Source of the DNA: Ruminococcus sp.
GTDB lineage: Bacteria; Bacillota; Clostridia; Oscillospirales; Ruminococcaceae
Reading direction: 5' to 3'
Assembly: GCA_017542475.1 (NCBI GenBank)
Contig: JAFXXD010000031.1
Location: 1 to 64,000 of the forward strand
DNA length: 64,000 nt
Made by a program: the position numbers and the translations under genes. Of this stretch, positions 1 through 64,000 are shown one piece after another. The notes beneath the pieces are model-generated. The model worked only from the letters and a program-made list of their open reading frames with translations. It searched no databases and had not been told where the DNA came from. How positions within the stretch are numbered: the first letter of the stretch is position 1; each line of letters starts with the position of its first letter.

Positions 1-67
1 CAGCGGTGGGATTCACAAGGTAAACTCTAAAGCTTTCATATCATTTGAATAATTCTCCATATAAGGC

Positions 68-93
68 AAACGGCACTCGATCGAGTGCCGTTT
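68..93. repeat. 26-bp perfect palindrome, possible terminator
   Basis: A perfect inverted repeat centred on GATC, with arms of the form AAACGGCACTCGA. As RNA it would fold into a GC-rich stem with a short loop. On the plus strand it is followed by TTTGTTCT, so it could be the intrinsic terminator of a plus-strand gene left of the window. It is also downstream of the scfB stop codon on the minus strand but has no U-run in that direction. A dyad protein site is the alternative. Confidence 0.4.
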
Positions 94-157
94 GTTCTAT
101 TCGGTTTGGTTTACTAACTTCCGCTAAGGGGATAAGGCTTCAGCCGTCCCTTTGTCA

Positions 158-1525
158 TTATTCCTGTTCTCCGAAGGCGCGTACTGCCTTCATCATTATC
201 GCGCATTCAAGGCGCTTTTTCTCAAGCTGGCACGATATCTTGTGCGCGGCTCTGATATCGCCCATATACTGGTAATTGTTCGCGTTGCAGCCGCCGCTGC
301 AGTAGAACTTCGCCCAGCACTTGCGGCAGTCGGGCTTGGAGTATACGTGAGCAGCCGCGAAGTCCGCCTTCATCTCCTGATCGAAGGTGCCCTCGTCGAT
401 ATTGCCCATCTTGTACTCGTCTATACCCACGAACTGGTGACACGGGAAGATGTCGCCGTCGGGAGTTATCGCCACGTAGTCGTTTCCGCAGCCGCAGCCG
501 CGAAGTCTCTTTATCGCGCACGGACCCTGATCGAGGTCAAGCATAAAGTGGAAGAAGTTGAACTTCTTGCCCTGCTTCTCGTTGTCGATAAGACGCTGAG
601 CCAGCACCTCGTATTCCTTGAACACCGCGGGGAGCTCCTTCTCCGTGAGCGCGTACTCGTCGGAATCGCCGACAACGGGCTCGACGGATATCTGGTCGAA
701 GCCTGCCTCATACAGCGCGAAAACGTCGTTCGAGAAGTCGAGGTTCTTCTTCGTGAATGTACCTCTCACATAGTATTCCTTGTCGCCTCTGCCCTCCACG
801 AGCTTCTTGTACTTCGGCATAATGATGTCGTAGCAGCCCTGTCCGTTCGGCAGCACACGGAAGTAGTCGTTGACTTCCTTGCGTCCGTCTATCGAGAGCA
901 CGACGTTCGACATCTCGCGGTTTATGAAGTCTATCTTCTCGTCGTCGAGCAGCAGACCGTTTGTTGTGATAGTGAAGCGGAACTTCTTGCCGTACTCAGC
1001 CTCGCGCGAGCGTGCGTACTCGACCACCTGCTTCACGACGTTCCAGTTCATCAGCGGCTCGCCGCCGAAGAAGTCGAGCTCGAGGTTGGGACGGTCGCCC
1101 GAATTTTCAAGCAGGAAGTCTATCGCGTGCTTGCCCGTCTCAAACGACATCAGCTTTCTGCCCTTGCCGAAGTCGCCCGTCGAGGCAAAGCAGTACTTGC
1201 ACCTCAGCTGGCAGTCGTGGGCTATATTCAGGCACATTGCCTTTATCGGAGACGCTACCGAGTACCTCGCGTACTTCTCGTAGTCGTCCTCGGAGAAGAG
1301 TATCTTGTCGTTGTAGAGCTCGACTATCTCCTGATAGCACGACTCGATGTCCTCGGGAGCATACGAGCGCGAGAGCTTCTGCACCACCTTCTCAGGACAT
1401 TCCGCCTGAAACGGCGGCTCGACGTTGTCGAGGAGGTCGTATGTCAGCTCATCGACGATGTGGACTCCGCCGCTGTTCACGTCAAGAACGATGTTGAATC
1501 CGTTCAGCTTGTACTTATGTATCAT
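158..1525 (-). CDS. scfB: SCIFF peptide maturase, radical SAM/SPASM enzyme
   Basis: This 455-residue enzyme is expected to install Cys-to-Thr/Ser-type thioether crosslinks in the SCIFF peptide encoded just upstream. The N-terminal part (about 1-90) resembles the peptide-binding domain of this family. The radical SAM cluster motif CxxxCxxC is at C105, C109 and C112 (CQLRCKYC). The C-terminal SPASM region carries many cysteines for auxiliary clusters, including CGCG, FPCHQF and CRKCWAKFYCSGGC. It lies on the same strand as scfA, 86 bases downstream, with a hairpin terminator between them. Length and domain order are typical for the family. What is seen: the motifs and the pairing with a six-cysteine peptide. 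Inferred: the exact crosslink. Confidence 0.95.
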   Translation of the reverse strand: MIHKYKLNGFNIVLDVNSGGVHIVDELTYDLLDNVEPPFQAECPEKVVQKLSRSYAPEDIESCYQEIVELYNDKILFSEDDYEKYARYSVASPIKAMCLNIAHDCQLRCKYCFASTGDFGKGRKLMSFETGKHAIDFLLENSGDRPNLELDFFGGEPLMNWNVVKQVVEYARSREAEYGKKFRFTITTNGLLLDDEKIDFINREMSNVVLSIDGRKEVNDYFRVLPNGQGCYDIIMPKYKKLVEGRGDKEYYVRGTFTKKNLDFSNDVFALYEAGFDQISVEPVVGDSDEYALTEKELPAVFKEYEVLAQRLIDNEKQGKKFNFFHFMLDLDQGPCAIKRLRGCGCGNDYVAITPDGDIFPCHQFVGIDEYKMGNIDEGTFDQEMKADFAAAHVYSKPDCRKCWAKFYCSGGCNANNYQYMGDIRAAHKISCQLEKKRLECAIMMKAVRAFGEQE

Positions 1526-1548
1526 AACTATTCCTCACATATCAAACA

Positions 1549-1586
1549 GCATTTTAAAAAATTTGAGGCAGTAAAAATACTGCCTC
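1549..1586 (-). terminator. hairpin between scfA and scfB
   Basis: Arms GAGGCAGTA at 1565-1573 and TACTGCCTC at 1578-1586 form a 9-bp stem with an AAAA loop. On the minus strand the stem is followed by AAATTTTTT. It sits after the scfA stop and before scfB, so it probably terminates most transcripts after the short peptide gene and lets a fraction through to the enzyme. Confidence 0.75.
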
Positions 1587-1611
1587 TCGTAATTTTCGGT
1601 TGTAGCCGCGC

Positions 1612-1749
1612 TTATCTCTCGCACTTCTGGTTTGCAACTGTGCAGGAAGTCTTGCAGGCAGACTGGCATGATGCCTGACACTTGCCGCAGCCGCCCTTCT
1701 TTGCGGACTCCTTGAGATTAGCCTTGTTGATAGTCTGGATGTGTTTCAT
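1612..1749 (-). CDS. scfA: SCIFF peptide (six cysteines in forty-five residues)
   Basis: Hand translation gives exactly 45 residues starting MKHIQTINKANLKESAKK and ending NQKCER. Cysteines are at 21, 24, 28, 32, 36 and 43, which is the defining pattern of the SCIFF ribosomally made peptide found across Clostridia. The start ATG at 1747-1749 has an AGGAGG ribosome site 6-8 bases upstream. The N-terminal half acts as leader and the Cys-rich half as the modified core in this family. The partner maturase scfB follows. No dedicated protease or transporter is seen next to it, as is usual for SCIFF. Its biological role is not established. Confidence 0.95.
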   Translation of the reverse strand: MKHIQTINKANLKESAKKGGCGKCQASCQSACKTSCTVANQKCER

Positions 1750-1806
1750 GTTCTTATCCTCCTAAAGCTGTGCGGTATTCGCCTCCGCACTATATATATT
1801 ACCGAT

Positions 1807-1835
1807 ATTATAGCACATCGCCGCGCGGATTTCAA
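1807..1835 (-). promoter_or_regulatory. sigma-A promoter of scfA
   Basis: On the minus strand, -35 TTGAAA (1830-1835) and -10 TATAAT (1807-1812) are separated by 17 bases. The transcript would start near 1800, leaving a leader of about 50 bases that contains a GTGCGG/CCGCAC hairpin just before the ribosome site. Confidence 0.8.
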
Positions 1836-1837
1836 TA

Positions 1838-1856
1838 GGATTTTGTCACAAAATCC
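1838..1856. promoter_or_regulatory. dyad immediately upstream of the scfA -35
   Basis: A perfect 9-base inverted repeat, GGATTTTGT-C-ACAAAATCC, ends two bases from the -35 hexamer of the scfA promoter. Position and symmetry suit binding of a dimeric regulator or an upstream element. No family is recognised from the sequence alone. Confidence 0.45.
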
Positions 1857-1993
1857 AATTTTGTTGATTTTTGACAAGACTGCTGTTGATACGATATCGA
1901 AACAGCACAAAAGCATTTGCGCTCATATACCCCTATATAAATAACTTATTAATATTATTGCTGTGTTAACCAATTAGGTCAAGCCATTAGCTT

Positions 1994-2195
1994 TGTAGGG
2001 GCGGCGTTCCGCTCGCCCGATAAATCGTTCGTACGTTTGCGGGACGCCGAGGGCGGCGTCCCCTAAATTCGGTAGCCGCAAGCCGTTTTGTAAGGTGCGG
2101 GACGTCGAGAACGCCGTCCCCTATATTTGATCACGGAAAAATGTACGTTGTTTCACAACGTTTTCGTGAATGGCGGGCGAGGGCGCCCGCCACTA
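1994..2195. repeat. family A hairpin repeats, four units
   Basis: Fills most of the gap between scfA and the ABC-F gene. Units begin near 1994 (TGTAGGGGCGGC, core GCGTTCCGC), 2040 (GGGACGCC gag GGCGTCCC type), 2097 and 2169. The joints carry the phrase TTTTGTAAGGTGCGG, which recurs near 14725 and 14780. Each unit can form a GC-rich stem. No coding potential was seen. Confidence 0.75.
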
Positions 2196-2199
2196 CGGC

Positions 2200-4125
<1,926 letters not shown>

Positions 4126-4155
4126 AATATCTTCCTTTTCAGTAAATATAAGCCT

Positions 4156-4184
4156 ATTTTAGCATATTTCTGTTTAAAAAGCAA
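4156..4184 (-). promoter_or_regulatory. promoter of the ABC-F gene
   Basis: -35 TTGCTT (4179-4184) and -10 TAAAAT (4156-4161), 17-base spacing, 31 bases upstream of the start codon. The short leader leaves no room for a leader-peptide attenuator such as those seen before antibiotic-inducible ABC-F genes. Confidence 0.6.
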
Positions 4185-4198
4185 GGGGCACGGTATTG

Positions 4199-4226
4199 TG
4201 GGACGCCGAGGGCGGCGTCCCCTACA
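4199..4226. repeat. family A hairpin unit
   Basis: GGGACGCC gag GGCGGCGTCCCC followed by CTACA, the same sequence as the unit at 2041. It abuts the -35 side of the ABC-F promoter. Confidence 0.7.
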
Positions 4227-4291
4227 TTGCTTTCGGTCGCGGAAATAAACTCCCGACGCTAATAAACTACAACGCGAAGCCGAAAGTTTCG

Positions 4292-4517
4292 CTCAAGCCT
4301 TTTCAAAGGCTTGCGGGTCGAGGGCAGGCTCAACGAGCCCGTCCCCTCTGTCGCTTCGCGACATCTCCCCACACTGTGGGGAGTCACCCCGCGGGTCAAG
4401 GGCAGCGCCCTTGTGGGTTCCAAGGGCAAAGCCTTTGGTCGCCTCCTATGGAGGCGAAATAGGCACATCAAAACAACAGCTACCCTTCGCAAACAATCCA
4501 GTGAATTGTTTGCGAAC
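4292..4517. repeat. family C hairpin chain
   Basis: A run of separate hairpins: CAAGCCTTTTCAAAGGCTTG, then AGGCTC/GAGCC, TCGC/GCGA, CCCCACAC/TGTGGGG, CAAGGGCAGCGCCCTTG, CCAAGGGCAAAGCCTTTGG, CGCCTCCTATGGAGGCG, and TTCGCAAACAATCC/GTGAATTGTTTGCGAA. The joints GGGTC and TTCCAAGG recur in the other family C copies at 27.4 and 47.7 kb. No open frame of interest. Confidence 0.65.
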
Positions 4518-4539
4518 GAAAAAAGCTACGATTCCGAAC

Positions 4540-4622
4540 GGGCGGCGAAACGCCGCCCCTACAGTGGGTTACGGCAATACGAACGGATATTGACGGGACG
4601 TCGAGGACGCCGTCCCCTACAA
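4540..4622. repeat. family A hairpin repeats, two units
   Basis: Units GGGCGGCGAAACGCCGCCC at 4540 and GGGACGTCGAGGACGCC at 4595, both ending CCCCTACA on the plus strand. They lie directly before a strong hairpin at 4621-4660. Confidence 0.7.
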
Positions 4623-4660
4623 CATAAAAAGCCCTCCGTGCCTATCGGAGAGCTTTTTAT
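4621..4660. terminator. orphan bidirectional terminator hairpin
   Basis: Stem AAAAAGCCCTCCG (4626-4638) with CGGAGAGCTTTTT (4646-4658), extendable with ACAT/ATGT. It sits between two divergently transcribed genes, so it serves neither. It may end transcription running out of the repeats or an unrecognised small RNA. Confidence 0.5.
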
Positions 4661-4887
4661 GTAGGGTAAATTATAGAATAGTGAGGTTGTTTTTTAATAA
4701 ATGCGTCCTGTGAACGCTGTGAGACGTCTGTCTACAACTATATTATACTCTCTCGCGTGCCTTCGTACAATCAATTATCCTATCAATTTCAGAAGATTTT
4801 TTTGCGGAATGTGCATTTTTCACCTTCCCGCTATTGATTTTTCTCCACGATTATGATACAATATTTCATATAGAATAAAATGATATA

Positions 4888-4918
4888 TTGTCAAAACATT
4901 ATTTTGACTATGTAAAAT
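4888..4918 (+). promoter_or_regulatory. possible promoter of the three-domain regulator
   Basis: TTGTCA (4888-4893), 17-19 bases, then TGTAAAAT (4911-4918), in an AT-rich stretch from 4680 onward. Weak match; 48 bases before the start codon. The rest of 4661-4960 is AT-rich with no gene seen. Confidence 0.35.
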
Positions 4919-4965
4919 ATACTTCTTTCCACACCTGAATGCTATAGTACATAAAGGAGGGCATT

Positions 4966-7185
4966 GTGAGCAAGCGTATTCTTATCGGCGTCATCATCAC
5001 CGAGTGTCATATCGACTTCCAGAAGGAGATACTCCGCGGTATCGTCTCGCAGGCTTTCAAGAGCAACTGCGACATCGCCGTACTCACTCCCCTGCACAAC
5101 TTCTTCATGGATACCCCCCACAAGCAGATAGAAAAGAAAATTTTCGACCTCATCCTCTCCGACCGCTTCGACGGCTTCCTCTACGGCAGGAATACCTTCT
5201 ATGGCGAGGAGATAAAAAACTACATCGACAACCTCCTCGTGCGCTCGGGAAAGCCCGTTATGCTTATGGACTTCGCCGACCACAGGAGCTTCGAGACTAC
5301 CTCCATCGACGACTGCGCCGCCTTCGAGCAGATAACCGACCACCTCATCGACGTGCACGGCTTCACCAAGATATACTGCCTGACAGGTCCGAAAAAGCTG
5401 TTCGTCTCGGAGGAGCGCCTCAAGGGCTTCAAGCTCTCGATGAAGAAGCACGGGCTCTACTACGACAGGAGCTACTGCTATTACGGCGATTTCTGGCGCG
5501 AAGCCGCCAAGGACCTCGCAAAGCGTATGATACGCAGTGAGATAGAGCGTCCCGAGGCTATCGTATGCGGCAACGACTATATGGCGATATCCCTCGCCGA
5601 GGAGTTCCTCAGCGCGGGTATCCGCGTGCCCGATGACATCGCCCTCACAGGCTATGACTCGTCCGAGGAGGGCTACAGCTTCAATCCGTCGATAACCAGC
5701 TTCAGCCGCCCCAATTTCCAGATGGGTGCAGAGGCTCAGCGCCGACTCTACCGCATAATCACGGGCAAGATATGCAACCGCGTCCACAACGAGAACGGCG
5801 AGCTCCGCACGGGGCAGAGCTGCGGCTGTCCCGAGGATATGCGCGTGGTGCAGCGCCTTCAGCGGCAGAACAAGATAAACGCGCGCTTTGAGTCTAATAT
5901 GCTGATGAGCGATATGCTCTTCGATATCACCAACGTCGATAACCCAGCCGATTTCGCGGACAGGCTCGACAACTACACCTATTTCATCTACAAGCTCCGC
6001 CATATATCGCTCTGCCTGACGAGAAAGTTCATCGACTCGCCCGCAGGCAGCTTCACCGACAAGCTCACCTTCTCCGCCGGCGACGACGTGAGAATGGTGC
6101 TCTCGAAGTCGGCGGTAAGGCGCGAGGAGGTGTCCGACGAGTATTTCAGCTCGTTCGACCTGCTCCCCGTCTTCAACAAGGAGCACGCCTTCCCGATAGC
6201 GTACTACATCTCGCCACTCCACTACAACAGCAACTTCTTCGGCTACTCCGCCATATCCTTCGGCAAGGAGCCGATAAGCTTCAGCACGCTCTACCTCCAG
6301 TGGATAAACTACGTCAACATCGCGCTTGAGCAGCTCCGCATAAAGGCGATGATGAACCGCACTATCTCCACCGCCAACCACGCCCTCCTCTACGATGAGG
6401 TGACGGGGCTGCTCAACAGGAACGGTATGGAGAAGGCTATGTCCGACCAGAAGAACGCGTGGGTGTCGGGCGGAGTCAGCGTCGATTTCATACGTATACA
6501 GCTCACGGGGCTGAACAAGACCTACTTCCAGAGCGGTGAGGACAAGTGTCAGCGCGTTTTCGCGGCTTTCGCGCAGAAGCTCCGCGAGTGCGTCAAGCCC
6601 GACGAGATCTGCGGTGCGTGGTCGAACAATATCCTCGGTATCGTGACGGCGCGTCCCGAGCGTGCGGGCGAGCTCTTCCGCGTGCTCTCCGAAAAGGTCA
6701 AGGATTCGCAGTTCAGCGACGGCGAGAACTGTAACGTGGACTTCTCGCTCGGTCAGTTCAGCCAGCAGATGACTCCCGACGCCAGCCTCGGCAACGCTAT
6801 GCACAAGGCGGCTATAAACCGCCTGTTCAACTACAACATCTCCGAGAGCAGTGCGAACCCGCAGTTCGAGAAGCTGTGTATGCTCCGCAACAGGATAATG
6901 AAGAATCCCGAAAATCCGTGGAATATCAGCGAGATAGCCGAGAGCCTCTACCTCAGCAAGAGCTACCTCCAGAAGATATACAAGTCCTACTTCAACAAGA
7001 GCATAATCGAGGAGATGATACAGTTCCGCATCGAGAAGGCAAAGGAGCTCCTCGACAATACCGATATGACCGTGACGGAGATATCCAAGAAGTGCGGCTA
7101 CTCGTCGTACAACTACTTCGTGCGGCAGTTCAAGATATCCGAGGGGCTTTCCCCGTCGGAGTATCGAACCAAGAACGGAAAGTAA
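4966..7185 (+). CDS. three-domain regulator: LacI-type sensor, GGDEF-like, AraC HTH
   Basis: A 739-residue protein with an unusual order. Residues about 3-275 resemble the periplasmic-binding-like sugar sensor of LacI/GalR regulators (for example GNDYMAISLAEEFLSAGI, VPDDIALTGYD) but no LacI DNA-binding domain precedes it. A CGC-containing joint follows, then a middle region, then from about 474 a GGDEF-like start (DEVTGLLNRNGME) that lacks a GGDEF catalytic motif, so cyclase activity is unlikely. Residues about 640-735 form an AraC-type double HTH (ISEIAESLYLSKSYLQKIYK and VTEISKKCGYSSYNYFVRQF). DNA binding is thus moved to the C-terminus. The start is GTG at 4966 with AAAGGAGG five bases upstream. 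It probably senses a sugar or nucleoside; target genes are unknown. Confidence 0.88.
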   Translation: MSKRILIGVIITECHIDFQKEILRGIVSQAFKSNCDIAVLTPLHNFFMDTPHKQIEKKIFDLILSDRFDGFLYGRNTFYGEEIKNYIDNLLVRSGKPVMLMDFADHRSFETTSIDDCAAFEQITDHLIDVHGFTKIYCLTGPKKLFVSEERLKGFKLSMKKHGLYYDRSYCYYGDFWREAAKDLAKRMIRSEIERPEAIVCGNDYMAISLAEEFLSAGIRVPDDIALTGYDSSEEGYSFNPSITSFSRPNFQMGAEAQRRLYRIITGKICNRVHNENGELRTGQSCGCPEDMRVVQRLQRQNKINARFESNMLMSDMLFDITNVDNPADFADRLDNYTYFIYKLRHISLCLTRKFIDSPAGSFTDKLTFSAGDDVRMVLSKSAVRREEVSDEYFSSFDLLPVFNKEHAFPIAYYISPLHYNSNFFGYSAISFGKEPISFSTLYLQWINYVNIALEQLRIKAMMNRTISTANHALLYDEVTGLLNRNGMEKAMSDQKNAWVSGGVSVDFIRIQLTGLNKTYFQSGEDKCQRVFAAFAQKLRECVKPDEICGAWSNNILGIVTARPERAGELFRVLSEKVKDSQFSDGENCNVDFSLGQFSQQMTPDASLGNAMHKAAINRLFNYNISESSANPQFEKLCMLRNRIMKNPENPWNISEIAESLYLSKSYLQKIYKSYFNKSIIEEMIQFRIEKAKELLDNTDMTVTEISKKCGYSSYNYFVRQFKISEGLSPSEYRTKNGK

Positions 7186-7202
7186 AATCGAAATAAAATT
7201 TA

Positions 7203-7256
7203 CAGGCGGATGATATCCGTCCCTACAATGGGACGTCGAGGACGCCGTCCCCTACA
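7203..7256. repeat. family A hairpin repeats, two units
   Basis: GGCGGATGATATCCGTCC and GGGACGTCGAGGACGCC, each followed by CTACA. The second copy matches the unit at 4595. They follow the regulator gene directly. Confidence 0.7.
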
Positions 7257-7259
7257 AAA

Positions 7260-7308
7260 AATTATCGCCGCAGGCGATACCGCAATTATTCGTTATTCAC
7301 TATTCATT
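7260..7308. repeat. family B half element
   Basis: One hairpin, ATCGCCGCAGGCGAT, followed by the boundary ATACC and then tandem heptamers of the ATTATTC/GTTATTC/ACTATTC type. It is the right half of the full elements listed at 11.9, 21.9, 26.2, 44.0 and 61.0 kb; the left half is missing and a family A unit abuts in its place. Confidence 0.65.
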
Positions 7309-7343
7309 AAAAAGCACGGGTGACAAGTCACCCGTGCTTTTTT
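7309..7343. terminator. bidirectional terminator between convergent genes
   Basis: AAAAAGCACGGGTGAC (7309-7324), AA loop, GTCACCCGTGCTTTTTT. A 16-bp stem with U-runs on both strands, between the regulator (plus) and the acetyltransferase (minus), whose stop codon it touches. Confidence 0.9.
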
Positions 7344-8076
7344 ACGCTTTCCTTATCATCAGACATTCGCCCGTTTTAACAAAGCCAAGCCTTTCGGCTG
7401 TGCGATTTGAGCCCTCGTTTGACAGCTGACACGACCATGTAGGTCGGCGGCGAGGGAGCACCTCCGCTATCGTCATCGAAGCCGCCGCAAATGCCAGTCC
7501 GCGGCGGCGGTAGCCCTCGGCTGTCTCGATGCCGATATCCGCCTCATCGCTGCTCACCGCGGACGTGAACGCCCACGCCGCCGGCTCACCGCCGTGCATT
7601 ATGCATATACCCGTGCCGCCCGAGCAGAACTGCTCGGAGCTGTCCCAGTACATCGCGGGTGTGACTCTGCCCACGAGCCTGCGAAAGAGGTCTGCGTCTA
7701 TTTTACACGCCGCAAAGCCCGCAGGAAGCTCTGTTTTTATGACGGTATCGTTGGGATAGCTGTAGATATTCCTCGGCACAAGAACAACTTCGCCCCACCG
7801 TGAGAACAGTCCGCAGATACGCTCGTCACCGCAAATCAGCTTTGCCCCGCCGATAACGAGGTCGTAGACCTCACGGAGAAAGACTTCGTCAGGACTCCCC
7901 CACAGATAGGAGAAGCCGCTCCTGTGGCGTATCAGCCCGCAGCTCCCGCTGTCGTCCGTAAAAACAGAGCCGCTCTGTATTCCTTCTACGACAGAAAGCG
8001 GGAATACCCTGCACAGGGCAATGCTCTCTGCACACGGGATATACGAACGGAAATCGCTCTCGGGTATCAGTTTCAT
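7342..8076 (-). CDS. GNAT-family acetyltransferase
   Basis: 244 residues. The C-terminal half has a GNAT fold signature: a strand with ADIGIETAEGYRRRGLA (the acetyl-CoA-binding R-x-x-G-x-A type loop) then a helix and a second strand ending GFVKTGE. The N-terminal half matches the two-part architecture of Firmicutes GNAT proteins of the PF12746 kind rather than single-domain ones. The substrate is not evident. The start ATG overlaps the glgB stop by four bases, so the two are translationally coupled; a role in glycogen metabolism is not implied by that alone. Confidence 0.75.
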   Translation of the reverse strand: MKLIPESDFRSYIPCAESIALCRVFPLSVVEGIQSGSVFTDDSGSCGLIRHRSGFSYLWGSPDEVFLREVYDLVIGGAKLICGDERICGLFSRWGEVVLVPRNIYSYPNDTVIKTELPAGFAACKIDADLFRRLVGRVTPAMYWDSSEQFCSGGTGICIMHGGEPAAWAFTSAVSSDEADIGIETAEGYRRRGLAFAAASMTIAEVLPRRRPTWSCQLSNEGSNRTAERLGFVKTGECLMIRKA

Positions 8077-9935
8077 TTCGTGTCCCTTCTGAGCAGAAAC
8101 AGCCTTCCGCTGTACGGCGGTATGTCCATATCGAGGTATGCGCCGTCCTGACTGTACTGCGTGCTGCCGTGCGGAGTCTCTCCGCTGTAGAGCTGGTCGT
8201 CCGAGTCGAGCAGGAGCTCCGCCTCGTACTCCTTGCCGATGTTGACCGAGTAATCGAACTGGTACCAGTCCGAGAAATTGAGCACCGCGAGGATATCGCC
8301 CTCAGCGCTCTTGCGGCGTATCGCATAAACACACCTGTCCGTGGACTCGCAGTCCTCCCACATAAAATTGGTGGGGTCGCAGTCGTAGTGGAGCGCGTTA
8401 TGGGTGAGGTATATGCGGTTGAGCGCCTTGATGTACTCGCGGAAGGAGTCGTGCATGGGGTATTTCAGCATATCCCAGTCCTGCTCGCGCTTGACGTCCC
8501 ACTCGCGGAGCTGTCCGAACTCGTTGCCCATAAAATTGAGCTTCTTGCCGGGGTGGGCTATCATATACATATACAGAGCTCTCGCCTGCGGGAATTTCTC
8601 GTCGTACTGACCGTTCATCTTTTGCAGTATCGTAGCCTTGCCGTGTACGACCTCGTCGTGCGAGAGCGGCAGTATATAGCGCTCGTTGTAGAAATACAGC
8701 ATTGAAAAAGTGAGCTTGTGGTAGTCGCGGGTGCGGTACATCGGCGCGCTCTGGAAATATTCCAGCGTGTCGTGCATCCAGCCGAGATCCCACTTGTAGT
8801 CGAAGCCGAGACCGCCGTCGAATACGGGAGCAGCTACCTTCGGGTGCGAGGACGAGTCCTCTGCCGCCAGTATCACCGACGGGTGACGGGCTTTGAGTCC
8901 GCTGTTCATATCTTTAAGGAACTGTATCGCGTACCTGTTCTCGCCGAGGTATTCGCGTCCGTTCCAGTATATCATATTGCGCACCGCGTCCATACGCAAG
9001 CCGTCGAAGTGGTAGACCGTCAGCCAGTAGTTCGCAGCCGACTGCAAAAACGAGCGCACCTCGCCCTTCGAGTGCATAAAGTTGCGGCTTCCCCACTCAT
9101 TGTAGGCGGCTTCGTCGTCGGGAAATTCGTAAAGCCGCGTACCGTCGTACTCCGTGAGTGCGTAGTGGTCCACCGCGAAGTGCACGGGAACGAAGTCCAT
9201 TATAACGCCTATGCCCTTTTTGTGGCAGGTATCGACAAGCTCCATAAGCTCCGTCGGAGTGCCGTAGCGCGAGGTCGGCGAGAAAAAGCCCGTTATCTGG
9301 TAGCCCCACGATTCGTCGGAGGGGTGCTCCGCGAGCGGCATCAGCTCGATGTGGGTGTAGCCGTACTCCACCGCGTAGTCCGATATCATTTCCGCTATCT
9401 CTGAGTAGCTGTACCAGTGCTCAGCCGCGCGTATCTCCTCGGCGGACATAGCGGACTCGTCCGCGGGCGGGTCGTCCTTTTCACGCGGGACAAAGCCCTC
9501 CTTCCGCCTCCACGAGCCGAGGTGCACCTCGTAGATATTCAGCGGCTTGTCGCGGCAGTCGCTCCGCTTCTCCAGCCATTCGCCGTCTCCGAAGCTGTAG
9601 CCCCCGATGCTCCGTATCACCGAGCACGTATTCGGGCGCACCTCCATACCGTAGCCGTAGGGGTCACAGTGGTCGATGAAGTTGCCTTTTTTGTCGTAAA
9701 TCCTGTACTTGTAGCGCATACCCTCCTTCGCCTCGGGACAGAGGAGCTCGTAGAAGCGTCCGTCCTCGACAGGCTCCATAGGCTCGTCGCTCCAGCCGTT
9801 GAAGTCGCCTACCAGCGCGACCTTGCCAGCATTCGGGGCATAGGTGCGGAAGAGCGTGCCCTTGTCGGTGATATGCGCACCGAGATATTCATATGCCTCA
9901 AAAGAGTCGCCTTTGTAAAATCCGTAGATGTCCAT
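8073..9935 (-). CDS. glgB: 1,4-alpha-glucan branching enzyme, GH13
   Basis: 620 residues. Forms alpha-1,6 branches in glycogen. An N-terminal carbohydrate-binding/Ig-like region (about 20-100, KVALVGDFNGW) precedes the GH13 barrel. Active-site residues are visible: nucleophile D316 in DGLRMDA, acid/base E359 in LAAEDSS, and transition-state D427 in LSHDEVVHG. The C-terminal beta domain holds VYAIRRKSAEGDILAVLNFS. Complete, standard length. The other glycogen genes are not in the window. Ribosome site GGGGAG before the ATG; the gene follows a peptide-binding lipoprotein gene by 25 bases, so the two probably share a transcript. Confidence 0.96.
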   Translation of the reverse strand: MDIYGFYKGDSFEAYEYLGAHITDKGTLFRTYAPNAGKVALVGDFNGWSDEPMEPVEDGRFYELLCPEAKEGMRYKYRIYDKKGNFIDHCDPYGYGMEVRPNTCSVIRSIGGYSFGDGEWLEKRSDCRDKPLNIYEVHLGSWRRKEGFVPREKDDPPADESAMSAEEIRAAEHWYSYSEIAEMISDYAVEYGYTHIELMPLAEHPSDESWGYQITGFFSPTSRYGTPTELMELVDTCHKKGIGVIMDFVPVHFAVDHYALTEYDGTRLYEFPDDEAAYNEWGSRNFMHSKGEVRSFLQSAANYWLTVYHFDGLRMDAVRNMIYWNGREYLGENRYAIQFLKDMNSGLKARHPSVILAAEDSSSHPKVAAPVFDGGLGFDYKWDLGWMHDTLEYFQSAPMYRTRDYHKLTFSMLYFYNERYILPLSHDEVVHGKATILQKMNGQYDEKFPQARALYMYMIAHPGKKLNFMGNEFGQLREWDVKREQDWDMLKYPMHDSFREYIKALNRIYLTHNALHYDCDPTNFMWEDCESTDRCVYAIRRKSAEGDILAVLNFSDWYQFDYSVNIGKEYEAELLLDSDDQLYSGETPHGSTQYSQDGAYLDMDIPPYSGRLFLLRRDTK

Positions 9936-9960
9936 AGTAAACTCCCCTCAGAGCGTCACA

Positions 9961-11595
9961 TCAGCTGTAGTTGAGTGCCAGTCTGAAATCAACAGCCTCC
10001 GTGAACGGGTCGTAGTATATCTGCTCGTTGTCCTTGCTTGCTATGAGGTATGACTTCTTGTAGAATACGGGCACAAAGCCATATCCCTCGATCATGCTGC
10101 GCTCGGCGGAGGTGTATGCCCCGACAAGAGCATTCGTGTCCGTGCACTTTCTCAGCGGAGCCGTCAGCTCCCCGTCTGCCGCATATTGCAGGCAGGGTAT
10201 GCGCTCAAACTGCGCGAGCACCGATGTCCCGTAGCCGAGCTCGCCCTTCAGCGGGTAGAGGGCTATGCTGTAGTCGCCCTCCTCTATGCGCCTGTTGTAC
10301 TCCTCCTCGGTGACCTCATCTATGCCGATGTAGGTGCCGAATATGCTCTGCCAGTCCTGCGTGAGAGTGTGCAGAGCCGCCGTGTCAACTGTGCCGCCGC
10401 AGACAAGCACCTTCACGCCCTCAAGGCTCTCCGCGCCGACCTCGCTCCTGCCCTGTGTGAAGCAGTTCTGCGCCTTCTCGCTGTCGAAGAGGTCGAACGA
10501 GCGGTCGGACACGAGCTCGCGGTAGCTCCTGCCGCTGAGGTTCACAGCAGGCGGTATGATACCGTAGGCGGGCTCAAGGTCGCTGTCGAGGTCCTTCGCG
10601 AGCTTGCCGCGGTCAACTGCATAGGCTATCGCTCGGCGCATATTCTCATTCGAGAAGAATCTGTCCTCGGGGTTGAATATCAAGCCGAGAGTGGTCGCCG
10701 CCGTGCCCTCCACGATGTACTTTTTCGGGTTGTAGGGATTGCGGTTCTGAGTAGTGAAGCACTCGGTATCCTCCGCCTTGAACACCGCGCGGATGTCCTC
10801 CTCGCTGCGCTCGATGCTGAAGCTGAGAAGCGCGGGGTAGATGTCGTAGGTCTTGCTCCAGTCGGCGTCGTTGCGCTTCATATAGAGGATATTATTCTTG
10901 CCGTAGGGGTCGTAGAACCACTGGCGCACGAAGAATGCTCCGTTCGACATAACCGACCTGTCGTCGAGCCCGTACCTGCCCTTAGTGGAGTCGAAGAACT
11001 CCTCGTTGCAGGGATAAGCGGCGGGTGTGCTCATAAGGTAGAGGAACTCGGCGTTCGGCTCGTTCAGCACGACCACGAGAGTCCTGTCATCGGGAGCGTA
11101 TATCTCCGCCTCGCTTGGGTCGATGAGCCCGCGCTCTATTATCTCCGCATTCTTTATACAGGAGAAGTCCTGCGCATACGGCGACTTCATCTTCGGGTCG
11201 AGCACTCTCCTCAGCGCGAATACGTAGTCCTTTGCCGTAACGGGGAAATACTCATCCTCCTCGATGACGTCGTTGTCGTTCTCGTCGAAGAACCAGTAGT
11301 TGTCATCGCGGAGGTTGAACGTATAAGCCGTGCCGTCCTCCGAGACGGTGTAGCTCTCGGCGTTGCAGCAGACGATATTCCCGCCCGCGTCAACGCTCAT
11401 CAGCCCGCTGTACAGGTTCTTTATCACGGTGTTCGAGGACGGGTCGTCCGCGAACTGGGGGTCGAGGCTCTCGGGATTGCCGCACAGCACCGCCTTGTAC
11501 TGGTGACCCGTACCGCTGCCCTTGTCCTCATTTCCGCAGCCCGTCAGCAGGGCTGCAAGTATCATAACGCTCATAATAAGCGGTGTTTTCTTCAC
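9961..11595 (-). CDS. family 5 solute-binding lipoprotein (peptide/nickel type)
   Basis: 544 residues when started at GTG 11595, which has GGAG six bases upstream; an in-frame extension to 11631 has no ribosome site. The N-terminus is a lipoprotein signal ending LLTGC, so the protein is anchored to the outer face of the membrane. The rest follows the SBP_bac_5 pattern, with NPESLDPQFADDPSSNTV, NLYSGLMSVD, YTFNLRDDNYWFFD and RRAIAYAVDR. This family feeds oligopeptides or similar solutes to ABC importers, but no permease or ATPase gene is nearby. It is followed by glgB. Confidence 0.88.
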   Translation of the reverse strand: MKKTPLIMSVMILAALLTGCGNEDKGSGTGHQYKAVLCGNPESLDPQFADDPSSNTVIKNLYSGLMSVDAGGNIVCCNAESYTVSEDGTAYTFNLRDDNYWFFDENDNDVIEEDEYFPVTAKDYVFALRRVLDPKMKSPYAQDFSCIKNAEIIERGLIDPSEAEIYAPDDRTLVVVLNEPNAEFLYLMSTPAAYPCNEEFFDSTKGRYGLDDRSVMSNGAFFVRQWFYDPYGKNNILYMKRNDADWSKTYDIYPALLSFSIERSEEDIRAVFKAEDTECFTTQNRNPYNPKKYIVEGTAATTLGLIFNPEDRFFSNENMRRAIAYAVDRGKLAKDLDSDLEPAYGIIPPAVNLSGRSYRELVSDRSFDLFDSEKAQNCFTQGRSEVGAESLEGVKVLVCGGTVDTAALHTLTQDWQSIFGTYIGIDEVTEEEYNRRIEEGDYSIALYPLKGELGYGTSVLAQFERIPCLQYAADGELTAPLRKCTDTNALVGAYTSAERSMIEGYGFVPVFYKKSYLIASKDNEQIYYDPFTEAVDFRLALNYS

Positions 11596-11683
11596 TATTA
11601 TCTCCGTTCCGCCGCAAATACAAATGAGCAAATCACATATTGACGGTCAGAGGTTGGGCAGCGTTTGCTTAATTGCCCCTCAT

Positions 11684-11754
11684 CACAAACACAAAGGCTG
11701 TCAGGGCCGCCGTTCACGGCGCTTGTTACAGTCTTGACTGACTGAGTGTTTGTG
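11684..11754. repeat. inverted repeat overlapping an orphan promoter
   Basis: CACAAACAC (11684-11692) and GTGTTTGTG (11746-11754) are perfect complements enclosing a second hairpin, CGCCG-TTCA-CGGCG (11708-11721). The right arm fills the spacer of the plus-strand promoter at 11734-11761. It could be an operator pair or, read from the minus strand, a long interrupted RNA hairpin in the region before the solute-binding gene. Confidence 0.5.
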
Positions 11755-11761
11755 GTATAAT
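11734..11761 (+). promoter_or_regulatory. sigma-A promoter of the candidate small RNA
   Basis: TTGACT (11734-11739), 16-base spacer, TATAAT (11756-11761). One of the best promoter matches in the window, yet no plus-strand gene follows for kilobases; an intrinsic terminator comes 110 bases later. Confidence 0.7.
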
Positions 11762-11767
11762 GGGCAA

Positions 11768-11917
11768 TAGCGAACGTCCCGACCTCAAAGCCGTGCATAA
11801 AATGTATTTACCCGTCAAAACGCGGAGCTCCGCGGCAGGAGCCTCCGCAATAAAAGCAGAATCAGATATTTTTCCCCCGCCAACCCTAAGTCAGCGGGGG
11901 AATCTTTTTTCTTTTTA
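11768..11917 (+). ncRNA. candidate small RNA of unknown class
   Basis: A transcript of about 140-150 bases is bounded by the promoter at 11734-11761 and the terminator at 11874-11917. Inside, GCGGAGCTCC pairs with GGAGCCTCCGC (11822-11848) around a GCGGCA loop. A 38-codon frame from the ATG at 11801 lacks a ribosome site and runs through the terminator, so coding is unlikely. It does not show the SRP RNA core (GGAAGNAGCA), tmRNA or RNase P signatures, nor a riboswitch motif that I recognise. A divergent 6S-like RNA cannot be excluded. The stem at 11822 to 11848 and the boundaries are seen; expression is inferred. Confidence 0.5.
11874..11917 (+). terminator. intrinsic terminator of the candidate small RNA
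   Basis: CCCCCGC (11874-11880) pairs with GCGGGGG (11894-11900), followed by AATCTTTTTTCTTTTT on the plus strand. Confidence 0.85.
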
Positions 11918-11943
11918 GTGTAAAAAGGCTGTACGTCGGGATA

Positions 11944-12060
11944 TGAATTCGTAATTCATAATTCGTAATGCGTAATAATCAGTATCGCTTACGCGATTTA
12001 TTCTGATATCTTGCCGTCAGGCACACATCAATTACGAATTACGCACTAAGCATTACGCAT
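11944..12060. repeat. family B element, full
   Basis: Left arm of tandem heptamers (GTAATTC, ATAATTC, GTAATGC), hairpin TATCGC-TTAC-GCGAT, an AT-rich linker, hairpin TGCCGTCAGGCA, then a right arm in the opposite orientation (AATTACG, AATTACG, CATTACG). The boundary trinucleotides have decayed (AGT and ACA instead of GGT and ACC). It lies between the small RNA and the M15-type peptidase gene. Confidence 0.8.
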
Positions 12061-12061
12061 T

Positions 12062-13120
12062 TCATTTTTTCACGGTGACGATGAAGCCGTCGGAATTGTT
12101 ACCCGATACCGTGTACTCCTTGTCCTTCGGCACGGGGACGTCAGTGTCGCCCTCCTCGGAAGCGGGTACGTAGTATATAAGGCTGACCTCGCCGTCAACT
12201 GCGACAGTCAGCGGGTCCTCCTTAGTATGAGCCTTTACCTCGGTGATATACTCCTCGAGGCACAAGCCGTTGTCAAGCATATATGTCGCGTGCGGAGCTC
12301 CGACGTAGCGGTAGGTGTAGGCTCTCGCCTTCTCGCCCGTTGCCCCGTCCTTGCCCTCGGGATATCTCACGATGAAGCCGTACTTGCAGGCGTTGTCCGC
12401 AAACCAGCTGTAGTCGCCCTCGGCAGAGAAATACGACGTGCTGCCGTCCTCCCTGATGATGAACATATCGAAGGTGCGTCCCGTATGGTAATCGCAGTGA
12501 CCAGCCTCGAAGGTGCTCGACTTGCCGCTGCTGTGGCGGTCTGCCTGCTCCTGATACGTTCTGTAGCCGTCCTGCACGAATATATTCGTTGTTTCAAGCG
12601 AGCGGGACTTCGCGAAAGCCTCCATCATCAGGTTGAGCTTCGTCAGCGCCATACTGTCGAGCTTTGTTACGTAGTCGCCGTTTGAATAGTAGTCGTTCCT
12701 GTTCTGTACAAGGCTGTACAGCTCGACATCACCGTCGATGAACCTGTACTCGTGGTCTGCATTTACGAGAATGAGGTCGCCCATAAATATCTCGTCGTGA
12801 GTGTGAGTCTCGGCGATATAGCCGTCATCGACAGCCTGTGCAGGCTTCTCGGTCACAGCCTTGGTCGTGTTCTCCTTGGTGGCGTCCTCCTTGCCGCTGT
12901 CGTCCGTGGACTTCTCCTTCGCAGGCGCGGTGGTCTGCGCGGATTGGCTCGTTTTCGGCTCAGGAGCCCGCTTCTGCGGCTTTTCGCCCTTGCCCGTAAC
13001 AGCGAGCACGCACGAGGTCATCAGCACGATGACAGCAGTGAGAATGAGCGCAAAAATGACGATACGGTCGTACCTGACGCGGTATCTTCTGCGCTGTCTG
13101 CGTCTTTCTCCCTTGTTCAT
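12062..13120 (-). CDS. membrane-anchored M15-type D,D-carboxypeptidase-like protein
   Basis: 352 residues. A basic N-terminus and one membrane segment (about 18-41) are followed by a Lys/Thr/Ala/Glu-rich linker (45-100) and an extracellular domain resembling VanY/M15B peptidases, which trim D-Ala from peptidoglycan stem peptides. Supporting motifs are QDGYRTYQEQADRH and a second metal/catalytic block RYVGAPHATYM with H277. The zinc motif, usually HxxGxAxD, reads YHTGRTFD, so Tyr211 stands at the expected His and H212 is one place on; D218 is kept. A C-terminal tail (about 300-352) follows. Activity is likely but not certain. A clear promoter lies upstream, and the gene appears to be transcribed alone. 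Confidence 0.8.
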   Translation of the reverse strand: MNKGERRRQRRRYRVRYDRIVIFALILTAVIVLMTSCVLAVTGKGEKPQKRAPEPKTSQSAQTTAPAKEKSTDDSGKEDATKENTTKAVTEKPAQAVDDGYIAETHTHDEIFMGDLILVNADHEYRFIDGDVELYSLVQNRNDYYSNGDYVTKLDSMALTKLNLMMEAFAKSRSLETTNIFVQDGYRTYQEQADRHSSGKSSTFEAGHCDYHTGRTFDMFIIREDGSTSYFSAEGDYSWFADNACKYGFIVRYPEGKDGATGEKARAYTYRYVGAPHATYMLDNGLCLEEYITEVKAHTKEDPLTVAVDGEVSLIYYVPASEEGDTDVPVPKDKEYTVSGNNSDGFIVTVKK

Positions 13121-13203
13121 ATTCTGTTTTCTCCTTGTCTTTCTTGTTCTTTATTTATTGTCGAAAGATCCTTATGTTGCCGCGCGATATCTGCGCATAT
13201 TAC

Positions 13204-13232
13204 AGTATATCATAAATACTGCCTGATGTAAA
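13204..13232 (-). promoter_or_regulatory. promoter of the M15-type peptidase gene
   Basis: -35 TTTACA (13227-13232), 17 bases, -10 TATACT (13204-13209), about 85 bases before the start codon. Confidence 0.7.
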
Positions 13233-13290
13233 GAGCTTTTTTCCTGTTTTTGCAAAAAAATTTGCCGCCGAAAGAACCGCAGATTCTGAT

Positions 13291-13746
13291 TTATCTTTCA
13301 AGAACGAATCGGACGACTTTAACATTTCCGTCCATTTCGGCAGACACTATCTCAAATCCGCATTTTTCTGTGTAAAACCTTACATTTTCCTCCTTGTCTA
13401 CGGGCGTGACTAATGTAAGCTTTTTCCAATCGGTGTAATATGACTTTATGAATCCCACTGCCTGTGTACCTATCCCTTTTCCCTGATACTCGGGGATAAC
13501 ACACAAACAGCCGATCTCATATACCCCTGCTTCCAACTGTTTGCACGAAATGCAGCCGACGGGCTTGTTGTCAAGCAGGATAACGAACTTGGGATAGTCC
13601 GCAATGGAGCTCTCCATCATCTCCTTCGTTCTTCCGTATGCGGGACATTCGCCGTATTTTATATAATCGCTGTAGAACGCGGAATTGTATATTTCTACCA
13701 GTAATTCAGCGTCTGATATGTCCGCCTTTCTGAATTCGGTCTTCAT
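13291..13746 (-). CDS. GNAT-family acetyltransferase
   Basis: About 151 residues, the usual size for a single-domain GNAT enzyme. The acetyl-CoA site is visible as CVIPEYQGKGIGTQAV, followed by the family's late motif FYTEKCGFEIV. The substrate is unknown. Start taken as ATG 13746; an in-frame TTG two codons upstream (13752) is closer to the GAGGA ribosome site and is a real alternative. Lower GC than its neighbours and a codon use less biased to C/G-ending codons suggest a more recent arrival. Confidence 0.8.
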   Translation of the reverse strand: MKTEFRKADISDAELLVEIYNSAFYSDYIKYGECPAYGRTKEMMESSIADYPKFVILLDNKPVGCISCKQLEAGVYEIGCLCVIPEYQGKGIGTQAVGFIKSYYTDWKKLTLVTPVDKEENVRFYTEKCGFEIVSAEMDGNVKVVRFVLER

Positions 13747-13770
13747 ATGCAATAAGTCCTCATACTAAAG

Positions 13771-14595
13771 TCAGCTGTCCGAGCCGTCGTCCGCTATCGC
13801 TGCGGCTGCCTTTGCGGCGGCACGTCTGCGGAACTCCGTCGGGGTGCAGCCGCGGTGCTGCTTGAACTGCCGCATGAAGTAGGAGTCGCTGTCGTAGCCG
13901 CACTGCTCCGCCACCGCGCTCACGGACAGCTCCGTCTCGCTGAGGAGCTCCTCCGCGTAGACAAGGCGGCTCTCGATGACGTCCTGCAAAAACGTCACGC
14001 CGAACGCCGAGAGGTATATGCGGTGGAAGTAAGTCCTGCTGATGTCGAGCTCCGTGCAGAGCTCGTCAACCGACCACGGGCGCATTGGGTCGTCGTATAT
14101 CTCCTCGCGCAAAGCCTTGAAGCGGTGGTACATCGGCACGTCACGCGCGGGCTGGGGAGTGGGCTCGGCGCTGCACATATCGCCCAGACATATAAGTATC
14201 ATACGCATTGACAGCTCCATAAATTCGCTGTTGCGCCTGCCGTTTATGCCGCTGCGCACCTTCATACTCTTGATGAGTGAGGCAATGACGAAGTCGTCCG
14301 CAAGCTCTATCGGCACGTCGAAGGGTATGTTCATCGAAGCCGCGTACTGCTTGTCCGCGGAGGACGGACGGAACTGCACAACGTCGTACTTCATCGTCTT
14401 GCCGTCCTGCGGGCGGAAATACTGGCGCTTGCTGCCCGTGTACATTATCGCGGAGCTGCCCGAGCAAAGCTTCTCGCTGCCGCCGAGACTGAACACCACG
14501 GGCGTTCTGAACAGGTAGAGGCAGTAGTCATCGGACATCTCGCCGTATACCGTTCCCGTCCGCCTGCTCCCGAGAACTATTTTTGTGATTTTCAT
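13771..14595 (-). CDS. AraC-family transcription regulator
   Basis: 274 residues. The N-terminal half (about 10-130) looks like the small cupin-type ligand-binding domain of AraC regulators. The C-terminal 100 residues hold the double HTH: WSVDELCTELDISRTYFHRI and VSAVAEQCGYDSDSYFMRQF, ending with the typical CTPTEFR. The ligand is not predictable. Ribosome site GGAGG precedes the ATG by about nine bases. Target genes may be nearby, but no sugar-use operon adjoins it. A family A/B repeat block lies directly upstream. Confidence 0.92.
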   Translation of the reverse strand: MKITKIVLGSRRTGTVYGEMSDDYCLYLFRTPVVFSLGGSEKLCSGSSAIMYTGSKRQYFRPQDGKTMKYDVVQFRPSSADKQYAASMNIPFDVPIELADDFVIASLIKSMKVRSGINGRRNSEFMELSMRMILICLGDMCSAEPTPQPARDVPMYHRFKALREEIYDDPMRPWSVDELCTELDISRTYFHRIYLSAFGVTFLQDVIESRLVYAEELLSETELSVSAVAEQCGYDSDSYFMRQFKQHRGCTPTEFRRRAAAKAAAAIADDGSDS

Positions 14596-14620
14596 ACTAC
14601 TACCACCTCCTGCTTTTTCT

Positions 14621-14812
14621 TGTAGGGACGCGCATTGCGCGTCCGCAATTACGTAAAAACAAACGATTTAAAATTCGCGGACGACCAATGGTCGTCCCTA
14701 CAAAACGTTGCCGCGGGTCGTTCTGTAAGGCACGGACGCCCAAAGGGCGTCCCTACATTTCGTTGCCGTTGGTATTTCTGTAAGGCACGGGCGGATAATA
14801 TCCGCCCCTGCA
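14621..14812. repeat. family A hairpin repeats, four units
   Basis: Units at 14621 (GGGACGCGCATTGCGCGTCC), 14678 (GGACGACCAATGGTCGTCC), 14733 (GGACGCCCAAAGGGCGTCC) and 14789 (GGGCGGATAATATCCGCCC). The first is in one orientation, the other three in the opposite. The last two are preceded by near-identical joints containing TTCTGTAAGGCACGG. It occupies most of the gap between the AraC gene and the transketolase genes. Confidence 0.8.
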
Positions 14813-14860
14813 TCAATTCCGAATTATAATTACGCATTACGCATTACAAATTACGCATTT
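14813..14860. repeat. heptamer tract (family B arm)
   Basis: Tandem ATTACGC/ATTACAA heptamers like the right arm of full family B elements, without the hairpin pair. Confidence 0.55.
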
Positions 14861-14903
14861 AAAAAAGGGGGACGCCCTGTAATCGTATTATAGAACGTCC
14901 CCT
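14861..14903 (-). terminator. terminator after the transketolase genes
   Basis: On the minus strand GGGGACG (14896-14902) pairs with CGTCCCC (14867-14874 region), followed by CTTTTTT. Confidence 0.75.
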
Positions 14904-14908
14904 GATGT

Positions 14909-15859
14909 TTATTTCTTGAGCTTGACAGCTTCCTTTGCTGTCTTTGCGATGTTCTCCGCCGAGAGACCGAACTCCTTCAGCAGGTCTACAGCAGGTCCCG
15001 AATGACCGAACTCGTCGTTCACGCCTATCTTTACCACAGGCACGGGACAGCACTCCGTTACTGCCTCAGCTACAGCAGAGCCAAGTCCGCCGATAACGCT
15101 GTGCTCCTCGGCAGTGACGATGACGCCTGTCTCCCTCGCGCACTTGCAGATGAGCTCCCTGTCGAGGGGCTTTATCGTGTGGATATTGACAACTCTTGCC
15201 GATATGCCGTCAGCTGCAAGAGCCTCAGCCGCCTGCATCGCCTCGTTGACCATAAGTCCCGTGGCGACGATGGTGATATCGCTTCCGTCGCGCATAACTA
15301 CGCCCTTGCCGAGCTCGAACTTGTAAGTAGCAGCGTCGTTGATAACGGGCACCGCAAGACGTCCGAAGCGCATATACACGGGACCGTTGAAGTCGAGGGC
15401 TGCCTTTACTGCGGCTCTTGCCTCGACGTCGTCGCAGGGATTGATTATCGTCATACCCGGGATAGTGCGCATAAGGGCGATGTCCTCGTTGCACTGGTGG
15501 GTAGCGCCGTCCTCTCCGACGGAAATGCCCGCGTGAGTTGCGCCTATCTTGACGTTGAGGTGGGGATAGCCGATGGAGTTGCGGACTATCTCGAATGCGC
15601 GTCCTGCCGCGAACATCGCGAATGTGGACGCAAAGGGTATCTTTCCGCAGGAAGCAAGTCCCGCCGCAACGCCCATCATATTAGCCTCCGCGATACCGCA
15701 GTCGAAGAAGCGGTCGGGATAAGCCTTCTTGAAAATGCCTGTCTTTGTAGCGGCAGCAAGGTCTGCGTCGAGGACAACGAGCTGCGGGTACTGCTCTGCG
15801 AGGTCTCTGAGCGCCTCGCCGTAGCTTTCACGGGTAGCCTTTTTTACAACATCTGCCAT
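14909..15859 (-). CDS. transketolase, C-terminal subunit
   Basis: 316 residues corresponding to the pyrimidine-binding and C-terminal domains of transketolase, encoded separately from the TPP-binding half as in many Clostridia and archaea. Visible family blocks include DADLAAATKTGIF, FDCGIAEANMMGVAAGLA and THAGISVGEDGATHQ. Together with the upstream gene it would interconvert pentose-phosphate pathway sugars, the usual route to pentoses in organisms lacking the oxidative branch. The ribosome site GGAGG lies inside the end of the upstream gene, four bases apart, so the two chains are made in step. A hairpin terminator follows. Confidence 0.94.
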   Translation of the reverse strand: MADVVKKATRESYGEALRDLAEQYPQLVVLDADLAAATKTGIFKKAYPDRFFDCGIAEANMMGVAAGLASCGKIPFASTFAMFAAGRAFEIVRNSIGYPHLNVKIGATHAGISVGEDGATHQCNEDIALMRTIPGMTIINPCDDVEARAAVKAALDFNGPVYMRFGRLAVPVINDAATYKFELGKGVVMRDGSDITIVATGLMVNEAMQAAEALAADGISARVVNIHTIKPLDRELICKCARETGVIVTAEEHSVIGGLGSAVAEAVTECCPVPVVKIGVNDEFGHSGPAVDLLKEFGLSAENIAKTAKEAVKLKK

Positions 15860-15863
15860 AGTC

Positions 15864-16703
15864 TTAGTCCTCCAATTCCTTTAACTGCGCTGTGAGCTCT
15901 GCCATTGCCTGCTCGTACTGCTCCTTGTTGGGAGCTGTGCCGTGCCAGCCGACCTGATTTTCCATAAAGGACACGCCCTTGCCCTTTGTGGACTTCTGCA
16001 CGATAACGACGGGCTTGCCTGCAACTGTCGAAGCCTCTGTGAATGCGCGGTCGATGTCGTCGAAGTCGTGGGCGTCCATGGTTATAACGTGCCAGCCGAA
16101 TGCCGCGAACTTATCGGTGATAGGCTCGGGAGAGCAGACCTCGCTGATAGGTCCGTCTATCTGCAAGCCGTTGTTGTCAACGACAGCAACGAGGTTGTCG
16201 AGCTTCTTGTGAGCTGCGAACATTGCAGCCTCCCATACCTGACCCTCTTCTATCTCGCCGTCGCCGAGAATGGTGTAGACCTTGTAGGACTTGTTATCGA
16301 GCTTGCCTGCGAGAGCCATTCCGCAAGCCGCAGATATGCCCTGTCCGAGCGAGCCGCTCGACATATCAACGCCCGGAATGTGTATGCAGGGGTGTCCCTG
16401 TAAGAGCGCACCTATGTGACGGAGCGACTTTATCTCCTCCTCGGGGAAGTAGCCCTTGAGCGCGAGCACCGAGTACAGCGCGGGAGCAGTGTGTCCCTTC
16501 GAGAGCACGAAGCGGTCTCTGTCGGTATCCTCGGGATTCTTGGGGTCAACGTTCATTTTGTCGCAGTAGAGATATGTCAGTGTGTCGCATATCGAGAGCG
16601 AGCCGCCGGGGTGTCCCGACTTTGCGTTATACGTGCCCTCGATAACGCCCATTCTCGCCTTGCAGGCGAGCTTCTGCAATTCTTTTTTCTTTGCTGAATC
16701 CAT
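15864..16703 (-). CDS. transketolase, N-terminal subunit
   Basis: 279 residues carrying the thiamine diphosphate-binding half. The TPP motif is GDGEIEEGQVWEAAMFA with the closing NN of VAVVDNN. KSGHPGGSLS and SKGHTAPALY are also transketolase signatures. It acts as a complex with the C-terminal subunit encoded just downstream. Ribosome site GGAGG before the ATG. It is the fifth gene of a run lspA-rluD-HAD-transketolase that may be one transcript. Confidence 0.95.
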   Translation of the reverse strand: MDSAKKKELQKLACKARMGVIEGTYNAKSGHPGGSLSICDTLTYLYCDKMNVDPKNPEDTDRDRFVLSKGHTAPALYSVLALKGYFPEEEIKSLRHIGALLQGHPCIHIPGVDMSSGSLGQGISAACGMALAGKLDNKSYKVYTILGDGEIEEGQVWEAAMFAAHKKLDNLVAVVDNNGLQIDGPISEVCSPEPITDKFAAFGWHVITMDAHDFDDIDRAFTEASTVAGKPVVIVQKSTKGKGVSFMENQVGWHGTAPNKEQYEQAMAELTAQLKELED

Positions 16704-16734
16704 AATTACCTCCGTTTATTTTTCTGCCGACCGC

Positions 16735-17580
16735 TCACGCAAGTCCGCATTTATTTATTATGATATCAATGAGCTCCGCTACAGCGCCCTCGTCGTTGGT
16801 GCGGGTCAGTATCAGGTCAGCCGCTGCCTTCACGCAGTCCTCCGCGTTGGCGGGACAGGCTCCGAAGTCCGCCGCCTGTACCATTTCGAGGTCGTTGTCG
16901 AAGTCGCCTACCGACACGAACGTGAAGCCCTCGTATCCCGCGAGCTTCCTGTACTCCGTCAGAGCCGAGCCCTTGCTCACTCCGAGGGGCAGCATCTCAA
17001 GGAAGATGTCCGCCGAGCGCACGAAGTCCGCCCTCTTGTCGAAGCCGAGCTGCCGCGTGAGAACCTCCATATGCGGGACATCCTCGGGTGCGAGCGAGAA
17101 CAGCACCTTCAGCCAGCCGCCCTCCTCTATATCGGGGAGCGCCGCGTACTCGGGGACGATGTTGCACAGCCGCGTGTGGAGCTGCTGGTACTCGGTGTTG
17201 CTGAACACGTATGTGCCGTCCGCACGGAGCACCTCTCCGCCTGCCTCGGGCATGAGCTCGAGCAGGCGCATCGCCATTTCCCTGCACTCGGGCGGGAGAG
17301 GGTGGGTGTACAGCGTTTCGCCGCGGACGTAGTCGTGTATCGCCGCGCCGTTGTACATAATGACGGGCTCGCGCAGACCGAGTGTCTCCACGAACTGCTC
17401 AAACGACTGTATCGTCCTTCCCGTCGCGACGGTGAAATGTCCGCCGAGAGCCGTGAACCGCTCTATCGCGGCGCGGTCGGTATCGCTTATCTCCTTCTTG
17501 GAGTTGAGGAGCGTACCGTCCATGTCGCTGAGCAGTATCACCTTTGGTATATCTTCAAACAAATTATCACATCTTTTCAA
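16735..17580 (-). CDS. HAD-family phosphatase, Cof type
   Basis: About 281 residues. Motif I DMDGTLLNSK supplies the Asp nucleophile and general acid; motif II is TGRT; motif IV is GDFDNDLEM. The large cap between motifs II and III places it in the Cof/IIB group, which dephosphorylates sugar phosphates, flavin mononucleotide or similar. The listed start is TTG and overlaps the rluD end by 14 bases; a GTG at about 17541, just before ILLSDMDG, is a plausible shorter start. The substrate cannot be read from sequence. Confidence 0.88.
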   Translation of the reverse strand: MKRCDNLFEDIPKVILLSDMDGTLLNSKKEISDTDRAAIERFTALGGHFTVATGRTIQSFEQFVETLGLREPVIMYNGAAIHDYVRGETLYTHPLPPECREMAMRLLELMPEAGGEVLRADGTYVFSNTEYQQLHTRLCNIVPEYAALPDIEEGGWLKVLFSLAPEDVPHMEVLTRQLGFDKRADFVRSADIFLEMLPLGVSKGSALTEYRKLAGYEGFTFVSVGDFDNDLEMVQAADFGACPANAEDCVKAAADLILTRTNDEGAVAELIDIIINKCGLA

Positions 17581-18481
17581 GCTTGCTGAGCACCGAGACG
17601 AAGTAGTCGGGGAGCTCGCTCGTGAACTCCATATACTCGCCCGTCGTCGGGTGGATAAAGCCTATTTTTCGGGCGTGCAGGCACTGTCCCTCTATGCCCT
17701 TGTAGGGCTTGCCGTAGACCGCGTCGCCGAGGACGGGGTGTCCGATGTAAGCGAGGTGCACGCGTATCTGGTGAGTGCGTCCGGTCTCGAGCCGCAGCTT
17801 TACGTGAGCGTAGCCGCCGTACTGCTTTATCACGCTGTAGTGCGTTACGGCACTGCGGCTGTTCTCGGTGGTAACGCACATCTTCTTGCGGTCGGTCTTG
17901 TGGCGACCTATCGGCGCGTCTACCGTCCCCTTGCTCTCCTTGAAAGCCCCGCAGGCTACCGCCTCGTACTCGCGGGTGAAGCTGTGCTCCTTTATCTGCT
18001 CCGCAAGGTGCAGGTGAGCCGCGTCGTTCTTCGCGACGATAAGCAGCCCGCTCGTGTCCTTGTCTATGCGGTGGACGATACCCGGACGGATAACGCCGTT
18101 TATCCCCGACAGGCTGTCCCCGCAGTGGTGCAGGAGCGCATTCACGAGAGTGCCCGTGTAATTGCCGTGGGCGGGGTGTACCACCATGCCCTTCGGCTTG
18201 TTCACGACGAGGAGGTCGCTGTCCTCATAGACGATATCGAGCGGTATATCCTCGGGAACTGCGTCCATCGGCTCGGGCTCGGGTATCTCGACCTCGACCG
18301 TCTCGCCGCCGCGGAGCTTGTAGTTCTTGCTCACGCTCCTGCCGTCGGCGAGAACGAGCCCGCCCTCGATAAGTCCCTGTACAGCGGAGCGTGTGAGCTC
18401 CGCAATATTGTCCGAAATATACTTGTCTATCCTCGCTCCCGCGGCGTCAGAGCCGCAGACGAGTGTGACCCTGTCACTCAT
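17567..18481 (-). CDS. rluD: RluA/RluD-family 23S rRNA pseudouridine synthase
   Basis: 304 residues. An S4 RNA-binding domain (about 14-65) is followed by the RluA-type catalytic domain. The catalytic Asp is D140 in HRIDKDTSG. Gene order lspA-rluD is the same as in Bacillus (lspA-ylyB), which supports the assignment to the RluD/YlyB branch. The start overlaps the end of lspA by eight bases, with the ribosome site GGAG inside lspA. Exact target uridines are inferred, not shown. Confidence 0.93.
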   Translation of the reverse strand: MSDRVTLVCGSDAAGARIDKYISDNIAELTRSAVQGLIEGGLVLADGRSVSKNYKLRGGETVEVEIPEPEPMDAVPEDIPLDIVYEDSDLLVVNKPKGMVVHPAHGNYTGTLVNALLHHCGDSLSGINGVIRPGIVHRIDKDTSGLLIVAKNDAAHLHLAEQIKEHSFTREYEAVACGAFKESKGTVDAPIGRHKTDRKKMCVTTENSRSAVTHYSVIKQYGGYAHVKLRLETGRTHQIRVHLAYIGHPVLGDAVYGKPYKGIEGQCLHARKIGFIHPTTGEYMEFTSELPDYFVSVLSKLEKM

Positions 18482-18995
18482 TGCCGCTCTCCGTTTTCGC
18501 CTCTTCGAGCTTCGCAGCCTTCTTCGCCTTCTCTATCTTCGGGTCGATGAAGACCATATACACGAGCACGAATATGAACGCGAACGTCACGCAGATGTCG
18601 GCAACATTGAATATCGCAAAGTGAAAGGGCTTGAACTCGAACATATCCACAACGTAGCCGTAGCGTATGCGGTCGATGAAGTTCCCGATGCCGCCCGCAA
18701 CGAACAGCATTATCGAAAAGCTCAGGAATTTCGAGCGTTTCAGCGCATAGAACATTCCCACGAAGCCGAGCACGATAACCAGCGACGTGAAGCCGATAAG
18801 GAACCACTTCTGCCCCGACATACTGCCGAAGATAGCACCGTCGTTCTCGAGGTAGGTCAGGTCGAACACCTTGAAGCTGCCGAAGTGTATGAAGTCCATA
18901 CTGCCGACGGGCTTGAGCGATGTGACCGCCCAGTGCTTGACGAGCTGGTCTGCCACGACGAGCACGGCGATGAGTACAACGAGTATTATCGTCAT
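18474..18995 (-). CDS. lspA: signal peptidase II (prolipoprotein)
   Basis: 173 residues from the ATG at 18995, which has AAAGGAT upstream; a longer in-frame extension has no ribosome site. Four membrane helices are visible. The catalytic Asp pair is D108 (GNFIDRIR) and D133 (FNVADICVT). It cleaves lipoprotein precursors, several of which are encoded in this window (lipoboxes LLTGC, LLAGC and similar). A charged Lys/Glu tail extends past the last helix. Located between ileS and rluD, as commonly in Firmicutes. Confidence 0.95.
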   Translation of the reverse strand: MTIILVVLIAVLVVADQLVKHWAVTSLKPVGSMDFIHFGSFKVFDLTYLENDGAIFGSMSGQKWFLIGFTSLVIVLGFVGMFYALKRSKFLSFSIMLFVAGGIGNFIDRIRYGYVVDMFEFKPFHFAIFNVADICVTFAFIFVLVYMVFIDPKIEKAKKAAKLEEAKTESGNE

Positions 18996-19056
18996 ATTTA
19001 TCCTTTCGCAAACATTGCCTGCCGCAGTATTCACGGCAGGCAATATCGTTCTGATT

Positions 19057-21828
19057 TTATATCTCTACGGCTGCCGCACATCTGTCGCAGAGTGTGGGGT
19101 GCGCGGCGTTCCTGCCGACTGTGCACGAATAGCACCAGCAGCGCTCGCACTTGTCGCCGTCAGCCTTGGCTACCTCGAACGAGGTATCGCCGTCAGCCTT
19201 CTCGACCTCCACGCCCGAAACGATGAGGATATCCTTCAGCTCGGGAGCGAGGGCGGTGTATCTGTCGAAGTCAGCCTCGGAGGACTTGACGATTATCTTA
19301 GCCTCGAGCGACTTGCCGATAGTCTTTGCGTTTCTTGCGTCCTCAAGCACCTTGTTCACACCGAGGCGGGTGTTGTAGATGAAGTCCCACTTGTCGGTGA
19401 ATTCAGCGCTGAACGCGATACCGCTCTTCTCAGGCATCTGATTGAGGAATACGCTCTCCTTGTCATCAGCGGAAGTGTGCGGCATGAACTGCCATATCTC
19501 CTCTGCTGTGAACGAGATTATCGGAGCCGCGAGCCTTGCAAGCGCGCTGAGTATGCGGTACATAGCCGTCTGAGCAGCACGGCGGAGGTCACTGTTCTCC
19601 TTCTCGCAGTAGAGCCTGTCCTTGATGATGTCGAGGTAGAAGTTGGACATATCAACAACGCAGAAGTTGTGGATAGCATGGAAGGCGATATGGAAATCGT
19701 ACTTCTCGTAGCCGCCCTTTACGTCGTCAATGAGCTTGTCGAGCTTCATAAGAGCCCATTTATCGAGCTCCGTGAGCTTATCGTCGGAAACGCAGTCCTT
19801 ATCGGGGTCGAAGCCTGCGCCGTTGCCGAGGTTTCCGAGTATGAATCTTGCGGTATTGCGTATCTTCTTGTAGGCGTCCGAGAGCTGGCTCAGAATGGGC
19901 TTGGAGATACGGATATCGCTGTGATAATCGGAGGAAGCCACCCACAGGCGGAGGATATCCGCGCCGTACTGGTCGGTTATCTCGCTGGGGTCGATACCGT
20001 TGCCGAGCGACTTGTGCATGGTCTTGCCCTCGCCGTCAACTACCCAGCCGTGGGTGCAGACTGCCTTATAGGGGGCAGTTCCCTTGTATACTACAGATGT
20101 AAGGAGTGACGACTGGAACCAGCCGCGGTACTGGTCTGCGCCCTCAAGATAGAGGTCGGCAGGCCATGAGAGGCTGTCGAATTCGTCCATAACAGAGGTG
20201 TGCGAAACGCCGCTGTCGAACCATACGTCCATTATGTCATATTCCTTGGTGAACTCGCCGCAGCCGCACTCGCACTTGACGGAAGCGGGTATGAACTCGC
20301 CGACTTCCTTCGTCCACCATGCGTCCGAGCCCTCCTTGCGGAAGAGGTCAGCGATAGCGGTGATAGTCTCGTCGGTGACGATGGGCTTGCCGCAGTCCTT
20401 GCAGTAGATGACGGGTATCGGAACGCCCCATGTTCTCTGGCGCGAGATACACCAGTCGCTTCTGTCGCGGACCATGCCCTTGATGCGGTCCTCACCCCAC
20501 TCGGGTATCCACTGTACGCTCTCGATAGCCTTTACAGCCTCGTCCTTGAAGCCGTTCACGGAGCAGAACCACTGCTCTGTTGCGCGGTAGATTATCGGGC
20601 TGTTACATCTCCAGCAATGGGGGTACTGGTGGACAATCTTCTGTGTCGCGAGCATTGCGCCGAGCTCTGTGAGCTTTGCGGCGATAGCCTTGTTAGCCTC
20701 GTCGGTGTCAAGTCCCGCAAACTCGCCTGCCTCCGCAGTCTGCTTGCCCTTGGCGTCAACGCATACGATTATGCCGATGTCGTCGTAGTTCTTGCAGACC
20801 TCAAAGTCCTCGACGCCGTAGCCGGGAGCGGTATGTACGCAGCCCGTACCGCTTTCGAGAGTTACGTGGTCGCCGACGATTATCGGTGACGGACGGTCGT
20901 AGAGCGGGTGCTTGGTCTTCATTCCCTCGAGCTCTGCGCCTGTGAAGATGTGCTCGGTGGTATAATCGGTGATACCCGCAGTCTCCATGGTCGTCTTTAC
21001 GAGCTCCTCAGCCATTACGTAGTACTCATCGCCTACGTGTACGAGGGTATAGTTATACTCGGGTCCGAGGCAGATAGCGAGGTTGCCCGGGATTGTCCAG
21101 GTGGTGGTAGTCCAGATAACGAAGTATATCTTTGAAAGGTCAAGACCGAGACCTTTGAATATGCCCTTGTCGTCGGTAACGTTGAACTTTACGTAGATAG
21201 AGTAGCACGGGTCGTTGGAATACTCTATCTCAGCCTCTGCGAGGGCTGTATTACAGTCGGGGCACCAGTAAACGGGCTTCAAGCCCTTGTACATATAGCC
21301 CTTCTTAGCCATCGAGCCGAATACCTCGACCTGACGAGCCTCATACTCGGGACGGAGCGTGAGATAGGGATAGTCATAGTCGCCGAGCGAGCCCATTCTC
21401 TTGAAGCCCTTCATCTGGTTGGCGACCTGAGTCATGGCATAGTCGCGGCAATGCTTTCTCAGCTCTATGGGCGGGATAGCGCCGTCCTTTACGCCGATAG
21501 CCTTCATAGCCTTGAGCTCGATAGGCAGACCGTGCGTGTCCCAGCCGGGGACGTAAGGAGCGCAGAAGCCCGTCATATTCTTATACTTCACGATGAAGTC
21601 CTTCAGCGACTTGTTCAGCGCATGACCGAGGTGGATATCACCGTTAGCATACGGAGGTCCGTCGTGGAGAATGAATGTGGGCTTGCCCTTGTTCTTCTCT
21701 ATCATCTTGTAGTAGAGCCTCTCGCTCTCCCATTTTTCGAGAGTTTCGGGCTCTCTCTTGGGCAGATTTCCTCTCATCGGGAATTCTGTAACAGGTAAAT
21801 TCAGAGTAGCATTGTAATCCTGTGCCAT
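19057..21828 (-). CDS. ileS: isoleucyl-tRNA synthetase
   Basis: 923 residues from the ATG at 21828 with AAAGGTG upstream. Charges tRNA-Ile. The HIGH motif is HLGH (66-69) within DIHLGHALNK. The KMSKS loop is changed to KTMHKSLGN. The editing domain lies between them. A C-terminal zinc finger has CERC and CDRC pairs. This is the longer bacterial type with a zinc tail. No T-box leader is seen: the 150 bases upstream hold a family B repeat. It follows divIVA, as in many Firmicutes. Confidence 0.97.
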   Translation of the reverse strand: MAQDYNATLNLPVTEFPMRGNLPKREPETLEKWESERLYYKMIEKNKGKPTFILHDGPPYANGDIHLGHALNKSLKDFIVKYKNMTGFCAPYVPGWDTHGLPIELKAMKAIGVKDGAIPPIELRKHCRDYAMTQVANQMKGFKRMGSLGDYDYPYLTLRPEYEARQVEVFGSMAKKGYMYKGLKPVYWCPDCNTALAEAEIEYSNDPCYSIYVKFNVTDDKGIFKGLGLDLSKIYFVIWTTTTWTIPGNLAICLGPEYNYTLVHVGDEYYVMAEELVKTTMETAGITDYTTEHIFTGAELEGMKTKHPLYDRPSPIIVGDHVTLESGTGCVHTAPGYGVEDFEVCKNYDDIGIIVCVDAKGKQTAEAGEFAGLDTDEANKAIAAKLTELGAMLATQKIVHQYPHCWRCNSPIIYRATEQWFCSVNGFKDEAVKAIESVQWIPEWGEDRIKGMVRDRSDWCISRQRTWGVPIPVIYCKDCGKPIVTDETITAIADLFRKEGSDAWWTKEVGEFIPASVKCECGCGEFTKEYDIMDVWFDSGVSHTSVMDEFDSLSWPADLYLEGADQYRGWFQSSLLTSVVYKGTAPYKAVCTHGWVVDGEGKTMHKSLGNGIDPSEITDQYGADILRLWVASSDYHSDIRISKPILSQLSDAYKKIRNTARFILGNLGNGAGFDPDKDCVSDDKLTELDKWALMKLDKLIDDVKGGYEKYDFHIAFHAIHNFCVVDMSNFYLDIIKDRLYCEKENSDLRRAAQTAMYRILSALARLAAPIISFTAEEIWQFMPHTSADDKESVFLNQMPEKSGIAFSAEFTDKWDFIYNTRLGVNKVLEDARNAKTIGKSLEAKIIVKSSEADFDRYTALAPELKDILIVSGVEVEKADGDTSFEVAKADGDKCERCWCYSCTVGRNAAHPTLCDRCAAAVEI

Positions 21829-21849
21829 TGGTATCACCTTTCGTTGTAT

Positions 21850-21953
21850 TAATGCGTAATTCGTAATTCGTAATTGCGGTGTCCCTTCGGGACTTATTTT
21901 TAATAATATCGCGCCAGCGATACCATTAATTACGCATTACGAATTTTAATTCG
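21850..21953. repeat. family B element, full
   Basis: Left arm GTAATTC heptamers (three in a row), boundary GGTGTC, hairpin GTCCCTTCGGGAC, AT-rich linker, hairpin ATCGCGCCAGCGAT, boundary GATACC, right arm of AATTACGCATTACGAATT. It separates divIVA from ileS. Confidence 0.85.
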
Positions 21954-21977
21954 CCGTTTCCGCTGCAGGGCAGTCGA

Positions 21978-22529
21978 TCAGCCCTCAACGCCGTTAGCTA
22001 CAGCATTTGCGATGTCCTCGGCAGTCTCTGTGGGGTCGAGGTCGTCGTCGTAGCTCTCGGGCATAGAGGATATCATCTCAAGGTGAGCCTTGTACATATA
22101 GAAGAGGCTCTTCTTGAACTCAGCCACCTGGCGGCGTGCGTCGATGAGAGCTTCCTTCTCCTTTGCTATCTCGGCACGGTTCTTCTCCATAGCCTCAGCG
22201 TGCTGACGAACAGCCTCGTCCTCGAGCTGGTCTGCCTTAGCCTGAGCCTCGGCGATTATCTGCTCAGCCTTGTCGTTTGCGTCATTGAGCACCTGATGAC
22301 CCTGCTTCTGAGCGCCGAGGAGTGCGTCCTTGAGGGCGTCCTCGTCCTTCATATACTCTCTTACCTTGTCGGCAAGTATCTGTATCTTGTTGTTGGCCTC
22401 TGCGCGCTCGCGCTCCATTTCGTCGAGCTCAGCCTCGAGCTGTGAGAGGAATTCGTCTATCTCCTCCTGCTTATAGCCGAAGGCAGCCTTTTCAAACCTC
22501 TTATTTCTTACGTCCTTTGATGTTATCAT
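21978..22529 (-). CDS. divIVA: DivIVA-family cell division/polarity protein
   Basis: 183 residues from the second in-frame ATG, which suits the GAGGTGA ribosome site better than the first (22535). The N-terminus has the membrane-binding DivIVA motif (ITSKDVRNKRFEKAAFGYK, then EEIDEFL), followed by a long Glu/Ala/Lys coiled coil to about 160. DivIVA marks strongly curved membrane at poles and septa. The gene sits after sepF-ylmH and before ileS, the standard Gram-positive order. Confidence 0.93.
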   Translation of the reverse strand: MITSKDVRNKRFEKAAFGYKQEEIDEFLSQLEAELDEMERERAEANNKIQILADKVREYMKDEDALKDALLGAQKQGHQVLNDANDKAEQIIAEAQAKADQLEDEAVRQHAEAMEKNRAEIAKEKEALIDARRQVAEFKKSLFYMYKAHLEMISSMPESYDDDLDPTETAEDIANAVANGVEG

Positions 22530-22541
22530 TATCATTCACCT

Positions 22542-23300
22542 CTAAATAAATTTTTTCAGAATTATGTGTATACGGCGCTTTTTGGTCTCGCCGCCAATAC
22601 CCGAAAGAATAAATCTGCCGCAGCCTCTCACCGAGAGTATATCCCCCTCCGCGAGCTCCTTCGAGCACGAGTCTGCGGTGATATGGTTCACGTCCACCCT
22701 GTCCGTGCGGATAAGCTCTGCCGCTTTTTCGCGGCTCACCTTAGCCGCGAGGCTGACAACGCAGTCGAGCCGCAGAGAGGCGACCGTACCGCCCATATCC
22801 TGAAATTTCTGAGCATCTGTGAGCTCAAACGGACGGCTGTCGGTTATCTTCACGCCGACGCGTCCTATCTTCGTCACGGATGACATTATCGTCTCCGCGG
22901 CGATGTCCGTCACAAAAGTCTGGGCGAGCCCGTCCTCCGCGACGATATCCCCTATCACCTCGCGTTTGAGCATCTGAGCCATGAACGAGCCGAGGAAGTC
23001 CCTGTGCGTGAGCTTGTCCTCCTCCCGAAAGATGAAGGTCAGGCACTTCATCGGGAACAGCTCCCTTATGCCGTCCTCGAGGTAGTCGGGGTAAACAGCC
23101 AGCATTTTCCGCCTTGCGCCGTCGTAGCCGCCCCACATCAGATATCCGAGCGAGCCGACGTTCGCCCTGCACCAGAGCTCCGCCTCCGCGCACTGTCTCT
23201 CGTCGAAGAAGGACGAGAACACGGGAGCGCAGTCCCTGCCGCAGCGGCTCACCATATCCGCGAGCCTTGCGAAAAAAAGCTTATCGGGCTGTGTATCCAT
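22542..23300 (-). CDS. ylmH: S4-domain RNA-binding protein YlmH
   Basis: 252 residues. The C-terminal S4 domain is clear (AAKVSREKAAELIRTDRV, then DILSVRGCGRFIL). The N-terminal part matches the YlmH layout, with YPDYLEDGI and the long HRDFLGS helix region. In Bacillus YlmH binds stalled large ribosomal subunits in quality control. The start overlaps the sepF stop by one base. Context in the sepF-divIVA cluster agrees. Confidence 0.88.
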   Translation of the reverse strand: MDTQPDKLFFARLADMVSRCGRDCAPVFSSFFDERQCAEAELWCRANVGSLGYLMWGGYDGARRKMLAVYPDYLEDGIRELFPMKCLTFIFREEDKLTHRDFLGSFMAQMLKREVIGDIVAEDGLAQTFVTDIAAETIMSSVTKIGRVGVKITDSRPFELTDAQKFQDMGGTVASLRLDCVVSLAAKVSREKAAELIRTDRVDVNHITADSCSKELAEGDILSVRGCGRFILSGIGGETKKRRIHIILKKFI

Positions 23301-23785
23301 CAGATGAATACGCCGTTGTTCTCCAGCTCGCCGACGAGGTCCTCGCCGATGAAGCCGACATTGTAGGGCGTGATGATGTATGTGAGGTTCGCAACGGGCT
23401 TGAGGCTGCCGCCGTTAGCGTAGGCAACGCCAACGAGGAAGTCGATTATTCTTCTCTTGTTCTCGGGAGAAGCTGTCTCAAGGTTGAGAACTACTGTCTT
23501 CTTGGCGATGAGGTGATCGGCTATCTGCTTTGCGTCTGTGAAAGCAGAGGGCTTTACGAGAACGACCTGAAGCTGTGCGGTGGTCTGGATATTAACGACC
23601 TTGTTCCTTCTGCTTCCGAATGTGCTTCCGCCCTCACCTGATGCTGCGGCTACAGCCTCCTCGTGCTCGATAGCGGCAGCTGCGCGCTCGGCTCTGGGGT
23701 CAGCGTGGAGGGGAGTATCAGCGAAATCGCCGTCTTCGTCCTCGGCAGCAAAAAAGAAGTCCTTGATATTCTCGAACAGTTTCAT
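23300..23785 (-). CDS. sepF: SepF, FtsZ-ring anchor
   Basis: 161 residues. The amphipathic N-terminus MKLFENIKDFFF would bind the membrane, an acidic/Ala-rich linker follows, and the C-terminal globular domain (about 75-155) has the SepF signature ADHLIAKKTVVLNLE and RRIIDFLVGVAYANGGSL. It tethers and bundles FtsZ. Ribosome site GGAG before the ATG. Neighbours ylmE and ylmH match the conserved cluster. Confidence 0.95.
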   Translation of the reverse strand: MKLFENIKDFFFAAEDEDGDFADTPLHADPRAERAAAAIEHEEAVAAASGEGGSTFGSRRNKVVNIQTTAQLQVVLVKPSAFTDAKQIADHLIAKKTVVLNLETASPENKRRIIDFLVGVAYANGGSLKPVANLTYIITPYNVGFIGEDLVGELENNGVFI

Positions 23786-23916
23786 AATTTACTCCATTCT
23801 CCGCATTTTTTATATTTCTGTGACTGCCGCGCTCCATGCGGAGGGACGCGGAAGCTTGTAATGCCGTGATATATCATTTCCGTCCGCGGACGGTTCTGAA
23901 CTGCTGAAGGCAAAGG

Positions 23917-24612
23917 TCACTTCTTCGAGTAGTCCCTCGCTCCGAAAAGTCCCGTGCCTACACGCACGAGCGTCGAGCCGTGCATAACGGCGTCGGCGTA
24001 ATCGTGGGTCATACCCATAGAGAGCACGTCCATACCGAGCCCTGACGAGTCCTTCATCTTATGGAAGAGCTCCTCCATACGCCCGAGGAAGATGTCTCCC
24101 GAGGCGGGCGGCGGTATCGTCATAAGTCCGCGCACTCTCAGGTTCTCCATTGAAGCCGCCGCCTCAAGGAGCTCCGCAAGGCCGTCGGGAGCTATACCGC
24201 TCTTGGAATCCTCTCCGCCGATGTTGACCTCGCAGAGTATATCCATCGTCTTATTATGTGCAATCGCGAGCCTGTTTATTTCCGCGGCGAGCTTTATGCT
24301 GTCCACGGACTGTATCATCGTCATCGGCCCGATTATGTATTTGACCTTGTTTGTCTGAAGGTGCCCGATGAAGTGCACCTCCGCAGAAGGGTCATATGCG
24401 TCCTGCTTGGAGAGGAATTCCTGCACCCTGTTCTCGCCGAGGAGCGTCACGCCGAGCTCTACCGCGCGGTTGACTATCTCGGGAGCGACGGTCTTGGTGA
24501 CCGCCATAATGCGTACATCCTCTGCCCTTCTTCCGCATTTATCAGCCGCCTCCGCGATATTCTCACGTATAGCGGCGAGGTTTTCGTTTACATAGCTGAG
24601 AGCGTCAGTCAT
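23917..24612 (-). CDS. ylmE: PLP homeostasis protein, YggS/YlmE family
   Basis: 231 residues from the ATG at 24612 with AAGGAG nine bases upstream; an in-frame TTG at 24621 is less likely. Alanine-racemase-like single-domain barrel. The PLP-binding lysine lies in MAVTKT near residue 40. Other family blocks are LLGENRVQEF, HFIGHLQTNK and GMTHDYADAV. Such proteins buffer pyridoxal phosphate and have no known catalysis. The start overlaps the end of the gene upstream. Confidence 0.94.
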   Translation of the reverse strand: MTDALSYVNENLAAIRENIAEAADKCGRRAEDVRIMAVTKTVAPEIVNRAVELGVTLLGENRVQEFLSKQDAYDPSAEVHFIGHLQTNKVKYIIGPMTMIQSVDSIKLAAEINRLAIAHNKTMDILCEVNIGGEDSKSGIAPDGLAELLEAAASMENLRVRGLMTIPPPASGDIFLGRMEELFHKMKDSSGLGMDVLSMGMTHDYADAVMHGSTLVRVGTGLFGARDYSKK

Positions 24613-25876
24613 CTGCGTCAACTCCTTCTATCAGGATATCGTCGTACAGAGACAGGTAAGAGCTGTCCTCCTCGTGCACCTTGGAGAGCACGTAATCGCT
24701 TCCCTCGTAGATAACGTCTATCTTCTTGAAGGTTACCTGTTCGCCCTTCATTATGTAGACGCCCTTGTAGTTGACGGTCGTGGTGGCGGGCTCGGTGCCC
24801 TCGGCGGGAGCCGAAGGGTCGGTCTCGGTCACGTCCGCGAAGCGTATGGACTCACGCGGCACCTTAAGCCCGTGGTACTCGCCCTTGATTATCTCGCACT
24901 TCTCGACGCGGTGCTTGACGAGGTCGTAGTTGAACTGGTCGCACTCGAGTATGATGATACTCTTTGCGGCGTTGCCCTCGTCCCTGACGTCCTTTATCAC
25001 AGCGCTGAAAGTATCAGCGGAGGAATCAAATCTGAGGCTCACACTGCTGCCTATCGCGTACTCCTTGCGGGAGTTGTCGATAATGCCCGCGAGGTACCAG
25101 CCGTAGCCGTCGATGAGCTTGCCGACCACCTGCGGGTCGTCGGTCTTGCGGTCAACGATGCTGCTGAGCTCCGCGATGGTGAGCTCGTCCAGCTTATCGG
25201 GGGTGAGCTCCTTCTCGTAGCCGTCACTGTAGCTGACGAAATATGCCGAACGCGGAGACTTTATGACCTCCGTGGGCTTTGTGGACTCCGACTTCAGCAG
25301 AGCGAGCTCCGCATTGATGTCGGTTATCTGCTGATTGAAGCCGCTCACCTGCTTGGTGATTATCTGGTACGTGCTCATATCCACGACCAGATCCTCCATA
25401 TCCCTTTTCAGAGTCTCATAGTCGCCCATATCGCGGCTGTAGATGAGGCTTCTGTAGCTCTCCTCAATGCTCTCGGAGAGAGTGGAGGGCTGAGCTGACT
25501 CGATAGTACCGGGGTTCTGTATCTTCTTGAGTATATCGAGCTCTCTGGTGAGCCTTTCTATCTCCCTGTTTCTGGCTATCTGCGTGTCGTCGGGGTAGAT
25601 CTCGGCGATGACCGTGCCGTTTCCGAGCTTGCCGCCGTCGGCTACGTTGTAGCTGATGATGCCGTTGCCGCTGTAGAGGCGCACCTCCTCGCTCCTTATG
25701 AACACGCCATTGAGCTCCTTCGAGGCTACAGCGTCGGACATAAGTGCCACGGCAGTTTTCTCCTGTCTGTTGCGGAAATTGTAAACGATACTGATAAATA
25801 TTATCAGAAGCAGTATGAGGACGCCGTTCCTCAGTATCTTCGAGATGATACTACTGTCTGACTTATTCGTATTCAT
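24605..25876 (-). CDS. membrane-anchored HlyD-like protein
   Basis: 423 residues. One membrane segment near the N-terminus (about 17-35), then an outside region with a biotinyl/lipoyl-like stretch (SYNVADGGKLGNGTVIAEI), a coiled coil (about 100-190, Leu/Glu/Lys rich) and a second barrel-like part (GSSVSLRFDSSADTFSAV). This is the layout of HlyD-type adaptors. No transporter partner is beside it; similar proteins sit next to ylmE and hfq in related genomes as far as I recall, hinting at a cell-envelope or division role. The function is open. Confidence 0.65.
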   Translation of the reverse strand: MNTNKSDSSIISKILRNGVLILLLIIFISIVYNFRNRQEKTAVALMSDAVASKELNGVFIRSEEVRLYSGNGIISYNVADGGKLGNGTVIAEIYPDDTQIARNREIERLTRELDILKKIQNPGTIESAQPSTLSESIEESYRSLIYSRDMGDYETLKRDMEDLVVDMSTYQIITKQVSGFNQQITDINAELALLKSESTKPTEVIKSPRSAYFVSYSDGYEKELTPDKLDELTIAELSSIVDRKTDDPQVVGKLIDGYGWYLAGIIDNSRKEYAIGSSVSLRFDSSADTFSAVIKDVRDEGNAAKSIIILECDQFNYDLVKHRVEKCEIIKGEYHGLKVPRESIRFADVTETDPSAPAEGTEPATTTVNYKGVYIMKGEQVTFKKIDVIYEGSDYVLSKVHEEDSSYLSLYDDILIEGVDADD

Positions 25877-25888
25877 TCACGTCACCGC

Positions 25889-26128
25889 TCATTCGCTCTT
25901 GTCTGTAGTATCGAGGATAGAAACGGGTCTTGCGGGGATTATTGTTGAGATAGCGTGCTTGTATACGAGCTGCTGCTTGCCGTCGCAGTCAAAAATAGCG
26001 ACGTAGCTGTCAAAGCCCCTTACCATACCCTTGAACTGGAAGCCGTTTGTGAGGATAATGGTCACTACGATCTTTTCCTTTCTGCACTGGTTGAGGAAAA
26101 CATCCTGCAAATTGATCGTTTTGTTCAT
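25889..26128 (-). CDS. hfq: RNA chaperone Hfq
   Basis: 79 residues from the ATG at 26128 with GGAG upstream; the longer frame to 26185 has no ribosome site. The Sm1 region is [19 protein letters not shown] and the Sm2 motif is VYKHAIST, which carries the conserved KH pair. It forms a hexamer that binds A-rich and U-rich RNA. Downstream of miaA, as in many bacteria. Its presence is relevant to the candidate small RNA in this window. Confidence 0.95.
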
Positions 26129-26178
26129 ACACATTCTCCATTCCTTTTTAGAATTCGGGAGCAGCCAGAAACAGGCGG

Positions 26179-26296
26179 CAGCCATCAGCCTTTAGCCATC
26201 AGCCCTTAGCTCGCGGTATCGCTGACGCGATAATATCGGAATATGTCCCGAAGAGACACCTCAAGCTAACGGCTAACGGCTGGCAGCTAACGGCTT
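26179..26296. repeat. family B element, full
   Basis: Left arm of AGCCATC/AGCCTTT heptamers, boundary GGTATC, hairpin TATCGC-TGAC-GCGATA, AT-rich linker, hairpin GTCCCGAAGAGAC, boundary ACACC, right arm CGGCTAA heptamers. It lies between miaA and hfq. Confidence 0.85.
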
Positions 26297-26389
26297 TCCG
26301 CAGCTTTTGCCGCTTCCGCAGGATCAACGTCCTTACGACGTGAGGGCATACCTATCCCATAAGGATAAAAATACACACAATACATTATA

Positions 26390-27334
26390 TCATACTCTGC
26401 CGTAATTTGCTATAGCTTTTTTGGAATTTTCCAAAATTTCATATTTTTTACTAAAATCGTCTGTGATAATCCACCTGATACGTTCATTTCTCCTAAACCA
26501 CGTGAGCTGTCTTTTCGCGTAACGGCGGGACTCCTGCTTGATTTTGTCGATACAGTCGTTAAGGCACATCTCGTTCTCGAAGAAGGGTATCAGCTCCTTG
26601 TAGCCGATGGCGTTGGCGGCTGTGCGCATATTCCCCTCGGCATAGACTGCCCGTGCCTCCTCGACGAGCCCCGCCCGCACCATAGCGTCCACGCGGGCAT
26701 TTATGCGCTCGTACAGCACAGACCTGTCGGCGGCGTTCAGTCCCAGTATCAGCGCGTCGTAGGGGCTTTCTTCGGCTATGCTCTCGGCTTTGAGCTCGCT
26801 GAACAGCCTCCCCGTGAGATGAATGACCTCCAGAGCCCGCACCACGCGGACGGTGTTGTTCATATGAATCGACTCGGCGGCTACAGGGTCAGCCGACACA
26901 AGCTCGGCGTACAGCGCCTCGCTGCCCTTTTCACGGGCGAGGGCGTGCAGGCTCTCGCGGTAGGCGGGGTCGCTCTTCATCTCCGAGAACTGCACATTGT
27001 TGAGGAGGGAATCCACGTAAAGCCCCGTCCCGCCGACGATTATCGGGAGCTTTCCCCTGCCGAGGATATCGGCGATGACCTCGCGCGCCATCTTCACGTA
27101 GTCTGCCGCCGAGAACGGCGTGTCGCGGTTTATCACGCTGATGAGGTGGTGGGGTATGCCCTGCATCTCCTCGGCTGTCGGCTTGGCGGAGGCTATGTCC
27201 ATGCCCTTGTATATCTGCATGGAATCGGCGGAAACGACCTCGCCGCCGTATTCCTTGGCGAGCTCGGCGCCGAGCCACGTCTTGCCCGAAGCAGTCGGTC
27301 CGACCACCGCGAGCACGAACGGTTTACTGTTCAT
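26390..27334 (-). CDS. miaA: tRNA dimethylallyltransferase
   Basis: 314 residues. Adds dimethylallyl to A37 of tRNAs reading UNN codons; MiaB, also in this window, then adds methylthio. The P-loop GPTASGKT is at the N-terminus, followed by SADSMQIYKGMDIASAKP and the catalytic region IIVGGTGLYVDSLL. The C-terminal tRNA-binding part ends with KRQLTWFRR. Ribosome site GGAGGTG before the ATG. Confidence 0.97.
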   Translation of the reverse strand: MNSKPFVLAVVGPTASGKTWLGAELAKEYGGEVVSADSMQIYKGMDIASAKPTAEEMQGIPHHLISVINRDTPFSAADYVKMAREVIADILGRGKLPIIVGGTGLYVDSLLNNVQFSEMKSDPAYRESLHALAREKGSEALYAELVSADPVAAESIHMNNTVRVVRALEVIHLTGRLFSELKAESIAEESPYDALILGLNAADRSVLYERINARVDAMVRAGLVEEARAVYAEGNMRTAANAIGYKELIPFFENEMCLNDCIDKIKQESRRYAKRQLTWFRRNERIRWIITDDFSKKYEILENSKKAIANYGRV

Positions 27335-27426
27335 ATTGTCACCTCCGATGAGAGAGCTCAGAGCTCAGAATTGTATGATACGCGGCGAAAGACTGCCGCC
27401 TTGAAGAATCTACAGCGCGAAACACG

Positions 27427-27595
27427 GGTTCCAAGGGACTGTGTCCCTTGGCGAATTCCAAAGGCAGAGCCTTTGGCAGGGCGTGGGACAGCGTCCCACA
27501 CACGAAGTGCGCTCTGCAAGGGGATGAATTCAAAAACAGTCCGGTGGACTGTTTTTGAAGAGGGGAGGCTCTGCAAGAGAGAGCCTCCCCTTCTT
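27427..27595. repeat. family C hairpin chain
   Basis: Hairpins CCAAGGGACTGTGTCCCTTGG-type, CCAAAGGCAGAGCCTTTGG, GTGGGACAGCGTCCCAC, CAAAAACAGTCC/GGACTGTTTTTG and GGGGAGGCTC/GAGCCTCCCC, one after another. Joints GGGTTCCAAGG and GAATTCCAAAGG match those at 4.4 kb. Upstream, 27345-27372 holds GAGCTCA heptamers. The gap between mutL and miaA holds nothing else that I see. Confidence 0.65.
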
Positions 27596-27656
27596 CCGTT
27601 TCATATTTGCTTGCCTGCGGAGTTACCTCCGCACGATATTACAATGCCGTTTGGGC

Positions 27657-27684
27657 TGAACGCCGAGGGCGGCGTTCCCTACAC
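27657..27684. repeat. family A hairpin unit
   Basis: GAACGCCGAGGGCGGCGTTC then CCTACA, four bases from the mutL stop codon. On the minus strand it may slow or shield the mutL message end. Confidence 0.65.
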
Positions 27685-27687
27685 AGG

Positions 27688-29682
27688 TCACGTCCGCCTG
27701 AACTGGTGGTCGATGTTGTACTTCGTCATCGTGAACATCACGGGACGTCCGTGCGGACAGTGGCGGATATTCTCGTTGTAGCAGACCTGCTCCGCAAGCG
27801 CTTGCAGCTCCTCGGGCGAGTTCTTGTCGTTCGCCTTTATCGCCGATTTGCAGGCGACAGTATGCAGCATATCGTCGAGCAGCCCCGACTGCGGGTTCGC
27901 CTTGTGCAGACGCAGATTGTTCGCGACCTCGCAGATGATGTCCTCGATGTCGGCTTCCATTATGAACGTGGGCACAGCCGTCGCGACTATGCACGGTCTC
28001 TGCGTGAAATCGAACGTGAAGCCGAGGTCGGCGAGGAGCTCCTGCTCCCCTTCCATCGCGTCTATCTCCTCCGCCGTGAGCAGCACCTTTATGCCTGTGA
28101 GCAGGCTCTGGCTGTACTGGCGGCAGTTGCGGCTGCGCAGGCGCTCGAAGATTATGCGCTCGTGGGCGGCGTGCTTGTCTATCATTATCATTTTGCCAGC
28201 GCTCTCGCAGATGACGTAGAGCCCGAAAGCCTCGCCGATGACCTTTATATCGGGGAATTCCTCGTGCAGAGCGTCCACAGGCTCGGGCTTTTTCTCGGGC
28301 TCGGGAGCTGCGGGCTTCGCGAACGAGCTCGCGCTGATGTAGGTGAAGCCTTCGATGGAGGCATCGGGTACGGGCTCGGGCTCGGGAGCCATAGCAGGCT
28401 TCGTGTCGGCAATTACAGGCTTGGGCTCGGACTTGGCAGCGGTAACGCCGCTCTCGCCGAAGTGCTCGAACGGGCGTATGCCTACGACCTCCGCGCCGTC
28501 CTCCTCGAGCTTTACAGGCGTCGTATATACGGGCTTTTTGGGAGCCTTCACGGGCTCGGGAGCAGCGAGCTCCTGCTCCTTCTGCGCTATCTGCTCCACG
28601 GGCGTGAACATTATCTCCTGCTGGACGGGCGGCTCCTCGGGAGGCGGCGCTGTCCAGTCGGTGCGCGGCTTGAGCTCGAATTCGTAGATGAGCCCGTCGT
28701 TCATCAGCGCATTCTTCACGCCGAAATATATCGCGTCGGACACGCTGCGCTCGTCGGTGAAGCGCACCTCAGCCTTTGCGGGGTGGATATTGACGTCCAT
28801 TGCCGCGGGAGCGAGGTCTATCATCATCACGCAGGCGGGGAATTTTCCCGTCATTATCATATTGCTGTAGGCGTTCTCCAGCGCCGCCGAGCACAGCCGC
28901 GAGCGCACGTATCTGCCGTTGACGAAGAAGTTCTGGAAAGCCCTGTTATTGCGGGAATAGAGCGGCTTTATCACGTAGCCGCTGACGTGTATGCCGTGGT
29001 ATTCGTAGTCGCAGGGAATGAGATCGCGGGCGAAATCGCGCCCGTAGACCGCGTATACCGCCGAAAACAGCTCGCCGTCGCCCGCGGAGTTGAACTCCAT
29101 ACGGTTGTCACGTATGAGCTTGAACGCGACGGACGGGTGCGAGAGCGTTATCTTTTGCATTATATTGCTGATAGCGTTAGCCTCGGTGACGTCCTTCTTC
29201 ATAAACTTTGCCCTCGCGGGGACGTTGTAGAAGAGGTCGCGGATTATTATGGTCGTACCGTCGGGGCAGCCGCTCTTCTCGTGCGATTTTTCCACGCTCC
29301 CGTCTATGGTGTAGAGCGTGCCGTACTCGTCCTCGCGGCGCTTTGTCATTACCTCCACCCTTGCCACCGCCGACACCGAGGCGAGAGCCTCTCCGCGGAA
29401 GCCGAGGGTGCGTATGTCGTCGAGGTCTGCTTTTGCGACTATCTTGCTCGTAGCGTGTCGGAGAAAAGCCGTCGGGACGTCCTCGAACGCCATACCGCAG
29501 CCGTCGTCGGTGACGCGCATATACGTCGTGCCGCCGTTCTTTATCTCGACGGTGATATGCTTGGCGCCCGAATCTATCGAGTTCTCCACGAGCTCCTTTA
29601 TTACCGAGGCAGGACGCTCTATGACCTCGCCCGCGGCTATGAGCTCGGATATCTCCTTGCTCAGTACGTTTATCTGCGGCAT
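27688..29682 (-). CDS. mutL: DNA mismatch repair protein MutL
   Basis: 664 residues from the ATG at 29682 with AAAGGAG upstream. GHKL ATPase at the N-terminus: IAAGEVIERPASVIKELVEN, DDGCGM, GFRGEALASV. The C-terminal part has the endonuclease motif DKHAAHERIIFE and the metal site CPHGRP, so this is the nicking type of MutL found in organisms without MutH. The linker between is Pro/Glu-rich. It follows mutS with about 110 bases between, filled by repeats. Confidence 0.96.
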   Translation of the reverse strand: MPQINVLSKEISELIAAGEVIERPASVIKELVENSIDSGAKHITVEIKNGGTTYMRVTDDGCGMAFEDVPTAFLRHATSKIVAKADLDDIRTLGFRGEALASVSAVARVEVMTKRREDEYGTLYTIDGSVEKSHEKSGCPDGTTIIIRDLFYNVPARAKFMKKDVTEANAISNIMQKITLSHPSVAFKLIRDNRMEFNSAGDGELFSAVYAVYGRDFARDLIPCDYEYHGIHVSGYVIKPLYSRNNRAFQNFFVNGRYVRSRLCSAALENAYSNMIMTGKFPACVMMIDLAPAAMDVNIHPAKAEVRFTDERSVSDAIYFGVKNALMNDGLIYEFELKPRTDWTAPPPEEPPVQQEIMFTPVEQIAQKEQELAAPEPVKAPKKPVYTTPVKLEEDGAEVVGIRPFEHFGESGVTAAKSEPKPVIADTKPAMAPEPEPVPDASIEGFTYISASSFAKPAAPEPEKKPEPVDALHEEFPDIKVIGEAFGLYVICESAGKMIMIDKHAAHERIIFERLRSRNCRQYSQSLLTGIKVLLTAEEIDAMEGEQELLADLGFTFDFTQRPCIVATAVPTFIMEADIEDIICEVANNLRLHKANPQSGLLDDMLHTVACKSAIKANDKNSPEELQALAEQVCYNENIRHCPHGRPVMFTMTKYNIDHQFRRT

Positions 29683-29721
29683 TGCCTTCTCCTTTCGCAT
29701 ATTGGGTAAAGAATAATCAGT

Positions 29722-29790
29722 TGTAGGGGCTGATGCCCTCATCAGCCCGCATAATATCAGTCGGGGCGATGTGGGCATCGCCCCCTACAG
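29722..29790. repeat. family A hairpin repeats, two units
   Basis: TGTAGGGGCTGATGCC with ATCAGCCC, then GGGGCGATGTGGGCATCGCC with CCTACA, facing each other. They fill the mutS-mutL gap. Confidence 0.75.
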
Positions 29791-29792
29791 GT

Positions 29793-32414
29793 TCAGTTTT
29801 CCATAACAGCTATCATATCCGTGAGCAGACTGCGGCATTCCGCGTCCGAGAGCTCGTCGATATTGGTGCGGCTCAGCATATCGAGTGCCGCCTCGCGCCC
29901 GAGACTGCCGAAGCTTATCTGCCCGCCGTCGTCGCGTACTACGCCGCTCTTTTCAGCGGCGTGCGAGCGCTCCATTTCCTCAAGAAGCTCCTTTGCCCTC
30001 GCGAGCACCTTCGTCGGCAGTCCCGCGAGCTTTGCCACGTCTACGCCGTAGCTCTCGTCAACTCCGCCGCGCACTATCTTGCGCAGGAAGCGTATCGTAC
30101 CGCCGTGCTTGTTCACGGCTATGCTGTAGTTCTTCACGCCCTCAAGCTCGTTTTCGAGCCCTATCAGCTCGTGGTAATGGGTCGCGAACATTGTCTTGCA
30201 GCCGAGCTTCTTCGACGTGCAGATGTGCTCCGCGACCGCGCGGGCTATGCTCACGCCGTCAAATGTGGAGGTTCCGCGTCCCACCTCGTCGAGGATGACA
30301 AGGCTGTCGGGCGTGGCATTCCGCAGTATATCGGACACCTCGCTCATCTCGACCATGAACGTGGACTGTCCCGCGGTGAGGTCGTCGGAGGCTCCCACGC
30401 GGGTGAATATCTTGTCAACTACCGATATCTTCGCCTTGTCTGCGGGCACGAAGCTTCCCACCTGCGCCATCAGCACGATGAGGGCTGTCTGGCGCATATA
30501 CGTCGATTTACCTGACATATTCGGACCTGTGATTATCTCCATACGGTCGGCTTTCTTGTCTATGTACACGTCGTTCGGCACGAACATCTCGTTTTCCAGC
30601 ATCAGCTCCACGACAGGGTGGCGTCCCGCCTTGATGTCGACAGCGCCGTCTATCGCGATATCGGGCTTTACGTAGTTGTTGCGCAGGGCTACGTCCGCGA
30701 ACGAGCACAGCACGTCCACTGCCGCGACCGCCGAAGCCGTCTTCTGTACGGGCTCGAGCCTCGTTGCGAGGAAGTCGCGCACCTCCGAGAAGATGTCCGC
30801 TTCAAGCTGGAGAGCCTTGTCCTTCGCGCCGAGTATCGCATTTTCGGCGTTTTTGAGCTCCTCGGTGATGAAGCGCTCGGCGTTGGCGAGGGTCTGCTTG
30901 CGTATCCAGCCCTCGGGTATGAGCTCGTAGTACGAGCGCGTTACCTCCAGATAGTAGCCGAATACGCGGTTATAGCCGATTTTCAGGTTCTTTATGCCCG
31001 TCGCGTCCTTCTCGCGCTGCTCTATCTCAGTGATGATGTCCTTGCCGTGGTTCATTATGTGGCGGAGCTGATCGAGCTCCTCGTTGAAGCCGTCCTTTAT
31101 CACGCCGCCGTCCTTGACCGAAACAGGCGGTTCCTCCATTATCGCGTTCTCTACGAGCTTCACTATCTCGTCGAGGGTGGATATCTCGGAATCGAGCCTT
31201 GCGAGCAGCTTCGAGCTGCCCAGCTGCGCGAGCTCCTTTTTCAGCGCAGGCAGCTGCATTGCCGTCGCGGAGAGGGACTTCAGGTCGCGCGGTGTCGCCG
31301 ACTTGTACATCACCTTCGTCATCAGGCGTTCGAGGTCGTATACCCTCTCCAGCAGAGCCTGCATATCCGCGAGGGACACGCTCCTGCAGTACAGAGCCTC
31401 GACCGCGTCAAGGCGCTCGATTATGCGGGCGGGACTTTTAAGCGGCTGCTCTATCCAGCTTCTCAGCATACGGCGTCCCATTGAGGTCTTGGTCGAATCG
31501 AGCACCCACATCAGTGAGCCCTTCTTCTCCTTGCTGCGCATAGTCTCGGTGAGCTCAAGGTTTCGCCTTGCGTTGAGGTCGAGCCCCATATAAGCGTCGC
31601 CCTGCATAAGCTGTATCGCAGTAAAGCGCGAAACGTTGTTCTTCTGCGTCTCGCGTATGTAGTCGAACAGTCCGCAGACAGCATAGCAGTCCGCACCGTC
31701 CTCGGATATGCCGAGCTCCGCCATGGACTTCACACCGAATACCTGCTTTACGTAGTCTATCCTCTCGGGCGTGCGGAAGCATACCGTGTCGCGCAGAGTT
31801 ACCGCGCAGTCGAGCCTTACCTTCACGAATTCAGCCACGTTCTTCATCGAGAGGAAGTTCTCTGGGAATATCATCTCCGCGGGTCTGCACCGCGAGAGCT
31901 CGTTGATAACGTCGGCTTCCATATCCTTGCCCTCGAACACGCACAGGCTCGCCTCGCCCGTCGATATATCGGCAGAGGCAACGCCGCAGGTCTTGTGCTC
32001 GGCGTCGTAGTAAACGCTGCACAGGTAGTTGTTAGCGCCGTCCTCGAGCATCTCCGAATCGGTCAGAGTGCCCGCAGTCACCACGCGTATTACGTCGCGG
32101 ACAACTATCCCCTTCGTCTCGGCGGGGTCGGTCAGCTGCTCGCACACCGCCACCTTGAAGCCCATCTCTATGAGCCGCTTTATGTACATATCCGCGGCGT
32201 GATAAGGGACACCGCACATCGGCGCTCTCTCCTCAAGACCGCAGTCCCTGCCCGTGAGGGTCAGCTCGAGCGCCTTCGACACAGTTATAGCGTCGTCGAA
32301 GAACATCTCGTAGAAGTCGCCAAGACGGAAGAACAGTATGCAGTCGGGGTACTTGTCCTTGACCTCGAAATACTGCTGCATCATCGGCGATATCTTGCTT
32401 CTGTCGATATCCAT
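29793..32414 (-). CDS. mutS: DNA mismatch recognition protein MutS
   Basis: 873 residues from the ATG at 32414; another ATG two codons upstream is only three bases from the AAGGAG ribosome site. N-terminal mismatch-binding motif FFRLGDFYEMFF. Walker A GPNMSGKST, then ILDEVGRGTSTFDG and ATHYHEL. It detects mismatches and recruits MutL. The order miaB-YlbF-like-mutS-mutL resembles the Bacillus miaB-ymcA-mutS-mutL region. Confidence 0.97.
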   Translation of the reverse strand: MDIDRSKISPMMQQYFEVKDKYPDCILFFRLGDFYEMFFDDAITVSKALELTLTGRDCGLEERAPMCGVPYHAADMYIKRLIEMGFKVAVCEQLTDPAETKGIVVRDVIRVVTAGTLTDSEMLEDGANNYLCSVYYDAEHKTCGVASADISTGEASLCVFEGKDMEADVINELSRCRPAEMIFPENFLSMKNVAEFVKVRLDCAVTLRDTVCFRTPERIDYVKQVFGVKSMAELGISEDGADCYAVCGLFDYIRETQKNNVSRFTAIQLMQGDAYMGLDLNARRNLELTETMRSKEKKGSLMWVLDSTKTSMGRRMLRSWIEQPLKSPARIIERLDAVEALYCRSVSLADMQALLERVYDLERLMTKVMYKSATPRDLKSLSATAMQLPALKKELAQLGSSKLLARLDSEISTLDEIVKLVENAIMEEPPVSVKDGGVIKDGFNEELDQLRHIMNHGKDIITEIEQREKDATGIKNLKIGYNRVFGYYLEVTRSYYELIPEGWIRKQTLANAERFITEELKNAENAILGAKDKALQLEADIFSEVRDFLATRLEPVQKTASAVAAVDVLCSFADVALRNNYVKPDIAIDGAVDIKAGRHPVVELMLENEMFVPNDVYIDKKADRMEIITGPNMSGKSTYMRQTALIVLMAQVGSFVPADKAKISVVDKIFTRVGASDDLTAGQSTFMVEMSEVSDILRNATPDSLVILDEVGRGTSTFDGVSIARAVAEHICTSKKLGCKTMFATHYHELIGLENELEGVKNYSIAVNKHGGTIRFLRKIVRGGVDESYGVDVAKLAGLPTKVLARAKELLEEMERSHAAEKSGVVRDDGGQISFGSLGREAALDMLSRTNIDELSDAECRSLLTDMIAVMEN

Positions 32415-32459
32415 TATCATTTTCTCCTTATCGTGGATTTTTCGTTGGTTGATATACCG

Positions 32460-32575
32460 TGTAGGGACGACCATTGGTCGTCCGCATATATCAAATCGGC
32501 TGATGTTTCTGTAATTGCGGACGCGCAATGCGCGTCCCTACAATTGGTAAGGCGCGCGGGAAAAGACCCGCCACC
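32460..32575. repeat. family A hairpin repeats, three units
   Basis: GGGACGACCATTGGTCGTCC at 32464, GGACGCGCAATGCGCGTCC at 32519 (inverted orientation) and a shorter GCGGGAAAAGACCCGC. Joint phrases GGTAAGGCGCG and GTTTCTGTAATTGCGG occur. Located between the YlbF-family gene and mutS. Confidence 0.75.
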
Positions 32576-32632
32576 CATTTCGGTAAACGAGTTTACGAGT
32601 GTCCGCGTGAACCGCCCGCGGGAGCTCCCCGC

Positions 32633-33037
32633 TCAGTGACAGCCGCCGCAGGTCGCACAGCTGCCCGTGCAGCCCGATGCGGGCTCGCAGGTGGCGGGGT
32701 CTTCGCCGTTCGCAGACATAGTGATTATCTCCTGTATATTGCCGACAAGCTGCTCCAGCGACTTCTGCGCCGCCGAGAACACTATCATATTCTTGTTCGA
32801 CATTATCTTGTTGTACGTCTCTTTGATATTGTCGTCGAGCTCCTTCACCTTATCGGTGTCCTTGTTCTCCTTGGTGAGCTCCATACTGAGGTCGTAGCGC
32901 ATCTTCTCGAAGCTGTCGATGTCCTTCTGGAGCTCCTCGTCTGCGTCATTCACCTGCTTCGCGAGCATATACGCGATGTAGCGGTCGTCCGTCTGGAGAG
33001 CCTTTCCGAGCTCCCTTGCCATTTCGATTATATCCAT
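32633..33037 (-). CDS. YlbF/YmcA-family protein with Cys-rich tail
   Basis: 134 residues. Helical YlbF/YmcA fold: two long helices with alternating charged and hydrophobic residues (about 1-105). The last 20 residues hold five cysteines, in the order CEPASGCTGSC-ATCGGC, plus a final His. In Bacillus, YlbF, YmcA and YaaT form a complex carrying iron-sulfur clusters that affects RNase Y and sporulation; the tail here could bind such a cluster. Placed between miaB and mutS as ymcA is in Bacillus. Family assignment is by fold pattern and position; the cluster is inferred. Confidence 0.75.
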   Translation of the reverse strand: MDIIEMARELGKALQTDDRYIAYMLAKQVNDADEELQKDIDSFEKMRYDLSMELTKENKDTDKVKELDDNIKETYNKIMSNKNMIVFSAAQKSLEQLVGNIQEIITMSANGEDPATCEPASGCTGSCATCGGCH

Positions 33038-33054
33038 TGTGATTACTCCTTTTC

Positions 33055-33888
33055 TTAGTGTGATGCCCAGCCGAAGCCGAAGTCGATGTAGAGCCCGTCT
33101 AACTCCTCGTACTCGCTGTAGGCGTAGTTGATATACGATTTTATTTCCGTGTTCTTATCGAAGCTGTAGGCGCTGATGTAGTCGATTCTCCACACGTTCT
33201 GCGCCATCTCGAGCTGCTCGTAGGACTCGTCGTCCTCGAGAGAGTGGCTGTACTCCTTGTGCAGTGACAGGTTGAAGTTGTCATCCATATTGTACCACAG
33301 CATGGACATCTCGCCCATATGTCCCTGTATAAGGACGAAGTCGCCGTCTGTGTCGTCGCGGGCGAATACGGCGTGGCTGCCGCCGATCTGTCTGACCATC
33401 CGAAGCCTTGCATCGAGGTCAACCGTGTAGATATCGGTCAGGAAATCAGCCTCGCAGGTACCGTGCTTGAAGATGAGCTCGGGAATTCCGTCGGCGTCAA
33501 TGTCATACGTCGCATAGGCTATGCTCACACAGCCGTCGTTTGTCTCGTATATCTCATCCCACGCTCTCTTAACTGTATCCGTGTAGAGATCAGGATAGGC
33601 GTCGAGCCTGTCCGTGAATGTAGCCGTGCCGCCCGACGAGCTTGTAGTTGTGGCGGCGACAGTAGTAGTCGTTGCCGCGGTCGTGGTGGTCGCCTTTGTG
33701 GTCGCGGGCTTGGTCTTTTTCGTGGTCACCGCCTCTGTCGTTGGCTCTGTTTCAGGCTCCGTGGTGGTCGCAGCCGTAGTCGCCGCGCTCACGGGCTCAG
33801 GCTTGCTTATCTCCTCATTTGGCTCGTCAACTCCGCAGCCCGCAAGTAATAGCGTCGTCAGGCACGATAATGCTATCAGTTTTTTCAT
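33055..33888 (-). CDS. secreted lipoprotein with Thr-rich linker
   Basis: 277 residues. Lipobox LLAGC at about 18, then an extended Thr/Ala/Glu/Lys linker (about 30-95) of the kind common in Ruminococcus surface proteins. The C-terminal domain (about 100-277) has a calcium-loop-like DIDADGIPELIF, which resembles FG-GAP/VCBS-type strands. No enzymatic motif is recognised. Ribosome site AAGGAGAGG. It is transcribed with the YlbF-family gene but its job is unknown. Confidence 0.7.
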   Translation of the reverse strand: MKKLIALSCLTTLLLAGCGVDEPNEEISKPEPVSAATTAATTTEPETEPTTEAVTTKKTKPATTKATTTTAATTTTVAATTTSSSGGTATFTDRLDAYPDLYTDTVKRAWDEIYETNDGCVSIAYATYDIDADGIPELIFKHGTCEADFLTDIYTVDLDARLRMVRQIGGSHAVFARDDTDGDFVLIQGHMGEMSMLWYNMDDNFNLSLHKEYSHSLEDDESYEQLEMAQNVWRIDYISAYSFDKNTEIKSYINYAYSEYEELDGLYIDFGFGWASH

Positions 33889-33911
33889 ATAACCTCTCCT
33901 TTATTTCAGCT

Positions 33912-34093
33912 GCGGGCGGACCCGTGTTTCCGCCCCTACAGGTCATTTCCATTCAACCGAATGTAGGGGACGGCGTCCTCGACGTCCCGTCGATATACAG
34001 ACAAACCAAATTCAACCGATTGTAGGGACGCCCATCGGGCGTCCGTCTGCCGTTTGTCCGTTATTTACGGACGCCCGATGGGCGTCCCTACAC
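33912..34093. repeat. family A hairpin repeats, four units
   Basis: Units near 33912, 33962, 34021 and 34068. The last two are the same unit in opposite orientation (GGGACGCCCATCGGGCGTCC and its reverse complement), so the pair could also fold on itself. The joint CAACCGA-TGTAGGG is repeated at 33955, 34013 and 35913. It lies between miaB and the lipoprotein gene and touches the miaB stop codon. Confidence 0.8.
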
Positions 34094-35461
34094 CTACACG
34101 CGCCGCCCGCGCACAGCCCAGTTCATGGCTTCGGTTATCTCGACGTCCACGAACTGCCCTATCAGCGAGCTGTCGCCCTCAAGCTCGACTATGATGAACT
34201 CGCTGCTCTTGCCCGAAACATAGCCCTCGCGCTTCTTTGAGACGTCGTCCACCAGCACCCTCATTCTCCTGCCGATGAAGCGCTTGTAGTGCTCGGTGGA
34301 TATCTCACGCTGGAGCTCCAGCAGCCGCCGCATACGCGCTCCCTTCTCCTCCTCGGAGACAGCGTCGGGCATTTCCGCCGCCTTAGTGCCCGTCCTGCGC
34401 GAATAGATGAACGAGTAGATGTTGTCGTAGCGCACGCGCTCCATTATCGCGAGGGTCGCCTCGAAGTCCTCCTCCGTCTCGTCGGGGAAGCCGACTATGA
34501 TGTCCGTAGTCAGCGAGAAATCGGGGTCGCGGCGGCGTATCTCGTCAACTATGCCGAGGTACTTCTCAGCCGTGTAGCGCCTGTTCATACGTCGGAGCAC
34601 CCCGTCGCTGCCGCTCTGTACGGGCAGGTGCAGATGCTTGGCTACCTTGTCGCACTCGAATATGGCGTCTATCAGCTCCGCGGACGCGTCCTTCGGGTGC
34701 GAGGACATAAAGCGTATCCAGAAGTCGCCCTCTATCGCGTTGAGCCGCCTCAGCAGCTGCGGGAAGCTCATCTCCCCGCCGAGGTCGTTGCCGTAGGAAT
34801 TGACGTTCTGTCCCAGCAGCATTATCTCCTTGTAGCCGTCCCGCACCAGTCCCTCGACCTCGGAAATAATGTCCTCGGGACGGCGGCTGCGCTCTCTGCC
34901 GCGGACATACGGCACTATGCAGTAGGTGCAGAAGTTGTTGCAGCCGAACATTATCGGCACGCTCGCCTTGAAGCTGCTCTCGCGCACCTGCTCCGCCTGC
35001 GCGGAGAAGTCGTCGTATTCGGCTATATCAGCCGAGAATTTCGCCCCGTTGAGGCAGTCCAGCAGCAGCCTCGGCAGACCGTTTATCGCCGATGTGCCGA
35101 GCACGAAGTCCACCTGCGGGTAGGACTTCTTTATCTTTTCCGCGATGTGGCTCTGAGCCGTCATACAGCCCGCTATGCCGATTATCAGGTCGGGGCGGAG
35201 CTCCTTGAGCTTCTTCATGCTCCCGACTATGCCGAACACCCTGTCCTCGGCGTTCTCGCGGACTGCGCAGGTGTTGAGTATGATGAGGTCGGCTTGCGCC
35301 TCGTCCTCGGTGAAGCCGTAGCCCATTTTTCTGAGCAGTCCCTTTATCTTCTCGCCGTCCGATGTATTGAGCTGGCAGCCGAAGCTCCGCACATAGGCGA
35401 GGGGCTGTCTGCCGCCGAGAAGGCGCTTTATTTCGCTTATGATAACGGTGTTGTCGTTCAA
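34094..35461 (-). CDS. miaB: tRNA-2-methylthio-N6-dimethylallyladenosine synthase
   Basis: 455 residues from TTG at 35461, which has GGGAGG eight bases upstream. A longer frame to 35575 would begin upstream of the promoter found at 35498-35526, so it is rejected. Three domains: MTTase N-terminal cluster domain (CQLNTSDGEKI, NTCAVRENAE, GCMTAQ), radical SAM motif CNNFCTYC, and a C-terminal TRAM domain. It adds methylthio at C2 of i6A37 made by MiaA. Confidence 0.95.
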   Translation of the reverse strand: MNDNTVIISEIKRLLGGRQPLAYVRSFGCQLNTSDGEKIKGLLRKMGYGFTEDEAQADLIILNTCAVRENAEDRVFGIVGSMKKLKELRPDLIIGIAGCMTAQSHIAEKIKKSYPQVDFVLGTSAINGLPRLLLDCLNGAKFSADIAEYDDFSAQAEQVRESSFKASVPIMFGCNNFCTYCIVPYVRGRERSRRPEDIISEVEGLVRDGYKEIMLLGQNVNSYGNDLGGEMSFPQLLRRLNAIEGDFWIRFMSSHPKDASAELIDAIFECDKVAKHLHLPVQSGSDGVLRRMNRRYTAEKYLGIVDEIRRRDPDFSLTTDIIVGFPDETEEDFEATLAIMERVRYDNIYSFIYSRRTGTKAAEMPDAVSEEEKGARMRRLLELQREISTEHYKRFIGRRMRVLVDDVSKKREGYVSGKSSEFIIVELEGDSSLIGQFVDVEITEAMNWAVRGRRV

Positions 35462-35497
35462 TCTGCATACCTCCCGAACATTTTCCGCCAATATATC

Positions 35498-35526
35498 ATT
35501 ATAGCATAGTGTCCGAGAAAAAGCAA
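35498..35526 (-). promoter_or_regulatory. promoter of miaB
   Basis: -35 TTGCTT (35521-35526), 17 bases, -10 TATAAT (35498-35503). Transcription would begin about 30 bases before the TTG start codon. Confidence 0.7.
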
Positions 35527-35534
35527 GCCCGCGG

Positions 35535-35700
35535 GTGTGAGAACTCAGAGCTGAGAGTCTATGACAACAGGGCACTATATATCAGTTGTCATAGTCGTCA
35601 TAGTTGTCATTCAGAGCTAAGAGCTCAGTGCGCGTACCTTACCAATCAATAATACCTTGATATCTTGGTATCTTGGTATCTTGGTATCTTGACCGATGTA
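35535..35700. repeat. mixed short tandem repeats (family B arms)
   Basis: GAACTCA/GAGCTGA heptamers near 35540 and AGAGCTAAGAGCTCAG near 35615 flank a centre with TGACAAC and three copies of a GTCATAGTY nonamer. Next come four copies of TATCTTGG in tandem at 35657-35692. The matching GATACCAA copies are 400 bases away at 36087-36101, in the opposite orientation. Confidence 0.7.
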
Positions 35701-35732
35701 AAGCAATAAAGTGAAATTGAACAGGGACGGAA

Positions 35733-35797
35733 TTAATGAATATTGAAGAATGAATAATGAATAGTGAATAATTGCGGTGTCCGCTGACGCGGACGTA
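35733..35797. repeat. family B half element
   Basis: GAATAAT/GAATAGT heptamers, boundary GGTGTC, hairpin GTCCGCTGACGCGGAC; the second hairpin is missing and a family A unit begins 10 bases later. Confidence 0.65.
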
Positions 35798-35807
35798 TCT
35801 GAATAAT

Positions 35808-36001
35808 TGTAGGGGCGCATTCCGTGCGCCCGTGCCATTCACAATATCTGACGTAACACGGATTGTAGGGGCGGCGTCCCGCCGCCCGTTGGCGACCGAT
35901 AAACCAACGGCAACCGATTGTAGGGACGCGCATTGCGCGTCCGCATAACGTTAACGGCAATTGATACGGATAATCGCGAACGACCATTGGTCGTCCCTAC
36001 A
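35808..36001. repeat. family A hairpin repeats, four units
   Basis: Units at 35808 (core GCGCATTCCGTGCGC), 35864 (GGCGGCGTCCCGCCGCC), 35920 (GACGCGCATTGCGCGTC) and 35976 (AACGACCATTGGTCGTC, inverted). The joint CAACCGATTGTAGGGACG at 35913 repeats one at 34013. Confidence 0.8.
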
Positions 36002-36055
36002 ATTGGTTGATTGAACGTATTCGTGTATGGGACGGCGCGGCTAACAGCTGACAGA

Positions 36056-36103
36056 GGGTCGCGGGTCCTGTTGGGACACCGCGCCAAGATACCAAGATAC
36101 CAA
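36056..36103. repeat. family B right half with octamer arm
   Basis: Hairpin GGTCCTGTTGGGACACC then GATACCAA repeats, the inverted partner of the TATCTTGG tract at 35657. The whole 35535-36103 block thus looks like one family B element into which family A units and a second half element were inserted. Confidence 0.55.
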
Positions 36104-36140
36104 CATTTTATGTGTATGACCTTTACATCTTGAACAAGAA

Positions 36141-36167
36141 GAGCACCCGCTTGGGTGCTCTTTTTTT
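36141..36167. terminator. hairpin at the end of the mannanase gene
   Basis: GAGCACCC-GCTT-GGGTGCTC, with seven T on the plus strand and a weaker TTCTTG on the minus strand. It is one base past the mannanase stop codon, so it probably ends that message despite the weaker U-run in that direction. Confidence 0.65.
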
Positions 36168-36168
36168 G

Positions 36169-38262
36169 TTATTTGGTTGTTTCAGGCAGGGATTCTATCG
36201 CGTGCGCGTCGAGGCGCTGTATCGCGAGGGCGTCCATAGCCGTAACGCCGTCGCCTGTGTCACAGCAGTCGGCATTCGCCGCTCCCTCTGCCGAGAGCGC
36301 GTACTTGTCCTTGTTCGCTATCGACTGCAATATAGCCACCGCGTCCGCTACCGTGACCTTCTTGTCGCAGTTGGCGTCGCCTATGAGCGTCACCGCGGGA
36401 GCTGTTCCCGTGCCCGCTGCGGAGGTGGTGGTGGTCAGAGCTGTAACGGCTGTGGTCGTAGCCTTTGTTGTAGAAGTAGCAGTCGTGCTCGTCGGAGCAG
36501 TGCCGCCCTTGAACAGGTCAGCGGGTAGCTCATCGAGCGTGATGCAGTAGTCGCTGTTGTAGAGAGCCTTGAACTCGTCGTGGTCCTGATAGTTGTCGCC
36601 GCTTACGAAGTAAGCCTGCTGTGAGTCGTACCACGGGCAGAAGTAGAGCCACGCCGCGTGCTCGACCTGAAGATTCTTCATCGAGGGGACGGAGTCGTTC
36701 TCAGCCATTGCCACCATTTTATTGCCCTTCACATAACCGTGTATCTTGTAGAATATGCCTGCCTCGGCGTCGAGGTTGGGACCCGAGGTCTTGCCGTCGT
36801 GGCGGTTGTACTGGGTGTTGTACTTGTCGAATGCGACGATGTCAACTCTGTCGTCGCCCGAGTACCACTTCGCCGACGAATCAGACCATGCGTAGAGGTT
36901 CTGCTCCCAGATGAGGTTGTGCAGACCGTACTCGTTCTCGAGGGTGTCCTGTAAGAGAGCCCACAGCTGCTTGTATACGACTGCTCCCTCCTTGGCCCAC
37001 CAGAACCACGCTCCCGAGCCGTCTATCGGGTCATCGGTGTGGCTGGGGTTGCCCTCAGCCTCGTGGAAGGGGCGGAAAATAACGGGAACTCCCGCGTCCT
37101 GAAGCTTTTGAAGCTCCGCGGCGAGATTCTTCATACAGAGCTGGAAGTACTCATACTCGACCGTGCCCTCTACCATACAATTGGCGGTCTTGAAGTCAGT
37201 CTTTTCGCTGTATGTGGTCTTCGAGAAGTCGAGCGGCTCGCCGAGGGTGTAGTCAGCCATTGCCGTCGGTACGTTCACGTGCCACGAAGCCGTGCATATG
37301 CCGCCCTTTTCGTTCGTCCATTCTATCATACGTCCCGCAACGCCGTCGTCCCACGCATAGCACGGGCAGTAGCTTCCGAAGTCGAAGCCCTGTATCGCGG
37401 GATATTTGCCCGTCAGCTCGTAGACAAGGTCCACGTCGAGGTCGTAGTTGTTGTAGGTGTAGTTACGGTTCTGCGTGCTGTAGGTGTATACCTGCCCGTC
37501 GGGACCCGTGCAGTGCCACGGGAACTTGTGCCCCTGCTCGTCCTCATCATAGCTCTCGGGGTCTATCTCGTAGACAGTGCCGTCCTGATCGGTGCACTTG
37601 TCGGCGTTCTCGTCGTAGCGGATAGTGGTCTGCACCTGATTTCCGCCGCCGTATATCTGCTGCTGACCCGAGAGGATATTCGTGCCGTAGACACTGTGCA
37701 GGTACTTCATCAGAGCCTTAGCCTCGGGAGTAGCGTCGGGGTCGCAGGTCTCGGCTGTAGCAAGCGAGAGGTCGGGGAAGACCGCCTCGGAAACGGTAAC
37801 GGTGTCTATTGCCATATAGCCGTACTCATTGATGAACTCGATAGTGTTCACGCCCTTGTTGAGGCGTATCATACCGAAGTCGTAATCGCGCCACTCTGCG
37901 GAATAGCCCGCCTGTATGGTGTACTTCACTCCGTTAACCTTTACTGCCTGCTGACGTGCTCCGCCCTCGCCGCTGAGTATCTGAGCTCCGCGGACTGTGA
38001 GCTGGTACATCGCGTCCTCGGGGACAGTCACCTCAAAAGAGCCTGTTGCATTCGAGAGGTACCAGAAGCCCTCGCCCGAATAGTCGGGTATCTTCGTTTC
38101 GTAGATGGAAGTCCAGAGGTCAGCGCCCTTTAAGTCCTCGCCCTCGATGGTGTAAGGGAAAGCCGTGTCCGCTGCCCGTGCGGGAGCTATGTAGGGCATA
38201 CCCGCCGCTGTTACTGCTGCTGCCGAGATAGCCGACAGCACCTTGCCTATGAATCTGTTCAT
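36169..38262 (-). CDS. secreted GH26 endo-beta-mannanase with CBM and dockerin
   Basis: 697 residues. Signal peptide (1-30, ending ARA). Residues about 35-160 form a beta-sandwich resembling CBM35 (YTIEGEDL, GFWYLSNATGSFEV, NTIEFINEYG). GH26 catalytic domain about 175-575, acid/base E401 in RPFHEAEG and nucleophile E521 in MVAMAENDS. A Thr/Ala linker (588-625) leads to a type I dockerin (about 628-690) with two calcium-loop repeats, GDANCDKKVTVADAVAI and TGDGVTAMDALAIQR. It would hydrolyse beta-mannan chains and dock into a cohesin scaffold on the cell surface. Its own promoter is upstream. Confidence 0.95.
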   Translation of the reverse strand: MNRFIGKVLSAISAAAVTAAGMPYIAPARAADTAFPYTIEGEDLKGADLWTSIYETKIPDYSGEGFWYLSNATGSFEVTVPEDAMYQLTVRGAQILSGEGGARQQAVKVNGVKYTIQAGYSAEWRDYDFGMIRLNKGVNTIEFINEYGYMAIDTVTVSEAVFPDLSLATAETCDPDATPEAKALMKYLHSVYGTNILSGQQQIYGGGNQVQTTIRYDENADKCTDQDGTVYEIDPESYDEDEQGHKFPWHCTGPDGQVYTYSTQNRNYTYNNYDLDVDLVYELTGKYPAIQGFDFGSYCPCYAWDDGVAGRMIEWTNEKGGICTASWHVNVPTAMADYTLGEPLDFSKTTYSEKTDFKTANCMVEGTVEYEYFQLCMKNLAAELQKLQDAGVPVIFRPFHEAEGNPSHTDDPIDGSGAWFWWAKEGAVVYKQLWALLQDTLENEYGLHNLIWEQNLYAWSDSSAKWYSGDDRVDIVAFDKYNTQYNRHDGKTSGPNLDAEAGIFYKIHGYVKGNKMVAMAENDSVPSMKNLQVEHAAWLYFCPWYDSQQAYFVSGDNYQDHDEFKALYNSDYCITLDELPADLFKGGTAPTSTTATSTTKATTTAVTALTTTTSAAGTGTAPAVTLIGDANCDKKVTVADAVAILQSIANKDKYALSAEGAANADCCDTGDGVTAMDALAIQRLDAHAIESLPETTK

Positions 38263-38321
38263 TGAAATCCCTCCAAAAATAAACGATCGCCGCGCCTAAA
38301 CGGCTTAATTAATCTGCTTTA

Positions 38322-38350
38322 ATTATAGCGATATTAAAGTAATATTTCAA
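38322..38350 (-). promoter_or_regulatory. promoter of the mannanase gene
   Basis: -35 TTGAAA (38345-38350), 17 bases, -10 TATAAT (38322-38327), 60 bases before the start codon. The strong consensus suggests steady expression; no obvious operator is seen. Confidence 0.75.
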
Positions 38351-38418
38351 GAAGAATTTATGAACAGTATATAATTTCGTAGTATTGTCTAAATCATCAC
38401 TCAGTTTTTGCACGGATA

Positions 38419-38450
38419 AAGAAAAAAGCTACTTAAATAAAGCAGCTTTT
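38419..38450 (-). terminator. terminator after the 94-residue unknown gene
   Basis: On the minus strand AAAAGCTGCTT and AAGTAGCTTTT form a mismatch-containing stem followed by TTCTTT. Confidence 0.55.
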
Positions 38451-38510
38451 AATCGAATTGATTTAATCAATCAGGTGAAATCATTTTCAGCATTAACAAG
38501 ATGTCCGATA

Positions 38511-38795
38511 TCATACCGCAAGAGCCTTGTCCAGCCACACCTTCGCGATGTCGAGCGCCTCGTACAGTCCGCACTCGCGCTCCGTGTTCTTCACGAAAGC
38601 CTTTATCGGGTCGGTCTCGTTGGTGTCCATCTGTACGACCCTCACCTTCGAGGTGACCTCCTCGCCGTTCTCGTTGGTGGTCGTGCCGAGTATCTGTATC
38701 CATATTACATACGGGTCAGCCATATAGCCGTAGTATATCTGGCTGCCGTTTCTCACGAGCGGATAGCCCTTGTATGTGAAAAATTTCTCGCTCAT
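38511..38795 (-). CDS. small conserved-looking protein, function unknown
   Basis: 94 residues from the ATG at 38795, which has GGAGG eight bases upstream. No signal peptide or membrane segment. It begins MSEKFFTYKGYPLVRNGSQIYYG and holds aromatic-rich strands, then a C-terminal helix (YEALDIAKVWLDKALA). I do not recognise the family with certainty. Its codon use is like that of its neighbours and it has its own terminator, which support a real gene. A cytoplasmic role is likely. Confidence 0.7.
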   Translation of the reverse strand: MSEKFFTYKGYPLVRNGSQIYYGYMADPYVIWIQILGTTTNENGEEVTSKVRVVQMDTNETDPIKAFVKNTERECGLYEALDIAKVWLDKALAV

Positions 38796-38824
38796 CAGTT
38801 TTCCTCCGTTCATATATTATGCTC

Positions 38825-38859
38825 GTGCAGGTGCCGGCGGCGGAACGCCGCCTCTGCAC
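38825..38859. repeat. family A-like hairpin unit
   Basis: GTGCAG ... GCGGCGGAACGCCGC ... CTGCAC: nested arms, variant ends with GCAG in place of GTAG. Upstream of the 94-residue gene. Confidence 0.55.
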
Positions 38860-38894
38860 AATGCCGATTCAGCCGTTTTTGAAATCCATCGTCA

Positions 38895-38937
38895 AAGCCG
38901 ATACCACAAGCTAATGGCTAACGGCTAACGGCTTGTC
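38895..38937. repeat. family B half element
   Basis: Boundary GATACC followed by GCTAATGGCTAACGGCTAA heptamers, ending at the stop codon of the DUF4340-like gene. No hairpin pair is seen to its left. Confidence 0.55.
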
Positions 38938-40483
38938 ATTTCCACGTTGTCTTGAATTCCTCGTCCGTGTCGAGTATCTGAACGTTGTGTATCAGCGTCT
39001 CGACGAACGACTTCGTCACCGTGAACTTAGCCTCGCCGTTCACGACGATGAGTGCGCTCATTGCCGACTTATCGTAGAATTCAAGCGTTGTAGTCTCATT
39101 CGTATACGAATCCGTATAGGTCAGCTTCACCATAGGTGCTGCGGCGGGTATCTCCTCGCCGAGCGCGAAGCTCTCGGCGTTGCCGCTGATGAGGAAGCCG
39201 TAGAACTGGCGGAAGCGCTCACTGTCGAAGCTCTCGCCGTTCTTGGTGGTGTTGATGTCCTCAGCCTTGTAGGAATCCTTCTTCTCGTTCGGGTCCTTCT
39301 TCTCGAGCCTGAACTCCGCCTTCTCGCCCGAGCTGCACTCGACGCTGAGGTCGGAGATGTTCCATACATAAGAGGCTATGAATATCTTCGAGGCGATGTC
39401 AACGGGCATTACCGTCGCCCACTGAGCCTTGTCCCCGCTGATGATGAAGATGACGTTGCCGCCCTTGAGCATACCGTAGTAGCACTTGCCGTACTCGCTG
39501 TCGGTGAACTGCTCGCTCAGCAGGAGTGTGTACTCATTGCCGTCGTCGCAGGACATAGTCACCGTGCAGAACGGATCCTTCAGCCCTGCCTCTGCGATGT
39601 CGTTTTCCGTGCAGTGTACGCTGTATATGCCCGCAGCACTCAGCCCGAACATACCCGTGGTGATGTCGGTCGAGCGCTCTACCGCGAGGTAAGCCGTCGT
39701 AGGCTCGACAAGGATGTGAGCCGAGGACGTACCGCCCGTATAGCTCGAATCGTCAGCCTTTTCGTCGTACTTTATCACGATATCGTAGTCGATGTCGCCG
39801 CGCTCTATCTTCAGAGTCTTCACTATCGGAAGCTCGTCGGGAGAGGCAAGAACAGTGGTATCAACAAAGTCCCACGCCGCCTTGCTGTAGTTGGCAAGCG
39901 CGGAATTTCTCACGGTATACACCGTATTTATGCTGTCTATCATCACGTAGGAGACGTCGCCCGAGGGAGCCTCGTCGCCTATATACATACGGTAGAACTT
40001 ACCGCTCTCGTACTTGATATCCGCAGTGATGCGCGGGCTTTCAAGTCCGTACTTGGCGAGGTCGGTGCAGTCCTCGGCGATGACGTCGCTGCTCGTCAGC
40101 TCATTCGCGTTGTTCGCGAGCGTGCCGATTATTGAGTTCTCCATTGCTATGTCCTGATAGCCGTCGAGAGTATACGTCGTGTAGGAAGAGCCTTCGTCCG
40201 TCGAGCTCTTCTCCTTCTGCACCACGTGGAGCTCGCCGCTCTCGTTCGTAACGTCAACGGTCTTGACAACGCCGTATTCAAAGCTCTGATTCGGGTCCTC
40301 GGGACCGTCGGGAGCCGTATCGCTGATGATGATGACTTCCTTGCCGCTCTCGGAGACCTCGGACGAGGAGGAGCTCTCGCTCTCGCCGCCCTTGTCCTCG
40401 GTGAGCCTCAGTGCGGCATAGCCGCCGCCGAGCAGTACAAGTACACCGCTGAGCGCTATCAGACCCTTTGCAGTTTTATTCAT
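38936..40483 (-). CDS. DUF4340-like membrane-anchored protein
   Basis: 515 residues. One N-terminal membrane segment (about 7-26), an acidic Ser/Glu linker, and a long outside domain with repeats of the DUF4340 pattern (TLDGYQDIAME, DLAKYGLESPRITADI, YYGMLKGGNVIFII). Proteins of this kind follow GldG-like genes in ABC operons. Role unknown; probably works with the transporter outside the membrane. The start overlaps the previous stop by four bases, so it is translated with the upstream gene. Confidence 0.8.
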   Translation of the reverse strand: MNKTAKGLIALSGVLVLLGGGYAALRLTEDKGGESESSSSSEVSESGKEVIIISDTAPDGPEDPNQSFEYGVVKTVDVTNESGELHVVQKEKSSTDEGSSYTTYTLDGYQDIAMENSIIGTLANNANELTSSDVIAEDCTDLAKYGLESPRITADIKYESGKFYRMYIGDEAPSGDVSYVMIDSINTVYTVRNSALANYSKAAWDFVDTTVLASPDELPIVKTLKIERGDIDYDIVIKYDEKADDSSYTGGTSSAHILVEPTTAYLAVERSTDITTGMFGLSAAGIYSVHCTENDIAEAGLKDPFCTVTMSCDDGNEYTLLLSEQFTDSEYGKCYYGMLKGGNVIFIISGDKAQWATVMPVDIASKIFIASYVWNISDLSVECSSGEKAEFRLEKKDPNEKKDSYKAEDINTTKNGESFDSERFRQFYGFLISGNAESFALGEEIPAAAPMVKLTYTDSYTNETTTLEFYDKSAMSALIVVNGEAKFTVTKSFVETLIHNVQILDTDEEFKTTWK

Positions 40484-42093
40484 CGGTTCTTTCTCCTTAA
40501 CAGTACAACAAGTCCTATGAGGGCGATTATAGCGGGGATAACGAGGATAGCGAATATCTCGATGAATCTTACCTCGCCCGCTGTCGGTGAGATGGTGTTC
40601 ATCTGCAGCGACTTCTCGGGAATGATGGAAGCGCCTGTCTCCTTGCCCGACATACCGTTGATTATGTTCAGAAGTGCAGAGGCATTGTTGTAGGTGTTTG
40701 CGCTTGAAACTATCGAGCTGTCAAGCATATACGGGCTGCCTATAACGAGGAGGTCGCTTCCGTACACGCTGAGACCCGACGAGGTCTCCTTCCTTGCCTT
40801 GACAACGATGTTGTACTCGGCTCTCTCGCTCGAATCGGAATCGTCAACGAGTGAAGCGGTGTAAGCCGTGTCGTTCGACTTGATGAGCTCCTTGATGACA
40901 GTCTCGTTGTTCTTGCCGACAACTGTGATAGTTCTGCCGAAGGGAGCAACTATCGGGAGAGTATCGTTCGGGAGAGCGCCTACCTCTTCGGTATCGCTCA
41001 CCTTGACAGTAGGATAGAGCTGCCCCGATATCTGAACGCTGTTCTTGTCGTCCTTGATATAGTTTTCCTCTATCTGTACCTTCCAGTCAGCGAGGAACTC
41101 GGTGATGTTGGGGAGGTTCAGCGCGTCGAGGCTGGGGACATATATCATATCCTTCTCGTACTCGCCGTTGTTGTAGAGGAAGTCGGTCATCTTGCTGATG
41201 ACGTCCTCGGAGAAGTCGTATGCGGGGCAGCAGAGCACGAGCATATCGTAGCCGCCGAGGTCCTCTGTAGCGATGTCTATCTCAGTGCAGTCGTAGCCGT
41301 TCTTCGAGAGGAACTGCTCTGTGGAGTATGCGATGTTGGCGCCTATCTGGTCAACGACAGAGCTGCCGTTGAGCTTGCTTACAACAGCCACCTTTATCGG
41401 CTTGGAATCCGCAACGGACATAATAGCCGAGGTTATCGCACTCTCGCCGCTGAATACCATACTGAGGGTACCTGTCTGCTGGCTTGCCTTCGAGGGAGAT
41501 ATCATACCGAGGATATCGTTCTGACCGAGAACCTTTACTCTGTCTCCGCAGGCGAATATCATGCTCTGCTCGGATATCTCACCGCTGTAGTTAGCCTTGT
41601 ACTTCGCAATGACGTCGGGGTCGCGGTTGATATCAACGTACTTTACGCTGACACTTCCCTTGCCGCTCTCGGCGTACACGCTGTACTTGTCGAGTATCTG
41701 CGGTATCATCGTATACGGTGTTTCAACATACTGTCCGTAATACTGATAATAGTAGCTCGGATACTGCGCTTCGAGGGTCTGGAATACTGATTCCGGAGAT
41801 GTAACGACGATATCAACGTCCTTGTCGAGCTTCTTCAGAGCGTCAATGGACTCGTCCGTGAGCTCATATCTGTTATCGCCCGTGAGGTCGAGCTTCACGG
41901 GGTAGCGCTTGACGATAAGTCCGCACATAAGGTTCGCGAGCACCACGATAGCGATAACGACTACCACGATCCCCAGCGACATCGAGCCGTATTTCAGCTT
42001 CTTGCCTCTGCCGCGCTTCTTGGGAGCGCCTGTCTTGCTTCCCTCGGCTGTCTCGCTTACCTTCTCTATTTCTTCTTTTTTGTTTTTGCTCAT
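40480..42093 (-). CDS. GldG-like ABC transporter accessory protein
   Basis: 537 residues from the ATG at 42093; a GTG four codons upstream overlaps the ribosome site. A basic cytoplasmic N-terminus, a membrane segment (about 40-62), a large outside domain starting KLDLTGDNRYELTDESIDAL, which is the typical opening of GldG/DUF4350-like domains, and a second membrane segment at the C-terminus (IFAILVIPAIIALIGLVVLL). In Bacteroidetes GldA/F/G support gliding; in Firmicutes the operon exists without gliding and its substrate is unknown. Confidence 0.85.
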   Translation of the reverse strand: MSKNKKEEIEKVSETAEGSKTGAPKKRGRGKKLKYGSMSLGIVVVVIAIVVLANLMCGLIVKRYPVKLDLTGDNRYELTDESIDALKKLDKDVDIVVTSPESVFQTLEAQYPSYYYQYYGQYVETPYTMIPQILDKYSVYAESGKGSVSVKYVDINRDPDVIAKYKANYSGEISEQSMIFACGDRVKVLGQNDILGMISPSKASQQTGTLSMVFSGESAITSAIMSVADSKPIKVAVVSKLNGSSVVDQIGANIAYSTEQFLSKNGYDCTEIDIATEDLGGYDMLVLCCPAYDFSEDVISKMTDFLYNNGEYEKDMIYVPSLDALNLPNITEFLADWKVQIEENYIKDDKNSVQISGQLYPTVKVSDTEEVGALPNDTLPIVAPFGRTITVVGKNNETVIKELIKSNDTAYTASLVDDSDSSERAEYNIVVKARKETSSGLSVYGSDLLVIGSPYMLDSSIVSSANTYNNASALLNIINGMSGKETGASIIPEKSLQMNTISPTAGEVRFIEIFAILVIPAIIALIGLVVLLRRKNR

Positions 42094-42118
42094 CTGTAAT
42101 GACACCTTCCTTTCTCAA

Positions 42119-42823
42119 TTAGCTCCAGCGTCTTCTGTCGAGCACCCTTACCGTCAGGAAGTTGAAGATAAAGGCGACGCTGATGAAGAATACCACGCTC
42201 GTGAGATTGAACACGCCGCGTGTGAATTCCTCATATCTCGAATAGAACGAGAAAGAAAGCATTATCTTTCTGATGAAGTCTATCGAAATGTTAGATGCCA
42301 GTGAATCAAAGAGGTAGAGCACGAAGAGTGCCAGCATACTTGCTACGGCTGCTGCCATCTGGTTCTCGGTGAGGGACGAGATGAACAGTCCGACCGCGAT
42401 GAATGCGGCTCCGAGGAAGAGCATGGCGAAGTAGTTGCCGAGCAGCGACTGCCATACGACATCGCCGAGGTATGCGAGTATAAGCGAGTAGATGAAGACT
42501 ACGCTCTCAGCAATGATGTAGAGAGTGAGAGCCGCGAAGTATTTGCCGAGAACTATCGACCACAGTCCTATCGGCGCGGTCAGCAGTCCCTGATCTGTAC
42601 GGTTCTTCTTCTCCTCGCTGAGGAGCTTCATCGTGAGTATCGGTATGAGGAACAGCACTACGATGAACATAGAGCTGAACAGCGGCGAGGTCTCGGTAGT
42701 GCCCGAGGCGATAACGCCGAAGAAAAAGAATATGCCCGAAAGCAGTGTGAACACTGTCAGGAACACGTATGCGACGCCCGAAGTAAAGAAAGCGCCCATT
42801 TCACGTCTGTATATAGCTCCCAT
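42119..42823 (-). CDS. ABC-2 type permease (GldF-like)
   Basis: 234 residues with six predicted membrane helices (for example FFTSGVAYVFLTVFTLLSG, LFIVVLFLIPI..., MLFLGAAFIAVGLF). ABC-2 family membrane subunit of the transporter whose ATPase is encoded immediately upstream; start and stop overlap as TAATG. The conserved loop TMKLLSEEKKNRTDQGLL between helices 2 and 3 is typical of GldF-like permeases. Confidence 0.9.
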   Translation of the reverse strand: MGAIYRREMGAFFTSGVAYVFLTVFTLLSGIFFFFGVIASGTTETSPLFSSMFIVVLFLIPILTMKLLSEEKKNRTDQGLLTAPIGLWSIVLGKYFAALTLYIIAESVVFIYSLILAYLGDVVWQSLLGNYFAMLFLGAAFIAVGLFISSLTENQMAAAVASMLALFVLYLFDSLASNISIDFIRKIMLSFSFYSRYEEFTRGVFNLTSVVFFISVAFIFNFLTVRVLDRRRWS

Positions 42824-43953
42824 TACTCCTCGCCTCCTTCATTTTCATCGTCCGCAAAGGACTCATCTGCGGGAAGATTCTCTGTGACCTCTTCCTTTGT
42901 CTCTTCAGCGACCTCGGTGGCGATGAGCTCGCCGTCCCTGATATCGAGGTCGAACTTGGGCTTCTCGGCGGCGGGCTTTTCAGCCTTCTCTGCGCCGGGC
43001 ATAGCGTCGCCCATAGTGATCTTGAGGAAGATGTCCTCGAGGGTCATATCCGAAAGCTGGAGCATAAGGATATTCCAGCCCTTGTCGCGGCAGAGCTGAT
43101 TTATCGCGCGGCGGATATCCACCTTCTCCTCAGCCTCGACGTCGTAGTCGTAAACGCCCTTCTCACGCTCCATATCGGCGCGGACGTACTTGATGCCGTC
43201 GAGCTTCTTCAGCTCGGCAACGATAGCCTTCTTGTCCTCAGCCGTGTGGGTCGGTCCCTCGATGCGGAGGGTCATCTTGTGCTCGTTGGTTATCTTTGTG
43301 GCGATGTCGTTGGCAGTACCGTCAGCCGCAACAACGCCCTTGTTGATGATGATTATCCTGTCGCATACAGCCTGTATCTCGGGGAGTATGTGCGACGAGA
43401 GGATAACGGTATGGTTCTTGCCGAGCTTCTTTATAAGGGTGCGTATCTCGATTATCTGGTTCGGGTCGAGACCGACCGTGGGCTCGTCAAGTATGAGCAC
43501 GGGCGGGTTGTTGATAAGTGCCTGTGCCAGACCCACTCTCTGCTTGTAGCCCTTCGAGAGATTGCGGATAAGTCTGCTTCTTACGTTGCTTATCTTGCAG
43601 AGATCGCATATCTCCTTGAGGTGAGCCTTTCTCGGGAGCTTGCACTTCTTGAGGTCGTACATAAAGCCGAGGTAGGCGTCAACTGTCATATCCACGTAAA
43701 GGGGCGGTATCTCGGGCAGATAGCCGATATTCGACTTTGCCTTTATCGGGTCCTCAAGGATGTCCACTCCGTTGATGAGTATCTGTCCCGAGGTCGATGA
43801 GATATAGCCCGTGAGCATATTCATCGTAGTTGATTTTCCTGCTCCGTTAGGTCCGAGAAAGCCGAGTATCTCGCCCTTTTCGACCGTGAAGCTGATATCG
43901 TTGACGGCTTGCTTGTCGCCGTAACGCTTGGTAAGGTTTCTGACCTCTATCAT
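42823..43953 (-). CDS. ABC transporter ATPase (GldA-like)
   Basis: 376 residues. ATPase domain with Walker A GPNGAGKST, signature LSKGYKQRVGLAQAL and Walker B VLILDEPTVGLDP. After about residue 225 there is an extra C-terminal region seen in this subgroup, ending in a very acidic tail (ESFADDENEGGEE). Ribosome site GGAGG. Head of a four-gene operon with permease, GldG-like and DUF4340-like proteins. Confidence 0.92.
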   Translation of the reverse strand: MIEVRNLTKRYGDKQAVNDISFTVEKGEILGFLGPNGAGKSTTMNMLTGYISSTSGQILINGVDILEDPIKAKSNIGYLPEIPPLYVDMTVDAYLGFMYDLKKCKLPRKAHLKEICDLCKISNVRSRLIRNLSKGYKQRVGLAQALINNPPVLILDEPTVGLDPNQIIEIRTLIKKLGKNHTVILSSHILPEIQAVCDRIIIINKGVVAADGTANDIATKITNEHKMTLRIEGPTHTAEDKKAIVAELKKLDGIKYVRADMEREKGVYDYDVEAEEKVDIRRAINQLCRDKGWNILMLQLSDMTLEDIFLKITMGDAMPGAEKAEKPAAEKPKFDLDIRDGELIATEVAEETKEEVTENLPADESFADDENEGGEE

Positions 43954-43975
43954 TTGGCAATAACCTCCTGTTTTG

Positions 43976-44092
43976 AGCCTTTAGCTATTAGCCTTTAGCC
44001 TTTAGCTAATGGTATCGCTGACGCGATATTTTAAATAAGTCAGCGAAGCTGACACCAAAAGCTAATGGCTAACGGCTAACGGCTAATGGCTT
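43976..44092. repeat. family B element, full
   Basis: The clearest copy. Left arm AGCCTTT/AGCTATT heptamers, boundary GGTATC, hairpin TATCGC-TGAC-GCGATA, linker TTTTAAATAA, hairpin GTCAGCGAAGCTGAC, boundary GACACC, right arm GGCTAAC heptamers. Located between ribF and the ABC operon. Confidence 0.9.
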
Positions 44093-44141
44093 ATTTATAA
44101 TAATACTAATGTGTGATAACGTTGTGAAAGCAAAACGAACT

Positions 44142-45026
44142 TTATGTGGTACGCTGTTCCCGAGCTCTCATTATATCAGCGGCTATCTGCGCTTTCAGCT
44201 CGTCGAGCGAACCGAACTTCATCTCGGGACGGATAAAGCCCCTGAAGCGGACATCGACGCTTTTGCCGTATAGGTCGCCGCTGTAGCCGATGATGTGTGT
44301 CTCCGCAAGCGGCTTCTCTGCACCGACCGTCGGCTTCACGCCTATATCCGTTACCGCCGCACAGGTGCGACCGTTCACGGTCACCTCCGTGCTGTATACG
44401 CCGTATCTCGGGACAAGCTGTCCCTCCGCGAAATGCTGATTTATCGTCGGGAAGCCGAGAGTTCTGCCGATGTGGTTGCCGTCCGTGACCGTCGCATTTA
44501 TGAAATACGCAGAGCCGAGAAGCTCATTTGCCGCAGTGATATCGCCGCTCAGCAGAAGCTCCCTTATTCGGCTCGAGGAAACCGTTTCGCCGTCCAGCTT
44601 TACGCTGTCAACGACCTCAACTTCAAAGCCGTAACGCTTTCCGAAGCCGATGAGCTCCTGCGCGCCGCATGAGGCGTCCCTGCCGAATCTGAAATCATTA
44701 CCGCAGCATACATAGGCTGCGTTCATTCGCTCGTGAAGTATTCGCGACGCAAATTCCTCGCCCGATAGTCCGCACACCGTATCAAACGGCGGAAAATCAG
44801 TCCGTACAACGCCGCACTCGTTCAAGAGCCTTATCTTCGCTCGCTGTCCGTAGATATAGCCCGACGCACCGCCTGCTTTGCGCAGTACGCTCCCCGGCTC
44901 AAAGGTGAAAGCCGACGGGACAAGCCCGTTTTTACGCTGCTCACACGCCGCCCTGAGCACCGCCCTGTGTCCGAGGTGGACGCCGTCGAAAAGTCCCAGC
45001 GCGACCGCTGTTTTCTTACGTTCCAT
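44142..45026 (-). CDS. ribF: riboflavin kinase / FAD synthetase
   Basis: 294 residues. The N-terminal FMN adenylyltransferase domain has GLFDGVHLGHRAVL with the HxGH motif and SSSRIRELL; the C-terminal riboflavin kinase domain has GRTLGFPTINQ and RYGVYSTEV. It makes FMN and FAD from riboflavin. Last gene of the nusA-infB operon, three bases after truB, as usual in Firmicutes. Slightly short but complete. Confidence 0.95.
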   Translation of the reverse strand: MERKKTAVALGLFDGVHLGHRAVLRAACEQRKNGLVPSAFTFEPGSVLRKAGGASGYIYGQRAKIRLLNECGVVRTDFPPFDTVCGLSGEEFASRILHERMNAAYVCCGNDFRFGRDASCGAQELIGFGKRYGFEVEVVDSVKLDGETVSSSRIRELLLSGDITAANELLGSAYFINATVTDGNHIGRTLGFPTINQHFAEGQLVPRYGVYSTEVTVNGRTCAAVTDIGVKPTVGAEKPLAETHIIGYSGDLYGKSVDVRFRGFIRPEMKFGSLDELKAQIAADIMRAREQRTT

Positions 45027-45029
45027 AGC

Positions 45030-45923
45030 TCACCCCAGATTCTTCGCCACGCGCAGTATGCCGTCCTCAAAGTCGGCGAGCGCGGTGCCGATGAAGGCTC
45101 CGTCGCTGCCGTAGACAGCGTAATCCGTCACGCCCTGCTTTATATCGTGTACCCGCGCAAGGTCAAGCTTGACGCCGTTGCGGTACATTCTCGTCTGCGC
45201 CTCGTTGAGCTTAAGCCTCGGGAGCTTCACGAACACTCGCTCTATCGGGAGTATCAGCTCTTCGAGCCTGTCCTCGCCGCGTGCCTGCTGTATCTGCTCA
45301 AAAGTGAAGCATTCGCCGAGCGTGAAGCCGCCCGAGCTCGTCCGCACGAGCGAGGTCATCACTCCGCCGCAGCCGAGCCTTTCGCCTATGTCATTTATTA
45401 TAGTGCGGATATACGTGCCCTTGCCGCATGAGATGTCGAGCACGCCCTCGCGGGTCGCCTCGTCGTAGCTGACGAGGTCAATGCCGTATACCGTTATCGG
45501 GCGCGGCTCGCGCTCGACCTCAACTCCCTTGCGGGCGAGGTCGTAAAGCCTCTGACCGTTCACCTGCACCGCCGAATACATCGGCGGGAGCTGCATGATA
45601 TCTCCGATAAACTCGGGTATCACCGCTCTCAGAGCGTCATCCGTGACTGCGCTGTCCGAGCGGGTCAGAACCTCGCCCGTGATGTCCTGCGTGTCGGTGG
45701 TCTCACCGAGACGGAAGCCCGCTCGGTAGCTCTTGGTGTTGTCGGGCATAATGTCGCACGCCTTCGTTGCCGTGCCCACGAAAACGGGCAGAACTCCCGT
45801 AGCCATGGGGTCGAGAGTGCCGCCGTGCCCGAGCCGCCGCTCGCGCAGTATGCCTCTCAGCTTCGCGACGACGTCGAACGACGTGAAGCCCGCGGGCTTG
45901 TTGACGCACAGTATGCCGTTCAT
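45030..45923 (-). CDS. truB: tRNA pseudouridine-55 synthase
   Basis: 297 residues from the ATG at 45923; a long in-frame extension runs through nrnA and lacks a ribosome site. Catalytic D38 in GHGGTLDPMATG. Other blocks: NGILCVNKPAGFTS, KSYRAGFRLGETTDTQD and CGKGTYIRTI. Makes pseudouridine-55 in the T-loop of tRNAs. Start overlaps the nrnA stop by one base (TGATG). Confidence 0.96.
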   Translation of the reverse strand: MNGILCVNKPAGFTSFDVVAKLRGILRERRLGHGGTLDPMATGVLPVFVGTATKACDIMPDNTKSYRAGFRLGETTDTQDITGEVLTRSDSAVTDDALRAVIPEFIGDIMQLPPMYSAVQVNGQRLYDLARKGVEVEREPRPITVYGIDLVSYDEATREGVLDISCGKGTYIRTIINDIGERLGCGGVMTSLVRTSSGGFTLGECFTFEQIQQARGEDRLEELILPIERVFVKLPRLKLNEAQTRMYRNGVKLDLARVHDIKQGVTDYAVYGSDGAFIGTALADFEDGILRVAKNLG

Positions 45924-46873
45924 CAGCCGAGCGCCTTTCTGACGGTCTCTATCAGCATTTTCTTTACCTCTTCGAGCTCGCCCTCGACGGTGCAGCCCGC
46001 AGCCTTCGCGTGACCGCCTCCGCCTATGGTCTGGCATATGGTCGAGACATTGACCTCGTCAGCCGAGCGGAACGAGCACTTGAACACGTTGGGCTCGCGC
46101 TCGCGCATAAGAATGCCGACCTCGGTATTCTCGAGCTGTATAGTCAGCGGAGCAAAGCCCTCGAGCTCGTCGGGGCTTATCCCCAGCTCCTTCATCATAT
46201 CCTGTGTTACCGCCACCACGGCGAGCTTGCCGCCGAGGTGCTCCTCCATCAGCTCCGAGACCTTCGCCTCGAGCTTCATTCTGCCGAGCGACTTTACCTC
46301 GAACATATAGCGGTTTATCCTTGCGAAGTTGATATCGTAGCTGCGCTTCATCTCCGCCGCTATCTCGTGAGCGCGGGGAGTTGTGCAGTCGTAGCGGAAG
46401 CAGCCCGAATCCGTGGCTATTCCTGTATACAGGCACATAGCACAGTGCTTGGTGATATTCACGCCCATATACTTGCCGAGGTCGTAGATTATCTCGCACG
46501 CTGCCGTCGCCTTCTCGCGCAGAAGAGTCTTTTCCGCATAGTCCCTGTTGGACTCGTGGTGGTCGATGCACAGCTGCACCTTGTCGCCGTATATCTCGGC
46601 ATATTTGCCCATAAGCTTGACGTCCGCGATATCCACCGCGATTACCGTCTTGGGCTCGAAGTCCTCGCCCGCGCCGACGCTTGTCATAAAGTCGTAGCGC
46701 GACGGGAAAACGTCGCTGCACACGACTCTGCTGCGTATGCCGAGCTCGGCAAGAATGTCTTTGAGTCCGAAGCCTGCACCGATACAGTCGCCGTCGGGAC
46801 TCTGGTGAGTGATTATGACAGCATCCTCGCAGTTGCGCAGGAAGGTCTCTGTCTCACTGAAACCAATATACAT
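45923..46873 (-). CDS. nrnA: DHH phosphoesterase, NrnA type
   Basis: 316 residues from the ATG at 46873 with AAAGAGGTG upstream. DHH domain motifs: THQSPDGDCIGA, VDIADVKLMG, CIDHHESN and a later CxYTGIATDSG; the C-terminal DHHA1 domain ends in the GGGHAKAAG motif. Degrades short RNA oligomers and pAp. Between rbfA and truB, the common Firmicutes position. Confidence 0.93.
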   Translation of the reverse strand: MYIGFSETETFLRNCEDAVIITHQSPDGDCIGAGFGLKDILAELGIRSRVVCSDVFPSRYDFMTSVGAGEDFEPKTVIAVDIADVKLMGKYAEIYGDKVQLCIDHHESNRDYAEKTLLREKATAACEIIYDLGKYMGVNITKHCAMCLYTGIATDSGCFRYDCTTPRAHEIAAEMKRSYDINFARINRYMFEVKSLGRMKLEAKVSELMEEHLGGKLAVVAVTQDMMKELGISPDELEGFAPLTIQLENTEVGILMREREPNVFKCSFRSADEVNVSTICQTIGGGGHAKAAGCTVEGELEEVKKMLIETVRKALG

Positions 46874-46896
46874 AAATGCACCTCTTTCGGTTTCTG

Positions 46897-47238
46897 TCAA
46901 TCAAGTAGGTCGTTGAGCTTTTTGCTTATCTCCGCGCTGCGCTCGATGGAGTTGTCAGCCACGAACGTCAGCTCGGGCGACTTTCTCATCTTCAGGCGGT
47001 GGAAAAGCTCTCGCCTTATGAAGCCCGCCGCGCTTTTCAGTCCCGCGACCGACTCCTTGGTACGCTCAATGCCGTCAAGGCTCGAGACATATATCTTGCA
47101 GCTCGACATATCGCCCGACAGGTCAGCTCTCACTATGGTTAGCAGCTTGTCGATGCGCGGGTCCTTCAGCTCGCGCAGTATAGCGGTCATCTCGCGCTTG
47201 ATGTCCTCAGCCATGCGGCTGTTCTTAAAATTAGGCAT
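46897..47238 (-). CDS. rbfA: 30S ribosome-binding factor A
   Basis: 113 residues, usual length. KH-like fold with the blocks RMAEDIKREMTAILRELKDPR, SGDMSSCKIYVS and FIRRELFHRLKMRKSPEL. Helps late maturation of the small ribosomal subunit. Ribosome site AGAGG before the ATG. In the nusA-infB operon. Confidence 0.95.
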   Translation of the reverse strand: MPNFKNSRMAEDIKREMTAILRELKDPRIDKLLTIVRADLSGDMSSCKIYVSSLDGIERTKESVAGLKSAAGFIRRELFHRLKMRKSPELTFVADNSIERSAEISKKLNDLLD

Positions 47239-47250
47239 AGCTTACCTCTT

Positions 47251-47637
47251 TCAGATATTTACGGTGAAGCCGCCGTCCTCGGTCTCGGAATGCTCTTCCT
47301 CCTGCTTTTCCTCGCCGTCGAAGTACTCGCCTTCCTTTGCCTCCTCGACGTCAGCCTCGACCTTGGTATAGTCGGGGAGCTCCTCGTCGCCCTCCTCGTA
47401 GTAGATGTCGGCGAACTTCGGGTATTCGGGCTCAAGCTCGACATCTCGCACCGGTCGTTCAACTCCCATCAGGTCGTTGGGGAAATCCTCCTCCTGCTCG
47501 ACGGGGCTGCACTGACCGAGCAGGATCTTTTTTACGGACTCGAAAAAGAAGATGTCTATCGGTCCGAAATCCTCCCATGCCAGCGCCTCGTTGCAATACT
47601 GGATCATATCCGCATTGCTCATTCTCTCTGTGTCCAT
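47251..47637 (-). CDS. acidic protein of unknown function between infB and rbfA
   Basis: 128 residues with a good AGGAGG ribosome site. The N-terminal part (1-45) is folded-looking (NADMIQYCNEALAWEDFGPI, DIFFFESVKKILLG); the rest is an acidic, probably disordered tail, rich in Glu and Asp. No membrane segment. Bacillus has ylxP in this slot, but this protein does not resemble it. Being inside the translation operon and having a folded start suggests a ribosome- or RNA-linked job, but this is inference. It may be limited to close relatives. Confidence 0.65.
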   Translation of the reverse strand: MDTERMSNADMIQYCNEALAWEDFGPIDIFFFESVKKILLGQCSPVEQEEDFPNDLMGVERPVRDVELEPEYPKFADIYYEEGDEELPDYTKVEADVEEAKEGEYFDGEEKQEEEHSETEDGGFTVNI

Positions 47638-47709
47638 TGAATGATCCTCCTCTCGCCGAGGTATACTCGGCTGATTTTTGGTTTATCCCTATATTTTCAT
47701 TTTATTCTT

Positions 47710-47804
47710 TGCGGAGCGCCTGACGCTATGCGGGGCTTCGCCCCACACCCCACCAGAGGCGCTGCCTCTGGACTCTGCCAAAGGGACATAGTCCCTTTGG
47801 AATC
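47710..47804. repeat. family C hairpin chain
   Basis: GGGGCTTCGCCCC, CCAGAGGCGCTGCCTCTGG and CCAAAGGGACATAGTCCCTTTGG in a row. The last hairpin is like those at 4.4 and 27.4 kb. It lies inside the translation operon, between infB and the acidic gene, so it will be transcribed. Confidence 0.7.
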
Positions 47805-47821
47805 CCGATATGTTTCTAACC

Positions 47822-50506
47822 TTAGTCTTCTCTATACTCCTCGACCATATAAGCCTCGAAGATATCGCCTTCCTTGACGTCGCTGAACTTTTCAAGGCTG
47901 ATACCGCACTCGTAGCCCTCGGCTACCTCCTTGGCGTCGTCCTTGAAGCGCTTCAGACCTGATATCTTGTCGTCCGCGATGATGATACCGTCGCGCACAA
48001 CGCGTATCTGGCAGCCTCTTGTTACCTTGCCGCCCAGCACGTAGCTTCCCGCTACCATACCTACGTTGGATATCTTGTATACCTGACGAACCTCTGCACG
48101 TCCGAGCTCTACATCGCGGTACTTCGGAGCGAGCATACCCTTCATAGCCGTGGATATCTCCTCGATAGCGTCGTAGATGATACGGTAGAGGCGGATATCA
48201 ACGCCGTCGCGCTCTGCATTCTCAGCCGCAACGGGGTCGGGACGCACATTGAAGCCTACGATGATTGCGTTTGAAGCCGCCGCGAGCATTACGTCGCTCT
48301 CCTTGACAGCGCCGACTGCTCCGTGGATAACTCTTACTCTTACCTCGTTGTTCGAGAGCTTTTCGAGCGACTGCTTTACAGCCTCTACAGAGCCCTGAAC
48401 GTCTGCCTTGACGATAATCGGGAGCTCCTTTATCTCGCCCTCGGCTATCTGGCTGAACAGGTTGTCGAGCGTTACCTTGCGGTACTGGTTGAACTGCTCC
48501 TGCTTCTGCTCGTGCTTTCTCTGCTCTACGAGCTCGCGGGCAAGTCTCTCGTCCTCAACAGCGTTGAAGATGTCGCCTGCGCTCGGGACCTCTGCAAGTC
48601 CCGTTATCTCAACAGGTACGGACGGACCTGCGGTCTTGACCGTTCTGCCCTTGTCGTTGGTCATCACGCGGACACGTCCTACGGCTGTGCCTGCGATGAG
48701 TACGTCGCCCTGCTTGAGAGTACCGTTCTGCACGAGAAGGGTCGCGATAGGACCTCTGCCCTTGTCGAGACGAGCCTCGATGACAGTACCCTTTGCAAGT
48801 CTGTCGGGGTTAGCCTTGAGCTCCTGCACCTCGGCTACGAGGAGCACGTTCTCGAGGAGCTCGTCAATGCCCTGACCCGTCTTAGCCGAAACGGGAACGC
48901 AGATAACGTCGCCGCCCCAGTCCTCGCATACGAGGTCGTACTTGGTGAGCTCTTCCTTTATCTTGTCGGGGTTTGCACCCTCCTTATCCATCTTGTTGAT
49001 GGCTACGATTATCTGTACGCCCGCGGATTTCGCGTGGTTGATGGACTCTATCGTCTGCGGCATGATACCGTCATCTGCGGCAACCACGAGGATAGCGATA
49101 TCAGTGATGTTCGCACCTCTTGCACGCATTGACGTGAACGCCTCGTGTCCGGGGGTATCAAGGAAGGTGATGTCCTTGCCCTGTACATTTACCTGATAAG
49201 CACCGATGTGCTGTGTGATACCGCCTGCCTCGCCCGCGGCAACGTGAGCGTTTCTGATGCGGTCGAGTATGGAAGTCTTACCGTGGTCAACGTGTCCCAT
49301 AACTACGACTACGGGGCAGCGCGGCTGGAGGTTTGTATCGTCGTCGTCGGTGTCGTCGATGAGGCGCTCCTCGATGGTGACGATGACCTCCTTCTCGACC
49401 TTAGCACCGAGCTCCTCGGCTACGAGGGACGCGGTATCGAAGTCTATCTCCTGATTTATGGCAGCCATTACGCCGAGACCCATCAGCTTCTTGATGACCT
49501 CGGTAGCGGTAGCCTTCAGACGTGTAGCGAGCTCGCCGACAGTGATGCTCTCGGGTATCATTACCTTCAGCTGCTGCTTTCTTGCACGCTCGAGCTCGAG
49601 CCTCTTCAGCTTCTCAGCCTCAGACTCCTTCTTGCTGAACTGCTGGCGTGTTCTCTGCTGTGATTTCTGATTTATCTTCTGCTTCTTCGAGCTGTAGTTC
49701 TCGCCGCCGTGCTTGTTGGAGTTAGCCATATTGTCGTAGCGCTCGTTGTACTTGTCGAGGTCTACGTAGCTTCCTCTCGTATCTACGGTGCGTCTCTGTG
49801 TAGCTGTGGAAGCCGTCTCGGACGAGAAGCTGGTGTTGAGCTTCGAGCTCTCGCCTCTGTCTCGCGCCTTGACCTGCTCCTTCTTCTCGTGCTTCTTGGG
49901 CTTGGGAGGCTCGGCAGGTGCCTTTGCGGGCTCCTTCTTTGCGGGCTCAGCCTTTACAGCGGGCTTCTCCTCAGCCTTGGGAGCCTCAGCCTTCTTCGCG
50001 GGCTTTGCCTCTGCGGCAGGCTTTTCAGCAGCCTTAGCGGGCTTCTCAGCCTTGGGCTCTGCCTTTTCGGTCTTAGCCGCGCTCTTCTTCTCAGCCGCGG
50101 GCTTCTCGGCAGCCGCTGCCGCCTTCTTCTTCGGAGCAGCCTTTGCCTCGTCCGACTTCTCAGTCTTCTCGGTCTTAGCCGCCGTTTTCTTCTCGGCTGC
50201 TGCCTTCTTCTCGGCAGCGGGCTTCTCCTCGGCTGTTTCCTTCTTCTTTGTTGTTTTCTTCTCGGGCTTGGGCTCTTCCTTGCGCTCGGGACGGGGATCG
50301 CTCTTGGAAGCGAAATACTCGTCGAAGGACTTAACAGCGTTGAGCTTGGTGTAGTGCTCGAGCACAACGTTCATCTCGTCCTCGGTGAGACCCGTCGAAG
50401 CCTTCTTCTTAGTATCGCCCTTGCCTGCGAAGAAGTCGATTATATCCTGCGAAGCGACGTTAAGGTCCTTCGCGGCGTCGCTCAGTTTTATCTTTTTTGT
50501 TGCCAT
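47822..50506 (-). CDS. infB: translation initiation factor IF-2
   Basis: 894 residues from the ATG at 50506 (GGAGG eleven bases upstream; the first in-frame TTG overlaps that site). The N-terminal IF2N domain is followed by a long Lys/Ala/Glu/Pro linker (about 75-215), a second IF2N region ([19 protein letters not shown]) and the G domain: G1 [10 protein letters not shown]3 DTPGHEAF, G4 NKMDKEG. C-terminal domains bind fMet-tRNA. The Ala/Lys linker repeat is lineage-specific in length. Confidence 0.97.
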
Positions 50507-50567
50507 ATATTGCAGTACCTCCAATTATCGTAAAAAGTGTATCATCTATATAAACACTTCTGAGGTG

Positions 50568-50882
50568 TTATTTTTGGATCTTTTTGATGAACCCGTTCGC
50601 AAAGCCCTCGTCGCAGACGGCTATCACCGCGGTCTCCTTGCCGCAGAGCCGTCCCATCTCGTCCTTTGCGAGCTCGGTGCGAAGGTGCGCGACCTCATAT
50701 CTGCCGCACACGAAATCCACTTCCTTGAGAGTTTTCGGTGAGGCGTCACAGGCGGTGAGCACGCAGAACGCCTTGCCGTCCTTTACCGCGTCCATCGAGC
50801 TGTCGAAGCCCTTTACCGCCCTGCCTGCCTTTATGCATATTGTGAGCAGGTCAGCTGTTTTCCGTTTCTTTTCTGAGCTCAT
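50568..50882 (-). CDS. ylxQ: L7Ae/L30e-family RNA-binding protein YlxQ
   Basis: 104 residues. L7Ae fold: ADLLTICIKAGRAVKGFDSSM, FCVLTACDASPKTLK and the C-terminal IAVCDEGFANGFIKKI. Binds kink-turn RNA in this family. Sits between ylxR and infB as in Bacillus. The start overlaps the ylxR end by 32 bases. Confidence 0.9.
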   Translation of the reverse strand: MSSEKKRKTADLLTICIKAGRAVKGFDSSMDAVKDGKAFCVLTACDASPKTLKEVDFVCGRYEVAHLRTELAKDEMGRLCGKETAVIAVCDEGFANGFIKKIQK

Positions 50883-51132
50883 CAGCCATCACCTCATAAA
50901 CGCTCTCGTCTATCCTGCATGAGAATGTCTTCTCGAATCTGCGTGCCTTGCGTGCCCTGTCGAAGCACTCGGTGCTCCTGCAGATGTAAGCTCCTCTGCC
51001 GTTCTTCTTGCCGACAAAGTCGAGGCTTATCTCTCCCTCGGGCGACTTCACCACGCGCATAAGCTCCTTCTTCGGCTTCATTTCGTTACAGCCGAGGCAC
51101 ATTCTCATCGGTATCTTCTTAGGCTTCATCAT
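50851..51132 (-). CDS. ylxR: YlxR-family RNA-binding protein
   Basis: 93 residues. The core RMCLGCNEMKPKKELMRVV and GRGAYICRS with two Cys pairs is typical of YlxR (DUF448). It is found right after nusA in most Firmicutes; recent work in Bacillus links YlxR to nucleoid association and RNA contacts, though its function is not settled. A second ATG one codon downstream is an equally good start. Confidence 0.92.
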   Translation of the reverse strand: MMKPKKIPMRMCLGCNEMKPKKELMRVVKSPEGEISLDFVGKKNGRGAYICRSTECFDRARKARRFEKTFSCRIDESVYEVMADELRKETENS

Positions 51133-52294
51133 TTTCCTCAGATGCTTCCTCCGCTGACACCTCAGCCTCTGTCTCCTCGGGAGCCTCCTCCTCGTATGTC
51201 TCCTTTACAGGCGGAACATAGTCGGGGCTGAGTTCGGGAGCCTCATCGCCCGTGAGGTTGTCGAACTGGGGCTTGATGTCGATCTTGAAGCCCGTGAGCT
51301 TTGCCGCGAGCTTTGCATTCTGTCCCTTGTTGCCGATAGCGAGCGAGAGCTGATTGTTCGGTACGATAACGGTGCAGGTCTTCTCCTCCTCGGAGGTGAT
51401 GACCGTCTTGAGCACCTGTGCGGGAGCGAGCGCCCTTGTGATGAATTCCGCTGTATCCTCGCTCCACGGGATAATGTCTATCTTCTCGCCGCTGAGCTCG
51501 TTCACTACAGCGGTGATACGCGAGCGCTGAGGTCCTATGCACGCGCCGACAGCGTCAACGTTGTCGTCCTTCGACCATACGGCTATCTTCGTTCTCGAGC
51601 CTGCCTCACGCGATATGGACTTGACCTCTACCGTGCCGTCGTATATCTCGGGGACCTCGAGCTCGAACAGACGCTTTACGAGGTCCTTGTGAGTACGCGA
51701 TATCTTTACGATGGGCTTCTTTGTCTTGCCGACAATGCCCGTGATGTAGACCTTTACCTGCTTGCCCTCCTCGAGCACCTCGCCGGGTATCTGCTCGTTC
51801 TTGAAGAGGTAGAGCTCGGTGCCCTGATACTCGACCGTTACAGTGCCTCTGCCGGGCTCTATCTGCGATACGGTAGCGATTATGCAGTCGTGCTCCTTCT
51901 GCTCGAACTTGCCGAGCATCTGCTCACGGTTTATCTCGCGAAGGTCGCCCTTTATCGACTGCTTAGCCGAAAGAGCCGCCATTCTGCCGAGCTTGGAGAT
52001 GTCTATCTCCTTGAGTATCGTACCGCCGACGATAGCGTTGGGGTCGATAGTCCTTGCGACGTCGATGTTTATCTCGTTCTCGTCGATGGGCTCGTCGTCG
52101 ATTATCTCCTGAACGATGTACATTGCGAATTTCTTCTCCGCAGGGTCTATCTCGACTCTTATCCTGTCCTCGCTGTGAGGATATGCTCTCTTGGCGGCTT
52201 TGAGCATTGCCGACTTCACCTTCTCGATGAGAAGGTCTGTCTCAACGCTGTTTTCTTCGCCGAGCATTTTAAGTGCGTCGAAAAAGTTTTCCAT
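51119..52294 (-). CDS. nusA: transcription factor NusA
   Basis: 391 residues. N-terminal RNA polymerase-binding domain, S1 domain (about 130-200, CIIATVSQIEPGRGTVTVEY), and two KH domains (GACIGPQRSRITAVVNEL and SLAIGNKGQNAKLAAKL). An acidic Glu-rich tail follows the second KH. No AR repeats, which fits Gram-positive NusA. Ribosome site GGAGG. Confidence 0.97.
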   Translation of the reverse strand: MENFFDALKMLGEENSVETDLLIEKVKSAMLKAAKRAYPHSEDRIRVEIDPAEKKFAMYIVQEIIDDEPIDENEINIDVARTIDPNAIVGGTILKEIDISKLGRMAALSAKQSIKGDLREINREQMLGKFEQKEHDCIIATVSQIEPGRGTVTVEYQGTELYLFKNEQIPGEVLEEGKQVKVYITGIVGKTKKPIVKISRTHKDLVKRLFELEVPEIYDGTVEVKSISREAGSRTKIAVWSKDDNVDAVGACIGPQRSRITAVVNELSGEKIDIIPWSEDTAEFITRALAPAQVLKTVITSEEEKTCTVIVPNNQLSLAIGNKGQNAKLAAKLTGFKIDIKPQFDNLTGDEAPELSPDYVPPVKETYEEEAPEETEAEVSAEEASEENDEA

Positions 52295-52364
52295 TTGTTT
52301 TTCCTCCGTTTATATTATATTTACATTGAACTGAGTTTTATTATGCGGCTCTTGCTCCGACCTG

Positions 52365-52841
52365 TCAGTCGAAGTCGAACCACAGCTTTACGAAAGCGAT
52401 GTCCTCGAGCGGTATCACGCGCTCTGTGCCGTCCTCGTCCTTAACCGTGAGCTCGTTCTTATCTGCGCCGACGAGGTACGCGCATATCTCCTTCTCGCCG
52501 TCGATGCTGCGTATCAGCCGCACCCTCACCTTGTCGCCCTCGCAGACCTCGAAGTGGTCCTCCTTCAGGAGCTCCCTCTCCAGTCCCGCCGAGCCGACCT
52601 CCAGCATATACTGCTGAGGTATGGGGTCAGCCTCGTCGAGAACCTCGTTCACGGGCGCTGTCACCCTCTCGCAGTCCTCGATGGTGATGCCCTCGTCGCA
52701 GTCGATGAAGATGCGCAGGTACCACATTGCGCCCTCCTTGACGTAGTTGACGTCCCAGAGGTAGTAGCCGAGCGCGTCGGTGATGGGCTTCACGAGGTCG
52801 TAGACCTTTTTCTCTGTCCCTCCGAACTTTTTCAGCTTCAT
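52365..52841 (-). CDS. rimP: ribosome maturation factor RimP
   Basis: 158 residues from the ATG at 52841 with AAAGGAG eleven bases upstream. Two RimP domains: KPITDALGYYLWDVNYV, ERVTAPVNEVLDEADPIP and EVGSAGLERELLKE. Needed for 30S assembly. First gene of the nusA operon, with a promoter at 52959-52987. Confidence 0.95.
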   Translation of the reverse strand: MKLKKFGGTEKKVYDLVKPITDALGYYLWDVNYVKEGAMWYLRIFIDCDEGITIEDCERVTAPVNEVLDEADPIPQQYMLEVGSAGLERELLKEDHFEVCEGDKVRVRLIRSIDGEKEICAYLVGADKNELTVKDEDGTERVIPLEDIAFVKLWFDFD

Positions 52842-52874
52842 TCGGTGATTTTCTCCTTTCCTTCGATAGCTGTG

Positions 52875-52935
52875 CAATAGTCGTCGGGAGCACTTCTCCC
52901 GATACAATACGAAAGACCGGAGGTCTCCGGTCTTT
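52875..52935 (-). promoter_or_regulatory. two hairpins in the leader of the rimP-nusA operon
   Basis: On the minus strand, AAAGACCGGAG with CTCCGGTCTTT (52912-52935) is followed by TCGGGAG with CTCCCGA (52885-52902). No U-run follows the first, so it is not a clear terminator. It may stabilise the leader or take part in NusA feedback, but that is a guess. Confidence 0.5.
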
Positions 52936-52958
52936 AGCTTAACTATCATCTGTACATT

Positions 52959-52987
52959 ATTATAACACGCATTTACAGAAAAATCAA
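52959..52987 (-). promoter_or_regulatory. promoter of the rimP-nusA-infB operon
   Basis: -35 TTGATT (52982-52987), 17 bases, -10 TATAAT (52959-52964). The leader would be about 110 bases and holds two hairpins. Confidence 0.8.
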
Positions 52988-53033
52988 GTGTTTTCGGAGA
53001 TTTTTTCTAATTTTTCGCAGATTTTTTTCAGCG

Positions 53034-53073
53034 GGCAAAAAAATCGGTACCGAACGTCACATTCGGTACCGAT
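53034..53073 (-). terminator. terminator after the Ig-like anchored protein gene
   Basis: ATCGGTACCGAA (53043-53054) pairs with TTCGGTACCGAT (53062-53073); the minus strand continues with a run of seven T. Confidence 0.9.
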
Positions 53074-53082
53074 ATGTACATT

Positions 53083-53667
53083 TTATGCAATGCCTGCCGC
53101 GACTGTAGTTGTCGTGGTGACGGTCTCGCCGTCCGCGCCGAGGATAGATGTCGTAGCGACAGCAGGAGCATCAACTCCGCCAACGTTGACCTTTATCTCT
53201 ATCTCGATGTCGGGGTAGTTCTTGAAGCTGAGGACAATGTATGTCTGACCCTTCGACACGCCCGTGATATAGCCCGAAGCGTTAACTACGGCAATAGCGG
53301 GGTCGAGGGACTTCCACACCTCGTCGGATTCGCTCGTTCCTGCGTCGGGGTAAGCCTGTATTATCGGGACATCTGTCTCGCCGACCTCAAGGAAGAGCTC
53401 GCGCTTCGAGAGCTTGACGTTTGAAGCCTTGGGATTTACAGCGACTGTGGTCACCTCTGTGGTAGTCTCGGGCGGAGCGGTAACAACAGGCTCTGTCGCC
53501 ACCGTGGTAGTGGTAGTCTCAGCCTTTGAACTGCTTCCCTCGCCCATATTCTTCGTACATTTGGCAAGAAGCACAACAAACAGCAGCACTACGAACGCTA
53601 TGACTGCAAGCGCCCCCAGCTGCCTTTGTCTAAGCACTTTACGTGTAACACGCCTTCTGTTGTCCAT
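53083..53667 (-). CDS. membrane-anchored protein with Thr-rich linker and Ig-like domain
   Basis: 194 residues. A basic N-terminus and one membrane segment (about 17-36), a Thr/Glu/Val linker (about 48-78), then a BIG2-type bacterial Ig domain (about 82-165; KRELFLEVGETDVPIIQ, VWKSLDPAIAVVNASGYITGV) and a second Thr-rich tail. Extracellular side. No enzyme motif. The layout fits a cell-surface stalk or adhesion protein. Promoter and terminator are its own. Confidence 0.75.
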   Translation of the reverse strand: MDNRRRVTRKVLRQRQLGALAVIAFVVLLFVVLLAKCTKNMGEGSSSKAETTTTTVATEPVVTAPPETTTEVTTVAVNPKASNVKLSKRELFLEVGETDVPIIQAYPDAGTSESDEVWKSLDPAIAVVNASGYITGVSKGQTYIVLSFKNYPDIEIEIKVNVGGVDAPAVATTSILGADGETVTTTTTVAAGIA

Positions 53668-53722
53668 AGTTGATTCCTTCCTTTATGTTTATATCTTAAC
53701 AAAAGAATAATCCTTTGATAAC

Positions 53723-53751
53723 ATTATAACACAAGGGCTTAAAAAAGTCAC
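53723..53751 (-). promoter_or_regulatory. promoter of the Ig-like anchored protein gene
   Basis: -35 GTGACT (53746-53751), 17 bases, -10 TATAAT (53723-53728). Confidence 0.55.
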
Positions 53752-53828
53752 GCACTTTCAGAAATTTTTACACATTGCTGTAAAATCAGCTCGCGATTTG
53801 TAGATTGTGCACAAAGAAGAGCGTAGAC

Positions 53829-53993
53829 TGTAGGGACGCGCATTGCGCGTCCGCAAATTTCACACATAATCGCGGACGACCAACGGTCGTCCCTACACAG
53901 ATAATCTGCAGGGACAATGCCCGCATCGACCCGCAAAATATATACGGGCTGATGCAGGCATCAGCCCCTACATCAATTACGAATTACGAATTT
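53829..53993. repeat. family A hairpin repeats, four units, with a heptamer tail
   Basis: Units GACGCGCATTGCGCGTC (53835), GACGACCAACGGTCGTC (53875), a weaker GGGACAATGCCCGC (53911) and GGGCTGATGCAGGCATCAGCC (53946). Then AATTACGAATTACGAATT, a short family B arm. Fills the gap between the Ig-like gene and the solute-binding lipoprotein gene. Confidence 0.75.
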
Positions 53994-54018
53994 ATCGGTC
54001 GGCGTTCCGTTTATATCA

Positions 54019-55401
54019 TCAGTTGAAATTCGCGACCTCCGCGTCTATGACCTCAGACCAGTCGTCACGGAGCTCGCTCCACGAGCCTGCCTCGCCGCTG
54101 AGTATCGCCGCCGTGAGGTTGTCCATAACACCGCGGGTCTCGTAGGAATAGCCGCCGCTGCCGTACATCCTGCTGCCCATTCCGTAGGCGATGTCGATAG
54201 CGGGATTAGCCCTGAACATAGCCTTATAACTCTCGATAGCGTCGTACTGCTCCTCCGTCACGAACGGGTTGCGTCTGCCGTCGGCACGCTCCTCCTCCGC
54301 AAGCGCGAGCTCCTTCGCCGCCTTCTTGTACTCCTCGCTTGCAGCTGCTGTCCTCTCGCACCTGATATAGGTCGCGACTGCCGCGCCCTTGGTCGAATTC
54401 TTCACCAACATCTTTGCCTCAAGGTCGCAGCCGATGTGATACTCGCTCTCGTCGGGAGCCTTCGGGAACGGCACCGCCATCAAGCCCGAATTCGGATTGC
54501 CCGCGTTCGACGCAGCAAGAGCCCAGCTCCCGCCAGCAAAGAACAGCGAGGTCTTGTCCGCGGGGAAGCTTCCCTTCCACTCGGTGCAGTACAGCTTCTT
54601 CGAGACTATCTCCTCCATGAGCTGTCCCGCCTTTTCGAGCTTGGGGTCGGCTATATTGTTCACAAAGCCGCTGCTGCCGTAATTGACTACGCTGCTGCCC
54701 GTCGACAGAAGCAGTCCCCTGCCGAGGTCGCCGCATACGCCGTAGTTCTTGCTGTCCTTGGCTGCGTACGCCTCCATCAGCTGCATAAACGCGTCCCAGT
54801 CCCACTTGCCGTCGAGGTAGAGCTGATACGGGTCGTCGCCGAGCTCCTGCTCGCTGATGATGTTGCGGCTGTATATCAGCACCTGCGGGTCGGACACATC
54901 ATACGGCACGACGTACAGACCGCCGTCGTATGCGAGCGTGCTTATCACGCTCTTCATATCGTCCCACAAGCCCTCCTCGTCCAGACCGAGGCTATCCCTG
55001 TACGGGTCAAGGGAGTCGAAGCGCTGCCTCGCAACGCCGTCGGGGACAGCCCCCTCCTCATAGGGGAACATATCCACCTCGTCGCCCGAAAGCACCATAG
55101 AATCGAGCGTCTCGTACAGCTCGTCGGGCTCGGTGCGCACGAAATTCACCTTCGCGCCGTATACGTCCTCAAAGAGAGCCAGCGCCGTAGGACGCGTGCC
55201 GTCTGCGGCTCTGAGGTCATAGTCCGCGAGCCACACTATCTCCTGTCCGCGTATGTCTGAGGCGTCCTTGGTCGCGGGCTGGGTCGCGTAGGTTATCTCC
55301 TCTATGCTGCTTTCGGAGGTCTTCCCGCTGTCGCACGATGTGGCTGCTCCCACGAGAGTAACAGCTGCCGCCGCAGCAAGAAGCCTTTTTATATCATTCA
55401 T
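54019..55401 (-). CDS. extracellular solute-binding lipoprotein, family 1-like
   Basis: 460 residues from the ATG at 55401 with AAGGAG upstream. Lipoprotein signal ending GAATSC (Cys about 23). The mature part resembles sugar-type solute-binding proteins (EIVWLADYDLRAADGT, YGAKVNFVRTEPDELYETLDSMVLSGDEVDMFP, KLEKAGQLMEEIV). No permease or ATPase gene adjoins it, so its transporter is elsewhere or it has another role. The substrate is not evident. Confidence 0.8.
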   Translation of the reverse strand: MNDIKRLLAAAAAVTLVGAATSCDSGKTSESSIEEITYATQPATKDASDIRGQEIVWLADYDLRAADGTRPTALALFEDVYGAKVNFVRTEPDELYETLDSMVLSGDEVDMFPYEEGAVPDGVARQRFDSLDPYRDSLGLDEEGLWDDMKSVISTLAYDGGLYVVPYDVSDPQVLIYSRNIISEQELGDDPYQLYLDGKWDWDAFMQLMEAYAAKDSKNYGVCGDLGRGLLLSTGSSVVNYGSSGFVNNIADPKLEKAGQLMEEIVSKKLYCTEWKGSFPADKTSLFFAGGSWALAASNAGNPNSGLMAVPFPKAPDESEYHIGCDLEAKMLVKNSTKGAAVATYIRCERTAAASEEYKKAAKELALAEEERADGRRNPFVTEEQYDAIESYKAMFRANPAIDIAYGMGSRMYGSGGYSYETRGVMDNLTAAILSGEAGSWSELRDDWSEVIDAEVANFN

Positions 55402-55588
55402 TGTAATGCTCCTTCCATAGCCGAGAGCCCGCACCCGCGGACTCGTTCGAGCCAACCTATATTGTACCATATCAGCCCGTTGAAGTCAAGCGCCGCCGCG
55501 GACGGCTGACAAATGTCTAAGTTTCAGCGGATATCGGCGAAAAAAGGCTATTCTTCATCACTCGTAAGTACAAGCTAACAAATATGTC

Positions 55589-55616
55589 TTGATTTTCTCC
55601 GCCTTTATGTTAAAAT
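55589..55616 (+). promoter_or_regulatory. promoter of the ferredoxin gene
   Basis: TTGATT (55589-55594), 16 bases, TAAAAT (55611-55616), about 50 bases before the start. The remaining gap back to 55402 holds no recognised element. Confidence 0.65.
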
Positions 55617-55667
55617 AGAAATCAGAGGAGCGGAAGCTCCCGAATATTCTACGGAGGTGCTTTGATT

Positions 55668-55838
55668 ATGGCATATAAGATCTCAGACGATTGTGTTAGC
55701 TGTGGTGCTTGTGCAGGCGAGTGTCCTGTAGGCGCTATCTCAGAAGGCGACGGAAAATACGTTATCGACGCTGACGCTTGCGTAGAGTGCGGCGCTTGTG
55801 CAGGTGTTTGCCCCGTAGGCGCTCCTTCTGCTGAGTAA
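55668..55838 (+). CDS. 2[4Fe-4S] ferredoxin
   Basis: 56 residues read directly from the sequence. Two CxxCxxCxxxCP motifs, at C9-C12-C15-C19 and C38-C41-C44-C48, make a clostridial-type low-potential electron carrier. Ribosome site GGAGGTG before the ATG. Single gene with own promoter and terminator. Codons end mostly in T or A more than the neighbouring genes, as seen for highly expressed small genes in related genomes. It can supply electrons to the radical SAM enzymes here, though no specific pairing is shown. Confidence 0.96.
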   Translation: MAYKISDDCVSCGACAGECPVGAISEGDGKYVIDADACVECGACAGVCPVGAPSAE

Positions 55839-55856
55839 TTCTGACACGAAAAAGCG

Positions 55857-55891
55857 ACGGCTGTCCATTGCGGACAGCCGTTTTTCTTTTT
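55857..55891 (+). terminator. terminator of the ferredoxin gene
   Basis: ACGGCTGTCC (55857-55866) pairs with GGACAGCCGT, followed by TTTTCTTTTT. Confidence 0.92.
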
Positions 55892-55898
55892 GTGTTGA

Positions 55899-56093
55899 TG
55901 TAGGGGCTGATGCCTACATCAGCCCGTTGATCATGTGTATGTTATGCGGGACGCCAAAGCGTCGTCCCCTACAGATTTGCCTTGTAGGGGCGCCCTTTGG
56001 GCATCCGTCAATAATCGACAAATTCGCGGACCGCCAAAGGCGGGAGGACACACGGGGCCGACTTTGCGGGCGGACACACGGGTCCGCCCCTAC
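55899..56093. repeat. family A hairpin repeats, about five units
   Basis: Units near 55899 (GGGCTGATG...CATCAGCCC), 55946, 55983 (GGCGCCCTTTGGGC), 56027 (GGACCGCCAAAGGCGG) and 56068 (GGGCGGACACACGGGTCCGCC). The last ends CCCCTAC exactly before the -35 of the following promoter. Confidence 0.75.
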
Positions 56094-56123
56094 TTGACAT
56101 TTTGACCGCCCTTGTGGTATACT
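56094..56123 (+). promoter_or_regulatory. promoter of the DUF4352-like lipoprotein gene
   Basis: TTGACA (56094-56099), 18 bases, TATACT (56118-56123). The -35 follows a family A unit without a gap. Confidence 0.75.
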
Positions 56124-56170
56124 AAGGGAGCGCGATGTGCGCTATACATTCCCGAACGGAGGCTCATACT

Positions 56171-56764
56171 ATGAGAAAATATAAATTTACCGCGCTCCTG
56201 CTCTGCGCGGCTATGGCTGTGACGGCGGCTGTCGGCTGCTCGGACGGCAATTCAAGCAGCAGGTCGATGTCCGTTGCCTCGCAGGCGACCACCGTAAATC
56301 AGAACAACGAGGGGCGTGCAGACAACGAGGTCAGCGCCGCTGTTGCCGAGAAGGCAAGCGCCAACAAGACCGACTTCACCCTCAACAGGGTCATCGACGC
56401 AGGCACCCGCAACGACAAGAACGAGCGCTTCATCTACCTCGATATCACTATCGACAACTCCACTAATAAGGAGTACGAGCTGAGTATGCTCAACAACTTC
56501 TACCTCCTGCTCAGCGACGGCAGCGAGCTCCACTACCACGTGGGCAGCCAGCTCTATGCCACCAACAACATCGACGGCTATATCCCGAGCCCGTTCACTG
56601 TCCCCGCGAGCGGACGGTTCAGCGGTATCGTCGGCGGCTTCGCTGTCAGCGCGGACATCAAGGACTTCAAGGTCTGCTTCTTCCCCACCCCCGACGACCC
56701 GAACAAGACCCCCGATGTTATCAAGGTCGATATCAAGGACAGCGACATCGTTACGCTGAAATAA
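56171..56764 (+). CDS. lipoprotein with DUF4352-like domain
   Basis: 197 residues from the ATG at 56171 with GGAGG eight bases upstream. Lipobox AAVGC. After a Ser/Asn-rich spacer, the domain (about 75-195) has the immunoglobulin-like pattern of DUF4352/telokin-like proteins (NERFIYLDITIDNSTNKEYEL, ASGRFSGIVGGFAV). These are surface proteins of unknown role in Gram-positives. Own promoter and terminator. Confidence 0.8.
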   Translation: MRKYKFTALLLCAAMAVTAAVGCSDGNSSSRSMSVASQATTVNQNNEGRADNEVSAAVAEKASANKTDFTLNRVIDAGTRNDKNERFIYLDITIDNSTNKEYELSMLNNFYLLLSDGSELHYHVGSQLYATNNIDGYIPSPFTVPASGRFSGIVGGFAVSADIKDFKVCFFPTPDDPNKTPDVIKVDIKDSDIVTLK

Positions 56765-56774
56765 CCGCATACGC

Positions 56775-56808
56775 AAGGGCAGTCATATGACTGCCCTTTT
56801 TGTTTTTC
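56775..56808 (+). terminator. terminator of the DUF4352-like lipoprotein gene
   Basis: AAGGGCAGTCAT paired with ATGACTGCCCTT (56775-56798), then TTTGTTTTTC. Confidence 0.92.
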
Positions 56809-56817
56809 TATGAAATG

Positions 56818-56887
56818 TGCAGGGGCGAGTTCCGCTCGCCCGCACACTGATCCACCCTTTGTCGGGCACACGGAATGCGCCCCTGCA
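56818..56887. repeat. family A hairpin repeats, two units
   Basis: GGGCGAGTTCCGCTCGCCC and a looser GGGCACACGGAATGCGCCC, with the GTAGGG ends changed to GCAGGG. Between convergent genes. Confidence 0.65.
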
Positions 56888-56888
56888 T

Positions 56889-58487
56889 TTATGCCCGTAC
56901 AGCCGCATTTTTACGTTTCACGGACAGCAGTCCCAGCGAGATGAAATACAGCGCCGCGCCCGTCCCGACGGCAACCGACAGCGCTATGACGTCGGCAGTC
57001 CCCGAGCGGCGGCAAACGGCGTTTGCGAGGCAGGCTCCGCCGCCGCACATCGCTCCCGCGTACAGTATCTTCAGCAGTGCCGCCGTAGGCAGAGCTGCTC
57101 CCGTGGCGCGGACGTAGACGGTCAGCGCCGCAGCCAGTATCACCGCGTAGCAGACAGATGTGGATATCGCGGCGCCGTCTGCTCCGAGCAAAGGCACGAG
57201 GACGAGGTTGCCCGCGAGCTTTACCGCCGTCCCCACAAGCATTATCTTCAGCGGCGCGGAGGGCTTGCCCACTGCCTGCAAAAGGCTGAACACAGGGAAC
57301 GACAGACACAGGCAGACCATTCCCGCCATAAGCAGCCGCAGCGCCGATATGCACAGCTCTACCTCGTCGCTCTGTAACGGGAACAGCAGGTGCAGCACCT
57401 CGGGGGCGAGGACTCCGAGCCCGAACGCCGACGGCACGGCTATCGCCGCCGCGGTCACGAGTGCCTGCGACGTGCCCGCTTCAAGGGCAGCTCTGTCCCG
57501 CGATGACCACGCCGCCGTCACCGAGGGGAGTGCTCCCTTGCCGAGCATATTCGTCACCGACGGCACAAGGTTGAACACGGTCAGCGCTATCCCCGCGAAC
57601 GAGCCGTATACGAAGTCGGGGACGTCCTCGGGCGCGACCGCGGCGGGTACTCCCCTGCCGCAGCCGAAATGCGCTATGCACGCTATCATCGTCCACATAT
57701 CGACGAGGGAGGTCAGGTTCGTGACGACGGAGCTCACTCCCACGGGCAGAGCCGTCAGCGCGAGCTCGCGGGCTATCTCGCGGCGGGACTGCATATGTGC
57801 CTCCCCGCCTTTTGGTCGGCGGCAAAGCAGCGCCGGCACCGCGAAGAAAAGCACCGCCCCGAGGGAGGAGAGCGACACTCCCAGTATGCCCGCCGCCGCA
57901 GAGAGGGCGCGGATATCGGTCACGGAGGGGAAATGCGCCATTATAGCGCTGCCGTGCGAGTTCACGAAGCCGCACAGCCACAGTCCCGCGGCGACCTTGA
58001 CCGCTCCCTCGGCTGCCTGCGAAAGGGCGGTCGGGTACATATTGCTCATGCCCTCGTAATAGCCGCGCTCCACAGCCGTGATACAGCCGAACAGCACCGC
58101 GGGAGCTATCATCATCAGCGCGGGTACTGCCTCTGCGCCGCCTGTAGAGAGCAGGCTGAACGGGTAGGCGAGCAGGTACACGGCGGCGCTCCCGACGAGA
58201 CCCACAGCCGTGAACATCAGCAGAGCCGTACTGCGTATGCGGCGGATATTGCCGTACATACCGAGGGCGGCGCTCTGTGCGGTCATTCGCGCCACCGCCG
58301 AGGACAAGCCCGTCACCGTCAGCGCGTAGACAGGCAGAAAAAGGCTGTAGGCACAGCTGAAATAGCTCATTCCCACGCCGCCGAGCAGGTTCGTCAGCGG
58401 TATCTTGAACAGCGCGCCGAAGCCCTTCGCCACCACTGCCGATATCATCAGTATTATCGAGCCCTTCAGTATGTTCTGCTTCCTCAT
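56889..58487 (-). CDS. SpoVB/MurJ-like polysaccharide flippase
   Basis: 532 residues with about 14 membrane helices. N-terminus KGSIILMISAVVAKGFGALFKIPL is the opening pattern of the MOP/MVF flippase superfamily (SpoVB, MurJ, Wzx). Later AVERGYYEGMSNMYPTALSQ is a family signature. It would flip lipid-linked sugar units, possibly peptidoglycan precursor, across the membrane. The exact member is unclear; the sequence is closer to SpoVB-like than to MurJ in the start region. Ribosome site GGGAGG. Higher GC than neighbouring genes. Confidence 0.85.
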   Translation of the reverse strand: MRKQNILKGSIILMISAVVAKGFGALFKIPLTNLLGGVGMSYFSCAYSLFLPVYALTVTGLSSAVARMTAQSAALGMYGNIRRIRSTALLMFTAVGLVGSAAVYLLAYPFSLLSTGGAEAVPALMMIAPAVLFGCITAVERGYYEGMSNMYPTALSQAAEGAVKVAAGLWLCGFVNSHGSAIMAHFPSVTDIRALSAAAGILGVSLSSLGAVLFFAVPALLCRRPKGGEAHMQSRREIARELALTALPVGVSSVVTNLTSLVDMWTMIACIAHFGCGRGVPAAVAPEDVPDFVYGSFAGIALTVFNLVPSVTNMLGKGALPSVTAAWSSRDRAALEAGTSQALVTAAAIAVPSAFGLGVLAPEVLHLLFPLQSDEVELCISALRLLMAGMVCLCLSFPVFSLLQAVGKPSAPLKIMLVGTAVKLAGNLVLVPLLGADGAAISTSVCYAVILAAALTVYVRATGAALPTAALLKILYAGAMCGGGACLANAVCRRSGTADVIALSVAVGTGAALYFISLGLLSVKRKNAAVRA

Positions 58488-58542
58488 CGCCGCGCCTCCC
58501 GAACGTATTCCTTAAAGGATATGCCGCGGAGCGCTGGAATAT

Positions 58543-58569
58543 GAAAACGGGCGCAGAATATGCGCCCGT
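58543..58569 (-). terminator. hairpin beyond the cohesin-dockerin gene
   Basis: ACGGGCGCA and TGCGCCCGT (58547-58569) followed on the minus strand by TTTTC. A family A-type unit (58581-58608, TATAGGGGCTGGCG) lies between it and the gene. Confidence 0.5.
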
Positions 58570-58611
58570 AAATTCGCTTTTATAGGGGCTGGCGTCCCCG
58601 ACAGCCCGTTA

Positions 58612-59598
58612 TTATTCCTGCGGTTTGAGGAAAGTCTCGAATGAATCCGTGCCGCCTGTGGAAAGGTACGAATAGTAGGCGAGGATAGCCGAAGCGTCCT
58701 TGGCGTCGACCTTGCCGTCTTTGTTGACGTCAGCCGCCGCTGTCTCCTCGGGTGTGAGCGCAGATTCGCCGCCCGTGGACACCTTCGCGTATTCAACGAG
58801 GACGAACGAGGCATCATTGGCGTCAACCTTGCCGTCGCCTGTCGGGTCGCCGAGGGGGAAGTCTTCCTTCTTCCTGCGCTTCTCTCCGTTGATCCTTATC
58901 CAACCGTTGTGTATACCCTTTGTGAACACGTAAGCCATCTGCAGCCTGCCAGCGTCGTCCTGAGCTGTGTTGATGAACACATCGCTCCCGACATCATCAC
59001 GCACGAAAATTATTCCGAAAGGATATACTTCGCCTTCATCCGCGTCCTCGGGAAGCTTGAAGTCCACCGTGAAAAGGCTGCCGTCAGCCACGGCTTTTTC
59101 GTTTGAGTAAGCGTAGAATTCGAGCTGCCCCTCCTCGACCTTTACCGAGCCCGTCGCGAAGCCCTCGACCGCTCTTCCTGCTGTAATGACCTCGCCGTTC
59201 GCGTTTTCCTCAACTTTTAAGCGCGTATCGTAAAAGATATGGAAGCGCACCATGCCGACCGACTCCTTCACGCCCGACACACTGAAATACACGCGCTGAG
59301 TCTTGCCGCGTGCATACTCTGCGTCCATGCTTATCTTGTCGAAATAGAGCATAATGCCGCCGTCGTACTCCTTTGTGTTTATCTTCGGAACGTTCCACTC
59401 CCTCGGCTGTATCCAGTAAGAGCCGTCATACGGAACTTCTTCGTCGTCCTGCCTGTCGAAGGGATTCTCGTACAGCTCACTTATAGCTGCGGCAATCAGC
59501 CCGCTGCCGTGCAGTGCCGAGCCGCCGAAGGAATATACCGAAGCAGTGACTGATATCATAAGCGACAGAGCTGCCGCCAAGAGCTTTCCTGTTGTCAT
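58612..59598 (-). CDS. secreted cohesin-like plus dockerin protein
   Basis: 328 residues from the ATG at 59598 with GGAGG upstream. Signal peptide about 1-28. Residues about 100-225 resemble a cohesin: RVYFSVSGVKESVGMVRFHIFYD, then a GSLFTVDFKLPEDADEGEV strand-loop-strand typical of cohesin cores. A type I dockerin follows (about 250-315) with two calcium-loop repeats, DPTGDGKVDANDASFVLVEY and DVNKDGKVDAKDASAILAYY. This order matches cohesin-bearing adaptor scaffoldins such as R. flavefaciens ScaC. The dockerin is sure; the cohesin is by pattern. Confidence 0.8.
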   Translation of the reverse strand: MTTGKLLAAALSLMISVTASVYSFGGSALHGSGLIAAAISELYENPFDRQDDEEVPYDGSYWIQPREWNVPKINTKEYDGGIMLYFDKISMDAEYARGKTQRVYFSVSGVKESVGMVRFHIFYDTRLKVEENANGEVITAGRAVEGFATGSVKVEEGQLEFYAYSNEKAVADGSLFTVDFKLPEDADEGEVYPFGIIFVRDDVGSDVFINTAQDDAGRLQMAYVFTKGIHNGWIRINGEKRRKKEDFPLGDPTGDGKVDANDASFVLVEYAKVSTGGESALTPEETAAADVNKDGKVDAKDASAILAYYSYLSTGGTDSFETFLKPQE

Positions 59599-59716
59599 CA
59601 ATGACCTCCATCAGTAAATTTGTAAATACATTATACACCATAAGCCGCGGATAATCAAGAGCTTTCGCCGATTTTTCGGTGATTATCCGCAGCAGAGCAT
59701 AATTGCGTCTTAACTG

Positions 59717-59745
59717 TTGATTTTTTCTCTATAATATGTTATAAT
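59717..59745 (+). promoter_or_regulatory. promoter of the aminotransferase gene
   Basis: TTGATT (59717-59722), 17 bases, TATAAT (59740-59745), 49 bases before the start codon. Confidence 0.8.
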
Positions 59746-59794
59746 GTTAGTTGGCTTATTTTGCTTTAAGACTAATCGAAAGGACGAATCATAT

Positions 59795-60988
59795 ATGGAA
59801 TATAAATTTTCCGATAAGGTCAGCGGTCTGAAAGCCTCTGCTATACGCGAGATCCTCAAGTTCACCGCCGACCCCGAGGTAATCTCCTTCGCCGCGGGCA
59901 ACCCCGCTCCCGAAGCCTTCCCCAAGGAGCGTATCGCTGAGATATCCGCAGAGCTCCTGCGCGATGACCCTATCCTCGCTCTCCAGTACAGCGTGACCGA
60001 GGGATATACTCCCCTGCGCGAGTTCCTAAAGGGCTGGATGACCGAAAAGGGCTGCTTCCACAAGGAATTCGACGACCTCATCATCACGTCGGGCGGTCAG
60101 CAGGCGAACGAGCTCTCATGCAAGGTGCTCCTCAACGAGGGCGACACCCTGCTCGTGGAGTCGCCGAGCTTTATCGGCTCGCTGAACGCGTTCCGCTCGT
60201 ACAATGTCAACCTCGTAGGCGTTGATATGGAGGACGACGGCATCGACCTCGCAAAGCTCGAGGACGCGCTGAAAACTCAGCCGAATGTGAAGATACTCTA
60301 CCTCATACCCAACTTCCAGAACCCGACGGGTCGCACGATGTCGCTCGCTAAGCGCAAGGCTGTATATGAACTCGCGTGCAGATACGACTTCATCATCCTC
60401 GAGGACGACCCCTACGGCGAGCTCCGTTTCGCGGGCGAGAACGTTCCCACGATAAAGAGCCTCGACACCGAGGGAAGAGTCATCTACTCCAGCACGTTCT
60501 CTAAGCTCATCTCATCGGGCTTCAGAACGGGATATGTTTCGGCTCCCGCGCCGATAATCCAGAAGATAGTAGTCTGCAAGCAGGTCGCTGACGTGCACTC
60601 CAACATATGGGCGCAGGTCGTATCGCACCGCTTTATGACCACTGTTGACCGCGAGGCGCATTTCAACAAGCTCCGCGGCATATACAGAGAGAAGTGCGAT
60701 CTGATGTGCAGCTACATCGACAACGGCTTCTCGAAGAAGATAAGCTACACCAAGCCCGAGGGCGGTCTCTTCATATGGTGCACCCTCCCCGAGAGTTGCG
60801 ATATGAACGCCTTCTGCACCAAGGCTGTTCAGGAGTACAAGATAGCGGTAGTCCCCGGCAACTCGTTCAGCATCAGAGAGGACGAGGTAAGTCACTCCTT
60901 CCGCCTCAACTACTCAACTCCCACGAACGCGCAGATAGAAAAGGGAATGGATATCCTTGCAAAGATGACAAGGGATATGCTTGATTAA
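59795..60988 (+). CDS. PLP-dependent aminotransferase, class I (2-aminoadipate type)
   Basis: 397 residues from the ATG at 59795 (AAAGGA about ten bases upstream). Fold type I aminotransferase. The PLP lysine lies in YSSTFSKLISSGFRTGYV, with NPTGRT and DDPYGELRF for cofactor binding. It matches the group of LysN/MocR-like aminotransferases without an HTH (ISFAAGNPAPEAFP). Substrate may be 2-aminoadipate, branched-chain or aromatic amino acids. Single gene with its own promoter. Confidence 0.9.
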   Translation: MEYKFSDKVSGLKASAIREILKFTADPEVISFAAGNPAPEAFPKERIAEISAELLRDDPILALQYSVTEGYTPLREFLKGWMTEKGCFHKEFDDLIITSGGQQANELSCKVLLNEGDTLLVESPSFIGSLNAFRSYNVNLVGVDMEDDGIDLAKLEDALKTQPNVKILYLIPNFQNPTGRTMSLAKRKAVYELACRYDFIILEDDPYGELRFAGENVPTIKSLDTEGRVIYSSTFSKLISSGFRTGYVSAPAPIIQKIVVCKQVADVHSNIWAQVVSHRFMTTVDREAHFNKLRGIYREKCDLMCSYIDNGFSKKISYTKPEGGLFIWCTLPESCDMNAFCTKAVQEYKIAVVPGNSFSIREDEVSHSFRLNYSTPTNAQIEKGMDILAKMTRDMLD

Positions 60989-60990
60989 GA

Positions 60991-61104
60991 CAATTCGGAA
61001 TTAGAAATGCGGAATGCGGAATTATGGTGTGCCTGTCGGCACATATATAAAAACATCGCGAAGCGATACCGCAATTCCGAACTCCGAATTCCGAATTCCA
61101 AATT
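60991..61104. repeat. family B element, full
   Basis: Left arm GGAATGC/GGAATTA heptamers, boundary GGTGTG, hairpin GTGCCTGTCGGCAC, linker ATATATAAAAAC, hairpin ATCGCGAAGCGAT, boundary GATACC, right arm GAATTCC/GAACTCC heptamers. Between the aminotransferase gene and the following one. Confidence 0.9.
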
Positions 61105-61140
61105 AAAACTAAAACAACCAATCGAAAGGAAATAAAAAAT

Positions 61141-61656
61141 ATGGCAACCTCAGACAGATACCCTGTTACTCAGAAATACCTTATGACAAGAGCTCAGGCT
61201 CTCAGCTTTCCCCCGAGCTTCTTCGAGATGAAGTTCGGCAAGAACGACGTTTACGGCGTAGTCATTGATATGCCCATGCCGGGTAATATCCTCACAACTA
61301 TGGTCTGCTTCATCAACGGCGCCGCTAACCTCTACTTCAACAACGGCGGCGAGTACGTAGGCGCTTCACAGAAGTACAGAAGCCTCGTGCAGGCGGCTAA
61401 CGCTCTCGTGGTGAACTCCGCTCAGCTCGTACCCAAGGGCACAAAGACCAAGCAGTTCGACCTCCCTAAGGGCAGGACACAGTTCGTATACCTTCTCACC
61501 AAGAACGGCACCTACAAGGTCGAATTCCAGCCAGGTCTCATTCCCGAGACAGAACCCGAGAAGCGCACAGTTTACGTGCTCTATCAGCGCGTGCTCAACG
61601 AGCTCAGGAACTGCCAGCTCAAGGACGATATGGAAGCCCGCAAGGCAGGCAAGTAA
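61141..61656 (+). CDS. 171-residue cytoplasmic protein, function unknown
   Basis: Ribosome site AAAGGAAAT upstream. No signal or membrane segment. Folded-looking alpha/beta composition with SFPPSFFEMKFGKNDVYGVVI and KGRTQFVYLLTKNGTYKVEF; I do not recognise the family. The stop is 13 bases before trpS, so the two are cotranscribed. Codon use is like that of strongly expressed genes, so it is probably a real, well-expressed protein. No function can be given. Confidence 0.75.
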   Translation: MATSDRYPVTQKYLMTRAQALSFPPSFFEMKFGKNDVYGVVIDMPMPGNILTTMVCFINGAANLYFNNGGEYVGASQKYRSLVQAANALVVNSAQLVPKGTKTKQFDLPKGRTQFVYLLTKNGTYKVEFQPGLIPETEPEKRTVYVLYQRVLNELRNCQLKDDMEARKAGK

Positions 61657-61669
61657 GGAGATACCTCAG

Positions 61670-62671
61670 ATGGACGATAAAAAGCTCATATTCAGCGCTA
61701 TACAGCCCACAGGCACCTTCACCCTCGGCAACTACATAGGCGCTGTCAGAAACTGGAGCCCGCTTCAGGAGCAGTACAACTGCATATACTGCGTGGCAGA
61801 CCTCCACGCCATAACAGTCAAGCAGGAGCCCGCAAAGCTCCGTCAGAACACGCTCGCGGCTTATGCTCTGCTCATGGCGTGCGGACTTGACCCCGAGAGG
61901 TCTATCCTATTCATCCAGAGCCACGCTCACACCCACAACGACCTCAACTGGCTGCTCTGCTGCAATACGCAGTTCGGCGAGCTCTCACGTATGACTCAGT
62001 TCAAGGACAAGAGCCAGAAGCACCCCGACGACGTAAACGCGGGTCTGTTCACATATCCGTCCCTTATGGCGGCGGATATCCTCGCGTACAATGCAGACCT
62101 CGTGCCCGTGGGAGTTGACCAGAAGCAGCACCTCGAGCTCGCGAGAAATATAGCTCAGCGCTTCAATCAGCGCTACGGCGACTACTTCAAGCTCCCCGAC
62201 CCGTACATCACAGAGGTCGGCGCGAAAATAATGTCGCTTCAGGACCCGACAAAGAAGATGTCCAAGTCCGACGAGAACCCCAATGCGTGCATACTTATCC
62301 TCGACGACAAGGATACCATTATCCGCAAGTTCAAGCGCGCTGTCACCGACAGCGAGGCTGAGGTCGTATTCCGCGAGGGCAAGGACGGTATCAACAACCT
62401 TATGTCCATATACTCCTGCGTGACAGGCAAGGACTACGCCGCTATCGAGGCTGAGTTCGCGGGCAGGGGCTACGGCGACTTCAAGATAGCCGTGGGCGAG
62501 GCTGTCGCTGACCACCTCGAGCCCGTCCGCACAGAGTTCGACCGCCTCATCAACGACAAGGCTTACCTCAAGGAATGCTATACCAAGGGCGCAGAAAAGG
62601 CTATGAAGATATCGAGCCGTATCGTCGCAAAGGCTTATCACAAGGTCGGATTCGTGGACAGACCCTTCTGA
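61670..62671 (+). CDS. trpS: tryptophanyl-tRNA synthetase
   Basis: 333 residues. Class I signature near the N-terminus, IQPTGTFTLGNYIGA, and KMSKS at 196-200 (DPTKKMSKSDENP). Loads Trp onto tRNA. Ribosome site AAGGAG. No T-box before it; it follows an unknown gene in the same direction. Confidence 0.97.
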   Translation: MDDKKLIFSAIQPTGTFTLGNYIGAVRNWSPLQEQYNCIYCVADLHAITVKQEPAKLRQNTLAAYALLMACGLDPERSILFIQSHAHTHNDLNWLLCCNTQFGELSRMTQFKDKSQKHPDDVNAGLFTYPSLMAADILAYNADLVPVGVDQKQHLELARNIAQRFNQRYGDYFKLPDPYITEVGAKIMSLQDPTKKMSKSDENPNACILILDDKDTIIRKFKRAVTDSEAEVVFREGKDGINNLMSIYSCVTGKDYAAIEAEFAGRGYGDFKIAVGEAVADHLEPVRTEFDRLINDKAYLKECYTKGAEKAMKISSRIVAKAYHKVGFVDRPF

Positions 62672-62771
62672 AAAGCGGTCGAAACCACCTAAATACGTGG
62701 ATTCTTTTATACAAATCATATAAAAAACAGTCCCTATATTCTGCATATAGCACAAACTTTTGCGAAATATC

Positions 62772-62800
62772 TTGATTTTTGGCGGATTATAGGTTATTAT
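62772..62800 (+). promoter_or_regulatory. promoter of mazG-hup
   Basis: TTGATT (62772-62777), 17 bases, TATTAT (62795-62800). The leader is only about 12 bases, holding the AGAGGAG ribosome site. Confidence 0.65.
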
Positions 62801-62818
62801 TAGAGGAGTGCTAATCCC

Positions 62819-63637
62819 ATGGTCGAATATCAGCAAAAAGATAACTACTCTATCAGCGATCTGCTCGATATTGTAAGGCTTCTGAGAGGCGAGGGCGGCT
62901 GTCCGTGGGACAGAGAACAGACCCACAGCTCCATAAGAAGCGACTTCATCGAGGAGACCTGCGAGGCTGTGGAAGCTATTGATCTCGGTGATACCTCACT
63001 TCTGAGGGAAGAGCTCGGCGACGTACTGCTGCAGGTGGTCTTCCATTGCAGGATAGAGGAGGAAACAGGCTCGTTCAACTTCGACGACGTCTGCGACGAG
63101 ATATGCAAGAAGCTCATTCTCCGTCACCCCCACGTCTTCGGCGAGGTCAAAGCCGATACCACCGCGGAGGTGCTGAAGAACTGGGACGCCATCAAAATGG
63201 ACGAAAAGGGTCAGGAGACCTACACCGATACTCTTAATCAGGTGGCAAAGTCTCTCCCGTCGCTCATGAGGGCGCAGAAGGTCGGTAAACGTGCTATGCG
63301 CGCGGGTATGGACTTCCGCAGCGCCAAGGACGCGATGGCTTGCATCGACAGCGAAAAGGCGGAGCTCGAAAGAGCTGTTGCCGCGGGCGATACGCAGAAC
63401 ATCGACGAGGAGATGGGCGATCTGCTCTTCTCGTGCGTCAATGCCGCGCGTCACCTCGGCGTGAATGCCGAGCTCGCTCTCAAGGCTTCTACGGACAAGT
63501 TCATCAAAAGGTTCTCTGTAACGGAACAGCTGACAAGAGATGCGGGTCTCGATATGAAGGACCTGCCTATCGAAGAGCTCGATATTTACTGGGACAAGGC
63601 TAAAAAAATTATAACGGAGGAACACTCAAATGACTAA
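62819..63637 (+). CDS. mazG: nucleoside triphosphate pyrophosphohydrolase
   Basis: 272 residues, two MazG domains. First domain EETCEAVEAI and EELGDVLLQVVFHCRI carry the metal-binding Glu/Asp; the second has EEMGDLLFSCVNAARHL. Removes pyrophosphate from aberrant NTPs. Followed directly by hup with an 8-base overlap, an order known from Clostridia. Confidence 0.94.
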   Translation: MVEYQQKDNYSISDLLDIVRLLRGEGGCPWDREQTHSSIRSDFIEETCEAVEAIDLGDTSLLREELGDVLLQVVFHCRIEEETGSFNFDDVCDEICKKLILRHPHVFGEVKADTTAEVLKNWDAIKMDEKGQETYTDTLNQVAKSLPSLMRAQKVGKRAMRAGMDFRSAKDAMACIDSEKAELERAVAAGDTQNIDEEMGDLLFSCVNAARHLGVNAELALKASTDKFIKRFSVTEQLTRDAGLDMKDLPIEELDIYWDKAKKIITEEHSND

Positions 63638-63938
63638 GACAGAACTCATCAATTCCATCGCTGATAAAGCAAACTGCACTAAGAAGGACGCTGCTGCTGC
63701 TCTCGAGGCTACACTCTCAGCTATCGAAGAAGCTCTCGTAAGCGGAGACAAGGTTGCTATCACAGGCTTCGGTACATTCGAGGTTCGCAACAGAGACAAG
63801 AAGGTTTGCATCAATCCCAGAACTAATGAGAAGATGACTTGCCCTCCCAGCAAGGCTCCCGCATTCAAGGCAGGTAAGGGTCTCAAGGAGGCTGTTAACG
63901 CTAAGAAGGGCGCTAAGAAGGCTGCTAAGAAGAAGTAA
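63630..63938 (+). CDS. hup: DNA-binding protein HU with Lys-rich tail
   Basis: 102 residues. HU body (1-90): MTKTELINSIADKA, then GFGTFEVRNR and the arm INPRTNEKM...PAFKAGKGLKEAV. The tail NAKKGAKKAAKKK is an extension of about 12 residues not found in typical 90-residue HU. Nucleoid protein. Ribosome site GGAGGAA. Codon use is of the high-expression type. Confidence 0.95.
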   Translation: MTKTELINSIADKANCTKKDAAAALEATLSAIEEALVSGDKVAITGFGTFEVRNRDKKVCINPRTNEKMTCPPSKAPAFKAGKGLKEAVNAKKGAKKAAKKK

Positions 63939-63945
63939 TGACAAA

Positions 63946-63981
63946 GGGGCGGAAGGCTTGACCTTTCGCCCCGCGTTTTTT
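63946..63981 (+). terminator. terminator after hup
   Basis: GGGGCGGAAGG and CCTTTCGCCCC (63946-63972) with a G.U pair, then GCG and six T. The ribosome site of the next gene follows immediately. Confidence 0.85.
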
Positions 63982-63995
63982 GAAAGGAGAGAGCT

Positions 63996-64000
63996 ATGCG
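63996..64000 (+). CDS. start of a further gene, cut by the window edge
   Basis: AAAGGAGAG six bases before ATGCG. Only the first codon and two bases of the second (Arg) are in view. After mazG-hup the usual next gene in Clostridia is the S4-domain protein RqcP (YabO), which begins MR; this is a guess from order only. Confidence 0.4.

Follow-up and report, generated by a model that had tools for sequence, protein, structure and literature searches.

The repeat at positions 43976-44091 (plus strand) of the window, by which we mean the whole stretch of 64,000 nucleotides analyzed here, DNA of a Ruminococcus sp. of the Ruminococcus flavefaciens group, is built of tandem heptamers enclosing a pair of hairpins. 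The left arm (43976-44010) consists of four AGC(C/T)DTT heptamers followed by AGCTAAT, and the core (44011-44056) comprises GGT, the hairpin ATCGCTGACGCGAT (44014-44027), an AT-rich linker of 11 bases (44028-44038) joining it to the second hairpin GTCAGCGAAGCTGAC (44039-44053), and ACC. The right arm (44057-44091) carries the word of the left arm in inverted orientation and has a terminal GGCT. Full copies follow this plan: about 35 nt of heptamers, GGT, hairpin, AT linker, hairpin, ACC and inverted heptamers. The copy scores E 4.7e-17 with R1, a covariance model of the 69-position core trained on 25 copies from the same genome (G000), this one and the other four full copies of the window among them; loci L039 and L040 were excluded from the training alignment. 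Its orthologue in the related genome G008 has exactly one heptamer fewer in the right arm.

Heptamer-armed repeats of the window

The five full copies listed by the first-pass annotation are all visible in the sequence with the plan described there, their tandem heptamers are detected by TRF, and all are listed among the R1 matches, though all five are training copies. The copy at 11946-12061 (plus strand; 11944 in the first-pass annotation) has AATTCGT/AATGCGT arms (11946-11980 and 12026-12061) around a core at 11981-12025 and scores E 1.4e-5 with R1. The copy at 21850-21945 (minus strand), with AATTCGT arms (21850-21877 and 21925-21945) and core at 21878-21924, has divIVA on one side and a class I tRNA synthetase gene on the other. 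The third one, at 26180-26295 (plus strand; first placed at 26179), lies between hfq and miaA and has AGCC arms (26180-26214 and 26261-26295) around a core at 26215-26260, whereas the copy at 60992-61104 (minus strand; R1 E 1.1e-10) has AATTCGG arms (60992-61025 and 61071-61104) around a core at 61026-61070. The proposed boundaries GGTRTC and GAYACC hold as a general plan; the exact edges fail in the copy at 11946, which reads AGTATC...GCACA. A location between genes was also proposed, and none of 106 copies lies wholly inside a predicted gene, although the hfq-miaA copy and the end of the hfq frame have six bases in common.

Three of the four half copies proposed earlier are present. The one at 7264-7311 (plus strand; 7260 in the earlier list) consists of the hairpin ATCGCCGCAGGCGAT, ACC and inverted AGTGAAT-type heptamers and matches R1 weakly (E 0.08); to its left stands a hairpin of the type of the window's other repeat family, family A. 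The second, at 35732-35794 (plus strand; formerly 35733), has AATAATG/AATAGTG heptamers, GGT and the hairpin GTCCGCTGACGCGGAC; it is absent from the R1 matches listed, and genome G004 differs over this stretch. The third (38903-38933, plus strand; formerly 38895), with ACC and inverted AGCC heptamers, is likewise absent from the R1 matches listed, and no counterpart of it was found in G008 or G033. The fourth, at 36056, carries the octamer CCAAGATA and no heptamer. Two mutually inverse octamer arrays, CTTGGTAT at 35656-35691 and CCAAGATA at 36084-36103, flank a cluster of repeats at a single gene joint, and the G004 version of the former is two octamers shorter. No Rfam RNA family was detected at gathering score within the window.

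Folded as RNA, the whole copy at 43976 reaches -60.5 kcal/mol (z -9.3, and z -8.8 for the other strand), and the predicted fold consists mainly of helices of six pairs with one mismatch per seven bases and with both hairpins inside. Among the other window copies folded, the hfq-miaA copy has a z score of -2.65 on one strand and of -8.57 on the other, and for the copies at 60992 and 11946, on one strand each, the scores are -6.04 and -3.45. The region of the copy at 43976 has three promoter-like sites against 0.7 expected, one of them in the core, all being consensus matches only. The fold on both strands and the promoter-like sites would suit RNA elements of operon mRNAs (spacers, structures for processing or stability, or weak bidirectional terminators) that spread long ago and are now kept for their function, whereas the number of intrinsic terminators (GC stem plus T run) in the same region is near chance, 1 against 0.7 expected. 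We hold such a role to be unlikely, if still the most serious of the alternatives, and return to it with the gene context and the facing heptamers.

The dimensions of the unit were taken from 170 copies, some few of them chimaeric or partial, which combine 103 copies found by place (106 less three with a short flank) and 67 found by pattern (78 matches less four chance matches, four G008/G019 duplicates and three near contig ends). The arms are true repeats of period seven, as had been claimed: seven is the best period of 311 among 340 arms and of 16 among 300 control stretches, with a mean self-match at this period of 0.65 and 0.25, respectively. Their lengths cluster as well; 83 of 212 arms measure 34-35 nt, 31 measure 36-39, 15 measure 27-28 and 18 measure 20-21, the rest being spread. 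Arms with a modal length are part of the unit in this Ruminococcus-type host, in agreement with the first-pass annotation. They form inverted, imperfect terminal repeats as in MITEs.

In the core, hairpin stems were said to change from copy to copy and yet stay paired, and on four of five covariation measures they exceed shuffled alignments. Changes on both sides occur at 13 pairs in the 25 copies against 7.3 in shuffles (none of 500 as high) and 81.7% of cells are paired against 78.3%, but further pair types (26 against 24.8, equalled in 181 of 500 shuffles) are not above shuffles. Pairing is mostly absent at the three bases outside GGT and ACC (25 copies). As a bare pattern, GGTRTC-N25..55-GAYACC has 54 matches per strand and its reversed control 16, so the count is partly due to chance. 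In seven apparent chimaeras recognized by eye (L160, L164-L168 and L223), the left arm and first hairpin are followed by the AT linker and then by a family-A hairpin.

Heptamer tails of AATTACG type also stand beside family-A type hairpins in the window (14800-14860 and 53960-53992), and heptamer arms seem to be common to the two repeat families. Such tails, and the gain or loss of whole heptamers between orthologues, could be expected if slippage made heptamer arrays of the STRR kind that flank hairpins by chance, without any mobile unit. This explanation is already disfavoured, and we consider it highly improbable: the arms are inverted, share a word class in most copies (121 of the 133 that can be classified), have a preferred length and enclose one core plan with many words.

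Word subfamilies and distribution of the repeats

The heptamer word marks subfamilies on one core plan and not loci. The earlier claim of a separate word for every locus does not hold even for the copies of the window: those first placed at 26179 and 43976 share AGCCDTT and those at 11944 and 21850 share AATTCGT. Over the 170 copies the words are AGCCDTT, AGTTGAG, AGTGAAT/AATGAAT, AATTCGT/AATTCGG, AATTGAG/AATGGAG, AATAAAG, AATTGAC, AGTGCGT, AATGTGG and GTAAGTA; the classes underlying the agreement between arms were defined by us. In the genome of the window, AGCC stands in both arms of 26 of the 42 copies analyzed. Eight of the 12 exceptions to the agreement come from a single metagenome-assembled genome (MAG), SUG65. 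Its mixed copies (L211, L222, L227, L230, L231, L250, L254 and L261, the right arm of L231 being unclassed) have AATGTGG- or AGTTGAA-type left arms and AATGAAT-type right arms.

Similar copies are dispersed over one and the same genome, as observed directly. R1 finds at least 47 distinct places in the genome of the window at E<=0.1 and at least 39 at E<=0.001 (strands merged, the 25 training copies included). Among 60 genomes of relatives at least 15 match at E<=0.01, namely 13 of 36 from the same genus (its own included) and two of 24 from other families, and the distribution is patchy. In an order-wide draw at E<=1e-6 at least six of 295 genomes match (its own included), which is a lower bound because the filters were stricter and few candidates were scored per genome. 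The first-pass annotation had allowed that few copies, stems without covariation or arms of the slippage kind would count against a family; what was found is many copies, stem covariation on four of five measures and a preferred arm length.

Searched as an exact pattern, the commonest core gave 78 matches in 76 stretches of GTDB species genomes. Four are chance matches without arms (Dialister, Methylobacterium, Intestinibacillus and Undibacterium), three from isolate RGIG8615 are cores without heptamers, and the other 71, mostly heptamer-armed by eye, belong to Ruminococcus flavefaciens strains and to MAGs of Oscillospiraceae and Clostridia. Many of the matching MAGs come from gut and rumen. 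Two scans of viral_contigs with exact patterns gave no core match and a plasmid collection gave no match to the copy at 43976; a phage or plasmid home was rejected on these results. In a literature search, none of the titles and abstracts listed describes an element of this kind from Ruminococcus or Clostridia, subscription papers being thinly covered so that an earlier description is possible.

Mismatches between facing heptamers

In the AGCC subfamily the fifth base of the heptamer (D) is A in 106, G in 99, T in 96 and C in nine cases. If the two arms of a copy are laid against each other, as in a hairpin, D is rarely the same in facing heptamers: 12 of 130 are identical against 31.9% expected (sd 4.2), a value as low being reached in none of 10000 trials in which right arms were permuted among the 40 AGCC copies left after removal of six orthologues. 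The matches number 10 of 76 in the genome of the window, none of 42 in G008 and one of eight in G035. A second tool, applied to 23 copies with at least three good heptamers per arm, found 18.5% of D cells paired, G-U allowed, against 39.5% (sd 4.5), with none of 500 shuffles lower. Identity is also reduced, though less, in non-facing heptamers of the same copy (76 of 390 against 31.4% expected; 0 of 10000 permutations), and a mismatch rule strictly bound to register was rejected on this account. Within one AGCC arm D is identical in 150 of 396 heptamer pairs, too few for slippage to account for the likeness of the six remaining positions.

Since facing D bases are rarely equal, AGCC arms can form helices of 6 bp interrupted by mismatches, whereas a single match at D yields 13 consecutive base pairs. 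Apart from D, the heptamer positions are mostly paired in the 23 copies, with an exception at the third heptamer from the core. Its position 4 (columns 11/60 of alignment A9) has T in exactly one arm in 21 of 23 copies, the left-right pairs being T-G in 11, C-A in 10 and C-G in two; the side bearing AGCT as opposed to AGCC varies although the core hairpins were used to orient the copies.

All six kinds of facing mismatch are similarly frequent at D (16 to 21 each). On the strand that is transcribed, 13 G-U mismatches stand beside 16 A-C mismatches, a similar number; G-U is not avoided beyond A-C, so a rule acting on RNA as opposed to DNA is not favoured, and the absence of a strand bias weighs against a function in operon mRNA. 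Taken over its whole length, the arm helix has no more compensatory change than shuffles do, all five measures being below their means, and the case for an interaction of the arms thus rests on the depleted matches. These depleted matches are a statistical sign of an interaction of the arms in the cell, with perfect pairing at a disadvantage. In other subfamilies, some with few or recently related copies, the depletion is not significant: 17 of 62 against 0.272 for AGTT, 14 of 63 against 0.212 for AGTGAAT, 4 of 24 against 0.238 for AATTGAG and 1 of 25 against 0.078 for AATTCG. Any explanation is therefore confined to AGCC for now.

Gain, spread and proposed mobilization of the repeats

Presence and absence of copies at syntenic joints were observed directly. 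The hfq-miaA copy is absent from G004, G008, G033, G015 and G035, and the copy next to divIVA from G004, G008, G015 and G035, while at the latter joint G033 has an AGCC-armed element with a different core. The four joints lacking the divIVA copy (counterparts of window positions 21838-21977) have a small hairpin before the tRNA synthetase gene, which varies in sequence between species and seemingly keeps its pairing, as judged by eye. At the counterparts of site e3 of G035, G007 and G019 have degraded copies, G006 has none and G010 has a repeat of family A. Neither a target-site duplication nor a clean empty site was seen by eye, the junctions lying in diverged spacer.

In G035 the sequence of one AGTTGAG copy recurs at six further places with 93-99% identity. 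If lower identities are admitted (81-100%, across 91 or more of the 110 bases and with the arms), the places number 20, the copy's own among them, and the comparison also lists arm fragments. The six closest places suggest recent spread as a unit. In the genome of the window the nearest copy is identical at a median of 78% of bases (42 copies compared). The hfq-miaA copy looks newly gained, to judge from its absence even from G004, a genome whose blocks on the two sides are identical at 91 and 94% of bases. Within the genome of the window, however, no full-length relative of this copy exceeds 80% identity, the value of the best one, which is odd if the copying was recent.

Five orthologous pairs are identical at 580 of 585 aligned element bases (99.1%) and at 2637 of 2878 flanking bases, and the indels within the elements, directly observed as 7, 7, 0, 7 and 21 nt, are whole heptamers only. 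Such identity would be expected of an element kept for a function in mRNA. The adjacent 40 nt on either side are nearly as conserved (392 of 400, 98%), so the identity does not prove that the element itself is under selection, and element-specific conservation was rejected.

As to gene context, 64 of the 106 copies lie between co-directional genes, eight between divergent and eight between convergent genes, and 26 could not be placed. The first-pass annotation saw a preference for operon joints; the co-directional share of placeable copies (64 of 80) is that of the background (21 co-directional, three divergent and three convergent among the 27 gene pairs of the window with gaps of at least 60), so operon enrichment was rejected. 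The predominance of co-directional neighbours agrees with a role in operon mRNA, but its equality with the background does not, nor do the patchy distribution and the gain and loss at joints. Stop codons in all three frames, found in 208 of 297 periodic arms read on entering the element and in 91 of 297 read outward, also favour such a role; permuted words give 137 (sd 7) of 297 for entering arms, and counting each distinct word once leaves a modest excess, 42 of 58 compared with 60% for permuted words.

The likeness to REPINs, pointed out by the first-pass annotation, lies in the inverted pair of short hairpins, in the many dispersed intergenic copies and in the apparent spread as a pair (PMC3116915 and PMC3733652). 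The hairpin foot of REP and REPIN sequences bears a tag of GTAG or CGTC type (PMC3733652), whereas the foot found here is GGT before RTC...GAY and has neither tag, and long inverted heptamer arms of several words accompany the core. The annotation had also proposed a search for a RAYT-type gene, encoding a Y1 transposase. No Y1_Tnp match was found at E<=0.001 in the genome of the window (94% complete), in G007 (93%), in G008 (99%) or in the drafts G004 (74%) and G033 (73%), with 13 to 65 R1 matches listed for each of the five, both strands counted, and a RAYT was rejected as mobilizer of the heptamer-armed repeats. Y1 matches occur in five of 13 copy-bearing genomes of the genus (G010, G017, G019, G032 and G035), which agrees with the repeats being true REPINs whose RAYT was lost from the genome of the window or is missing in the draft.

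A weak Y1 gene of RAYT size (Pfam E 1.8e-7 to 1.2e-6) was found in G035 (L280, 1456-2007), G034 (L281, 1315-1836), G017 (L282, 1456-1986) and G012 (L283, 1456-2034), adjoining gyrB as judged by a DNA_gyraseB domain in G034 and by eye in the others. All four frames contain an inverted pair of family-A hairpins (TGTAGGGGCGGATATNATCCGCCC type; TGTAGGGGCGGAT..ATCCGCCC), so this candidate RAYT-like gene is read as linked to family A. The family-A pairs within these frames, the five genomes with copies and no Y1 match, and the absence of the tag make it improbable that the heptamer-armed repeats are REPINs, and they are not assignable to them by the tests made. No autonomous partner or transposase was found among the Y1 genes searched.

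STRRs are tandem heptamer repeats of cyanobacteria, which form free-standing direct arrays and are not known to have a preferred length or an inverted partner. The Ruminococcus arms resemble them in their period and differ in being inverted in pairs and in having a preferred length. In the small dispersed repeats (SDR) of Nostoc, reportedly described by Elhai et al. in 2008, small hairpin elements are likewise embedded in tandem heptamers, yet the arrays there are said to be ordinary ones, whereas the two arms described here stand in inverted orientation, keep to a preferred length and belong to the unit. TAACTGA direct repeats of Beggiatoaceae, Cyanobacteria and Bacteroidetes are also intergenic tandem heptamers of patchy distribution; they use one word, occur in the main genome as 169 direct sets and one indirect set and lie mostly just 5' of start codons, and no hairpin core is mentioned in the available part of the report (PMC4679880). 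Bacterial MITEs and the RU repeats of enterobacteria (103-168 bp; PMC2759123) are similar in size, intergenic, non-coding and palindromic. The Ruminococcus repeats differ from them in that their terminal repeats are heptamer arrays with differing words, and neither a target duplication (by eye) nor a parent transposon was found.

The composite family, with a REPIN-like core and STRR-like arms, is real; its unit structure, preferred dimensions and several word subfamilies on one core plan were observed directly. With moderate confidence we take its members to be non-autonomous mobile repeats of about 125 bp, copied as one unit in Ruminococcus and other Oscillospiraceae. The inverted arms, commonly of 34-35 nt, would pair into a long imperfect hairpin, and a trans-acting enzyme recognizing the folded core may mobilize the element; recognition of the core is suggested because words differ on a shared core plan. 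In the AGCC subfamily, selection or the loss of perfect hairpins may maintain the mismatches and so prevent a long perfect arm duplex. After insertion, such a mobile repeat would be an intergenic spacer, mainly between co-directional genes at the background rate.

A more speculative thought, which we rate as a long shot, is that the arms are written and not merely copied, each new copy receiving two inverted arrays of the same word, with fifth bases in AGCC chosen so as not to pair. Writing would explain why D letters are near random from copy to copy and almost fixed between orthologues, why facing matches are rare, why words are specific to subfamilies on one core plan, and why the lineage-specific hfq-miaA copy lacks a close parent among the copies of its genome. 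The process would call for an enzyme adding or repairing a templated 7 nt on a hairpin intermediate, and it would make the repeats a new class of mobile DNA in bacteria. Provided that the repeats are still being moved, the lack of a Y1 match in copy-rich genomes leaves a mobilizing activity to be found. The family unites in one element two kinds of bacterial repeats that are usually kept apart, heptamer arrays and hairpin-pair repeats.
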